From NCBI GenBank assembly GCA_946493765.1, contig CAMMAZ010000017.1, forward strand, positions 1-41,968: a stretch of 41,968 nt of DNA, written 5' to 3'. Below are positions 1 through 41,968 of this stretch, one piece after another. A model generated the notes under the pieces. It worked only from the letters and a program-made list of their open reading frames with translations, did no database searches and had not been told where the DNA came from. How positions within the stretch are numbered: the first letter of the stretch is position 1; each line of letters begins with the position of its first letter. This DNA is from an uncultured Clostridia bacterium. GTDB lineage: Bacteria > Bacillota > Clostridia > Oscillospirales > Acutalibacteraceae. The translations under genes and the position numbers were made by a program.

Positions 1-394
1 GCTTGCTGAACTGCGGAGCGCGACGGGCAGCCTTGAGGCCGTACTTCTTGCGTTCTTTCATACGCGGATCGCGGGTCAAAAAGCCTGCTTTTTTCAGTGT
101 CGGGCGCAGGTTCTCGTCATACTGCAAAAGCGCACGGGACAAACCGTGACGGATCGCACCTGCCTGACCGGTGACGCCGCCGCCGGTGACGTTACAGACA
201 ATGTCGAACTTACCGTCGGTTTCGGTGAGCACGACCGGCTGCCGCACGATCAGTTTTAAAGTTTCAAGGCCGAAATAATCGTCGATATCGCGACCGTTGA
301 TGGTGATTTTACCAGTGCCGTTATAAACGCGCACACGGGCGACAGAGCTTTTTCTTCTGCCTGTGCCATAAAAATATGGTTTGGTTTCATACAT
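1..394 (-). CDS. rpsI: 30S ribosomal protein S9 (partial at window edge)
   Basis: Small-subunit ribosomal protein S9. Its basic C-terminal tail reaches towards the P-site tRNA. The reverse strand from ATG at 394 reads [21 protein letters not shown], the typical S9 start, then [19 protein letters not shown] and [17 protein letters not shown]. The visible 131 codons stop at the window edge, so only about one Arg codon and the stop are missing. It lies 20 nt downstream of rplM, the standard L13-S9 operon order, and shares that gene's promoter. Family identity is near certain. Confidence 0.97.
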
Positions 395-414
395 AATATT
401 TCTGTCTCCCTTCC

Positions 415-843
415 TTAAAATTCATAAACAACGGGTTTCTGCGCAGCATGATTGTGCTCGGAACCCTTGTAGACTCTCAGGCGTGTCAGCGCCTTACGGC
501 CGATGGTGTTGTCCGGAACCATGCCTTTAACGGCAAGTTCCATTGCCAGTTCCGGTCTGGTTTTCATCAAAGTGTCATATCTGACTTCCTTGAGACCGCC
601 GATATAACCGGTGTGACGGCGATAATATTTCTGTTCAAGTTTTTTGCCGGTCAAAACGGCCTTATCCGCGTTGATGATGATGACATGACTGCCGCAATCA
701 ACATGCGGTGTGAAAATCGGCTCGTTTTTACCGCGAAGCAAGTCGGCGGCAACGGTAGCCACGCGGCCGAGGGATTTGCCTTCGGCGTCGAGGATATACC
801 ATTTGCGCTCAACTTCTCCGGCTTTAGCCATAAAAGTCGACAT
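415..843 (-). CDS. rplM: 50S ribosomal protein L13
   Basis: Large-subunit ribosomal protein L13, 142 aa, the normal family length. Diagnostic stretches are [19 protein letters not shown] near the N-terminus, [21 protein letters not shown] in the middle and [20 protein letters not shown] near the C-terminus. The start at 843 is preceded by GGAGGAG about 8 nt upstream. A second Met at residue 5 ([12 protein letters not shown]) is the start in some homologues but has no better SD. First gene of the rplM-rpsI operon. Confidence 0.97.
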
Positions 844-899
844 GTTTTTACTCCTCCATATTTTCTGTTAAAAACAGTTTAATTTTTTACACGTCTGCT

Positions 900-928
900 A
901 TCTTACCACATTCTTTTTCATTTGTCAA
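900..928 (-). promoter_or_regulatory. Promoter of rplM-rpsI
   Basis: On the minus strand TTGACA (923-928) is separated by 17 nt from TAAGAT (900-905), a near-consensus sigma-A promoter. The implied transcript starts about 50 nt before the rplM ATG. Prediction from consensus only. Confidence 0.75.
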
Positions 929-1082
929 CCAGAAAAAATAAATTTTTTAATTTAAAATTTATAATCTCTTTTAAACTCTTTTTTTCTCTTATTATCTCTT
1001 TTTTTCTCATTTTCAAATTATAAACAAAATTCATAAATTATAGGAAACGGTGAAAAATAAAAGTGAAAAGGAGCAGGATAAA

Positions 1083-2093
1083 ATGAAAGTCGCATTTTTC
1101 GATACCAAGCCCTATGATAAGCTTTGGTTTGATCCAATGGCAAAAGAGAGCGATATCAAGATCAAATATTTTGAAAACAAATTGAATGATGACACAGCAG
1201 TTATGGCAAAAGGCTATGATGCGGTTTGTGTGTTCGTCAATGACACCATCAATGCACAGGTCATTGCTATTTTAGCGCAAATCGGAGTGAAACTCATTGC
1301 CTTGCGGTGTTCCGGCTATAATAATGTGGATTTTAAAGCGGCAAAGGAACACAATATAAAGGTGGTTCGTGTGCCGTCCTATTCGCCGTCGGCCGTTGCG
1401 GAACACACCGCGGCGCTGCTGTTGGCGGTAAACCGCAAAACGCATAAAGCCTATATCCGCACCAAAGACAGCAATTTTAATATCAACGGACTGTTAGGAT
1501 TCGATCTTGCGGGGAAAACAGCTGGTATCATCGGAACCGGACAGATCGGCAGAATGTTTATCGATATTTGCCGCGGTTTTAAAATGCAGGTCATCGCTTA
1601 TGACCTATATCCAAAAGAAAACAGCGGTATCGATTATGTCACGCTGGATGAATTGTTCAAACGTTCGCATGTTATTTCGCTGCATTGCCCGCTGACCAAG
1701 GAAACCAAGCATTTGATCAACGAACAGACCATTCAAAAGATGCAGGATAACGTTTTCATTATCAACACTTCCCGCGGCGCCCTGATCGACACGACCGCCC
1801 TCATTGAAGGACTCAAATCCAAAAAAATCGGCGGTGCGGGGCTGGATGTCTATGAAGAAGAAAGCGAATATTTTTTTGAGGACTATTCCAATGAAATTAT
1901 TGAAGACGACGAATTGGCAAGGCTGTTGGCATTTCCGAATGTGGTCATGACTTCTCACCAGGGTTTTTTTACAAAAGAGGCCCTGGAGGCCATCGCCAGG
2001 GTCACAATCAATAATTTAAAGGAATTTGAAAACGGGAAGATCACCAATGAAGTTGTGCTCAAAGACAACAGCATTGTGGAAAAAAGAAATTAA
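1083..2093 (+). CDS. D-lactate dehydrogenase / D-2-hydroxyacid dehydrogenase
   Basis: NAD-dependent D-2-hydroxyacid dehydrogenase, most similar to fermentative D-lactate dehydrogenases that reduce pyruvate to D-lactate and regenerate NAD+ in the cytoplasm. The 336-aa product has the Rossmann signature GIIGTGQIGRMF (about 148-159). The catalytic triad is Arg231 (in NTSRGALID), Glu260 (in GLDVYEEE) and His292. The HQGFFTKEAL sequence around the His is characteristic of the LdhA subgroup. The ATG at 1083 is chosen because AAGGAG lies 9 nt upstream; an in-frame GTG at 1050 lacks an SD. Monocistronic, with a terminator at 2110. Substrate specificity is inferred from the family. Confidence 0.88.
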   Translation: MKVAFFDTKPYDKLWFDPMAKESDIKIKYFENKLNDDTAVMAKGYDAVCVFVNDTINAQVIAILAQIGVKLIALRCSGYNNVDFKAAKEHNIKVVRVPSYSPSAVAEHTAALLLAVNRKTHKAYIRTKDSNFNINGLLGFDLAGKTAGIIGTGQIGRMFIDICRGFKMQVIAYDLYPKENSGIDYVTLDELFKRSHVISLHCPLTKETKHLINEQTIQKMQDNVFIINTSRGALIDTTALIEGLKSKKIGGAGLDVYEEESEYFFEDYSNEIIEDDELARLLAFPNVVMTSHQGFFTKEALEAIARVTINNLKEFENGKITNEVVLKDNSIVEKRN

Positions 2094-2109
2094 AATTAGA
2101 CATGTAAAA

Positions 2110-2145
2110 CAAATAGGCAGACGATTTCGTCTGCCTATTTGTTTT
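2110..2145. terminator. Bidirectional intrinsic terminator
   Basis: A perfect 15-bp inverted repeat (2110-2124 and 2127-2141; core AGGCAGACGA) is flanked by A-rich sequence on the left and TTTT on the right. It sits between the convergent dehydrogenase and haemolysin-III genes and can serve both. Confidence 0.85.
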
Positions 2146-2149
2146 CATG

Positions 2150-2821
2150 TTACCGTGTGACCGGTAAACAGTAGAACAGCACAAAGAAAAAATGAAGAAT
2201 ACTGCCGGCCAGCACAAAGAAATGCCAGACCACATGCATGAATCTTGTTTTTTTCATGCCGTAGAAAATCGTGCCGGCAGTGTAGGCGAGTCCTCCGGAG
2301 ATCAGATAAACCAATCCTGTTGTGTCCACCTTGTCGATCACAGGTCTTACAACCATGATTACCGACCAGCCCATCAAAATGTAAAGCACCATCGAAATCT
2401 TGCTGAATTTTTTCAGATCGATCGCATTCAAAACAATACCGATCACGGCACAGCCGGTATTGATGCCGAACAGCGTCCACCCAAGCGCGCCGCGGATCAA
2501 AGATAATGTCAAAGGAATATAGGTCCCAAGAATCAAAAAGAAAATGGTGCAATGATCAAACACCTGAAAAACGGATTTGGCGGTATAATTGGTAATGGCG
2601 TGATATAATGTGGAGGAAGTGTATAAAATAATCAGGCTCGCACCGTATAGCGCGGCGCTGACAACGCTGACCGCATCGCCTTTTAGCACAGCATAAATCA
2701 CAGCGATCACCGTTGCAGCAATCGACAGCAGCGCACCCACGCCATGCGAAATAGAGTTGGCGATTTCTTCGCCGGTGCTTTGGTTGTTGAGTTTTTTAAT
2801 AGGTTGTGTGTTCATCTGCAT
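2150..2821 (-). CDS. Haemolysin III / PAQR family membrane protein
   Basis: Seven-helix membrane protein of the HlyIII/YqfA branch of the PAQR superfamily, 223 aa. Conserved elements are NSISHGVGALLS before helix 1, SSTLYHA at the end of helix 2, a DHCTIFFLILGTY stretch in the next helix, and the C-terminal HVVWHFFVLAGSILH. The His and Asp residues in these motifs form the metal site in PAQR proteins. 'Haemolysin' is historical; bacterial members are linked to membrane or lipid homeostasis. It is a single gene with its own promoter on the minus strand. Confidence 0.88.
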   Translation of the reverse strand: MQMNTQPIKKLNNQSTGEEIANSISHGVGALLSIAATVIAVIYAVLKGDAVSVVSAALYGASLIILYTSSTLYHAITNYTAKSVFQVFDHCTIFFLILGTYIPLTLSLIRGALGWTLFGINTGCAVIGIVLNAIDLKKFSKISMVLYILMGWSVIMVVRPVIDKVDTTGLVYLISGGLAYTAGTIFYGMKKTRFMHVVWHFFVLAGSILHFFFVLFYCLPVTR

Positions 2822-2884
2822 TGTACCTTTCGTTTTTATTGTTGCTGGTAAAATATTAAAACATATAATCTAGAGATTAAAACT

Positions 2885-2913
2885 ATATTATCACGATTAA
2901 AATACAAAATCAA
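2885..2913 (-). promoter_or_regulatory. Promoter of the haemolysin-III gene
   Basis: The minus strand reads TTGATT (2908-2913), 17 nt, TAATAT (2885-2890). It lies about 65 nt upstream of the start codon in very AT-rich DNA. Consensus-based prediction. Confidence 0.5.
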
Positions 2914-2954
2914 GTATTTTCTATTATTTTAATATAATATTCATAATCAGAACT

Positions 2955-2982
2955 TCCATTTTGAGAAATGATGTGATATAAT
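2955..2982 (+). promoter_or_regulatory. Extended -10 promoter upstream of the DUF1836 gene
   Basis: TATAAT at 2977-2982 is preceded by TGA, giving an extended -10 (TGnTATAAT). The -35 region is poor. It lies 27 nt before the ATG at 3009. Confidence 0.5.
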
Positions 2983-3008
2983 GCTAACAAAATAAATAAT
3001 AGGATGCG

Positions 3009-3599
3009 ATGAATATGCAGTTTGATTTGACAACATTGCAGCAAGGCTACACACAGTGGAATGATTTGGTGCGGCAAAACATGCTGCCCAAATGGGAGGA
3101 ACTCCCTGAAATTGAATTATACATGGATCAGGTCGTGATGCTGATCGATCGGTATCTTGGGTTTTTGAAGGTGGCAAAATCCGATGAAACGGTGATCACC
3201 TCCTCCATGGTCAATAACTATGTGAAAATCAAAATCGTTCCGCCGCCGGTCAAAAAGCGGTATGGCAAAGCCCACCTGGTCTATTTGATCATGGTTTGCA
3301 TTTTAAAGCAGACCTTGAATATTTCCGCGATCCAGCATCTTTTGCCGGTCGAGGAAAAGCAGGAAAAAGCCAAAGAAATCTATGCGGTTTTTTATCATAA
3401 CTTTAACAGCGCGGTCAATAATTGCTGTTCGCGTATCAACGATTTGATCGAACCGGTGCTGCAAAGTCAAAGTGGGGAAGCATGCCGGGATATGACGATG
3501 CAGGCAGCTGTCAGCGCCAATATGTTTAAATTGTTTACTGAGAAAATGATTCATATGACGGCCGAAGAAAAAAATGAAGAGGAAAGAGAGGAAAAGTAA
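3009..3599 (+). CDS. DUF1836 domain protein, putative HTH regulator
   Basis: A 196-aa cytoplasmic protein of the DUF1836 family, common in Clostridia. The diagnostic segment is ITSSMVNNYVKIKIVPPPVKKRYGKAHLVYLI (about 60-95), where a MerR-like helix-turn-helix is followed by a helical bundle. The family is presumed regulatory but its function is not established. Starts at 3009 and 3015 are both possible; AGGA at 3001 fits 3015 slightly better. The stop is 1 nt before the ATG of the esterase-like gene, so the two are translationally linked and may act in one process. Confidence 0.75.
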   Translation: MNMQFDLTTLQQGYTQWNDLVRQNMLPKWEELPEIELYMDQVVMLIDRYLGFLKVAKSDETVITSSMVNNYVKIKIVPPPVKKRYGKAHLVYLIMVCILKQTLNISAIQHLLPVEEKQEKAKEIYAVFYHNFNSAVNNCCSRINDLIEPVLQSQSGEACRDMTMQAAVSANMFKLFTEKMIHMTAEEKNEEEREEK

Positions 3600-3600
3600 A

Positions 3601-4950
3601 ATGATCGTCGGAATTCAAAGTGGGATGGTCATGCAAAGGGGAGATGACGGAACCTGTCATGTTTTTTTCAGTTGCAATGAAGCAGTGGAAACCGTGTCCT
3701 GCGACTGTGCTTATTATAAGCCACAAATTGAAAGAAAAAGCGGGAAATATCTGCTCACCGGCATTTCCGCCGGCGGACCGTATACGCTGAAAATCAACCA
3801 AATGACGTTTCACGATATTTATGTGGGAGATGTTTGGCTGTTATGCGGGCAATCCAACATGCAGGGTGTTGGACGCATGGTGGATATTCCTTTTAACGCA
3901 AACGATGGCATTCGGGCTTATTATATGAACGGTCATTGGGGTGTTGCCAACCATCCGCTGCATGAATTGGGTTTTGCAAAGCATGGTGTGCATCGTAAAC
4001 TCGGCGCACAGCCATCGGTGGCAAACATTCGCGGTGTTGGACCTGGACTTGCTTTTGCACAGAAAATGTATGGTCTGACCCACGTGCCGCAGGGATTGAT
4101 CTGTTGTGCGCACGGCGGAACCAATTTGTTTGACCAGTGGTCGCCGGACGGTTTATCCAAAGGTCCCGATCATAGTCTCTATGCGGCGATGCATGCGCGG
4201 TATATCGAAAATGGCGGTAATGTGAAAGGTGTTTTTTGGTATCAGGGCTGTTCAGACACCAAGCCGGAGGTTTGCGAGGAATATACCGAAAATATGATTC
4301 ATTTTGTCGGTGCGGTCCGAACGGATTTACAGCCGGATCTGCCGTTTGTGCAGGTGCAGATCTCGCGGGTGTCCTGGGCTTCCCCGGAAAATATGCAAGA
4401 GCACTGCATGTGGCAAAGTATTCGTGAGCAGCAGCGTCTTTTGAATAAAAGAATTGAAAAGCTGGATACCGTCAGCACGATTGCCTACCGTTTGGAGGAC
4501 TGCATTCATTTGCAGTCGGCAGCACAGGCGGTGTTGGGAGAGGATGCAGCGGAAAGCATGTTTTGTTTGCTGCACGGCAAATGCTATGGCTGTCTGCCCG
4601 GCATTCGTCTGCAATCAATGGAAATTGTAGAGGACGATTTCGACGCGGCCATGTGCAGTATTATTTTGACTTATGACAATGTGCATGGCAAACTCGACGG
4701 CGGCGTCCGGCCGATGGGATTTGATCGTTCCAACAAACCGGATTTTCCGGAACAATGCGGTATTTTTGATACCTTTGTGGACGGGAATCGTGTCATTCTT
4801 CGCTGCGACTATGCGAAAAAGGATTTGCTGGGACAATATCTGTGGTATGGATTTGGTAAAAATCCATCCTGCAACATTGTCGATGAAAGAGGCAGGTCAC
4901 TGCCGGCTTTCGGACCGCTCCCCATCCGCGACGGAATCGTCGATATGTGA
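3601..4950 (+). CDS. Sialate O-acetylesterase-like SGNH hydrolase
   Basis: Carbohydrate esterase of the sialate O-acetylesterase (SASA/DUF303) family, 449 aa. It is predicted to remove O-acetyl groups from sialic acids or other acetylated glycans. Block I is GQSNMQGVG (nucleophile Ser about residue 84) and a second conserved block is VFWYQGCSDTKP. No signal peptide is seen, so it is probably cytoplasmic and acts on imported sugars. The start at 3601 follows the upstream stop by 1 nt, with a GA-rich SD inside the preceding gene. Glycan specificity cannot be told from sequence; no sialic acid genes are nearby. Confidence 0.8.
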   Translation: MIVGIQSGMVMQRGDDGTCHVFFSCNEAVETVSCDCAYYKPQIERKSGKYLLTGISAGGPYTLKINQMTFHDIYVGDVWLLCGQSNMQGVGRMVDIPFNANDGIRAYYMNGHWGVANHPLHELGFAKHGVHRKLGAQPSVANIRGVGPGLAFAQKMYGLTHVPQGLICCAHGGTNLFDQWSPDGLSKGPDHSLYAAMHARYIENGGNVKGVFWYQGCSDTKPEVCEEYTENMIHFVGAVRTDLQPDLPFVQVQISRVSWASPENMQEHCMWQSIREQQRLLNKRIEKLDTVSTIAYRLEDCIHLQSAAQAVLGEDAAESMFCLLHGKCYGCLPGIRLQSMEIVEDDFDAAMCSIILTYDNVHGKLDGGVRPMGFDRSNKPDFPEQCGIFDTFVDGNRVILRCDYAKKDLLGQYLWYGFGKNPSCNIVDERGRSLPAFGPLPIRDGIVDM

Positions 4951-4977
4951 AAATGAAAATCGTGTGTTTGTCGTTTT

Positions 4978-5024
4978 ATCCCGCAGTTTGCAAAAGACTG
5001 CGGGATGCTTTGTTTGCTCTTTTT
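4978..5024 (+). terminator. Intrinsic terminator after the esterase gene
   Basis: An imperfect stem pairs TCCCGCAGT (from 4979) with ACTGCGGGA (to 5005), followed by a T-rich stretch ending in TTTTT at about 5024. Confidence 0.7.
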
Positions 5025-5122
5025 AATAGCAGATAAAAAAATCATCCGACGGCATTTTTTGTTCTCTGTGAATTTTGTCTTATAGGGCTGAAAAAAAGTT
5101 TATTTTTTGTGCACAATTAAGC

Positions 5123-5151
5123 TTGCAAAGCCAATCATTTAAGGGTATAAT
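5123..5151 (+). promoter_or_regulatory. Promoter of the MATE transporter gene
   Basis: TTGCAA (5123-5128), 17-nt spacer, TATAAT (5146-5151), about 42 nt upstream of the chosen ATG. Confidence 0.65.
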
Positions 5152-5192
5152 GCAACAGATTTAAAAACTTGATATGGGTTTGGGGTGGTCTC

Positions 5193-6584
5193 ATGGTAAC
5201 GGACATGACACAAGGAAAACCGATCCGTCAGGTCATGAAATTTTTTGTGCCGCTGATGTGTTCCACATTGTTTCAACAGCTTTACAATGTGACGGACTCA
5301 ATGGTGGTTGGAAAATTTGTGTCCAAAAATGCTTTGGCGGCGGTTGGATGTACCGGCACGCTTAACTGGTTGTTAATTTCTTTTATTATTGGGTTTGCTT
5401 CCGGCGAAGGTGTTTTGGTGGCGCAGGCGTTCGGCCGGAAAGATGAAAAGTATATGCACAGGTGTATTGCCAACGGGATTTATGTTGTGGCAGCCGTGGC
5501 GTTTGTGATCACCTTTTTTTCGGCGTTGTTTGCAAAAGATATCCTTTTATTTTTGAACACGCCGGCAGATATTTTAAATGACGCATATATCTACATATTG
5601 ATTATTATTTTAGGTTATCCTGTCAGTGTGGCGAACAACTATGTCGGCACGTTGATCCGCGCCGTGGGCGATGGCAAAAATGAAATGGTTCGCGGTATCA
5701 TTTCCACCTTTGTCAACGTCGTTTTGGATTTGGTATTCGTGCTTGTTTTGCACATGGGCGTTGCGGGCGCTGCGATCGCAACGGTGATTGCAAACATCGT
5801 TAATTTTGTGATTGCATTGATTTATTATTTTAAAAAGTATCCCGAATTGCATGTGAAGAAACAGGATTTTAAATGGGATTGGCAAATTATCAAACGAACG
5901 ATCGGTATTGGTTTGCCGATGGGTCTGCAGTCGAGCATTACCATGATCGGATGCACGCTGATTCAGTCGGCAGTCAATTCGCTGGGCACCAACTATGTGG
6001 CGGCTTTTACCACCGGCACGAAAGTCGAAAGTCTGCTCACAACCCCTGTGCAAACGCTGACTTCTGCTACCACACCTTTTATCGCGCAGAATTTCGGCGC
6101 TGCTAAGCCGAAGCGGATTTATACCTGTATGCGGCAGGTAGGTGGAATCTGTGCAATTTACGGTATTGTCGTTGGTATGCTGTTCGCCTTTACGGGAAAG
6201 TATATGGCGTTGATGTATATCAATTCCTATGAAACAGAGACGTTGTCCCTGTTGGCTTTTTATAGCAAATTTTCCGGCATGTGCCTGATTTTGCTTTGCA
6301 TGCTCTATTTTATCCGAAACACGGTGCAAGCACTGGGCTATTCCGCATTTGCGGCTGTCGGCGGCGGTATCGAGCTGCTGACCCGTGCGCTGATCGCATT
6401 TTTCCTGTTGGGACCGCTTGGCTACACCGCGATCTGTTTGTCCAATCCTTTAAGCTGGCTGTTTACCGGAACGTTTTTATTTATCGCTTTCTTTAAAGTG
6501 ATCTACAAACGATTGCGGAGAATGGAAAAGCAGGAAAGACGAGCAGACGAAAGAATTCCTGAAAAAATGCCGGTTGAAGTTTGA
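5193..6584 (+). CDS. MATE family multidrug/cation efflux transporter
   Basis: Inner-membrane antiporter of the MATE family, expected to use a Na+ or H+ gradient to expel drugs or metabolites. The 463-aa protein has about 12 hydrophobic helices. The family opening is VPLMCSTLFQQLYNVTDSMVVGKFVSKNALAAVG, and GLPMGLQSSITMIGC opens the second half. The start is set at ATG 5193, preceded by GGGGTGG; an upstream in-frame TTG at 5169 would add 8 residues but has no SD. Substrate unknown. It is separated from birA by the hairpin/operator at 6602-6650. Confidence 0.9.
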   Translation: MVTDMTQGKPIRQVMKFFVPLMCSTLFQQLYNVTDSMVVGKFVSKNALAAVGCTGTLNWLLISFIIGFASGEGVLVAQAFGRKDEKYMHRCIANGIYVVAAVAFVITFFSALFAKDILLFLNTPADILNDAYIYILIIILGYPVSVANNYVGTLIRAVGDGKNEMVRGIISTFVNVVLDLVFVLVLHMGVAGAAIATVIANIVNFVIALIYYFKKYPELHVKKQDFKWDWQIIKRTIGIGLPMGLQSSITMIGCTLIQSAVNSLGTNYVAAFTTGTKVESLLTTPVQTLTSATTPFIAQNFGAAKPKRIYTCMRQVGGICAIYGIVVGMLFAFTGKYMALMYINSYETETLSLLAFYSKFSGMCLILLCMLYFIRNTVQALGYSAFAAVGGGIELLTRALIAFFLLGPLGYTAICLSNPLSWLFTGTFLFIAFFKVIYKRLRRMEKQERRADERIPEKMPVEV

Positions 6585-6601
6585 GCCTTTTAAAATAGGA
6601 A

Positions 6602-6650
6602 ACAGAATTGTCACCAGTTATTAAATCTGGGTTGACAATTCTGTTTTTTT
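6602..6650 (+). terminator. Hairpin with T-tract after the MATE gene (overlaps the BirA-type operator)
   Basis: A 12-bp stem (6602-6613 with 6633-6644) extended by CCAG/CTGG is followed by a run of seven T. It fits an intrinsic terminator for the MATE gene. The same inverted repeat also matches a BirA operator, listed separately. Confidence 0.65.
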
Positions 6651-6660
6651 ATTATATCAT
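6608..6660 (+). promoter_or_regulatory. Promoter and candidate BirA operator of birA-bioY
   Basis: TTGACA (6632-6637), 17 nt, TATCAT (6655-6660) forms a promoter 42 nt before the birA ATG. Its -35 lies inside an inverted repeat, TTGTCACC (6608-6615) - 14 nt - GGTTGACAA (6630-6638). This matches the BirA box architecture known from biotin operons (TTGTnAACC, 14-15 nt, GGTTnACAA), with one base missing in the left half. Repression by biotinyl-AMP-bound BirA is inferred. Confidence 0.65.
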
Positions 6661-6701
6661 TCTTAAAGGAAAAAATCGGTGATTCGGAGAGAAAAAGGAA
6701 A

Positions 6702-7664
6702 ATGACGATCAAGGAACAGATATTATCGGTCTTGGAACAAAACAAAGGTAAAAGTGTTTCCGGTGAACAACTGGCCAATATGTTATTTTGCAGCCGCAAT
6801 GCCGTCTGGAAAGCGGTGAAAGTGTTGCAAAATGAAGGATATGCCATAGAAGCTGTTACGAAAAAGGGTTACTGCCTATCGAAAGAAAACACGATTTTAT
6901 CTCCACAGAGTGTGGAACCGTATTTAGAATTTCCGCTGCGGATACTGACGGTCCCAGAAGTGGATTCAACGAATAATGAACTCAAAAAAATGGCGGAAGC
7001 GGGGGAGCCGGAGGGAACGGTACTGGTGGCAAACCGGCAGACCGGCGGTAAAGGTAGAATGGGAAGGCAGTTTTTTTCCCCGGGGGATAGCGGACTATAC
7101 ATGAGTGTTTTGCTGCGTCCGAAATTATCCGCGGAGGACGCACTGTTGATCACCACCGCCGCAGCAGTTGCGGTAGCAAAAGCGATCGAAGCTTTAAGCG
7201 GGAAAAAAGCGGGAATTAAATGGGTCAATGATATTTTTGTGGACGGCAAAAAAGTGTGCGGTATCCTCACCGAAGCCGCAGTGGACTTTGAATCCGGCGG
7301 TTTACAGTATGCAGTGCTGGGAATTGGAATCAATGTTTGTCCGCCGACTGGTGGATTTCCGCCAGCTGTGCGCGATGTTGCAGGGGCTGTTTTTAAAAAT
7401 CAAATCGGCGACATTAAAAGCCGGTTGTGCGCTGGGGTCTTAAATCATTTTTTTGAAATTTACCAGATGCTTGCCGAAAAACGGTTTATGCAGGAATATC
7501 AAGCTTCTTCTATCGTGATCGGAAAACGTGTGACGGTTGTGAAAGGGGAAAGTGAGGCACAGGCGCTGGTTAAAGGAATTGATGATAACGCCAATCTGAT
7601 CGTCCAGTATGACGATGGCAGCGTGAAAACGCTTTCCTCCGGTGAAATCCGGATCAAAATGTAA
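6702..7664 (+). CDS. birA: Bifunctional biotin-protein ligase / biotin operon repressor
   Basis: Activates biotin to biotinyl-AMP and attaches it to a lysine of biotin-dependent carboxylases; with its N-terminal DNA-binding domain it also represses biotin genes. The 320-aa protein has a winged HTH in residues 1-60 (SGEQLANMLFCSRNAVWKAV). The ligase domain shows the ATP/biotin loop GGKGRMGRQF, then KWVNDIFVDGKKVCGIL, and a C-terminal SH3-like part ending SSGEIRIKM. The start at 6702 has an AAAAAGGAAA SD. The next gene is bioY 17 nt on, and the operator-like repeat upstream supports autoregulation. Confidence 0.93.
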   Translation: MTIKEQILSVLEQNKGKSVSGEQLANMLFCSRNAVWKAVKVLQNEGYAIEAVTKKGYCLSKENTILSPQSVEPYLEFPLRILTVPEVDSTNNELKKMAEAGEPEGTVLVANRQTGGKGRMGRQFFSPGDSGLYMSVLLRPKLSAEDALLITTAAAVAVAKAIEALSGKKAGIKWVNDIFVDGKKVCGILTEAAVDFESGGLQYAVLGIGINVCPPTGGFPPAVRDVAGAVFKNQIGDIKSRLCAGVLNHFFEIYQMLAEKRFMQEYQASSIVIGKRVTVVKGESEAQALVKGIDDNANLIVQYDDGSVKTLSSGEIRIKM

Positions 7665-7681
7665 AGGAAGGAATTTCATTG

Positions 7682-8263
7682 ATGCAAATCTGTAAAAAAG
7701 AATCGAAATCCCAAAATAAAGTTTTTCAATTTGTGCTGACCGCGTTGCTAACGGCAGTGATCGCTATAATGTCACAGATTGCTATCCCATTACCTGTCGG
7801 CATTCCAATCACCTTGCAGACGTTTGCCGTTGCGTTTTGCGGCTATTTACTTGGAATTAAATTCGGCTTGTGCGGCATTGGAATTTATATTGTTTTGGGC
7901 GCCGTCGGCGTTCCGGTCTTTGCAAATTTTAAAGGCGGTATCGGTGCACTTGTGGGACTTACCGGCGGGTTTATCTATGGTTTTATCTTTTTAGTAGTAG
8001 GCTGCGGCATATCGGTGCTGGCGGCACAACACCTGACAAAGCCCGTTTTTAAATACACGGTGTGTTTTATCCTTGGTATCGTGGGATTGCTTGCTTGTCA
8101 TCTTTGCGGTGTGCTGCATTATGTGGTTTTGACGGGAAACGCATTTGTAGCATCTGCATTGACAATGTCGGTGCCGTTTTTGCTTAAAGATATCATGTCT
8201 GTAGTTGTTGCGTTTTTTGTCGCGAAAGCCGTGCGAAAGCTGTTACGAAATATTTTTGAGTGA
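7682..8263 (+). CDS. bioY: Biotin ECF transporter substrate-binding component
   Basis: BioY S-component that binds biotin in the membrane and works with the shared ECF module (EcfA, EcfA', EcfT), which is not encoded here. The 193-aa protein has six predicted helices. Family motifs are PLPVGIPITLQTFAVAFCGYLLGIKFG and YIVLGAVGVPVFANFKGGIGALVGLTGGFIYGF. AAGGAAGG lies about 10 nt before ATG 7682; a TTG at 7679 is an alternative. Co-transcription with birA links sensing and uptake. No biotin synthesis genes are nearby, which suggests reliance on uptake, at least from this locus. Confidence 0.93.
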   Translation: MQICKKESKSQNKVFQFVLTALLTAVIAIMSQIAIPLPVGIPITLQTFAVAFCGYLLGIKFGLCGIGIYIVLGAVGVPVFANFKGGIGALVGLTGGFIYGFIFLVVGCGISVLAAQHLTKPVFKYTVCFILGIVGLLACHLCGVLHYVVLTGNAFVASALTMSVPFLLKDIMSVVVAFFVAKAVRKLLRNIFE

Positions 8264-8268
8264 AAAAT

Positions 8269-8309
8269 AAAAGGAACTGTGCGTTGGTCATACGCACAGT
8301 TCCTTTTTT
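8269..8309. terminator. Bidirectional terminator between bioY and the LCP gene
   Basis: A perfect 16-bp inverted repeat (8269-8284 with 8292-8307; core GGAACTGTGCGT) is flanked by A-rich and T-rich tracts. It can stop both convergent transcripts. Confidence 0.85.
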
Positions 8310-8339
8310 AATAGAGGATAGCAGATGACAGCAGTCGTT

Positions 8340-9524
8340 TTATTGCGAGGGCTGTTTGATATAAAACACGTCGAGTACCAGCTCTAAAAGCTGCGTTTCA
8401 TCGGCATAAAATTCAGCAAATCCGTCTTCACCTTTCACCACTTCTCCCGGTACCGACAAAAAGGACAGATCGATATCTTTGTTATTGGAAAACACATTTG
8501 TCGTGATATAGGTGATTTTAGATGCGGTGAGAGAGGTGGAGCAATATTCCGCAGCGGCGTTGAAAATATCCAGCGGTACGTTTAAATCCGCTTTTGTCGC
8601 CTCAATACATTTTGTAGAAAAGGCTTTTAAATAATTGATTTGCCGCTGCATTCTGGCGTTATTGGAATCGATCTGCGCTAAATTGCGACGGCGGACATAG
8701 GTTTGCGCCGCGTCACCATGTAGCGTGATGTTTTTTCCGGTTGGATTTCCGTTTTCATCATATTCCGGAACTGTCACGCCGCCAACCAGATCATTTAAAA
8801 CAGAAATGGCATCCATATCCATTGCAAAATAAGTGTTGATCGGTACGTTGTATAACAATCTGGAAACAGCAGTTACCGTGTTTTCCGCGCTGAGTGCAAA
8901 TCCGTCGCCATAAGCGTAGGACAGACAAAGCTGCGTTTGTTCAGTCCCCATGAATTTGCCGCTGGCAGAATAAGTTTCAATGTCGGTGATGGTATCTCTG
9001 GAGATGCTAATGACATTATATCGCTTGTTTTGGTTGTCGATCGTCAGCAGATAAATAGCGTCGGCTTGTCCGGCGGTGCCGATCACGCCGGATTCAGTAC
9101 CAAGTTCTTCTTTATCCACCCCAATGCATAGAATGCTGGTCACATCGTCGTTAAATGTATATCGCTCGCCTTTATAGGTGATGGTTTTCCCGTCGTCATC
9201 GACGTCATCAACCTGCGCGATCGTTGGCGGTTGAATGATAACGTCGTCGTAGCCGCCGAACATCTGCAGGCTGCCGCTGTAATAAAAAACGCTGAAAGTA
9301 CATCCCAACAAAATGACAAACGATAAAAGCACAGTGCTCAAAATCAAAAGCGCCTTTTGGAGCTTTGACTTTTTCTTTTTTACATGCTGTACCGGCTGCG
9401 GGAAAATCAAAGGAACTTTTTCCGACTCGGGTGCCGGTGGAATTTCATCGGAAGAGGGGGCTGAGATACCTTCCAACAGCGCCTTTAATTCATCCTCGAA
9501 ATTTTGCTTATCGGGTTGGTTCAT
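8340..9524 (-). CDS. LytR-CpsA-Psr (LCP) family glycopolymer transferase
   Basis: LCP enzymes move glycopolymers such as teichoic acids or capsule from undecaprenyl carriers to peptidoglycan, or to proteins in some Gram-positives, outside the membrane. This 394-aa protein has an acidic/proline-rich cytoplasmic tail, a KKKKSK stop, one transmembrane helix (about 59-85) and an LCP domain. Conserved elements are SILCIGVD, ADAIYLLTIDNQNKRYNVISISRDT, VGGVTVPE and YVRRRNL..DSNNARMQRQ. Its start overlaps the end of the sortase gene by 17 nt, so the two are cotranslated. AGGGAG lies about 13 nt before the ATG. Confidence 0.88.
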   Translation of the reverse strand: MNQPDKQNFEDELKALLEGISAPSSDEIPPAPESEKVPLIFPQPVQHVKKKKSKLQKALLILSTVLLSFVILLGCTFSVFYYSGSLQMFGGYDDVIIQPPTIAQVDDVDDDGKTITYKGERYTFNDDVTSILCIGVDKEELGTESGVIGTAGQADAIYLLTIDNQNKRYNVISISRDTITDIETYSASGKFMGTEQTQLCLSYAYGDGFALSAENTVTAVSRLLYNVPINTYFAMDMDAISVLNDLVGGVTVPEYDENGNPTGKNITLHGDAAQTYVRRRNLAQIDSNNARMQRQINYLKAFSTKCIEATKADLNVPLDIFNAAAEYCSTSLTASKITYITTNVFSNNKDIDLSFLSVPGEVVKGEDGFAEFYADETQLLELVLDVFYIKQPSQ

Positions 9525-10365
9525 CTTTGATCAACACTCCCTGGACAAGATACCGGCACTGTGGGGTATTCCGCACGCAGGTGCTCATCGTCACAATTTT
9601 ACTGGATGTTGTGACCTCGACATCTTCACGGACATTCTGCCTTGTATTTTTCGGATGTTTGGCCGAATCGATATATTCCTGCAGCTGTTTTTCATCCGAA
9701 AAATCAAAAGAGTTCATAATGTGCCGGTCATCATAAACATAGGCTGCAAAGATTTCATAGGTCAGCCGGCGTGTGGGGGTATAAATATAAAAATACTTGT
9801 GTTCTTCCATGTAATCCGGATCGTCATAGTTATATAACCCTTTAAACATTTCGTCGTGGGTGTTGTGACCATACATCACAGTGACCGGATCAGAAAAATC
9901 CTTGCTGTTCATTTTCTGTGTGAAAATAGAACCTGCGCTGGTGTAACTTTTTTTATAATCATGAACCAGGTAATATTCGTCGTGTTCCGTGTCGCTTTGC
10001 AGGATCGGCTGATCGACTAAAAATTTGCCGTCGTCCCCGGGAATACGCAGCCATGCGTAGACATCATTATTAATTTCCTGCAGCGCGGCAAAATCAATCG
10101 GATTTTCCGGGCGCGAATCCGTAGTCTGCGCCGCGGTTGTTGTTTTGACAAACGCATCGGTCGGCGTTGGTTCCGTCAGATAGATGTCAAGAATCTTCCA
10201 AATGATCAATGCAAGGATCAAAATGATCGCGATAATGGAGACAATAAAAACTGCTTTTGGTATTTTCCTTTTCGTTTGTTTGATGTGACGGCCGCCTTTT
10301 TCTGCGTCGGAAGAAACTTCCGGAGAAACTGCATCGTTTTTTTGCTGATTTTGTTGGTCTGCCAT
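9508..10365 (-). CDS. Class B sortase
   Basis: Membrane-anchored cysteine transpeptidase that links surface proteins to the cell wall. The 285-aa protein has an N-terminal cytoplasmic segment, one helix (about 39-57) and an extracytoplasmic sortase B domain. The catalytic triad is visible: His167 (in MYGHNTH), Cys263 (in TMSTCVR) and Arg271 (in CRYLVQG). The ATG at 10365 follows GGGAGGA by 10 nt; an upstream in-frame ATG at 10398 has no SD. It overlaps the LCP gene, and a small protein with a sorting-signal-like C-terminus is encoded just upstream. Confidence 0.92.
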   Translation of the reverse strand: MADQQNQQKNDAVSPEVSSDAEKGGRHIKQTKRKIPKAVFIVSIIAIILILALIIWKILDIYLTEPTPTDAFVKTTTAAQTTDSRPENPIDFAALQEINNDVYAWLRIPGDDGKFLVDQPILQSDTEHDEYYLVHDYKKSYTSAGSIFTQKMNSKDFSDPVTVMYGHNTHDEMFKGLYNYDDPDYMEEHKYFYIYTPTRRLTYEIFAAYVYDDRHIMNSFDFSDEKQLQEYIDSAKHPKNTRQNVREDVEVTTSSKIVTMSTCVRNTPQCRYLVQGVLIKDEPTR

Positions 10366-10520
10366 ATCGCAAAAATCCTCCCTTATTCTCTGATACATTA
10401 AAAAATATTATAGCACGGATAACCAATGAAGTCAAAATAAATTCTTTTAAATATATATGAACTTTCTGGAAGACAAAAGCAAAGCGAAAATCCGGACAAT
10501 ATTACAATTATGGTAGAAAA

Positions 10521-10548
10521 AAAGCGAACTGAAAAATCAGTTCGCTTT
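10521..10548 (-). terminator. Intrinsic terminator of the anchored-protein gene
   Basis: A perfect 12-bp stem (10521-10532 with 10537-10548; AAAGCGAACTGA) with a 4-nt loop. On the minus strand it is followed by a TTTT run, separating the anchored-protein gene from srtB-lcp. Confidence 0.8.
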
Positions 10549-10562
10549 CTACGCTAAAAGTG

Positions 10563-11063
10563 TTATTTTGCAAGCTGCTTTTTAGAAATGAAAGCAACCG
10601 CACAGGCAACGCAAAGCGCAAGCGCAAGATAGGAAAGGGTATTGCTACCCGTTTGCGGTGCATCACTGGAATCATCAGCAGGAGTGGTTGTCGACGGAAC
10701 AGTATCATCCGGTGTTTGAACATCGTCTACCACAACGTCACCGTTTTCATCCACAAACACAGCGCTGACTTCCACATCGGAAGCACATTTGATTTTCAGT
10801 GTTGCAGATTCAAGCGTGCCTTCAACGATTTCATAGTCGCCGGTGATTTCCCATTTGGAAAAAGAATTGGAATCGTTTGCAGCAGCGACCAATGTGTAAA
10901 CACCGGTTTCTTCATCATAGGATGTATTAACGTTGCCGCCCGCATAACTCGAGACAGAAACATCATAAACCACCGGAGCGGTCGGACTGACTTCTGCAAA
11001 TGCTGACAGCGACAGGCATGCGATCATCATGACGGCAAATGTCAAAACTAAAACTTTTTTCAT
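10563..11063 (-). CDS. Small cell-wall-anchored protein with APQTG sorting signal
   Basis: Secreted 166-aa protein and likely substrate of the adjacent sortase. Residues 1-24 form a signal peptide (MKKVLVLTFAVMMIACLSLSAFA). The middle (about 30-95) resembles a bacterial InlB-type repeat, with the pattern F-S-K-W-E-I-T-G-D-Y-E-I-V-E-G-T. A Thr/Pro/Asp-rich linker follows. The C-terminus has PQTG (136-139), a hydrophobic helix and the positive tail KKQLAK. C. difficile SrtB accepts (S/P)PxTG, so APQTG is a plausible class B signal. GGAGG lies about 8 nt before ATG 11063. Biological role unknown. Confidence 0.75.
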   Translation of the reverse strand: MKKVLVLTFAVMMIACLSLSAFAEVSPTAPVVYDVSVSSYAGGNVNTSYDEETGVYTLVAAANDSNSFSKWEITGDYEIVEGTLESATLKIKCASDVEVSAVFVDENGDVVVDDVQTPDDTVPSTTTPADDSSDAPQTGSNTLSYLALALCVACAVAFISKKQLAK

Positions 11064-11161
11064 AATATAACCTCCGTATTTCTCACTTAAGTTAAACACA
11101 TTATAGATATAATAACACATAATATTCTATTTGTAAATAGATTTTTTAATATATTTAGAAT

Positions 11162-11509
11162 TTAAAGTTTTGAATCCGAGTTTGATTTGCTCAAGGCGCT
11201 TTTCAGAGAGCTGCAAAAAACAAACACAATTCCCACTGCCCCGATACAATAGGAATTAAAAATTTTATAAATCACGCTGTTGACAAACTGCGCGGACTGT
11301 GCGTCGCCGACAGTCTGTGTGTCTGCGCCAAAGCTTGAAACGTAAAGCGTTGCGATATAAAACATGATCTGCAAAATGACCATCACGATACCGATCCCCA
11401 GCATATACCGGTCGCCCTCGTCATACTGCTCCGGGTCTGTGGAAACGATTTTGTGTTCAGACACCGTCTCCTGTTCGGCAGTTTCTTCCTTTTTCTTGAA
11501 GAATTTCAT
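11162..11509 (-). CDS. Small two-helix membrane protein, unknown function
   Basis: Not recognised. A protein of about 115 aa with a basic/acidic N-terminal segment (MKFFKKKEETAEQE), two hydrophobic helices (YMLGIGIVMVILQIMFYIATLYV and the later SYCIGAVGIVFVFCSSL) and a Ser-rich tail. The start is uncertain: ATG 11509 lies 12 nt from GGAG, while ATG 11521 sits directly against it. It is on the same strand as the zinc-ribbon membrane protein about 105 nt upstream and may be cotranscribed. Confidence 0.55.
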   Translation of the reverse strand: MKFFKKKEETAEQETVSEHKIVSTDPEQYDEGDRYMLGIGIVMVILQIMFYIATLYVSSFGADTQTVGDAQSAQFVNSVIYKIFNSYCIGAVGIVFVFCSSLKSALSKSNSDSKL

Positions 11510-11626
11510 TTTCGTTTTCATCTCCAATTATCAGAATCTGTTATCAACACTATAACATATTTTTTTTCAAATTACAAGTTTTTATTTTGCGTAGCCTATA
11601 GCTCCAAGACAGGATTACGGCACAAC

Positions 11627-12091
11627 TTATTCCTTAAAATAAAAGAGTGAGATCTTAGCGGTAATAGATGTGTTATAATAAATGCCGCCCAATACCTTTA
11701 ATAAAAAAGAAATGGCTCGCAAAAGCAGAAAAACTGCGGCTGCGCCAAGGACAAAGCTCAGAAAAACGATCAAGAAGGTGCGCAGTGCGTCTTTCGCGGC
11801 AAACGCACAAAAAACAGCGCACAAAAGCCCTGCAAAGCAAACCAGAAACGCTGCAATGGCACTTAATTTTTTCAAATGCAGCTGCCAGCGGTAAAGAGCA
11901 TCGGACAGTGCGTCAGGCCGAATGCAATCTTCAAAGCTTTCAGGTGTTTTCATTTTGGGCATTTTCAATTTTGCGTCCGGCTTACCGGAAAGACGGTCGA
12001 GCTCTTTCCGGCAATCGTCACAGACCGGCGAACCGTCTGTGGGAAGCATATCGTCAATTTCTTTTTTACAGATTTCGCATTGGTATGCCAT
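11627..12091 (-). CDS. Zinc-ribbon membrane protein, unknown function
   Basis: A 154-aa protein with an N-terminal zinc ribbon (CEIC at about 5-8 and CDDC at about 24-27), a linker, and two closely spaced hydrophobic helices (about 75-97 and 104-127). Such architectures occur in uncharacterised clostridial membrane proteins. A strong SD (GGGGGGATT) precedes the ATG at 12091. It lies 23 nt downstream of the sugar isomerase gene on the same strand, so they probably share a transcript. No function is assigned. Confidence 0.65.
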   Translation of the reverse strand: MAYQCEICKKEIDDMLPTDGSPVCDDCRKELDRLSGKPDAKLKMPKMKTPESFEDCIRPDALSDALYRWQLHLKKLSAIAAFLVCFAGLLCAVFCAFAAKDALRTFLIVFLSFVLGAAAVFLLLRAISFLLKVLGGIYYNTSITAKISLFYFKE

Positions 12092-12114
12092 TTAGAATCC
12101 CCCCAGATATTCTT

Positions 12115-12954
12115 TTAAACGGATTGCGTTTTCGCTTTTTCATCCGATTTGATAAAATCGAGCATCCAGCCGGCTGATTTTTGCATAAAGTCGAGCTGAT
12201 TGGCGGCGCCATAATGTTCGACAGTGAAATAACCGGTGTAACCGGTTTGTAAAACAGTATTTAGAAATTCCCGCATCGGAATCACGCCGCTGCCGGTGGG
12301 AGCCGGGAAGATGGTTTTGCCGTCTGGCGTCTGCGTGCCCTGATCGCCCGGTGTTAAGCGCTTCAGGCTGCGATCCTTTAAATGCACATGGACAAGCCTG
12401 TCCTGTAATTTTTCAAAAGCAGGGAGCAGATCGATACCGTGATAATAAAAATTGCCGGTATCGCAGGTGAATTTTAAAGCGGGAATTTGCCCGAAAACAT
12501 CGGACAACTGTTGCTGTGTGGCAAACGGTGTTTGGATTTGATCAAGATCTTCGAGTGTGACCACGATGCCAAGCTTTTCCGCTTTTTCACATAAGCATTG
12601 GAGCGCGCACAGCATATTTTGGGTCTGTTTTTCCCGATCCATATCTTTTGCAAAAAGTCCGGGAATGACCAAAACGGTTTTGACCTGCGCTGCAGCGCAG
12701 TCATTTAGAAAAGTTTCAATTTGGGTGTTGTCAAAGCCGGGCCCAAAATTAAACCATTTGCAAACGCAGGAGATTTGCAGGCCGTGTTGGGACAAAAACG
12801 TGCGAAAACCGGCGGGATCTTCGGCAATATGTTCATGGTTGCATTCAACCGCCGTATAGCCGAAACCTTTGATAGTCTTTAGCATGTCTTGGATGGAGCA
12901 GCGCTGTGTTTTTGCAGCATCCAGGACGTGATCGTAAAAAACGGAAAGCTTCAT
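12115..12954 (-). CDS. Sugar phosphate isomerase/epimerase (TIM barrel)
   Basis: A 279-aa protein of the xylose isomerase-like TIM barrel family (AP endonuclease 2 fold), which contains sugar and inositol epimerases. Metal-binding positions are suggested by VTLEDLDQ (Glu), KFTCDTGNFYYHGID (Asp), LVHVHLKDRS (His, Asp) and YFTVEHYG (Glu). The product is cytoplasmic. The start at 12954 has a weak GGTGAT SD. It is divergent from trxA. The substrate cannot be deduced and no sugar operon surrounds it. Confidence 0.82.
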   Translation of the reverse strand: MKLSVFYDHVLDAAKTQRCSIQDMLKTIKGFGYTAVECNHEHIAEDPAGFRTFLSQHGLQISCVCKWFNFGPGFDNTQIETFLNDCAAAQVKTVLVIPGLFAKDMDREKQTQNMLCALQCLCEKAEKLGIVVTLEDLDQIQTPFATQQQLSDVFGQIPALKFTCDTGNFYYHGIDLLPAFEKLQDRLVHVHLKDRSLKRLTPGDQGTQTPDGKTIFPAPTGSGVIPMREFLNTVLQTGYTGYFTVEHYGAANQLDFMQKSAGWMLDFIKSDEKAKTQSV

Positions 12955-13053
12955 GTTATCACCATTTTCTTTTTTTGCAGAATAGTATATCATGGACTTT
13001 TTGTCAAATCAACAAAACACGGCCGGATTTTTTATCGCGGCATTTGCTATGAA

Positions 13054-13095
13054 TGTGACCGCGTCACAGAAAAGCGGCAAAAAAACGGTTATAAT
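13054..13095 (+). promoter_or_regulatory. Crp/Fnr-type site and promoter of trxA
   Basis: The palindrome TGTGACCGCGTCACA (13054-13068) is centred at 13061. TATAAT lies at 13090-13095, and there is no recognisable -35 at the right spacing. With a start near 13102 the palindrome is centred at about -41, the class II activator position. A Crp/Fnr gene sits on the other side of trxA. Confidence 0.6.
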
Positions 13096-13125
13096 AAATG
13101 CAAAACAGAAAGGAGAAGAATCAAA

Positions 13126-13437
13126 ATGTCAGCAATAAAAATAACAAACAGTAATTTTGAACAGGAGGTCATTCGATCGGATAAACCGGTGCTTTTGGAC
13201 TTTTGGGCGGCCTGGTGCGGCCCCTGCCGGATGGTATCGCCGATCGTGGATGAAATCGCAGATGAACGCACCGACATCAAGGTCGGAAAAGTCAATGTGG
13301 ATGAAGAGCAGGAACTCGCACAGACTTTTGGCGTCATGAGTATTCCCACACTGGTCGTGATGAAAAACGGTAAAGTGGTGCATCAGTCCAGCGGCGCCAG
13401 ACCCAAAGAGGATATTTTGGAACTGTTAAGAGATTAA
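13126..13437 (+). CDS. trxA: Thioredoxin
   Basis: Cytoplasmic dithiol-disulfide reductase, 103 aa, the usual thioredoxin length. The active site is WCGPC (Cys31, Cys34), with the buried VLLDFWAAW strand before it and cis-Pro74 in MSIPTLVV. The start at 13126 has AGGAG 10 nt upstream; a longer in-frame extension from 12889 is not supported. Its end overlaps the end of the convergent Crp/Fnr gene by 12 nt. The neighbouring CoA-disulfide reductase suggests a thiol-redox module. Confidence 0.95.
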   Translation: MSAIKITNSNFEQEVIRSDKPVLLDFWAAWCGPCRMVSPIVDEIADERTDIKVGKVNVDEEQELAQTFGVMSIPTLVVMKNGKVVHQSSGARPKEDILELLRD

Positions 13438-14103
13438 TGCCCGCAGTTTCTGCTTATCAAGGATCCGGATACCGCCGCGGGAATGTTCAACGATTCCCTC
13501 TGCCGCAAAATATTTGAGCATGCGGGATACCACTTCCCGGGCGGAACCCGTGTATTTGGCGATCTGCTCCTGGGTGAGTTTCAGCGTTGTCTGACCGGTT
13601 TTCGCCATCTCATCCCATAGGAAAATGGCAAGGCGTTTATCATAGCTCATGAATAGAATTTGCTGCAAAACCCACATAATGTCGGAAAAACGGCTGACAG
13701 CGGTTTGCAGTGCAAAATTCTCCACATAAACGTTGCGGTCGGCGATTTCGGAAAAAGTATTGCCGTTGATAATTAAGCATTCGCTGTCTTCCTCCGCGTC
13801 GACAAACACGTCAAACGTGATGGACTTTAAAACGCAGGAGGCGGACAGCATGCAGATATCACCGGGATACAAACGGTAAAGGGTGATTTCACGGCCTTCT
13901 TCGGATAGAAGATAAGCGCGCACACAACCGGTGCGTACCAAAACGGCGCCGATGCATTCGCTGTTGCCGCCGTGGATGATGGTACCTTTTTTATATTGTG
14001 AAACGCCGGTCGAACGGCAAAACAGATCCTTGTCATTGGGGTCTAACTTTTCCCAAAATGGGAAAATAGCGGCATATTGTTTTGATAAATCATTCGGAGA
14101 CAT
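13426..14103 (-). CDS. Crp/Fnr family transcriptional regulator
   Basis: A 225-aa regulator with an N-terminal cyclic-nucleotide-binding-like domain (GAVLVRTGCVRAYLLSEEGREITLYRLYPGDICMLSASCVL) and a C-terminal winged HTH (LTQEQIAKYTGSAREVVSRMLKYF). The recognition helix carries Arg189-Glu190-x3-Arg194, the arrangement used by E. coli CRP to read TGTGA. FNR-type cluster cysteines are not obvious, but the CMLSASC pair could be redox-sensitive. The start at 14103 follows AAGGAAG. The gene is divergent from the CoA-disulfide reductase (45 nt apart) and convergent with trxA, both likely targets. Confidence 0.88.
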   Translation of the reverse strand: MSPNDLSKQYAAIFPFWEKLDPNDKDLFCRSTGVSQYKKGTIIHGGNSECIGAVLVRTGCVRAYLLSEEGREITLYRLYPGDICMLSASCVLKSITFDVFVDAEEDSECLIINGNTFSEIADRNVYVENFALQTAVSRFSDIMWVLQQILFMSYDKRLAIFLWDEMAKTGQTTLKLTQEQIAKYTGSAREVVSRMLKYFAAEGIVEHSRGGIRILDKQKLRALIS

Positions 14104-14148
14104 AAAAAGCACTTCCTTAAAGTAAATCTCAGATGGGAGACAAATGAA

Positions 14149-15834
14149 ATGAAAGTTGTGATTATCGGTGGTGTTGCAGGCGGAGCATCTGCGGCGGCAA
14201 GACTCAGGCGACTGGACGAAACGGCACAGATCATTGTGCTGGAGCGCGGCGCGTTCGTCTCCTTTGCCAATTGCGGGCTGCCTTATTATATCGGCGACGT
14301 TATTACCGATCAAAGACAGTTGACGCTGCAAACACCGCAAAGTTTTCATGCGCGTTTTCGCATTGATGTCCGCGTGCGAAATGAAGCGGTAAAAATCGAT
14401 TTGGAAACCAAAACCGTGACGGTTCACGACCTGGAAAAGGATGAAACATATCTTGAAACATATGATAAATTGATTTTATCTCCGGGCGCCGAACCGATCC
14501 TGCCGCCGGTTCCCGGCGTTGACCTGCCGCAGGTCTTCACCCTGCGCAACATCCCGGACACATTAAAAATCAAAGCATTCATAGAAGAAAAGCACCCGAA
14601 AACCGCAATGGTGGTCGGCGGCGGTTATATCGGCGTTGAAATGGCGGAAAATCTGAAAAATGCCGGACTGGATGTAACGATCGCCGAATTGACGGATCAC
14701 CTCATTGCGCCGCTGGATGCGGACATGGCGGCGGACGTTCACCGGTATCTGCGGGAAAAAGGAATCCGTCTGATGCTGGACAATGGGATTGTGTCGATCA
14801 GCGCCAAAGAGGATTCGTTGCAAATCAAGCTGCAAAAAGGCACGTGCACAGCGGATATGCTGCTTTTATCTGTGGGTGTGCGGCCAGACACGGGGTTGGC
14901 GCGCGACTGCGGCATTCAGTTGAACCGACGGGGTTCCATTGTAGTCGATTCACACATGCAAACCAGCGCGCCGGATGTGTATGCTGTCGGCGATGCGGTG
15001 GAAGTGGTTGATTTTGTCACCGGTCAACCGGCGTTTATCCCGCTGGCGGGTCCTGCCAACAAACAGGGACGCATCGCAGCGGATCACATTTGCGGACTGG
15101 ACAGCGCCTACACAGGCACACAGGGTTCGGCGGTTTTGAAGATTTTTGACATGACCGTTGCAACAACGGGACTGAATGAAAAAACGGCTGCCGCAGCGGG
15201 AATCGATTATGATAAAACCTATTTGTATTCCGGATCACATGCGTCCTATTATCCCGGCGCGACCAACATGTCGATCAAAGCGTTGTGGGATAAACAGACG
15301 TTAAAGCTGATCGGCGCGCAGATCGTCGGGTTTGACGGTGTGGATAAACGCATGGATGTGTTGGCGACCGCGATGCGGTTCGGCGCAAAAGTAACGGATC
15401 TGACAGGTCTTGAACTGTGTTATGCGCCGCCGTTTGGCAGTGCGAAGGATCCGGTGAATATGCTTGGTTTTGTCGCCGAAAATATCGTTTCCGGCAAGGT
15501 CAAACAATTTTTCTGGCATGATGTTGATGCGCTGCCGCGCGACGGCAGCGTGACGTTGTTGGATGTGCGGACACCCTTGGAAGTCAGCCGGGGCTGCATC
15601 GAAGGATTTGAGCATATTCCTCTAGACACACTGCGTGAACACCTTTCTAAACTGCCGAAAGACAAACCGGTCTATGTGCATTGCCACAGCGGTCTGCGCA
15701 GTTACATCGCTTGCCGCATCTTAACCGGACACGGCTACACCTGTTATAATCTTGCGGGGGGATGGCGGCTGTATGAATCGGTTTTACACGATCGCACGGT
15801 GCCGGAATATGTCTGCACAGAATGTGACGAATAA
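14149..15834 (+). CDS. CoA-disulfide reductase with C-terminal rhodanese domain
   Basis: FAD-dependent pyridine nucleotide-disulfide reductase of the CoADR-rhodanese fusion class, 561 aa. It reduces CoA or other persulfides/disulfides using NAD(P)H. The FAD motif is VVIIGGVAGGASAAARLRR. The redox residue is Cys42 in SFANCGLPYY. The NAD motif is MVVGGGYIGVEMAENL, and the second FAD motif is VYAVGDAVEV. The C-terminal rhodanese domain (about 465-545) has its active loop CHSGLRS at Cys512. GGGAGA precedes the start. It diverges from the Crp/Fnr gene and is probably controlled by it. Confidence 0.93.
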   Translation: MKVVIIGGVAGGASAAARLRRLDETAQIIVLERGAFVSFANCGLPYYIGDVITDQRQLTLQTPQSFHARFRIDVRVRNEAVKIDLETKTVTVHDLEKDETYLETYDKLILSPGAEPILPPVPGVDLPQVFTLRNIPDTLKIKAFIEEKHPKTAMVVGGGYIGVEMAENLKNAGLDVTIAELTDHLIAPLDADMAADVHRYLREKGIRLMLDNGIVSISAKEDSLQIKLQKGTCTADMLLLSVGVRPDTGLARDCGIQLNRRGSIVVDSHMQTSAPDVYAVGDAVEVVDFVTGQPAFIPLAGPANKQGRIAADHICGLDSAYTGTQGSAVLKIFDMTVATTGLNEKTAAAAGIDYDKTYLYSGSHASYYPGATNMSIKALWDKQTLKLIGAQIVGFDGVDKRMDVLATAMRFGAKVTDLTGLELCYAPPFGSAKDPVNMLGFVAENIVSGKVKQFFWHDVDALPRDGSVTLLDVRTPLEVSRGCIEGFEHIPLDTLREHLSKLPKDKPVYVHCHSGLRSYIACRILTGHGYTCYNLAGGWRLYESVLHDRTVPEYVCTECDE

Positions 15835-15895
15835 AGCGAAACCTTTATTTTGATGATAACCGAATGTGTTTCAAAAATCAATTCTTTTATAGATA

Positions 15896-15936
15896 AAAAG
15901 CTGCGAAAAAGAAATTTTGCTTTTTCGCAGCTTTTG
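15896..15936. terminator. Bidirectional terminator
   Basis: A perfect 16-bp stem (15896-15911 with 15920-15935; core GCTGCGAAAAA) lies between the convergent CoA-disulfide reductase and NifX-like genes, with A and T tracts on its arms. Confidence 0.85.
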
Positions 15937-15938
15937 TC

Positions 15939-16349
15939 TTATTCGTGTGCACAGCCGTTTGCGTGCCCGCAACCGTTTTCACCGCAAGTGTGACCGTGTT
16001 CATGATGTGCATGATCGTGATGATCGCAGTGCACCTGCGGGTCATACCGGAGCTTTCCGTCGATCAACGCCTGCACGGCAGCGTCCGCATTGCCGGACAC
16101 ACCGCCGAATAATCGAATCCCGGCAGTTTCCAGCGCCTGCTTTGCACCGCCGCCGATACCGCCGCAGATCAGCGTGTCAACCTGTTGCCCGGCCAGAAAA
16201 CCGGCCAGTGCGCCATGCCCTTGTCCCAATGTGTCCACGATTTCCTGGCGGACAATTTTTCCGTTTTCAATTTCAAACAATTTGAATTGCTCTGTGTGAC
16301 CGAAATGCTGAAAAACCATTCCGTTTTCATAAGTTACTGCAACTTTCAT
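15939..16349 (-). CDS. NifX/NafY-like dinitrogenase iron-molybdenum cofactor-binding family protein
   Basis: A 136-aa protein with the NifB/NifX-type fold: MKVAVTYENGMVFQHFGHTEQFKLFEI at the N-terminus and LICGGIGGGAKQALETAGIRLFGGVSG in the middle. These small proteins in anaerobes are thought to bind metal clusters. The C-terminal 30 residues are rich in His and Cys (HCDHHDHAHHEHGH, then CGENGCGHANGC), consistent with metal binding. It follows the DUF134 gene by 2 nt. No nitrogenase genes are present, so a role in nitrogen fixation is not supported. Confidence 0.85.
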   Translation of the reverse strand: MKVAVTYENGMVFQHFGHTEQFKLFEIENGKIVRQEIVDTLGQGHGALAGFLAGQQVDTLICGGIGGGAKQALETAGIRLFGGVSGNADAAVQALIDGKLRYDPQVHCDHHDHAHHEHGHTCGENGCGHANGCAHE

Positions 16350-16351
16350 TT

Positions 16352-16720
16352 TTAATCCTCCGTTTTTTCAAAATGGCAGTCATGTTTGTGGCAACGCCGT
16401 TTGCAGCCGCTTGCGCACTGTTTGCCGTGATGCGGACAGACAATATAATCTCCGCCGGCGATCGTCAGCGTTTTTCCGTTGACCAGGGCGTCGGCGATTT
16501 TGCGGCGCGCATTATTATAGACGCTTTGCACGGTGGTGCGGGAGACCAGCATCTGCGCGGCGCATTCTTCCTGTGTGTCGCCCTGCAAATCAATCAGCCG
16601 AATCGTTTCATATTCATCCACGGTCAAAACGACCGGTTCGGCAGCAACAGGATTTTGGGGAGAAAATATTTCATGTTTTGGCATGCAGCAAACATAACGT
16701 TTTTTTGGCGGTCTTGGCAT
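16352..16720 (-). CDS. DUF134 (UPF0251) family HTH protein
   Basis: A 122-aa DNA-binding protein of the DUF134 family. The N-terminus MPRPPKKRYVCCMPKHEIFSP is typical. A sigma-70 region-4-like HTH follows (VVLTVDEYETIRLIDLQGDTQEECAAQMLVSRTTVQSVYNNARRKIADAL). The C-terminus carries many Cys and His (CPHHGKQCASGCKRRCHKHDCH), probably metal-binding. The start at 16720 has a GAGGTG SD. It forms an operon with the NifX-like gene, a common pairing in anaerobes. Operator-like repeats on its promoter suggest autoregulation. Confidence 0.87.
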   Translation of the reverse strand: MPRPPKKRYVCCMPKHEIFSPQNPVAAEPVVLTVDEYETIRLIDLQGDTQEECAAQMLVSRTTVQSVYNNARRKIADALVNGKTLTIAGGDYIVCPHHGKQCASGCKRRCHKHDCHFEKTED

Positions 16721-16735
16721 ATTACACCTCATTTC

Positions 16736-16778
16736 TGACATATGTCAATAATATAGCACAGTTTCCGGCATATGTCAA
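16736..16778 (-). promoter_or_regulatory. Promoter of the DUF134 operon with paired operator-like repeats
   Basis: On the minus strand TTGACA (16773-16778), 17 nt, TATATT (16750-16755). The -35 lies in TTGACATATGCC (16767-16778). A second copy with a perfect TGACATATGTCA palindrome (16736-16747) covers the start site. The copies are exactly 30 bp apart, on the same DNA face. Confidence 0.65.
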
Positions 16779-16887
16779 GAATAAAAGTGAAATGTTTTAT
16801 TGCTCAAAGCAATCTTGACCATTTTTTCATTGAAATAATGTGTCTGTCATCAAAATTGTCTATAAATAAAAGGACCGTTAAGCGCAA

Positions 16888-16918
16888 AGAGAGCCGTCAA
16901 AATATCTGACGGCTCTCT
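16888..16918 (-). terminator. Hairpin downstream of the GT-C gene
   Basis: A perfect 12-bp stem (16888-16899 with 16907-16918; AGAGAGCCGTCA), 7-nt loop. The T-tract on the minus strand is short (TTT), so termination strength is uncertain. Confidence 0.6.
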
Positions 16919-16933
16919 AAAACCATTTCATTT

Positions 16934-19084
16934 TTACATTTGCCTAACCGGCGTTTTTTTCTTTCGTGATAAAAACCAAACCAACACCTGCAAAGCAATC
17001 CAGAAAATAGCGGCCAAGATATACAGAACGGACCGTATCTGCACGCCGTTGTAGACATGATAGACATTCATGCGGATATCCCCGCGCACATTCGTGTTAT
17101 CGATGCTGAGTTCTCCATCGTAACCGGTCAGTCGCTGGTATCGATAGGTTTCAAATGACACAGAATCTGTTTTTGCATCCCCGTCGGCGGTAATGCGCAG
17201 CGTATATCGCCGACGCCCGTCCGGCTCTATTTGCGGGAATTTTATTTTCAGCACTTTTCCCTTGATTTGTTGTTTCGTGATTTGCTGCTTGACCAATGAC
17301 TGGTGCTGATCATCCAAAATAGTGAACGTGTAGGGAGCGTCGCCATCCAGCGCCTTGCAGTAAAATTCAATGGTATCAAACGCTTTTGCGGTAAAAAATG
17401 TCTGTTCCATCGTGCGTTCTTCTTTTGCAATATCCTTCACACTTTTGGTTCCCGTTTCGTTGTTGCATTTGACCGATATGTCGGTCAGGGTGTTTTTTTG
17501 CAATGCGAAGGTAGGGTAATGGAACACCGACAATAAAACGGTCAGACAAATGCAAACAGGCATTGCAATGTGATAGATTTTCGGGAAATTCCACTTTTTT
17601 TGTCCGATGGTGGAACCACCGCTGGCGCCTAGTAAAATAACCAAAAATAAAAACGGAATGCAATAGGATTGTTTGGCTTCCCAAATCAGATAAAACAGAA
17701 TGCCGCCAAACAGTGTGATGGCCGGCAAAAACATGGTATTTTTCCATTTTCGTTTAAAAAACAGATGGACCAATGCGAAGGACGCGAGCAGATAAATGGC
17801 AAGCCGATAAGCTGTACAGTAGGTCAAAAAGGCGATATTCTGACTGCCGGCCGTGTAACGATACAGGAAGGTATAATGCTGATCCTGCTGCAATCTGGAT
17901 GCAAAATCACTGTCGCCGTCGCCCCAGGTTCTTGTGAATTTAATGAGAAGATGCCGCATGAAGGATGCTGGCGTATAGGCTTTTAAAGTTCTTTTGATTT
18001 CCGCCAGATTGGCCTGCACCTTTTCTTCCTTGGTGTCAAATTGTTTGGTGTAGCCGTTATCATCCAAATTGAGCGTTCCATCGCCATGCAGGCCCATCAT
18101 GATCCAGTGGGTGACCGGATAGGTGCTGGAGGTATCCGGACAGATTTTATAAATGGAAGCGGAAACGGAAAGATAGGTTGCGGCGGTGAAAACAAGACAG
18201 GAGGCAACGCAAAGCGCGGACTTTAAAAGCTTCTTTTTGTCTTTTGTGAGCCAAAGCAAAAGGCAGACGGCATAACCGATGCATAAAATCAAAACCACCG
18301 GACGAATAAAGTAGCCGAGCACCGCAAGAATGCCAAAGCCACCGCTTTGCGCAATCAGTTTGTATTTATTTTTTTGCCGGTAAACACAGGCGCCCAAATA
18401 GAGCACACCGCCCATCAGCGGCATGCAAAACGATAATGAATAAACCCAAGGGACGGTTAAATAAAGGATGGGATTGGCAACCGATAATGCAAGGTATTTG
18501 CACGCAAATCGGGGGTTAAACAATTTCTTGACACCCAAATAGCATAAAATCTCGCCAAGGACCAGCATCAAAGCGTTTAAAAGGATAGAGGGAAAATTGA
18601 AATTTGTGATTCCAAATCGAGATAAAATTTTATAAAACCAGACAAACACCAAAACCAGAAAGTTATTGTTGGCATAATTGCCAAAATAGGTTTGCGGCGT
18701 GGTGTCGATCTGATCGGTATTCCCCAATGCGATTGCCAGCGCCTGATCTTGCACACAAAAGCTGTCGGTCATCGGGTATACATTGAAATTGATCAGAACG
18801 ATCGCTATACCGGCAAGATAAATCAAAAATAATATAAATGTCAAACGAGATACCGATTTATCTGCTGTGTGATCGATAAACCGGCAAAGAAAAATGAAAA
18901 AAAGACAAAGGGTTCCGGCACATAAAACGGCCGCCGCAACAAGCAGAAGATTTTCCCGCAAGGCAAGGCCTTTGCGGGAAAGATCCCGATAAAAGTATAA
19001 CAGGATACAAAAAGCTGCAAGCCCGATAAAAAAAGCCGTGATCAAACAAATTGCCTTGCTGAAAATGTTTTTGCAAGCGTTCAA
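16934..19084 (-). CDS. Multi-spanning GT-C-type membrane glycosyltransferase
   Basis: A 716-aa membrane protein with about 12-13 hydrophobic helices, an extracytoplasmic domain near residues 525-685, and a final helix ending in SRKKKTPV. Architecture and context fit GT-C enzymes that take sugars from undecaprenyl-phosphate carriers and add them to envelope polymers outside the membrane (compare YfhO working with CsbB). The first outer loop holds NVYPMTDSFCVQDQ with acidic residues where GT-C catalysis usually sits. The TTG start at 19084 overlaps the upstream stop (TTGA) with GGAGGG upstream. The exact family is not certain. Confidence 0.75.
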   Translation of the reverse strand: MNACKNIFSKAICLITAFFIGLAAFCILLYFYRDLSRKGLALRENLLLVAAAVLCAGTLCLFFIFLCRFIDHTADKSVSRLTFILFLIYLAGIAIVLINFNVYPMTDSFCVQDQALAIALGNTDQIDTTPQTYFGNYANNNFLVLVFVWFYKILSRFGITNFNFPSILLNALMLVLGEILCYLGVKKLFNPRFACKYLALSVANPILYLTVPWVYSLSFCMPLMGGVLYLGACVYRQKNKYKLIAQSGGFGILAVLGYFIRPVVLILCIGYAVCLLLWLTKDKKKLLKSALCVASCLVFTAATYLSVSASIYKICPDTSSTYPVTHWIMMGLHGDGTLNLDDNGYTKQFDTKEEKVQANLAEIKRTLKAYTPASFMRHLLIKFTRTWGDGDSDFASRLQQDQHYTFLYRYTAGSQNIAFLTYCTAYRLAIYLLASFALVHLFFKRKWKNTMFLPAITLFGGILFYLIWEAKQSYCIPFLFLVILLGASGGSTIGQKKWNFPKIYHIAMPVCICLTVLLSVFHYPTFALQKNTLTDISVKCNNETGTKSVKDIAKEERTMEQTFFTAKAFDTIEFYCKALDGDAPYTFTILDDQHQSLVKQQITKQQIKGKVLKIKFPQIEPDGRRRYTLRITADGDAKTDSVSFETYRYQRLTGYDGELSIDNTNVRGDIRMNVYHVYNGVQIRSVLYILAAIFWIALQVLVWFLSRKKKTPVRQM

Positions 19085-20043
19085 TCGGCACCCTCCGTTT
19101 CTGTGTCGGTCGTTTGTTCAATGATAAAGCGGGGACGCTGTTTGGTTTCCAAATAAATTTTGCCGATGTATTCGCCGATAATGCCGATCCCTAAAAGCTG
19201 CAGACCGCCTAAAGCCCAAACCGATGTGATCAGGCTTGCCCAGCCGCTGACGGTGATCCCGATAAAATATTGTGCGACAAAAACAATCAGCATAATAATG
19301 CTGATTAAAAAACAGATCAGTCCCAGCGCCGAAATCAACCGAATCGGTTTCACGCTCAAGGACGTGATTCCTTCAAAGGCAAAGGCAAGCATTTTTTTCA
19401 AAGGATATTTGCTTTTTCCCGCAAACCGTTCGTTTCGTTCGTAATAAACCTTTGCGCTTTTAAATCCGATCATCGGAACAATGCCGCGCAAAAACAGGTT
19501 GACTTCTTTGAATGAAAGCAATTCTTTGACCGCCCTGTTGCTCAGCAGCCGGTAATCCGCATGGTTAAAAACGATTTCAACGCCCATGCTTTTCAAAAGT
19601 TTATAAAAACCTTGCGCGGTGAACCGTTTGAAGAAGCTGTCTTTTTTTCGTTTGGAACGCACGCCATAGACCACTTCGCTGCCTTTTTCATAGGCATCGA
19701 TCATTTGATCGATTGCGTTAATGTCATCCTGCAAATCGGCGTCCATGGAAACCACGGCGTCCGCTTTATCTACAGCATAGCTCAGCCCCGCCAAAAGCGC
19801 ATTCTGATGCCCGCAGTTGCGCGAGAGCTTCACGCCCTCAAAATGGGGATTTTTCCGGCTGATCGCTTGAATCTGCGACCATGTATCGTCACCGGAGCCG
19901 TCGTCGACATAAATTACCTTGCTGTCGCCGGTTATTTTTTCTTTTTGTTTTAAGCCCTCTAACTTTTGACACAGCCGTTTGGTCGTTTCAGGCAGAACAT
20001 CGCTTTCGTTGTAACAGGGAACAACAATATAAATCCTTTTCAC
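19081..20043 (-). CDS. GT2 polyprenyl-phosphate glycosyltransferase (GtrB/CsbB-like)
   Basis: A 320-aa membrane-associated enzyme, predicted to load a sugar from a nucleotide donor onto undecaprenyl phosphate on the cytoplasmic side. The N-terminal GT-A domain has YIVVPCYNESDVL, VIYVDDGSGDDTW, LSRNCGHQNALLAGL and the donor-binding VSMDADLQDD. Two C-terminal helices (about 233-255 and 268-290) end in GEYIGKIYLETKQRPRF, as in GtrB, CsbB and DPM-type enzymes. The start is GTG at 20043 with a poor SD. It forms a translationally coupled pair with the GT-C gene and lies just downstream of the invertible-promoter structure. Confidence 0.9.
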   Translation of the reverse strand: MKRIYIVVPCYNESDVLPETTKRLCQKLEGLKQKEKITGDSKVIYVDDGSGDDTWSQIQAISRKNPHFEGVKLSRNCGHQNALLAGLSYAVDKADAVVSMDADLQDDINAIDQMIDAYEKGSEVVYGVRSKRKKDSFFKRFTAQGFYKLLKSMGVEIVFNHADYRLLSNRAVKELLSFKEVNLFLRGIVPMIGFKSAKVYYERNERFAGKSKYPLKKMLAFAFEGITSLSVKPIRLISALGLICFLISIIMLIVFVAQYFIGITVSGWASLITSVWALGGLQLLGIGIIGEYIGKIYLETKQRPRFIIEQTTDTETEGAD

Positions 20044-20071
20044 TTCAACACCGCTTTCTTTTTTGCATGAA

Positions 20072-20094
20072 CAACAAAATATCCGTTATGTTGT
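20072..20094 (+). repeat. Left 23-bp inverted repeat (IRL)
   Basis: Begins CAACAAAATATCCGTTATG and is the exact reverse complement of 20300-20322. It ends 28 nt upstream of the GT2 start codon. Flanking bases on both sides do not continue the match, so the repeat is sharply bounded at 23 bp. Confidence 0.9.
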
Positions 20095-20119
20095 AAACAG
20101 ACACAAATTTACCTATTAT

Positions 20120-20147
20120 ATTATATCTGATTTTCAAAAAAAGTCAA
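20120..20147 (-). promoter_or_regulatory. Promoter inside the invertible segment, facing GT2
   Basis: The minus strand reads TTGACT (20142-20147), 16 nt, TATAAT (20120-20125). Transcription would start near 20113 and run through IRL into the GT2 gene. A weaker plus-strand candidate (TTGCGT 20242-20247, 18 nt, TTTAAT 20266-20271) points the other way. Confidence 0.7.
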
Positions 20148-20191
20148 TAAACGTGAACTTTCGCTTTCACAATCTCATATTTCTACATAGC

Positions 20192-20243
20192 AAACAGCCT
20201 TTTCCCGGTTTGTCAATTTACAAAAGAAGAAAAGGCTTGTTTT
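20192..20243. terminator. Hairpin inside the invertible segment
   Basis: GCCTTTTC (20197-20204) pairs with GAAAAGGC (20229-20236), with partly paired flanks. The loop holds a second small stem (TTTGT/ACAAA). It lies upstream of the GT2-facing promoter and may insulate it from recombinase-side transcription. The T-tract is short. Confidence 0.4.
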
Positions 20244-20299
20244 GCGTGCATGAATAGAAAAATATTTTAATCATATGCCTTATGTGGTCAGCGGCGACT

Positions 20300-20322
20300 A
20301 CAACATAACGGATATTTTGTTG
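20300..20322 (-). repeat. Right 23-bp inverted repeat (IRR)
   Basis: The exact reverse complement of the left repeat at 20072-20094. It lies 49 nt from the 3' end of the tyrosine recombinase gene. Confidence 0.9.
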
Positions 20323-20371
20323 CACACGGTGTTCGACGGCAGGGGACTGTCGTTTTTTGTTTTGCGGATTT

Positions 20372-21213
20372 TTATAGAATCAGGTGCAGATTGTTTATTT
20401 TTTGCCGGTGTTCCGCACCGGTGGTGATGATGTAAATGCGGGTGGTATTGATGTTGCTGTGCCCCAAAACATCCGCGAGCTTTGCAATGTCATGTTCTGT
20501 GCTGTAAAACGTGCGGGCAAAGAGATGGCGCAGGTTGTGGGGGAAGACCTTTTGCGGGGAAATACCCGCTTTTTCGCATAATGCTTTCATCTCCCGCCAG
20601 ATGTTGCACCGGTTCAACGGCTGTCCACTTCTTGTAATAAACAACGGACCTTCGGTGATTTGTCGTTCTTTTGCATAACGCTGCAGGCTTTTTTGCAAGC
20701 GTACCGGCAAAAGACAATTCTGGTTTTTCCTTTGCAGGTGACAACCGCTTGTCCGACATGTGCTGCCTGCACGGTAATGCACTGCAGTTCGCTGACCCGG
20801 ATGCCTGTTGCGCAAATCGTCTGTAAAAGCAGATATAACCGCTGATTTTTGCCTACCTTTGCAGCCTGCACCAGGCGAAGATATTCCGTTTTGTTCAGTT
20901 CTTTTTGTTCCGACCGGTAAATCTGCCGTTGTATGCGCAGGTGTCGCACACAATAAGCAGGCTTTTTTAAAAATCGCAGATAACAGTTGAGAGAGACTAG
21001 CATGGAATTGACACTGGCGACGGCATATTGTGTTTGCAGCAGATTTTTATATTCCAAAATCAATGATTTTTCAATTTTCCGGTTTGCGGCAAAGCGGTAA
21101 AACTGCCGGATATCCCGCAGATATTTTTCAATGGTCGCCGGACTTTTTTCCTGCTGCATGAGCTGCTTTTGAAAGGATAAAAGCAGTGTGGCACAGTTTC
21201 TTGATTGTTTCAT
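20372..21213 (-). pseudogene. Tyrosine recombinase (XerC/D-like), interrupted by a frameshift
   Basis: Site-specific recombinase, probably the invertase for the adjacent inverted repeats. The N-terminal SAM-like core-binding domain (QKQLMQQEKSPATIEKYLRDIRQFYRFA) and first catalytic Arg (CATGIRVSEL) lie in one frame up to about 20715. The rest lies in the -1 frame: LQKSLQRYAKERQ, HNLRH (His, Arg), LGHSNINTTRIYI (His, Tyr). All catalytic residues are present, and restoring one base gives about 280 aa, the normal length. The start at 21213 has GGAGGAG. One base appears lost near the GGCAAAAGAC at 20706-20715. It could be a real inactivation or a sequencing/assembly error. Confidence 0.8.
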
Positions 21214-21351
21214 TTTTCTCCTCCGATAAAAGTATTGCCAATTATTTTTTATACATCCTGTTTTTGGACATAACAAAAGGCATTATTTATTGTAACGAAT
21301 TTTTTTGCATATATGACAAGGTATACAATTTCATTGCAGACATCTTGCGGA

Positions 21352-21380
21352 TTGCACACTGCGTTTATATATGCTATAAT
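21352..21380 (+). promoter_or_regulatory. Promoter of the GNAT gene
   Basis: TTGCAC (21352-21357), 17 nt, TATAAT (21375-21380), 18 nt before the ATG at 21398. Confidence 0.65.
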
Positions 21381-21397
21381 CTGAAAAGGTGATGAAA

Positions 21398-21802
21398 ATG
21401 CAGATTCGCAAAGCTGTTGAAAAAGACATTTCAATCATTGCGGCACATGACCGCTGGATTGGCAAAGAGGAGTTAGCAAGGAAGATTGATACCGGCAGGC
21501 TTTTCGTCATTTTTGAAGCGGATACATTTGTCGGTTGGATGCGATATGGCCTTTTTTGGGACAATACCCCGTTTTTGAACATGCTGCATCTTTTAGAACC
21601 TTTTCGCGGCAGGGGAATCGGAACAAAAGCGCTGCAGTTTTGGGAAAGCGAAATGCGAAAATTGGGTTACCGGCTTGTCATGACCTCCACTGCGCAAACG
21701 GAATATGCGCAGCATTTTTATGTCAACAACGGCTACAAAGCAGCCGGCAGTTTTCAAATGGCAAATGAACCGCTGGAAATCCTGTTTTTGAAAAATATAT
21801 AA
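21398..21802 (+). CDS. GNAT family N-acetyltransferase
   Basis: A 134-aa acetyl-CoA-dependent acyltransferase. The N-terminal MQIRKAVEKDISIIAAHDRWI and the pantetheine-binding segment PFRGRGIGTKALQFWESEMRKLGY (an R/Q-x-x-G-x-G/A variant, RGRGIG) are typical, as is the late AQHFYVNNGYKAAGSF. The ATG at 21398 is preceded by AAAAGGTGAT; in-frame GTG 21389 and ATG 21392 are less well placed. It lies 17 nt before the next gene on the same strand. Acceptor substrate unknown. Confidence 0.85.
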   Translation: MQIRKAVEKDISIIAAHDRWIGKEELARKIDTGRLFVIFEADTFVGWMRYGLFWDNTPFLNMLHLLEPFRGRGIGTKALQFWESEMRKLGYRLVMTSTAQTEYAQHFYVNNGYKAAGSFQMANEPLEILFLKNI

Positions 21803-21819
21803 AAGGGAAAAAGAGAAAA

Positions 21820-22557
21820 ATGGATCAGCAACGTTTTTTAGAAGCATGTGAACAGATCATCCAAAAAGAACGGGCAACCCGCGGTATTGGTACGTTGGGG
21901 GAAAAAACGCTGCATGCTGTTCTAAAACAGTATTTTGAACCGGACGTCAACAGTCAGGAAGTGAAAGTTGGCGGCTATGTTGCGGATATTGTCGGGGAAA
22001 ATGGAATCATTGAGATCCAAACGGCTAATTTTAACCGCCTGCGCGATAAATTGACCGCTTTTTTGGAATGCGCACATGTCACGGTCGTTTATCCGATACC
22101 GGCGGTAAAATGGCTGTGCTGGATCGATCCGGAAACGCAGCAAATCAGCAAAAAAAGAAAAAGTCCCCGCAAAGGCACGGTTTATGATGCCTTTACGGAG
22201 CTTTACAAAATTAAATCTTTTTTAAAGCATGAAAATCTGACCCTTTGTTTTGTGCTGCTGGAGCTGGAGGAATACCGGATTTTAAACGGCTGGAGCAAAG
22301 ATCGGAAAAAAGGTTCCCACCGCGAAGAACGCATTCCGGTGGCGCTGCTTGACGAGATTTACATTCATCGTCCGTCCGATTACCGGGTGTGCGTTCCAAA
22401 GGAACTACCGACACAATTCACGGTGAAGGATTATGCGAAAGCTGCAAAAATCAGCCTTTCTGCAGCCGGAACAGCGCTGCATGTTTTGAACGCTGCCGGG
22501 GCTGTTTTAAGAACCGGCAAGCAGGGGAGAAGCTATTTATATCAGTCGCTTGTGTGA
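21820..22557 (+). CDS. Unknown protein, possible PD-(D/E)XK-like fold with C-terminal HTH
   Basis: No family recognised with certainty. The 245-aa protein has an N-terminal arrangement Glu28 (GEKTLH), Asp56 (GGYVADI), Glu65-Ile-Gln67 (IIEIQTANF), resembling the E...D...ExQ variant of PD-(D/E)XK nuclease cores. The middle (VTVVYPIPAVKWLCWIDPETQQISKKRKSPRKG) is basic. The last 50 residues (FTVKDYAKAAKISLSAAGTALHVLNAAGAVLRTGKQGRSYLY) look like a winged HTH. It follows the GNAT gene by 17 nt and has a weak GGGAAAAAGAG SD. A nuclease or regulatory role is inference only. Confidence 0.6.
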   Translation: MDQQRFLEACEQIIQKERATRGIGTLGEKTLHAVLKQYFEPDVNSQEVKVGGYVADIVGENGIIEIQTANFNRLRDKLTAFLECAHVTVVYPIPAVKWLCWIDPETQQISKKRKSPRKGTVYDAFTELYKIKSFLKHENLTLCFVLLELEEYRILNGWSKDRKKGSHREERIPVALLDEIYIHRPSDYRVCVPKELPTQFTVKDYAKAAKISLSAAGTALHVLNAAGAVLRTGKQGRSYLYQSLV

Positions 22558-22644
22558 AAATAATTGTTTCCAACCTGTTCGCAGATATTTCAATTTGTAT
22601 GCAGCGCATAATTTCACAAATTTATGAAATGATTGGTTTGTTGT

Positions 22645-22677
22645 AAAAAGGGCCTTGTCTTGCGACAGGCCTTTTTT
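22645..22677 (+). terminator. Intrinsic terminator of the GNAT/HTH operon
   Basis: GGCC-T-TGTC pairs with GACAGGCC around a TTGC loop, with flanking A and T runs and TTTTTT after the stem. The rest of 22558-22860 holds only this hairpin and the opposite-strand terminator at 22720-22756; no gene is seen. Confidence 0.8.
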
Positions 22678-22719
22678 GCTGTAAAAGAGGTTGCAAAATG
22701 TAGGGAAATAGTAAAACAA

Positions 22720-22756
22720 TAAAAAACGCTGGATCCAAAATAAATTGGATCCAGCG
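22720..22756 (-). terminator. Intrinsic terminator downstream of tRNA-Arg
   Basis: A perfect 12-bp stem (22727-22738 with 22745-22756; CGCTGGATCCAA), 6-nt loop, followed on the minus strand by TTTTTT. It probably ends the secD-secF-tRNA transcript or the tRNA transcript. Confidence 0.85.
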
Positions 22757-22860
22757 CCATGCTGTAAAAAGGTAACAAAAGAGCTGCCGCTCCGGCGCGA
22801 GCACCGAAGCTTTGAAAAAGCAAAAACCCCGAACGCGACTTGCGCGTCGAGGCTCTCGAC

Positions 22861-22936
22861 TGGCCCGCCCAAGAGGATTTGAACCCCTATCGTCGGAATC
22901 GGAATCCGATGTTTTATCCAGTTAGACTATGGGCGG
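22861..22936 (-). tRNA. tRNA-Arg (anticodon CCG)
   Basis: A 76-nt cloverleaf on the minus strand. The acceptor stem is CCGCCCA/TGGGCGG, the discriminator is G and CCA is encoded. The anticodon arm is TCGGA-TTCCGAT-TCCGA, giving anticodon CCG, which reads the CGG codon. The T arm is AGGGG-TTCAAAT-CCTCT, with one G-U pair. The D arm contains AACTGGATA. It lies about 50 nt downstream of secF and upstream of a terminator. Confidence 0.95.
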
Positions 22937-22950
22937 ATATTGATATTTAT

Positions 22951-22981
22951 TTTTCCCGGCGGCGTTAAACCGCCGGGAAAA
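22951..22981. other. GC-rich hairpin between secF and tRNA-Arg
   Basis: A perfect 12-bp inverted repeat (22951-22962 with 22970-22981; TTTTCCCGGCGG). On the minus strand no T-tract follows, so it may be an RNA processing or stability element, or a partial terminator, between secF and the tRNA. Confidence 0.5.
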
Positions 22982-22989
22982 TTTTTGCA

Positions 22990-24255
22990 TTAATAATAGA
23001 CCTTTTTGTTTTTCTTCTTTTTCTTTGCATAATCGGCTTTCTTTTCTTTTTTCTTGCCGCCAAGACCTTTTTTCGCCTTGAATTCAGCCCAGAATGTGTA
23101 AAGCGGACCTGCGAGGAAAGTGGAAGAATACATACCGGACACAATACCGACAGACATCGGAATTGCGAAAGTCAGGATGGAATCCAGACCGGCAATCGCT
23201 GCAACGATGGTTACACTCATAATGGCAACAAAGGTTGTTAAAGAGGTAACTGTTGTTCGTTTAAAGGATTGTGTGATCGATAGATTGACGATTTCACGTG
23301 TGGACCGGGTTGCGCCCAGTAAAGCGGTATTTTCACGGACACGGTCGTAAATCACGATGGTGTCGTTGAGTGAGTAACCGAGAATCGTCAGCACAACGGC
23401 GATGAAGTTCGCATCGATAGTGATACCGAAGATAACGTTGATAAAATAGGTGATTGCCACATCATGAACCAATGCGAACAACGCGGTGAGGGCTGCGGAA
23501 ACACCGCCGATATTCCGAAAGCGGATACCGACATAAATGATAACCAAAACGCTGGCAAGTCCTAATGCATAAAGACTCTTTCCAAAGAAACTGGCACCAA
23601 CGGAAGCGCCGACCGCCTGCACACCGGTTCTTTCCACATTGTTATCCTGATATGTGTCGATCAATTTTGTGTCGATGGTATCAAGCTGCAGATTGCTCAG
23701 CGCTGTGTTACCGGCAACGGTGATGACAAAGGAAGTTGTTTGCGATGTGTAGTCCTGGCTTTCCGAAATGGTCAGAAGGATTTCTTCAGTTTCCAGATCT
23801 GTTGCTAAAACATACTGGATGTTATTATCCGCATAGGAGTTGACCAATTCTTCCTCGATTTTTGAGATATCTTCATCTGCAATATAATCAGAACCGGAAA
23901 CCGTCAGGATAAACACTGTATCATCTTTTGGATCCAGCTGTGCATCGTAAGCATATTCACTCACAGCGTTTTCAGCGGCGGCAGCAACCTGACTCATTTC
24001 GAGATCTCCACTGAAAGAATAGGTAATCTGTGTCGTTGCTGAAACAGAATCGAGCGCATCCTGCGCATCTTTCAAAACAGCGTCAGTATCGATTTTGCCT
24101 TCATAGGAATAGGTGATCGTTGTACCGCCTTTAAAATTGATATCCAACTCCGGCTTGATGATGAAGCTGCAAATGATACCAACCACGACGATCAGCACCG
24201 AAACGGCAAAGAAAAATTTAAATTTTCCGCAAAAATCAAAAACCTTATTTACCAT
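22990..24255 (-). CDS. secF: Protein translocase subunit SecF (enlarged, internally repeated)
   Basis: Accessory membrane subunit of the Sec translocase that uses the proton gradient to help release exported proteins. The 421-aa protein has helix 1 (about 14-33), the motif LDINFKGGTTITY, a large extracytoplasmic region, then five helices with VGIRFRNIGGVSA, ALVHDVAITYFI, ILGYSLNDTIVIYDRVREN and TSLTTFVAIMSV. It is about 100 aa longer than usual SecF because of internal repeats at 45-68/75-98 and 112-146/173-207, and it has a very Lys-rich tail. GGAGGTG lies 6 nt before ATG 24255. It overlaps secD by 11 nt. Confidence 0.93.
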   Translation of the reverse strand: MVNKVFDFCGKFKFFFAVSVLIVVVGIICSFIIKPELDINFKGGTTITYSYEGKIDTDAVLKDAQDALDSVSATTQITYSFSGDLEMSQVAAAAENAVSEYAYDAQLDPKDDTVFILTVSGSDYIADEDISKIEEELVNSYADNNIQYVLATDLETEEILLTISESQDYTSQTTSFVITVAGNTALSNLQLDTIDTKLIDTYQDNNVERTGVQAVGASVGASFFGKSLYALGLASVLVIIYVGIRFRNIGGVSAALTALFALVHDVAITYFINVIFGITIDANFIAVVLTILGYSLNDTIVIYDRVRENTALLGATRSTREIVNLSITQSFKRTTVTSLTTFVAIMSVTIVAAIAGLDSILTFAIPMSVGIVSGMYSSTFLAGPLYTFWAEFKAKKGLGGKKKEKKADYAKKKKKNKKVYY

Positions 24256-25639
24256 TTCTTGCACCTCCAAACAACCAAGGCTTTCTCAAGAAATTCATTT
24301 GTGAAAGGCTCTTGGTCATCAGTCTTGTCAACACAACACCGATCACGAGGTTACAAATGGCACCGATCAACAGCGTGTAACCGAAAGAATAAATGGATCC
24401 GGTAATGGATGAGTCAAACATGAACATAAAAACAGAAACGATCTTGGACCAAATGGAGGTTGGCGGCCCAAATGCCCCCATCAAAATAACCGAAACGATC
24501 AAAACGGTGACGTTACCATCCAAAATAGCGGTAAATCCGCGTTTGAATCCGAGTTTGATCGCGCCGTCAATCGTTTTGTCATTGCGAATTTCCTCGCGAA
24601 TACGTTCGGAAACAATAACATTCGCATCAACACCCATACCGATCGATAATATAATACCCGCAATACCCGGAATTGTCAAGGTAAAACTTGAAATACCGGG
24701 GAAAAATCCGGAGATACATGCAAAAATCGCTGCAATTTGGCAGGTAATGGACAGGCAGGCGACAAATCCGGGAAGCCGATATAAAAACAGCATCATCAGC
24801 AGAATGCAACCATAGGCGATCAAACCTGCAATCAACATAACATTCAAAGACTGCCGGCCAAGTGTCGGGCTGACAATATTGAGTTTAGAAGAATCTGTCG
24901 ACAGGCTGAAGGGCAAAGAACCCGCGTTGATTTTATCCGCCAGATCCTGCACCGATTCAGCGGTAAAATCGCTGCCGGTGATGATGGCGTTACCATCTGT
25001 GATTGCATTTTCAACCGTTGCGGTGGAAATGCGTTCATCATCCATATAAATGGAAATCGAACCGTTACCTGCAAGTCTTGTCGTTGCATCAGCAAACTGC
25101 GATTCACCGTAGCTTGTCAGATTCAGCGAAACAAAATAACCATATTCCGTGTTGTAATCCGCGGAAGCGCTTTCAACACCTTCCGAGCCTTCAAAAATCA
25201 CGGTTCCGGTATTATCCGTTCCTTCATAAAAAGTCAAAACAGCCATTTCACCGAGTTCCTCAACGGCAGCCGCAGGATCAAAATCCTCTTCATCTGTCTG
25301 CCAGGGAAAACGCACGATGATTTGATTGTTTGCAACATCGGAATAAACTTCATAGTCTGTGATGTTCTGGTTTGTAAGCCGAAATTTGATAATTTGTTCC
25401 GCGCTTTCCATATTATCCGCCATCTGCTCCGCACTGAGGGAATCCGCGTCCACATCGGGGGTGAACACCGCCTCAACGCCGCCTTGAATATCGATGCCCC
25501 AGCGGATATCATTGACGCCCTTTACATATACTTTCTTGACGTCTCCGAAATATGTACTGATACCGAACAGTGACAGATAGGTGAACGCAAGGATAAGTAC
25601 TGCGACAATGAAAAAGGTAGATCTTCTGGATTTTTTCAT
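24245..25639 (-). CDS. secD: Protein translocase subunit SecD
   Basis: SecDF component acting on the outer face of the translocon. The 464-aa protein has helix 1 after the basic start MKKSRRSTFFIVAVLILAFTYLSLFG and the family motif DIRWGIDIQGGVEAVF. An extracytoplasmic P1 region follows, then helices carrying IPGIAGIILSIGMGVDANVIVSERIREE (the conserved membrane motif) and AIKLGFKRGFTAILDGNVT. The ATG at 25639 is preceded by GGAGGAAAG; the in-frame TTG at 25654 is less likely. It is cotranscribed and overlaps with secF. Confidence 0.95.
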   Translation of the reverse strand: MKKSRRSTFFIVAVLILAFTYLSLFGISTYFGDVKKVYVKGVNDIRWGIDIQGGVEAVFTPDVDADSLSAEQMADNMESAEQIIKFRLTNQNITDYEVYSDVANNQIIVRFPWQTDEEDFDPAAAVEELGEMAVLTFYEGTDNTGTVIFEGSEGVESASADYNTEYGYFVSLNLTSYGESQFADATTRLAGNGSISIYMDDERISTATVENAITDGNAIITGSDFTAESVQDLADKINAGSLPFSLSTDSSKLNIVSPTLGRQSLNVMLIAGLIAYGCILLMMLFLYRLPGFVACLSITCQIAAIFACISGFFPGISSFTLTIPGIAGIILSIGMGVDANVIVSERIREEIRNDKTIDGAIKLGFKRGFTAILDGNVTVLIVSVILMGAFGPPTSIWSKIVSVFMFMFDSSITGSIYSFGYTLLIGAICNLVIGVVLTRLMTKSLSQMNFLRKPWLFGGARNGK

Positions 25640-25748
25640 TGATCTTTCCTCCAAAACAAGTTAAGTTGAGTGCTAAAAACACCAGCATTGCCTATTATAT
25701 ATTAAAACTTCATAAAAGTCAATGTCGGAAATCAAAACAAGTTGTAAA

Positions 25749-27020
25749 TTATGCCATGATTTTTTCAATGTAAGCAATGCGGGCGCAAACGGTAAACAGT
25801 TCAACGGCTGTTTGCAGTTCATGCAGAGAGGGATAAGTCGGCGCGACGCGAATATGACTGTCGTGCGGGTCATTGCCGTAAGGATAGGCGGAACCGGCAG
25901 GCGTTGTGACAAGTCCGGCGTTTTTGCACAGTTCAACGATTCGTTTTGCACAGCCGTCCGGCGCGTAGTAGCTGATAAAATAACCGCCGTTTGGATTGGT
26001 CCAGTGACCCGCACCGCAGGGGGAAAGCTCTTTTTCAAAGGTATCCAGCACACATTTGAATTTCGGACGCAAAATGGCAGCATGCTGTTTCATGATTTCC
26101 TCAATATGCGAAAAAGACTGCAAAAAGCGGACATGCCGCAGTTGATTGACCTTGTCCGGTCCGATCGTCTGAAAGGATATCCGGTATTTCATCAGGTCGA
26201 TGTTGTGGCTGGACGCACACAAAGCGCACACGCCGCTGCCCGGATGGGTGATTTTGGAGGTTGACATAAACATCAACACCATTTTTTCGGTGCCGTTTTT
26301 CACACATTCGGGGTATAAGGGCAAAAGATTGTCTTTCTGATCTTCATATAAATCGTGCACCGCATAGGCGTTGTCCCACATGATGCGAAAATCGTTAGCG
26401 GCGGGTTTTAACGCCGCGAAACGCCGCACGGTCTCGTCGGAATAGGTGATGCCGTCAGGATTCGAATATTTCGGAACACACCAAATGCCCTTGACGCACG
26501 GGTCTTTGACCAGTTCTTCCACCATGTCCATGTCGGGACCGGTGGGAGTCATCGGAACTAAAATATTTTCAATGCCAAAATATTCGGTCACGCCGAAATG
26601 CCGGTCATAGCCGGGAGAAGGGCACAGAAATTTTACTTTATCCTGCAGCACCCATGGGGTTTCGCCGTCCAGTCCGTGCGACATCGCCTGTGCGATGATG
26701 TCGAACATCATGTGCAGCGATGAATTTTCACCGATAATAATGTTATCGGCCGGACAGTCAAACAGCTGCGCAAAGATTTTTTTCATTTCCGGAATGCCGT
26801 CGATCCCGCCATAGTTCCGGCATTCGACGCCGTTTTCGGTTTTTGTGTTGCCGGGCGTGACCATGGTCAGCAGATCATTGGAAATATCCAGCTGATCGCT
26901 GCCGGGCTTTCCGCGCGACATATCCAGTTTTAAATGCATATTTAAAAACGAATCGTATTTTTCTTTGAGCGCGTTTAATTCATCTTTCAGCTGCTGTTTG
27001 TTCATTTCCGTGTATTTCAA
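25749..27020 (-). CDS. PLP-dependent aminotransferase (aspartate aminotransferase-like)
   Basis: A 423-aa fold-type I aminotransferase of the Asp_aminotransf (PF12897-like) group, related to actinobacterial AspT-type enzymes and expected to transfer amino groups from aspartate or similar substrates. Key parts are LDMSRGKPGSDQLDIS, CRNYGGIDGIPEMKK, the cofactor region MWDNAYAVHDLY and the PLP lysine Lys256 in SKITHPGSG. The start is probably TTG 27020, because GGAAGGG lies 10 nt upstream; the next ATG (27005) is 25 nt from it. Single gene, divergent from alaS. Substrate not certain. Confidence 0.85.
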   Translation of the reverse strand: MKYTEMNKQQLKDELNALKEKYDSFLNMHLKLDMSRGKPGSDQLDISNDLLTMVTPGNTKTENGVECRNYGGIDGIPEMKKIFAQLFDCPADNIIIGENSSLHMMFDIIAQAMSHGLDGETPWVLQDKVKFLCPSPGYDRHFGVTEYFGIENILVPMTPTGPDMDMVEELVKDPCVKGIWCVPKYSNPDGITYSDETVRRFAALKPAANDFRIMWDNAYAVHDLYEDQKDNLLPLYPECVKNGTEKMVLMFMSTSKITHPGSGVCALCASSHNIDLMKYRISFQTIGPDKVNQLRHVRFLQSFSHIEEIMKQHAAILRPKFKCVLDTFEKELSPCGAGHWTNPNGGYFISYYAPDGCAKRIVELCKNAGLVTTPAGSAYPYGNDPHDSHIRVAPTYPSLHELQTAVELFTVCARIAYIEKIMA

Positions 27021-27196
27021 ATGACATCAACCCTTCCAAAATTGTACACTAATAGAAATAATTTTAATATAGTTGCCGTATGATTGCAAGATAAATTTTA
27101 CACAAACAACAAAATAACATCAAAAAAGAATCTGTGGATTTTAGAGAAAACGGGGAGAAAAGGCGGAAATTATGCAAAAAAGATAGCAAAACCCGA

Positions 27197-27225
27197 TTGA
27201 CAAAATCCAAAAAGACGATTATAAT
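27197..27225 (+). promoter_or_regulatory. Consensus promoter of the alaS transcript
   Basis: TTGACA (27197-27202), 17 nt, TATAAT (27220-27225): both elements are perfect. The start near 27232 gives a leader of about 260 nt ending at alaS, which holds the T-box. Confidence 0.85.
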
Positions 27226-27267
27226 AACTTTGAAAAATCATAATGAAAATGCAATAAACGGAAAGAA

Positions 27268-27455
27268 TTTTTTGTGACTGCATCACAGAGAGTGGCGACA
27301 AGCTGGAAGCGCCGCATGTAAAACAAAATGGGCCGTTCCGTTTGCACCGCGGTGAAGAGCTGCGGCGCGTCGGCTGCGTTAAAGGCTTTTGAATGAGTGG
27401 CGTTGAATGCGCAATGCGGGTGGTACCACGGTCTTTGATCGTCCCGTTTGTGTGT
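27268..27455 (+). promoter_or_regulatory. T-box riboswitch leader (predicted tRNA-Ala)
   Basis: Senses uncharged tRNA and controls alaS. The leader has the stem I motif CAGAGAGTGGCG (27286-27297) and the T-box sequence GGTGGTACCACGG (27419-27431), which pairs with the tRNA 3' end, followed by GATCGTCCCG. An eight-T run lies at 27464-27471, but a clear terminator stem before it could not be drawn by eye. The specifier is expected to be an alanine codon because of the downstream gene; GCT or GCG triplets occur on the 3' side of stem I, but the exact one is not resolved. Confidence 0.88.
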
Positions 27456-27491
27456 TTGGCGTATTTTTTTTACAAGGAGAGTAAAACGAAA

Positions 27492-30125
27492 ATGGAATGG
27501 ACAGGACTCAACGAGCTCAGAGAGAAATATTTAAGTTTTTTTGAATCAAAAGGACATCTGCGCCTGAAAAGCTTTCCACTGGTGCCGCATAATGACAACA
27601 GTCTGCTGCTCATTAATTCCGGCATGGCGCCGATGAAAAAATATTTTACCGGGGAGGTCACCCCGCCGCGCAAACGGGTAACGACCTGCCAGAAATGCAT
27701 TCGCACACCGGATATTGAATGCGTCGGCAAAACCGCGCGGCATGGCACCTATTTTGAAATGCTTGGAAACTTCTCCTTTGGAGACTATTTTAAAAAGGAA
27801 GCAACCGCGTGGGCGTGGGAATTTTGCACACAGGTATTAAAACTTCCGGTAGACCGGCTGTGGGTTTCCATTTATGAAAACGACGACGAAGCGTTTGACA
27901 TCTGGACAAAACAGGTCGGCGTCGCACCGGATCGGATCGTGCGGCTCGGCAAGGAAGACAATTTCTGGGAGCATGGTTCCGGCCCCTGCGGCCCCTGTTC
28001 GGAAATCTATTTTGACCGCGGCGAGCAGTATGGCTGCGGCAAACCCGACTGCGGCGTCGGCTGCGAATGCGACCGCTATGTGGAGTTCTGGAACCTGGTG
28101 TTCACCCAGTTTGACAACGACGGCAACGGCAACTACACGCCGCTGGACCATCCCAACATCGATACCGGTATGGGGCTTGAACGGCTTGCCTGTATCATGC
28201 AGGGGGTCAATAATATTTTTGAAGTGGATACCGTGCAGAATATCATGAAGCATGTTTCCAAAATCGCGGGCGTGCATTATGGGGACAATGAAAAGACGGA
28301 TGTTTCCCTGCGCGTCATCACCGATCATATCCGTTCGACGACCTTCATGGTCGGCGACGGCGTTATGCCCTCCAACGAAGGAAGAGGCTATGTCCTGCGC
28401 AGACTGCTGCGCCGCGCGGCACGGCACGGACGGCTGCTCGGCATCAAGGGTGCGTTTTTATCGGAAGTGTGCGACACGGTGATTCATGAAAACGAATCCG
28501 CATATCCTGAACTGAAAGAAAAACGCGATTTTATCAAAAAGCTGATTTTAAATGAAGAGGAAGCGTTTAATAAAACCATCGATCAGGGTTTGGCGCTGTT
28601 GCATGAATTTATCGACAAAATGGAAGAGAAGGTCATGCCGGGCGAAACTGCGTTTAAACTGTATGACACGTTCGGTTTCCCACTGGATTTAACAAAGGAT
28701 ATTCTGGAAGAACAGGGAATCAGTGTGAATGAATCGGAATTCATGGAACTGATGAAACAGCAGCGCGAACGCGCAAGAAATGCCCGGAAAGCGGCGGACG
28801 CGGAAAGCTGGGCGTCGGACGGCATGCAGCTGCACGTCGCACCGACTGCGTTTTTGGGCTATGAACAGCTCGAATGCGACGGCGAAGTGCTTGCCATCAT
28901 CGCCGAGGGCGAACAGACAAGCGAAATCACCGCCGGTGAAAAAGCGATCGTTGTTTTGGATCAAACGGTGTTTTATGCGCAAAGCGGCGGTCAGGTCGGC
29001 GATACCGGCGTGCTCACAGCTGACGGCGCGGTATTCCGTGTGGAGGATACCTCTAAAACGGCGGATGGTATTTATCTGCATAAAGGCGTTGTAGCGGACG
29101 GTAAGATCACCGCAGGTATGCGGCTGCATGCGCAGGTAGACAAAGAGCCGCGTCTTTCCATCATGCGCAACCACACCGCAGCGCATCTTTTGCAAAATGC
29201 GCTGCGAAAGGTGCTCGGTAACCACGTCGAGCAGGCAGGCCAGCTGGTCGATGCGCAGCGGGTGCGATTCGACTTCACCCACTTTTCCGCCGTGACACCG
29301 GAGGAACTCTTGCAGGTCGAGAAAATCGTCAATGATGAAATTTTGGCGGATATTCCTGTGACAATGCGCGAAATGCCGATCGAAGAAGCTAAAAAACTTG
29401 GCGCAATGGCGCTGTTCGGCGAAAAATATGGCGACATCGTCCGCGTCGTCACTGCTGGGGATTCTATTGAATTCTGCGGCGGTACCCACGTTTCCGCCAC
29501 CGGCAAACTGGGACTTTTCCACATTGTTTCGGAAGGCTCTGTCGCGTCGGGCGTGCGCCGTATTGAAGCGGTAACGGGACTTGGCGTGCTGGAATATATG
29601 ATGGCGCAGAAAATCGTGATCGAAAAGGCGTGCGCCGCTTTTAAGGCGGGCAATCCGAACGAGCTGGTGCAGAAAGTCGAACAGGCGGTGACCCAGTTAA
29701 AAGAAAAAGAACAGGAACTCAAAACCTTGCATGAAAAACTGGCGGCACAAAAAGCAAAAGACATGCTGTCACAGGCGAAAGATATCGGCGGCGTGAAACT
29801 CATTGCGGTTGCGACAACGAATCTTGCACCGGACGCATTGCGCCAGATGTGCGATCAGTTTAAAGCGGCGGTTCCGAACATCGTTGCAGTCATCGCCGGC
29901 ATGCAGGAGGAGAAAGGCACCGTCACATTTGCGGCCTGCTGCGGCAAAGAAGCGGTAAAAATGGGCGCGCATGCGGGAAATCTTGTTCGTGAGGTCGCAA
30001 AAATTGCCGGCGGTTCCGGCGGCGGCCGTCCGGACAGCGCAATGGCCGGCGGCAAGGATCTGACGAAAGTAGACGAAGCACTGTTAAAGGTGGACGACAT
30101 TCTGTCCGCCCAGTTGAACAAATAA
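27492..30125 (+). CDS. alaS: Alanyl-tRNA synthetase
   Basis: Class II aminoacyl-tRNA synthetase that charges tRNA-Ala and edits Ser/Gly mischarging. The 877-aa length is normal. The catalytic domain opens with LREKYLSFFESKGH and GMAPMKKYFTG and includes KCIRTPDIECVGKTARHGTYFEMLGNFSFGDYF. The editing domain has HTAAHLLQNALRKVLG and CGGTHVSATG (zinc-binding His and Cys). The C-terminal oligomerisation domain ends with GGSGGGRPDSAMAGG. The ATG at 27492 follows AAGGAG. T-box controlled, and the first gene of a run continuing to lysA. Confidence 0.98.
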   Translation: MEWTGLNELREKYLSFFESKGHLRLKSFPLVPHNDNSLLLINSGMAPMKKYFTGEVTPPRKRVTTCQKCIRTPDIECVGKTARHGTYFEMLGNFSFGDYFKKEATAWAWEFCTQVLKLPVDRLWVSIYENDDEAFDIWTKQVGVAPDRIVRLGKEDNFWEHGSGPCGPCSEIYFDRGEQYGCGKPDCGVGCECDRYVEFWNLVFTQFDNDGNGNYTPLDHPNIDTGMGLERLACIMQGVNNIFEVDTVQNIMKHVSKIAGVHYGDNEKTDVSLRVITDHIRSTTFMVGDGVMPSNEGRGYVLRRLLRRAARHGRLLGIKGAFLSEVCDTVIHENESAYPELKEKRDFIKKLILNEEEAFNKTIDQGLALLHEFIDKMEEKVMPGETAFKLYDTFGFPLDLTKDILEEQGISVNESEFMELMKQQRERARNARKAADAESWASDGMQLHVAPTAFLGYEQLECDGEVLAIIAEGEQTSEITAGEKAIVVLDQTVFYAQSGGQVGDTGVLTADGAVFRVEDTSKTADGIYLHKGVVADGKITAGMRLHAQVDKEPRLSIMRNHTAAHLLQNALRKVLGNHVEQAGQLVDAQRVRFDFTHFSAVTPEELLQVEKIVNDEILADIPVTMREMPIEEAKKLGAMALFGEKYGDIVRVVTAGDSIEFCGGTHVSATGKLGLFHIVSEGSVASGVRRIEAVTGLGVLEYMMAQKIVIEKACAAFKAGNPNELVQKVEQAVTQLKEKEQELKTLHEKLAAQKAKDMLSQAKDIGGVKLIAVATTNLAPDALRQMCDQFKAAVPNIVAVIAGMQEEKGTVTFAACCGKEAVKMGAHAGNLVREVAKIAGGSGGGRPDSAMAGGKDLTKVDEALLKVDDILSAQLNK

Positions 30126-30138
30126 GGAGCGATGAAAA

Positions 30139-30480
30139 ATGGATTGTTTATTCTGCAAGATCGTGAGCGGGGAGATCCCGTCCAAAAAAGTGTATGAAAC
30201 AGAGGATGTTTATGCGTTTTACGACATCAATCCCCAGGCGCCGTTCCATGCGGTGATCATCCCGAAAAAACATGTTGCAGCCAGTGCTGCCCAGATCAAT
30301 GCGGATAACAGCGGCTGCGTTGCGAAAATTTTTGAAGCGGCGGCGCAGATCGCAAAAGAAAACGGATTGGACAAAGGCTTTCGCATCGTGACCAACTGCG
30401 GGGAATACGGTTGCCAGTCGGTGCCGCATCTGCATTTTCATCTGCTCTCCGGCAAACAGCTGGATGAAAAAATGTGCTGA
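30139..30480 (+). CDS. HIT family hydrolase (histidine triad, Hint-like)
   Basis: Nucleotide-binding hydrolase of the HIT family, 113 aa, cleaving nucleoside phosphoramidates or similar adenylated compounds. The N-terminus CLFCKIVSGEIPSKKVYE is typical of Hint proteins, and the HxHxH triad is HLHFHLLSG near residue 98. AAGGAG precedes the start, 13 nt after alaS. Pairing with alaS is plausible, because Hint enzymes can hydrolyse aminoacyl adenylates, but this link is inference. Confidence 0.93.
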   Translation: MDCLFCKIVSGEIPSKKVYETEDVYAFYDINPQAPFHAVIIPKKHVAASAAQINADNSGCVAKIFEAAAQIAKENGLDKGFRIVTNCGEYGCQSVPHLHFHLLSGKQLDEKMC

Positions 30481-30539
30481 AAGCGGCTGTTCGCTCCGAC
30501 CAATATATATATGTAAACCGGAAAGGATTTGATTTTAAA

Positions 30540-31094
30540 TTGAAAACCTATCGAATGACGATCGCGGGACTCACGCGCGACCTGCCGGTGTTTCCCATCA
30601 ACGACAAAATTTCCATTGCGGCGTTTATATTGTTTGGCGACGCGGAAATGACGGTCGCCTGTGCCCGCGACCTGTTAAAAAAGGTGCCGGATTTTGATAT
30701 TATCATCACGCCGGAAGCCAAAAGCATTCCATTAGCGCATGAAATGTCCCGCCAAAGCGGCAAAAAGTATATCGTTGCAAGAAAACGGGAAAAACTTTAC
30801 ATGGGAAAACCTTTTTCCGTGGAGGTGCAATCCATCACAACGCAGGGGACGCAAAAACTCTTTTTGAGCGAATATGAAGCCCCGTTGATGGCGGGAAAAC
30901 GCGTGTTGATCGTGGACGACGTGATCAGCACCGGCGCGTCGCTCACTGCGGTGGAGGAACTGGTGAAAAAGGCGGGCGGCAATATCGTCGGCTGCTGTTC
31001 GGTTTTGGCGGAAGGCGAAGCGGCCGACCGCGGCGATATCATCTTCCTGGAACCCTTGCCGCTGCTCGAAAACGACGGAGAAACAACAAAATGA
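30540..31094 (+). CDS. Phosphoribosyltransferase family protein (adenine PRTase-like)
   Basis: A 184-aa PRPP-binding protein of the Apt/Xpt/PurR-C-terminal type. The PRPP loop is RVLIVDDVISTGASLTAVEELV. Other conserved parts are AGLTRDLPVFPINDKISIAAFILFGD, ITPEAKSIPLAHEMSR, YIVARKREKLYM and EVQSITTQGTQKLFL. The start is set at TTG 30540, which gives MKTYRMTIAGLTRDLP, matching the family's usual N-terminus, with AAAGGA upstream; a GTG at 30474 overlapping the HIT gene would add 22 residues unlike the family. Purine salvage is likely; the exact base is not certain. Confidence 0.8.
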   Translation: MKTYRMTIAGLTRDLPVFPINDKISIAAFILFGDAEMTVACARDLLKKVPDFDIIITPEAKSIPLAHEMSRQSGKKYIVARKREKLYMGKPFSVEVQSITTQGTQKLFLSEYEAPLMAGKRVLIVDDVISTGASLTAVEELVKKAGGNIVGCCSVLAEGEAADRGDIIFLEPLPLLENDGETTK

Positions 31095-31675
31095 ATTTGA
31101 ACAAAGCTTTTTTCCATGCGGCCTACGGCACGGCAAAACAGCTGCCGCAGTCCGATCTGCCGGAAATCGCCTTTTCCGGTCGGTCGAATGTCGGCAAGTC
31201 GTCGCTGATCAACAAGATTTTCAACCGTAAGGCGCTGGCAAAAGTCAGTTCCACGCCGGGGAAAACGGCGACCGTCAATTTTTATGATGTCGACGGCGCT
31301 TATATCGTCGATCTTCCGGGCTACGGTTATGCCAAGGTGTCCGGCAGCGAACAAAAGCGCTGGGCGGATTTGATGGACGGGTATTTCAGCGGAAAGCGGA
31401 ACATCCGGCTTGTCGTGCAGCTGATCGATATGCGGCACAGCCCGACAAAACTGGATATGCAAATGCTTGACTATCTTGAGCAGTTGGGCTATAATTTTGT
31501 TATCGCTTTGACAAAAAGCGACAAATTAAATCAAACGGAAACCAAAAAGCGGCTGGCGGCATTGGAGGAGGAACTCTCCTTTTTGCGGCAAAAGCCGGAA
31601 TGCTTTCCTGTTTCTTCTTTGAAAGGAACAGGCATTGAGGCATTAAAGGAAAAAATCCAACAAACCATCGATTGA
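31091..31675 (+). CDS. engB: Ribosome biogenesis GTPase EngB/YsxC
   Basis: Essential GTPase that helps assemble the 50S subunit, 194 aa. G motifs in order: G1 SGRSNVGKSSLINK, G2 SSTPGKTATVNF, G3 VDLPGYGYAKV, G4 LTKSDKL. The ATG overlaps the upstream stop by 4 nt (ATGA), so translation is coupled. The order PRTase-engB-lysA looks like convenience clustering. Confidence 0.96.
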   Translation: MNLNKAFFHAAYGTAKQLPQSDLPEIAFSGRSNVGKSSLINKIFNRKALAKVSSTPGKTATVNFYDVDGAYIVDLPGYGYAKVSGSEQKRWADLMDGYFSGKRNIRLVVQLIDMRHSPTKLDMQMLDYLEQLGYNFVIALTKSDKLNQTETKKRLAALEEELSFLRQKPECFPVSSLKGTGIEALKEKIQQTID

Positions 31676-31686
31676 AAGGAAGTCAT

Positions 31687-32979
31687 ATGTTTACCGCAGA
31701 TTATCTGAATGTAAAAAACGGGCATTTGTGCGCAGGGGAATGCGACACCGTCGAGCTTGCCAAAACACACGGCACCCCGCTGTATGTCATGGATGAGGAC
31801 ACCGTGCGCAAAAATTGCCGGATGTTTAAAACCTGCATGGAAAAGAACTATCAAAACGCATTGGTGCTGTTTGCCAGCAAAGCGCTCAATTGTTTGGAAA
31901 TGTGCCGGATCGCAAATGAAGAAGGCTTGGGACTCGACGTTGTCTCCGGCGGTGAGATCTACACCGCGCTCAAAGCCGGTTTCCCGGCCGACCGCATGTT
32001 TTTCCACGGCAACAATAAAACGAGAGATGAGTTGTGTCTTGCGCTGGACAATCACATCGGCACCATTGTGGTGGATAACCTTTTTGAACTCGAAGAATTA
32101 AATGAACTGTGCGGCGAAAAAGGGGTTAAGGCAAATATCATGTTTCGCATCAAACCGGGAATCGACGCGCACACCCATGATTTTATCCGTACCGGACAGA
32201 TCGATTCCAAATTCGGGCTTGCACTGGAAAACGGCGAAGCGCTGGAGGCCGTGAAAGAAGCGGTCAAACTGCCGAATGTGACCTTGACCGGCCTGCACTG
32301 CCATATCGGGTCGCAGATTTTTGGCGACGAACCGTTCAAAGAGGCGGCAAAAGTTATGCTGCGGTTTTATAAACAGTTAAAGGACGAGCTGGGATTGGAA
32401 CTTGCGGATTTGAATCTCGGCGGCGGTTTTGGCATCAAGTATCTGGAATCGGATCAACCGATGGCTTATGATGCATTTATGGCGCAGGTCGCGGTCATTG
32501 TGCATGATTTCTGCAAACAAAACGGACTGTGTGAGCCCCGCATTTTGATCGAGCCGGGCCGGAGTATCGTCGGTGCGGCAGGTATTACATTGTATACCGT
32601 CGGCGCGGTCAAGGAAATCAAGAATGTGCGCAATTACGTCACGATCGACGGCGGCATGTGCGATAATCCGCGCTATGCGCTGTATCAGTCGGCCTATACC
32701 GTTGTCAACGCTTCCCAAGCGGACAAGCCTGCGGACTACACTGCGACGATCGCCGGCAAATGCTGTGAAAGCGGCGACCTGATCGGGGAAAACATAAAAA
32801 TCGCAAAGCCGGACAAAGGCGATATTCTGGCGGTTTTGTCCACCGGCGCTTATAACTATTCCATGGCGTCGAACTATAACCGCAATCCACGCGCGGAAAT
32901 GGTCATGGTAAAAGACGGCAAGGCGCGGACGATCATCAAAAGAGAATCCTATGAAGATTTAATCAGAAATGATATTTAG
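31687..32979 (+). CDS. lysA: Diaminopimelate decarboxylase
   Basis: Last enzyme of lysine synthesis, decarboxylating meso-diaminopimelate; fold-type III PLP enzyme of 430 aa. PLP lysine Lys65 is in LFASKALN. Other signatures are GLHCHIGSQI, LNLGGGFGIKY, LIEPGRSIVGAAG and the substrate-binding CCESGDLIGENI. ATG 31687 has an AAAGGAAG SD about 5 nt upstream; the in-frame TTG at 31672 overlaps engB and is less likely. It is the last gene of the alaS run, followed by a terminator. No lysine riboswitch is seen. Confidence 0.95.
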   Translation: MFTADYLNVKNGHLCAGECDTVELAKTHGTPLYVMDEDTVRKNCRMFKTCMEKNYQNALVLFASKALNCLEMCRIANEEGLGLDVVSGGEIYTALKAGFPADRMFFHGNNKTRDELCLALDNHIGTIVVDNLFELEELNELCGEKGVKANIMFRIKPGIDAHTHDFIRTGQIDSKFGLALENGEALEAVKEAVKLPNVTLTGLHCHIGSQIFGDEPFKEAAKVMLRFYKQLKDELGLELADLNLGGGFGIKYLESDQPMAYDAFMAQVAVIVHDFCKQNGLCEPRILIEPGRSIVGAAGITLYTVGAVKEIKNVRNYVTIDGGMCDNPRYALYQSAYTVVNASQADKPADYTATIAGKCCESGDLIGENIKIAKPDKGDILAVLSTGAYNYSMASNYNRNPRAEMVMVKDGKARTIIKRESYEDLIRNDI

Positions 32980-32999
32980 TTTTCTTTCAGATGTTTTTT

Positions 33000-33036
33000 A
33001 AAAGGCAGGATGAATGAAATTCATCCTGCCTTTTGT
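33000..33036. terminator. Bidirectional terminator between lysA and the AraC gene
   Basis: A perfect 16-bp stem (33000-33015 with 33019-33034; core GGCAGGATGAAT), with AAAA and TTTT at the ends. Confidence 0.85.
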
Positions 33037-33066
33037 TATGCATGTAACCGGGCATGCGTATTGCAT

Positions 33067-33867
33067 TCACAAACGGTATTGCATTTTTTGTCTGTATGCT
33101 TTGGGCGTGATACCGCAGAATTTTTTAAAACAGCTGCAAAAATAAGATTGTGTGGAAAAACCGGTTTGTTCCGCGATTTGAGCGAGCGAAAAAGATTGCA
33201 TATTCAGCATCTTTTTTGCGGCGGCAATACGCAGTTGGTTCAGATATTGATTCGGTGTGATACCGGTGGCGGCAAGAAACCGTTTGTGAAAATGCGATGT
33301 ACTGCTGTTGCAGTATCTGGCGATATCCTCTACGCGAATGGGTTTATCATAATTTTTTATCATAAAATCCATTGCAAGTTCTATGATAGCATCATTTTTT
33401 TGATAAGATGTACGGTTTGGATAACCGGAAAAGGAAATCGTGTTGATCGCACATAAAAGCGAAAGGACATTGCGGGCTTGCTGTATTAGCATTCCCAGCG
33501 TGTCGAGGGGAAAAAGCAGTTGAGAGGATGAAAAATAACCGCGCAGCTTTTCGTAGTGATCACCGTCGATAAATGCCGGTAATTTGTTCAACAGCGAAAG
33601 GATTGCGGGATCGTTCGTTGTGAAATGAATAAAAAAGCAGCGGAAAGGCAACCGGCTGTTCCGGATCATGCCCGGTTTTGCGATCAAGAGATTCCCGCGT
33701 TTTATTTCATGCGGCACACCGTCAATAAACGATGTGCCGCTATTGGTTTCAAACAGCTCGATCTCAAATGCAGTGACCGATCTCTTGGGAGATAGCAGAT
33801 TATCCGGATATTCCTTTTGACTGTCAAACACCCCGGACGCTGTGACAATGGGAAGATTCGTTTGCAT
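33067..33867 (-). CDS. AraC family transcriptional regulator
   Basis: A 266-aa regulator with an N-terminal cupin-like sensing domain (SFIDGVPHEIKRGNLLIAKPGMIRNSRLPF) and a C-terminal double HTH (IRVEDIARYCNSSTSHFHKRFLAATGITPNQYLNQLRIAAAKKMLN, then SLAQIAEQTGFSTQSYFCSCFKKFCGITPKAYRQ). Start 33867 is preferred over 33873 because GGAGG lies 8 nt from the former and directly against the latter. It is divergent from the glycosidase operon, which it probably activates in response to a sugar. Confidence 0.92.
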   Translation of the reverse strand: MQTNLPIVTASGVFDSQKEYPDNLLSPKRSVTAFEIELFETNSGTSFIDGVPHEIKRGNLLIAKPGMIRNSRLPFRCFFIHFTTNDPAILSLLNKLPAFIDGDHYEKLRGYFSSSQLLFPLDTLGMLIQQARNVLSLLCAINTISFSGYPNRTSYQKNDAIIELAMDFMIKNYDKPIRVEDIARYCNSSTSHFHKRFLAATGITPNQYLNQLRIAAAKKMLNMQSFSLAQIAEQTGFSTQSYFCSCFKKFCGITPKAYRQKMQYRL

Positions 33868-33942
33868 CGCCATTCCTCCGTAAAAAATAGAAAATTGAAA
33901 AAACAAAATAGAAAAACGAAACAAATCCGCGAAAGCTATGAT

Positions 33943-33948
33943 TATAAT
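33943..33948 (+). promoter_or_regulatory. -10 box of the glycosidase operon promoter
   Basis: TATAAT at 33943-33948 lies 40 nt before the ATG at 33988. No -35 is present at 16-18 nt, which is typical of an activator-dependent promoter, here presumably AraC-type. Confidence 0.5.
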
Positions 33949-33987
33949 ATAACATAGATTTAAAAAAAGTAAAGAGGGAGCCGGGAC

Positions 33988-35400
33988 ATGGAACGTTTGA
34001 TCAAAGTGGGAAAAATTGTTCCCAAAGACGGGAAGAATATTAAAAAATCGATACTCGGTCTGGGATTTGAAAAACTGGATCGGGATGTTTTTGATCCGGA
34101 AAAGGCATATGATTTTGTTGCTAAATCGGGCGTAAAATGGGCGAGACTGCAGTCGGGATGGCAAAAAACAGAACGAAAAAAGGGAGAATATCATTTTGAA
34201 TGGCTTGACCGGATCGTGGATTCGCTTTTGCAAATCGGTGTTGAGCCGTTTTTGTGTTTATGTTATGGAAACGATTTATATACCGAAACCGCCAAAAAGG
34301 TTTTTGGCGCAACGGGATGTCCGCCGATCCACACAGCGGAAGAAAAAAACGCATGGCGGGCGTATGTCAAAGCGGTGGTCACCCATTACAAGGGAAAAAT
34401 AACCAGTTATGAGATATGGAATGAACCGGACGGTTTATGGGGCTGGAAACACGGTGTCAATGCGACCGAACTCGGAGAATTTATTGTGGACACCGCAAAA
34501 GCCTGCAAAAGCGCCGATCCCGATTGCCGCGTCATCGGACTTGCTACCTGTTTATCAAACCGTGATTATTTGGAAACAGTCGCAGGCACCGGTGCTTTAA
34601 ATGCGATCGACGGTATTTCCTATCATGCCTATAGCACCGGTGAGTCGGAATTCGACGCTACATATAATCTATATAACGAATTACGTCAAAAGTATAATCC
34701 GAATTTGACCATCATTCAGGGGGAAAGCGGCGCGCAGTCCCGTTCCGACGGATGCGGTGCGTTAAGGGGAGGCGCATGGACGCCGTTGAAACAGGCAAAA
34801 TTCCTGCTGCGGCACTTGTTGACCGATATTAAAAACCAGGTGGAAAAAGCGTTTTATTTTTCCTGCATGGATATGATCGAAGCGCTCAACGGAAAAGTCG
34901 GAGAAGTGGCTTCCTATCTTGATTATGCTTATTTTGGCGTTATCAGCGCCTCCTTTGATGAAAACGGACGTTCAACGGGAGAATACACGCCAAAGCTGTC
35001 TTATTATGCACTACAGAATCTTTGCAGCGTTTTTTGCGAGGATTACACCGTGACAAAGCTTCCCATTGAAAGCGGTTGTGAATGGAGCGAACGCTGCATC
35101 GGCTATGATTTTGATTTTAAAAACACCTGTCATTTTGCGGTCAAAAAGCCCAACGGCGCTTCGGCACTGGTTTATTGGATCCCGAAAAATATTTTAACGG
35201 AAACGATCGAAACCACAGTTTCCTTTAAAATAAAAAAAGATAGCGTCAGCGGAGAGATCCACATTGTTGATCTGTTGACCGGAGTAATCTATGATCTGCC
35301 TGAAAAAATGCTTGACAGCGACGATACATATATCAAATTCAAAAATATTCCGGCAACAGATATACCGATGCTGTTGACATTCGGGGATTTTTGCTGTTGA
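33988..35400 (+). CDS. Clan GH-A glycoside hydrolase (GH39-like)
   Basis: Retaining glycosidase with a TIM-barrel clan-A fold, 470 aa. The acid/base Glu146 is in YEIWNEPDGLW and the nucleophile Glu246 in IIQGESGAQS, 100 residues apart. The N-terminal LGLGFEKLD and KSGVKWARLQSGWQKTERKKGEYHFEWLD are typical of GH39/GH5-type families. A C-terminal beta-rich part (about 375-470) follows. No signal peptide is seen, so it should act on imported oligosaccharides. A GAGGGAG SD precedes the ATG. First gene of a three-gene operon with a sugar-acid dehydratase and an SDR. The exact GH family and substrate are uncertain. Confidence 0.82.
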   Translation: MERLIKVGKIVPKDGKNIKKSILGLGFEKLDRDVFDPEKAYDFVAKSGVKWARLQSGWQKTERKKGEYHFEWLDRIVDSLLQIGVEPFLCLCYGNDLYTETAKKVFGATGCPPIHTAEEKNAWRAYVKAVVTHYKGKITSYEIWNEPDGLWGWKHGVNATELGEFIVDTAKACKSADPDCRVIGLATCLSNRDYLETVAGTGALNAIDGISYHAYSTGESEFDATYNLYNELRQKYNPNLTIIQGESGAQSRSDGCGALRGGAWTPLKQAKFLLRHLLTDIKNQVEKAFYFSCMDMIEALNGKVGEVASYLDYAYFGVISASFDENGRSTGEYTPKLSYYALQNLCSVFCEDYTVTKLPIESGCEWSERCIGYDFDFKNTCHFAVKKPNGASALVYWIPKNILTETIETTVSFKIKKDSVSGEIHIVDLLTGVIYDLPEKMLDSDDTYIKFKNIPATDIPMLLTFGDFCC

Positions 35401-35416
35401 CACAGGAGGTGGTTTT

Positions 35417-36577
35417 GTGAAGATCACGGATGTGAAGCCTTTTGTCGTAGACTGTTATCGAACCAACCTGATCTTTGTTAAGATATACACAGACGAAGGA
35501 CTTTCGGGTGTTGGAGAAGGAACGCTGGAATATAAGGAATTCGCCTTTTTGGGTGCGCTGGAACATATCAAAACGTATCTCATCGGTAAAAATCCGTTGC
35601 ATATCGAACAGCATTTTCATCAGATTTACCGTGACGCATATTGGCGGGGCGGCGCTGTCCTGATGTCGGCGCTGTCGGCGGTGGAAATGGCGCTGTGGGA
35701 CATTTTAGGCAAGTTTTTGAATGTTCCGGTGTATCAGCTGTTAGGCGGCAAAGTCAATGATAAAGCGCGGATTTATGTAAACGGTTGGTTTTCCGGCGCA
35801 AGGGAACCCGCAGAATTTGCACAAAAGGCGGGGGAAGCGGTAAAGCGGGGTATTACCGCTTTAAAATGGGATCCTTTCGGACAGGCATATCTGAATATTT
35901 CAAACGCAGCGTTGGATAAGGCGCTGCGCTGTATTGCGGCTGTTCGCGAGACGGTCGGGGATCAGGTCGATTTATTGATCGAAGGGCATGGGCGGTTTAA
36001 TATTCCCACAGGGATTCAAATTGCAAAGGAATTGGAACCGTTTAAACCGATGTTTTTTGAAGAACCAACCCCGCCGGACAGTCTGGAGGCTTTAAAAGCG
36101 GTCAAAGATGCATCACCGGTTGCCATTGCAGCGGGGGAACGGCTGTATACTCGTTGGGATTACAGACCGTTTTTTGATCTGCAGCCCGCTGATTATATCC
36201 AGCCGGACGTTTCCCATGCCGGCGGTATCATGGAGCTGAAGAAAATTGCAGCCGAAGCGGAATGCAGGTATATTCCTTTTGCGCCGCACAATCCTTCCGG
36301 CCCGGTGGCCAACGCGGCGACCTTACAGCTGGCGGCCAACTGCCCGAATTTTTGTATTCTTGAAATCATGTATAGCGACGTGGCATGGCGCGGCGAGATC
36401 ACAAATGAGAGCCTGATTTATCAAGACAGCTCTATCATGATTCCGGATCGTCCGGGACTTGGAATCGAAATCAATGAGGAAGCGTGTTTAAAACATCCTT
36501 ATCAGCCGCACACACTGCGTCATTATGACGGAACGCTCACGGATATCAGACCTGCAAATACAATGTTTTATTTTTGA
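35417..36577 (+). CDS. Enolase-superfamily sugar-acid dehydratase (galactonate/gluconate type)
   Basis: A 386-aa mandelate racemase/muconate lactonising family enzyme, predicted to dehydrate an aldonic acid to a 2-keto-3-deoxy acid. Metal ligands fall at Glu189 (LLIEGHGRF), Glu215/216 (FFEEP) and Glu241 (AAGERLY). The catalytic dyad is Asp264 and His291 (FAPHNPSGP). The HGR and PHNPSGP blocks are typical of galactonate/gluconate dehydratases. Start GTG 35417 is 7 nt after AGGAGGTG and 16 nt after the glycosidase stop. Substrate is inferred, not proven. Confidence 0.85.
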   Translation: MKITDVKPFVVDCYRTNLIFVKIYTDEGLSGVGEGTLEYKEFAFLGALEHIKTYLIGKNPLHIEQHFHQIYRDAYWRGGAVLMSALSAVEMALWDILGKFLNVPVYQLLGGKVNDKARIYVNGWFSGAREPAEFAQKAGEAVKRGITALKWDPFGQAYLNISNAALDKALRCIAAVRETVGDQVDLLIEGHGRFNIPTGIQIAKELEPFKPMFFEEPTPPDSLEALKAVKDASPVAIAAGERLYTRWDYRPFFDLQPADYIQPDVSHAGGIMELKKIAAEAECRYIPFAPHNPSGPVANAATLQLAANCPNFCILEIMYSDVAWRGEITNESLIYQDSSIMIPDRPGLGIEINEEACLKHPYQPHTLRHYDGTLTDIRPANTMFYF

Positions 36578-36609
36578 GAATCAAAATCACGTATGCGAAA
36601 GGAGCTAAA

Positions 36610-37401
36610 ATGAAAAAGACAATGCTGATCACCGGCGGCGCGGACGGAACGGGGTTCGCGATCGCCGAAAAGTTTGCCGGCGCCGGCTATGCGGTGCTGC
36701 TGACCAGCCGTGATGTTGAAAAAGCCCGCGCGGCGGCGAGAATGCTGACGGTCAAATATGATATTTTTTCAAAGGGATATGTATTGGATATCGGCGCCGA
36801 GCAAGCGGTGACCGACATGTTTAACGATATCGACCGTTCGGGTTGTTTTGTCGAGACGGTGGTGCTCAATGCTGCCAATATGGGATTTGGGGACGATCCG
36901 GTCAAAGGAATGGATTTTTTTACGGTTTCGGTTTCGGATTTTCAGCGTGTTTTTGAAACCAATATTGTTTGGAATTTCATGATCATCCGACAGGCAGCAT
37001 TGCGTATGCGTGCAAAACATAAAGGCGCGATCGTGTTTATTGGTTCTAACACCGCATATAGAGCCATTCCCAACAGAAGCGCTTATTGTGCGTCTAAGGG
37101 CGGCATAAATGCAATGTCCAGAGCTTTTGCGGTGGATTTGGGACCCTTTGGCATTCGCTCCAATGTTGTATTGCCGGGAACCATCAAAACCAAAAGATGG
37201 ATGCAAATGGGGGAACGGCAGGTGATCAACGGTCAATGCACACCGATCGGTGATATTTCGGATTTTGAGGATATTGCCAATGCGGCTTTTTTCCTCGGCA
37301 CGGATCTTTCCAAAAACATAACGGGATCGGAAATAACGGTAGACGGCGGTATGAGCTGCCAGCTTTATCCGGCGGTTTTGGATTCTTCAAAACGCGGATA
37401 A
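36610..37401 (+). CDS. Short-chain dehydrogenase/reductase
   Basis: A 263-aa SDR oxidoreductase. The cofactor motif is ITGGADGTGFAIAEKF and the catalytic Tyr/Lys are in SAYCASKGGINAMSRA, with a Ser in FIGSNTAYR. The C-terminal ITGSEITVDGGMSCQ is the family end. ATG 36610 follows AAAGGAG; a longer in-frame start at 36574 overlaps the dehydratase stop but has no SD. As the third operon gene it probably interconverts a sugar/lactone or keto-sugar acid feeding the dehydratase. Confidence 0.9.
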   Translation: MKKTMLITGGADGTGFAIAEKFAGAGYAVLLTSRDVEKARAAARMLTVKYDIFSKGYVLDIGAEQAVTDMFNDIDRSGCFVETVVLNAANMGFGDDPVKGMDFFTVSVSDFQRVFETNIVWNFMIIRQAALRMRAKHKGAIVFIGSNTAYRAIPNRSAYCASKGGINAMSRAFAVDLGPFGIRSNVVLPGTIKTKRWMQMGERQVINGQCTPIGDISDFEDIANAAFFLGTDLSKNITGSEITVDGGMSCQLYPAVLDSSKRG

Positions 37402-37450
37402 ATGCCGTGAAAGCAGCGATCTGATGAAGATTGAATCAGCAATGATATTT

Positions 37451-37498
37451 AAACAAGAAGCTGTGCAAATATTTTTCATTTGCACAGCTTCTTGTTTT
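37451..37498. terminator. Bidirectional terminator between the SDR and xre genes
   Basis: A perfect 20-bp inverted repeat (37451-37470 with 37478-37497; core GAAGCTGTGCAAAT), 7-nt loop, flanked by TTTT. Confidence 0.88.
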
Positions 37499-37546
37499 AT
37501 ACTTGCACGATTCTAATCAATTTTATAGGTTTAGGATAAGCGAGAT

Positions 37547-37789
37547 TTACTTTATTTCCTGCTCCAATTCCTCAAAGGATTGCGTATTGAAAAACTCCGG
37601 TAAAGTCATTTCTAAACCGTCGCATAATTTTTTGATGGTGATAATGGATACATCTTTACGCGCATCGCTAAACATGCTGTAAACGGTGGATGGGGTGACC
37701 CCTGCAAGCGTTGCCAATTCATTTAATTTTATATTTCGTTCTTCACAAATTTGTTTAAACCGTTTTACGACTTCCTTTTTAACTCCCAT
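37547..37789 (-). CDS. Xre family HTH regulator
   Basis: An 80-aa single-domain Cro/C1-type repressor: VVKRFKQICEERNIKLNELATLAGVTPSTVYSMFSDARKDVSIITIKKLCDGLEMTLPEFF. The ATG at 37789 is preceded by GGGAGGG 6 nt upstream; an upstream in-frame ATG at 37804 would place the SD inside the gene. It is divergent from the SLOG gene, and the shared intergenic region carries repeated TTGCGTA/TACGCAA half-sites that this protein likely binds. Confidence 0.9.
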   Translation of the reverse strand: MGVKKEVVKRFKQICEERNIKLNELATLAGVTPSTVYSMFSDARKDVSIITIKKLCDGLEMTLPEFFNTQSFEELEQEIK

Positions 37790-37831
37790 TTGAATCCCTC
37801 CCATATCAGAATCATATTCTTTTTTACAATT

Positions 37832-37897
37832 TTGCGTATACGCACTTGCGTAATTATGATGGATCTGATAAAATATTATTGTACGCAATAGCGTATA
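37832..37897. promoter_or_regulatory. Operator-like repeats between xre and the SLOG gene
   Basis: Three copies of a TTGCGTA-type half-site array: TGCGTATACGCA (37833-37844, perfect palindrome), TTGCGTAA (37846-37853) and TACGC-AATA-GCGTA (37882-37895). They fill the divergent promoter region and are the probable binding sites of the Xre protein. Confidence 0.65.
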
Positions 37898-37920
37898 AAA
37901 ATATTTTGGGAGGGTTTGAT

Positions 37921-38355
37921 ATGCGTTGTATGTTTTGCGGACATGGGAGAATTGAAGAAAACAGACAACATGTTTTGCAAAAAGCACGAGAGAAAATCAG
38001 CAGCCTGATTGAAATCGGCGTGGAAGAATTCTGGTCAGGCGGTATGGGAGCGTTTGATGAAGAATGTGAACATATTGTTCGAGAAATAAAAAAGGGGAAT
38101 CCTCGCTTGCAGCTTTACTGCATCAGTCCGGACTTGCCGCCGTCCCGGCAATATTACCAAAGGGAATACGACGGTTTGATTTTTTCGGGACACAAAGTGA
38201 CCTATTATAAAGCCGCCATACCGATGCGAAATCAGTGGATGGTCGATCACTGTGATTTTTGTCTGTCCTATGTTATCCGCCCTTTCGGCGGCGCTTATAA
38301 AACGTTAAGCTATGCAAAACGGCAACAGCATATGCAGTGTATTGACATAAAATAA
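37921..38355 (+). CDS. SLOG/DUF1273-like (YpsA-type) protein
   Basis: A 144-aa Rossmann-like protein of the SLOG superfamily. The N-terminus MRCMFCGHGRI and the motif WSGGMGAFDEECEHIVREIKK resemble DUF1273/YpsA proteins, which are predicted nucleotide- or NAD-derivative-binding proteins. The C-terminal FCLSYVIRPFGGAYKTLSYAKRQQ also fits. The start at 37921 is preceded by GGGAGGG. It is divergent from xre, sharing operator-like repeats, so probably repressed by it. Ligand and role are unknown. Confidence 0.82.
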   Translation: MRCMFCGHGRIEENRQHVLQKAREKISSLIEIGVEEFWSGGMGAFDEECEHIVREIKKGNPRLQLYCISPDLPPSRQYYQREYDGLIFSGHKVTYYKAAIPMRNQWMVDHCDFCLSYVIRPFGGAYKTLSYAKRQQHMQCIDIK

Positions 38356-38398
38356 AACCACCCGATCGAATGATTTTTTCATTCGACCGGGTGGTTTT
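38354..38398 (+). terminator. Intrinsic terminator after the SLOG gene
   Basis: A long stem (38354-38373 with 38379-38398; arm AAAACCACCC) with a single mismatch and a T-rich loop, ending in TTTT. Confidence 0.85.
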
Positions 38399-38428
38399 GC
38401 ATATACTGTCTTGAAGGGAGTGCTGCTT

Positions 38429-38719
38429 ATGATCGTGCGTGCCGGGGATTTATATGAAAAAGAGGTTATCTGCGTCAAAGACGGCACAAAAATGGGAAAT
38501 ATGGGCGACTTTGAAATCAACACCGAAACCGGACAGGTGGAGACCATCATTATTTTCGGGAGAAACCGGCTGTTTGGGTTGCTGGGTCGGGAGGACGACC
38601 GGGTCATCCCGATGTCCTGTGTGGAGGTGTTTGGCGACGAGGTCATTTTGGTCGACTGTGAGCCGCCCCGTCCGCGCCGCCGCAGTTCCAAAAACTTTTT
38701 GAGCAATTTGTTTTCATAA
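38429..38719 (+). CDS. YlmC/YmxH family PRC-barrel protein
   Basis: A 96-aa protein of the YlmC/YmxH family, common in endospore-forming Firmicutes and often tagged sporulation-related. The PRC-barrel-like core is DLYEKEVICVKDGTKMGNMGDFEINTETGQVETIIIFG, then the RVIPMSCVEVFGDEVILVDCE end and a basic tail PRPRRRSSKNF. The ATG at 38429 has AAGGGAG 8 nt upstream; an in-frame TTG at 38411 is unlikely. Single gene with its own terminator. Function is poorly defined. Confidence 0.85.
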   Translation: MIVRAGDLYEKEVICVKDGTKMGNMGDFEINTETGQVETIIIFGRNRLFGLLGREDDRVIPMSCVEVFGDEVILVDCEPPRPRRRSSKNFLSNLFS

Positions 38720-38768
38720 AATTAGGGCAAACAAAGGGAAAACAGCAACCCTTTGTTTGCCTTAATTT
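38719..38768. terminator. Bidirectional terminator
   Basis: A near-perfect 20-bp stem (38719-38738 with 38749-38768; core GGCAAACAAAGGG) between the convergent YlmC/YmxH-like and pseudouridine synthase genes. It overlaps the end of both. Confidence 0.8.
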
Positions 38769-39714
38769 AAAATGCATCGGCGAACCAGACGTGATCAACG
38801 GTGAAGGTTTTTCCATTTAAATAGTTGAGATTTTCAGCGTCGGTCTGAAAGGAAAACCGCAGCTTATAGGAATAAAGCGCCTGGTGCACAAACCCTCTTT
38901 TTTTATCGGCTGCATTTTTGCCATATTTCCCGTCGCCTACCAGCGGATGCCCAATACTTGCAAAATGCGCGCGAATTTGATGGGTGCGCCCGGTCAGCAA
39001 TTCGATCTCTAAAAGAGATTGATTTTGATTTTCGCGCAGCACCTTATATTTTGTCCGGATCTCTTTTGCGCCGGGAACCGGTCTGTCAAACACTTTCACC
39101 TGATTTTTTTCTTCGTTTTTGATGAGAAATCCGGTCAAGGTGTTTTCTTTTTCCTTTAAAATGCCGTGCACCAGACAAAGATAAAACTTGTCCAGTTCGC
39201 GGTGTTTGATCTTGTCGTTTAACACCCGCAGCGTCTGCGCATTTTTGGCGGCGATCACAATGCCGCCGGTGTTCCGGTCAATGCGGTTGGCAAGCGCAGG
39301 AGCAAAACTGTTTTCACGTTCGGGATCATATTCTCCCTTTTCATATAAATAGCGGGTAATGCGGCCAATCAGCGTGTCGCCGTATTCTCCCTTGTCCGGG
39401 TGGACAAGCAATCCTTCCGGCTTGTCGGCGAGTAGAATATTTTCGTCCTCATAAAGCACGGATAATTTTTTGGAAGCGTTCAAAAAATCATAGGCCTTGG
39501 TGCGACTTTCAAAAAATTCATCGTTGATATAAAAATCCACCACGTCGCCCTGTTTTAAGCGCGTGGAGATTTCGCCGCGCTTGCCGTTGACCTTGATGCG
39601 CTTTAACCGAATGTATTTATATAATAAGGAATGCGGCAAAAGCGGCGCAGTTTTTAAAACAAATTTATCCAGCCGTTGATCCGCGTCATTCGCGTTGACG
39701 GTAAAGCTTTTCAT
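38767..39714 (-). CDS. RluA family RNA pseudouridine synthase
   Basis: Converts uridine to pseudouridine in rRNA or tRNA. The 315-aa protein has an N-terminal S4 domain (ADQRLDKFVLKTAPLLPHSLLYKYIRLKRIKVNGKR). The RluA catalytic domain carries Asp146 in NRIDRNTGGIVIAAK, with IELLTGRTHQIRAHFASIGHPLVGDGKYG further on. The start at 39714 has an AAAGGA SD. It is transcribed divergently from mnmA. The RNA target position cannot be told from sequence. Confidence 0.93.
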   Translation of the reverse strand: MKSFTVNANDADQRLDKFVLKTAPLLPHSLLYKYIRLKRIKVNGKRGEISTRLKQGDVVDFYINDEFFESRTKAYDFLNASKKLSVLYEDENILLADKPEGLLVHPDKGEYGDTLIGRITRYLYEKGEYDPERENSFAPALANRIDRNTGGIVIAAKNAQTLRVLNDKIKHRELDKFYLCLVHGILKEKENTLTGFLIKNEEKNQVKVFDRPVPGAKEIRTKYKVLRENQNQSLLEIELLTGRTHQIRAHFASIGHPLVGDGKYGKNAADKKRGFVHQALYSYKLRFSFQTDAENLNYLNGKTFTVDHVWFADAF

Positions 39715-39811
39715 CGTTTGATTCCTTTCCAGAATAAAATCATAAAGTTATTATAGCATAAAAACACAATTCGTGTTATAATATTCTATATTTTTATTTT
39801 GAGGGAGCAAA

Positions 39812-40885
39812 ATGGCGGATAAAAAAAGAGTTTTGGTCGCGATGAGCGGCGGCGTGGATTCCTCTGTGGCCGCAGCGCTGCTTTTGGAACAGGGCTATGA
39901 AGTGGAAGGGGTCACCATGCAGATCTGGCCGGATATTGCGGATGAGGAAGAACGCATCACAAAGGGATGCTGTTCGCTTTCAGCTGTGGACGACGCGCGT
40001 CGGGTCGCTTATCATCTCGGCATTCGGTATCATGTCTGGAATTTCAAGGATCTGTTCCAACAAAGCGTTATCCAACCCTTTGTGCAGGAATATGTTGCGG
40101 GAAGAACCCCCAACCCTTGTATTCGCTGCAATAAAATCGTGAAATTTGAAGCGCTGTTGACCCGTGCGTTAGCAGTGGGATTTGACTATATCGCCACCGG
40201 GCATTACGGGCAAATTGATAAATTCGGTGATCGCTATGTGCTAAAGCGCTCGGCGTCCATCGAAAAGGATCAGACCTATGCGCTGTATAACTTAACACAG
40301 CATCAACTGCAGCATTTGCTGCTGCCCTGCGGGACAATGTCCAAGCCGCAACTGCGGGAATATGCAAAGCAAAAGGAAATTCCGGTCTTTGATAAACCGG
40401 ACAGCCAGGAAATTTGTTTTGTTCGGGATAATGATTATGCCGGTTTTATCGAAAAGGCGGGCTATCCGTCTGTTCCCGGCAACTTTATCGATACGAAAGG
40501 GAATGTGATCGGTCGGCATAAGGGGATTTTCCATTACACCGTCGGGCAACGCAAGGGACTCGGCATGACGTTTGGAAAACCGATGTTTGTCGTGAAAATC
40601 GATCCGGTTGCGAATACCGTGACGCTCGGCGATAATGCGGACACCTTTCAAAATGAACTGTTCGCAAAAGAGCTGAATTGGATCGCATTCGATCAACTGC
40701 CGGATGCCGGGATTTCGTGTAAAGTAAAAATCCGGTATAACGGTCCGGCACAGGACGCAACAGTTTATCCGGCAAACGGTGGTGTGCGTGTGGTATTCGA
40801 CGAGCCTGTCCGTGCGGTAACACCGGGACAATCCGCTGTGTTTTATGATGGAGATATTGTGCTTGGCGGCGGTATCATTCAATAA
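39812..40885 (+). CDS. mnmA: tRNA-specific 2-thiouridylase MnmA
   Basis: Installs the 2-thio group on U34 of tRNA-Lys, tRNA-Glu and tRNA-Gln. The 357-aa protein has the PP-loop VLVAMSGGVDSSVAA, Cys103 in TPNPCIRCN and the second catalytic Cys202 in SQEICFV. It also has GHYGQ and FHYTVGQRKGLG; the C-terminal barrel ends AVFYDGDIVLGGGII. A GAGGGAG SD precedes ATG 39812. Sulfur is normally passed from a cysteine desulfurase, not encoded here. Followed by a strong terminator. Confidence 0.96.
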   Translation: MADKKRVLVAMSGGVDSSVAAALLLEQGYEVEGVTMQIWPDIADEEERITKGCCSLSAVDDARRVAYHLGIRYHVWNFKDLFQQSVIQPFVQEYVAGRTPNPCIRCNKIVKFEALLTRALAVGFDYIATGHYGQIDKFGDRYVLKRSASIEKDQTYALYNLTQHQLQHLLLPCGTMSKPQLREYAKQKEIPVFDKPDSQEICFVRDNDYAGFIEKAGYPSVPGNFIDTKGNVIGRHKGIFHYTVGQRKGLGMTFGKPMFVVKIDPVANTVTLGDNADTFQNELFAKELNWIAFDQLPDAGISCKVKIRYNGPAQDATVYPANGGVRVVFDEPVRAVTPGQSAVFYDGDIVLGGGIIQ

Positions 40886-40914
40886 AAAAACGGCTTTTGA
40901 AAGCCGTTTTTTTA
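40884..40914 (+). terminator. Intrinsic terminator of mnmA
   Basis: AAAAAAACGGCTT pairs with AAGCCGTTTTTTT around a short loop. It also faces the convergent metA end. Confidence 0.88.
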
Positions 40915-40919
40915 TTGAG

Positions 40920-41840
40920 TCATTCATGCAGCTGTGAAAGGTCATAGGGTGTGTGCTGGTAAACGATATAATTTAACCAGTTGGAAAACAATAAACTTGC
41001 GTGTGACCGCCAGTTCATATATGGCAATAGATTTGGATCGTCGTGCGGGAAATAGTTTTTCGGCACATCGATCGGCAGCCCTTTTTCCACATCGCGTTGA
41101 TATTCCTTTTGCAAAGTGCAGCGATCATATTCCGAATGGCCGGAAACAAAAAATTTGCGACATTGCCGGTCGGCACAGATATGCACGCCCGCTTCTTCAG
41201 AATAGGTGAGAATATCAAGTTCCGGAATCTTTTCGATTTCCTCCCGCCAAACGGTAGTATGACGGGAATGCGGCGCATAGAACACATCATCGAAACCACG
41301 TAGCAGCGGATGGTTCGGAATCAGTGGTTTGTGTTTGAAAATACCGAATAGCTTTTTATCCAACAGATGCTTTTGGATCCCGTAATGATAATAAAGCCCG
41401 GCCTGTGCGCCCCAACATATATATAAGGTGGAATAAACATGCGAATCTGCCCATTTGAAAATACTGCAAAGTTCATCCCAGTAATCGGTTTGTTCAAAAT
41501 CCATCATTTCAACCGGCGCGCCAGTCACGATCAGTCCGTCATAACGGTGATCTTTTACTTCATCAAAGGTTTTATAAAAGGCCAACAGATGTTCTTTAGA
41601 AACATTTTTGGATTTGTGCGATACTGTCTGCAACAAATCGATTTCAATTTGCAGCGGTGTGTTGCCAAGCAGTCGCAGCAACTGCGTTTCGGTTTCAATT
41701 TTTGTAGGCATCAAATTTAAAATCAGTATTTGCAGTGGGCGGATGTCCTGGCTTAACGCCCTGGTTTCCGTCATCACAAAAATGTTTTCTTTTTCAAGGA
41801 TTTTTGCAGCAGGCAAGGCATTTGGAATTTTGATCGGCAT
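40920..41840 (-). CDS. metA: Homoserine O-acetyltransferase (MetA type)
   Basis: First committed step of methionine synthesis, acylating homoserine. The 306-aa protein has catalytic Cys142 (YICWGAQAG), His235 and Glu237 (SGHSEYD), at exactly the classic MetA positions. Residue 111 is Glu (TGAPVE); in the MetA family Glu111 gives acetyl-CoA specificity and Gly gives succinyl-CoA, so this should be an acetyltransferase. The start at 41840 has an AAAGGAAGG SD. No SAM riboswitch is visible in the short leader. Confidence 0.94.
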
Positions 41841-41873
41841 GATTTCGCCTTCCTTTCGGGTGGTATGAATAGC

Positions 41874-41902
41874 ATTATAACAAAATAAAATCGTTTTTTC
41901 AA
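41874..41902 (-). promoter_or_regulatory. Promoter of metA
   Basis: The minus strand reads TTGAAA (41897-41902), 17 nt, TATAAT (41874-41879), about 33 nt before the metA ATG. Confidence 0.7.
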
Positions 41903-41932
41903 TAAAAATTTCGAAAAAGATAAAAAAGGGGG

Positions 41933-41961
41933 TTGACAAGAGGAGGTGAGGATGGTAAAAT
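41933..41961 (+). promoter_or_regulatory. Promoter at the window end, facing out
   Basis: TTGACA (41933-41938), 17 nt, TAAAAT (41956-41961). It is divergent from metA and drives a transcript whose gene lies beyond the window. The AGGAGGTGAGGATGG inside the spacer mimics an SD and start, but the frame closes after three codons. Confidence 0.6.
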
Positions 41962-41968
41962 AATCAGG

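Follow-up and report, generated by a model that had tools for sequence, protein, structure and literature searches.

Organization of the locus

The window, by which we mean the entire 41,968-nucleotide stretch analyzed here, contains two inverted repeats of 24 nt each, 100% complementary to one another, which enclose a 203-bp segment (20096-20298) situated between a pair of glycosyltransferase genes and a tyrosine recombinase gene. The distal repeat (20072-20095, with an 18-bp core site at 20074-20091) is on the side of the glycosyltransferase genes, hereafter referred to as the cargo, and the proximal repeat (20299-20322, core site at 20303-20320) is on the side of the recombinase. A preliminary description of this DNA had correctly noted perfect inverted repeats at this position, but had measured them as 23 nt with 205 nt between them. 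No further copy of the 24-bp repeat with up to three mismatches is found in the rest of the window, none of 100 dinucleotide shuffles of the sequence yields a match, and a search of viral contigs returned 0 matches. In its own genome, the stretch from 19990 to 20420 is present as a single copy and in one orientation only. Inverted repeats around a short segment, as found here, are characteristic of invertons, and the segment is predicted to invert; homologous segments occur in both orientations among relatives.

Both cargo genes are on the minus strand. The first encodes a 320-aa GT2 glycosyltransferase (19081-20043) that is predicted to be an undecaprenyl-phosphate-sugar synthase, and the second, which overlaps it by 4 nt, encodes a 716-aa membrane protein (16934-19084) with a predicted GT-C fold and a C-terminal beta domain. 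Within the segment, a predicted promoter on the minus strand (TTGACT-16-TATAAT; 20147-20120) points toward the GT2 start at 20043, which is the ON orientation. This sigma-70-like element agrees with the consensus at 11 of 12 positions and ranks first among 11 sites in 3.5 kb, against 6.4 +/- 2.5 sites of any quality in shuffled sequence. The segment thus has a promoter facing a gene, another hallmark of invertons, as judged by sequence prediction. Upstream of the promoter is a hairpin (20196-20237) that is predicted to insulate the cargo against readthrough. A second, terminator-like hairpin with a T tract (20334-20354, plus strand) sits between the proximal repeat and the recombinase gene and reads back toward the latter; it is the predicted stop for a transcript that starts from the flipped promoter. 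Both the cargo-facing promoter and the internal hairpin had been described previously and are borne out.

A frameshifted recombinase gene

The recombinase gene, also on the minus strand, is split over two open reading frames. Its N-terminal part (20719-21213, up to the frameshift) is contained in a frame spanning 20614-21276, and its C-terminal part (20372-20718) lies in a different frame, spanning 20372-20953. Relative to intact homologues, the lesion is a net 1-nt deletion near 20714-20718, and the spacing of the two aligned parts is 5 nt in the window as opposed to 6 nt in two homologues (L040 and L041). The N-terminal part matches Phage_int_SAM_1 and the start of Phage_integrase, and the other frame matches the rest of Phage_integrase. 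The arginine of a GIRVSEL motif in the former, together with the HxxR box (HNLRH) and the tyrosine of RIY in the latter, are what we take to be the catalytic boxes. An inverton is expected to have a site-specific recombinase encoded beside its segment; here the gene is in place but frameshifted, and so departs from the intact open reading frame that characterizes the recombinase family described below; an intact paralogue is encoded elsewhere in the genome, on contig C15. An earlier claim that the locus possesses all three of recombinase, repeats and target operon consequently holds for the repeats and the operon and was overstated for the recombinase.

It is possible, if unlikely, that the locus is a fully active switch served in cis, the recombinase being whole in the living population and the frameshift reflecting either an error of assembly or consensus or an allele carried by a minority. 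Apart from the single frameshift, both parts of the gene are free of stops and retain their catalytic boxes, and intact genes are the rule in this family, an internal stop being found in one other (G158) of its 61 best matches; both observations are consistent with such a reading. Arguing against it is the protein database, in which a truncated form of 199 aa is on record in a cluster of 4 members from 2 contigs, although independence of these two contigs cannot be claimed. Among the best 120 of 6,041 protein matches, this truncated form is the only close one, the next beginning at 57-58% identity, and a close full-length form is absent from the same 120.

Linkage of the recombinase family to inverted repeats

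Similar loci can be found in many other genomes. A profile (A1) built from eight intact recombinase homologues matches 86 stretches in 53 of 300 genomes of the same family at 1e-40, of which the 61 best were fetched; three genomes of the same genus gave no match at this threshold. A scan of named genomes confirmed at least 586 loci, and the best 80 were kept. These are mostly labeled as Clostridia, Oscillospiraceae or Ruminococcus MAGs, with a handful of isolates (e.g., Hespellia stercorisuis DSM 15480 and a Holdemania strain), and the window's own species is not among them. Two sets of loci were then compared: set 1, with 62 members, consists of the 61 best A1 stretches (the C15 paralogue among them) and the window, and set 2, with 68 members, consists of the best 80 named-genome loci minus 12 already in set 1.

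An inverted pair with a core site is present at 94 of these 130 loci (42 in set 1 and 52 in set 2). Another 25 (13 and 12, respectively) have no pair and a contig that ends within 450 bp downstream, and 11 have no pair for other reasons (L100, L109, L127, L128, L131, L134, L136, L167, L169, L187 and L193). The range scanned for the proximal arm was up to 400 bp in the first set and up to 150 bp in the second. A uniform scan with a score cut-off and one range for all detected a pair following the recombinase at 87 of the 94 loci for which at least 950 bp of downstream sequence is available; at control places, the counts were 2 of 68 (5′ side) and 2 of 84 (another 2 kb along). The segments are 195-431 bp long (median 240), and their median distance from the end of the recombinase match is 30 bp. 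This family-wide linkage with its controls, together with the empty shuffles of the window sequence, makes it highly improbable that the repeats arose by chance or serve a structural role without recombining, for instance as a cruciform or a terminator pair, even though AT-rich intergenic DNA would in general be expected to favor repeats.

A conserved core site with variable spacers

Before core sites were counted, five loci whose best repeat lacked the core or contained a run of N were left out (L100, L127 and L136 in set 1, L167 and L193 in set 2), as was L104, whose recombinase stretch is identical to that of L103. In all 93 distinct loci scored, both arms bear ACATAA-N6-TTATGT or a variant thereof, the threshold being a match at 16 or more of the 24 half-site positions of the two arms. 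The arms of the window conform to this family pattern, with one half-site variant each and an identical spacer. When the two arms within a locus are compared, the 93 loci show 24 mismatches in the half-sites and none in the spacers. There are 61 spacer types across these loci, none of which is palindromic, and the information content at the four middle spacer positions is 0.06-0.25 bits (42 set-1 loci). Inversion by a tyrosine recombinase needs crossover regions that are matched and asymmetric. The spacers, being matched between arms and non-palindromic, fit these needs.

Two loci of one genome never share a spacer in the scored set (0 of 12 locus pairs), compared with 58 of 4,266 pairs between genomes, counts that are too small to prove a private-spacer "barcode" within genomes. 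Contigs C58 and C136 of one genome (G238) do share the spacer TTGTCA, the latter contig ending at its site and lying outside the scored set. In all, TTGTCA is seen in this genome on four contigs (C21, C25, C58 and C136), two of them at the contig end; exchange between loci and assembly breaks are both possible reasons. A further variation is a tandem double recombination site on the recombinase side, which was observed at G298:C44:12517-12836, G115:C10:5346-5738, G010:C1:69023-69081 and L219.

A sister switch in the same genome

The genome of the window contains a second switch of the same family (C15:34071-35215; L035:2572-3716), with an intact 281-aa recombinase and 20-bp repeats. Its predicted promoter is directed away from the cargo (OFF), which here consists of genes for a zinc-ribbon-like protein and a lipoprotein-like NPCBM/TPR protein. 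A search of the genome with the pattern ACAWAA-N6-TTWTGT returned 11 sites, compared with 5 for the backward control, and these form pairs only on C15 and C17; no orphan site pair was found elsewhere in the genome with this pattern. The same holds for 20 relatives, in none of which did a search for the exact site, which variants would escape, reveal a pair apart from a family recombinase. Because exact site pairs away from a recombinase are absent from these relatives, action in trans does not seem to be the family's habit.

These observations bear on the possibility that the window locus is a frozen relic, in which the recombinase is dead, the promoter is fixed ON and the glycosyltransferase pair is made all the time. 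We consider this reading doubtful but a serious contender: it would account for the frameshift, and the lack of orphan site pairs in the 20 relatives and in the window's own genome suggests that service in trans would be unusual. Against it, both repeats are still perfect, 11 of their 12 half-site positions agree with the intact C15 switch, and a paralogue able to act, the intact 281-aa enzyme, is present. This paralogue may still flip the window switch in trans. Overall, we think it quite probable that the window carries an invertible promoter, and that it is likely to be held in the ON state, because the adjacent recombinase gene is frameshifted, unless the intact C15 paralogue acts on the segment.

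Inversion between relatives

The clearest comparison is between loci L083 and L084, in which the recombinase and cargo are collinear and the segment is inverted exactly between the repeats. When all segments were compared, 29 pairs could be aligned over at least 60% of the shorter segment, of which 8 are inverted and 21 are not, pairs that are not independent of one another. Three of the eight inverted pairs share their cargo in the same orientation (L083/L084, L185/L199 and L199/L208), and the cargo of the other five is without a match. The preliminary description had proposed an invertible promoter, captured ON, with the GT2/GT-C pair as its target, a proposal that would have been undermined had the repeats not been kept with the recombinase and had no flipped relative existed. 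Family segments in both orientations between unchanged flanks instead favor the switch, at the level of the family and in related species, and thereby support the proposal by comparison.

Contig ends are also distributed unevenly around these loci. In set 1, the contig stops no more than 400 bp downstream of the recombinase at 14 of 62 loci, and in set 2 at 14 of 68; the corresponding counts for the 400 bp upstream are 1 of 62 and 1 of 68 (Fisher p 0.0005 for set 1). Conceivably, mixed orientations in a sample would break assemblies downstream of the recombinase, as repeated sequence could too.

Promoter, hairpin and terminator layout in the family

The direction of the promoter was scored in 90 segments of at most 330 bp, in which close scores were treated as unclear. 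By this prediction, the promoter is directed away from the cargo in 45 segments and toward it in 19, the window included, with 26 unclear. By raw count, the strongest hairpin lies upstream of the predicted promoter in 63 of the 64 callable segments, as it does in the window. The sole exception is L083, which is called ON in the all-segment scoring and unclear in another scoring, and whose ON call is probably a miscall.

A terminator-like hairpin facing back toward the recombinase is found at 55 of the 75 loci with at least 15 nt between the recombinase end and the repeat, and one in the sense direction at 2 of 75. Since 88 of 225 shuffles of the same stretches also give a back-facing hairpin, this count is too weak to stand by itself. 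Among the 70 of 75 loci listed, the stem of the hairpin is a copy of the repeat at L087 and L205. It could be that the back-facing terminator keeps the transcript of the OFF orientation from running antisense through the recombinase gene.

An alternative account of the locus, which we regard as very unlikely, is that there is no promoter switch and that the recombinase and repeats are what is left of an element that once integrated or was resolved, i.e., an integrase with its attachment sites. The closest named models for the window recombinase are XerA/XerD-like, and enzymes of this kind serve integration and chromosome resolution as well. Nevertheless, inverted arms with matched, non-palindromic spacers occur in 93 of 93 scored loci, inversions among relatives lie between unchanged flanks, and a promoter-like site and a hairpin reside in fixed order within the segment, none of which is readily reconciled with such a remnant. 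The window is more simply placed in a widespread, mostly clostridial family of recombinase-linked invertible promoters, of which, to judge from its sequence, it appears to be a member caught ON.

In the invertible-promoter reading, each repeat would constitute a tyrosine-recombinase site, composed of two ACATAA-like half-sites separated by a 6-bp crossover spacer, the same in either arm, and recombination between the arms would turn the segment around. In the ON orientation, the promoter would face the cargo and transcribe the GT2 and GT-C genes. In the OFF orientation, transcription from the turned promoter would instead proceed toward the recombinase until it met the terminator-like hairpin that lies just past the proximal repeat, with the internal hairpin preventing readthrough from reaching the cargo. 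The GT2 enzyme would load a sugar onto undecaprenyl phosphate, and the GT-C protein would pass this sugar to a surface polymer or protein.

The glycosyltransferase cargo

By comparison with sequences of solved enzymes, the GT2 protein is related to sll0501 (5.5e-57) and to ArnC enzymes. Among NCBIfam models it is nearest to PgfS, with a score of 258.3 bits that does not pass the cut-off of 500. For the 716-aa protein, no Pfam family was matched at E 1e-3 in the copy scanned, a precomputed Pfam accession (PF27792) is listed for it, its sole NCBIfam match, to the XrtG-associated glycosyltransferase TIGR03766, is below the cut-off, and no sequence of a solved structure was matched. Its predicted model (mean pLDDT 92.4) has ArnT as its best fold match, a weak one (E 1.5e-4, TM-scores 0.26 and 0.33) and the only one at E <= 0.001, followed in the ranking by oligosaccharyltransferases, AglB and other GT-C enzymes with modest scores. 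Thus, the modeled protein looks like a GT-C membrane enzyme, albeit on modest scores. The more specific likening of the pair to CsbB/YfhO made at the outset is not upheld, given a partner with no Pfam family at 1e-3 and TIGR03766 as its only NCBIfam match.

The same genome has a second GT2/GT-C pair on contig C14 (L151:3538-6521), with proteins 77% and 43% identical to those of the window, and a third GT-C relative on contig C26. No repeat pair was found at the C14 pair, which resides in a run with genes for dockerin-bearing secreted proteins, one of which has a GDSL esterase domain; this context hints that such GT2/GT-C pairs may glycosylate secreted proteins. GT2 homologues are also found in two other genomes (G001 and G002, at loci L010 and L037), neither of which yielded a pair in the repeat scan. 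The window pair, for its part, likely decorates a surface protein or polymer.

The cargo of the family at large is varied. In a tblastn search of 141 other loci, neither the GT2 nor the GT-C protein had a match at 1e-5 or at 1e-3, and the C14 paralogue, the positive control of the 1e-3 search, was found; the loci searched for cargo extend a median of 3,691 bases past the distal repeat, and at least 1,000 bases in 81 of 92. The first genes behind the distal repeat differ from locus to locus. Of 20 scanned with Pfam, 4 are without a match, and the others include collagen, SpaA/VWA, LRR, Ig-like, LicD and SPFH matches, as well as signal peptidase, TetR, GGDEF, metallophosphatase and HNH domains. 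By a crude test, 45 of 86 first cargo genes encode a hydrophobic N-terminal stretch.

Relation to known systems

The fimS switch of Escherichia coli has shorter repeats than the window and relies on host factors. In extracts of the published accounts, it resembles the window in having its promoter within the segment and tyrosine recombinases encoded alongside (PMC2784873; PMC7446863), and differs in its unrelated cargo and in Rho-dependent termination after fimE, as opposed to the intrinsic-type hairpin predicted here (PMC2784873; PMC7446863). Rho-dependent termination has also been described for a Clostridioides difficile switch, according to an extract of the same literature (PMC7446863). 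The cwpV switch of C. difficile, as portrayed in extracts, is similar to the window in its segment of ~200 bp, inverted repeats of ~21 bp, XerC/XerD-family recombinase and surface target; unlike the window, it has a promoter external to the segment, an OFF transcript in which a terminator forms, and a distant recombinase gene, recV, that acts on several loci (PMC2784873; PMC5903667). Invertible promoters for Bacteroides capsule loci are mentioned in a review (PMC12355684).

A further comparison is with inverton group 139 of a defined gut community (Microbiome 2025), in which, according to part of that account, 32 of 33 invertible segments are from Clostridia and which is significantly linked to a nearby tyrosine-type recombinase/integrase, invertase group 35 (PMC11892184). 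Judged by their description, the two groups may be the same family as that of the window or a sister to it. The same part of the account gives no repeat motif and makes no mention of private spacers, a back-facing terminator or a glycosyltransferase-pair cargo (PMC11892184). Among the open-licence titles and openings of abstracts listed, none describes a family of this kind with private spacers or with a terminator that faces back.

Among glycosylation systems, the pgf operon of Streptococcus mutans, as described in an extract, is comparable in that the window GT2 is nearest to PgfS and a membrane glycosyltransferase-like protein is encoded alongside; it differs in having four genes rather than two, the window GT2 falls below the PgfS cut-off, and the abstract of that account does not refer to phase control (PMC5856776). 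The pair also resembles lipid-linked sugar transfer of the GtrB/ArnC and ArnT type in the sll0501/ArnC matches of its GT2 and the ArnT fold match of its partner, from which it differs in the weakness of that fold match.

Bacteroidota and C. difficile have been the subject of much work on promoter inversion, and the mostly uncultured Clostridia of the herbivore and human gut have received less attention. A searchable site, ACATAA-N6-TTATGT beside a recognizable recombinase, would permit such switches to be listed and called ON or OFF from assemblies, and would let anyone ask whether surface glycosylation is switched. The broken recombinase of the window and its intact paralogue on C15 pose the questions of whether one recombinase can serve a second switch and whether the private spacer separates loci.

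More tentatively, and at somewhat less than even confidence, we propose that these loci represent a portable phase-switch cassette spread across gut Clostridia with private 6-bp barcodes, the window cassette being either frozen ON or run from C15. Such a cassette would consist, in order, of the recombinase, back-facing terminator, repeat, hairpin, promoter and second repeat, followed by almost any surface gene. Common half-sites combined with a spacer particular to each locus would allow several switches to operate in one cell without cross-recombination. The window cassette would have captured a surface-glycosylation pair and lost its own recombinase, and, if so, would constitute a natural experiment on whether barcodes suffice by themselves to separate loci.

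Other genes of the window include a 245-aa reading frame upstream of the recombinase (21820-22557, plus strand) with no Pfam or NCBIfam match, a gene for a LytR-CpsA-Psr family protein of the kind involved in cell-wall polymer attachment (8340-9524, minus strand) and a tRNA-Arg (CCG) gene (22861-22936, minus strand) ~1.6 kb from the recombinase.
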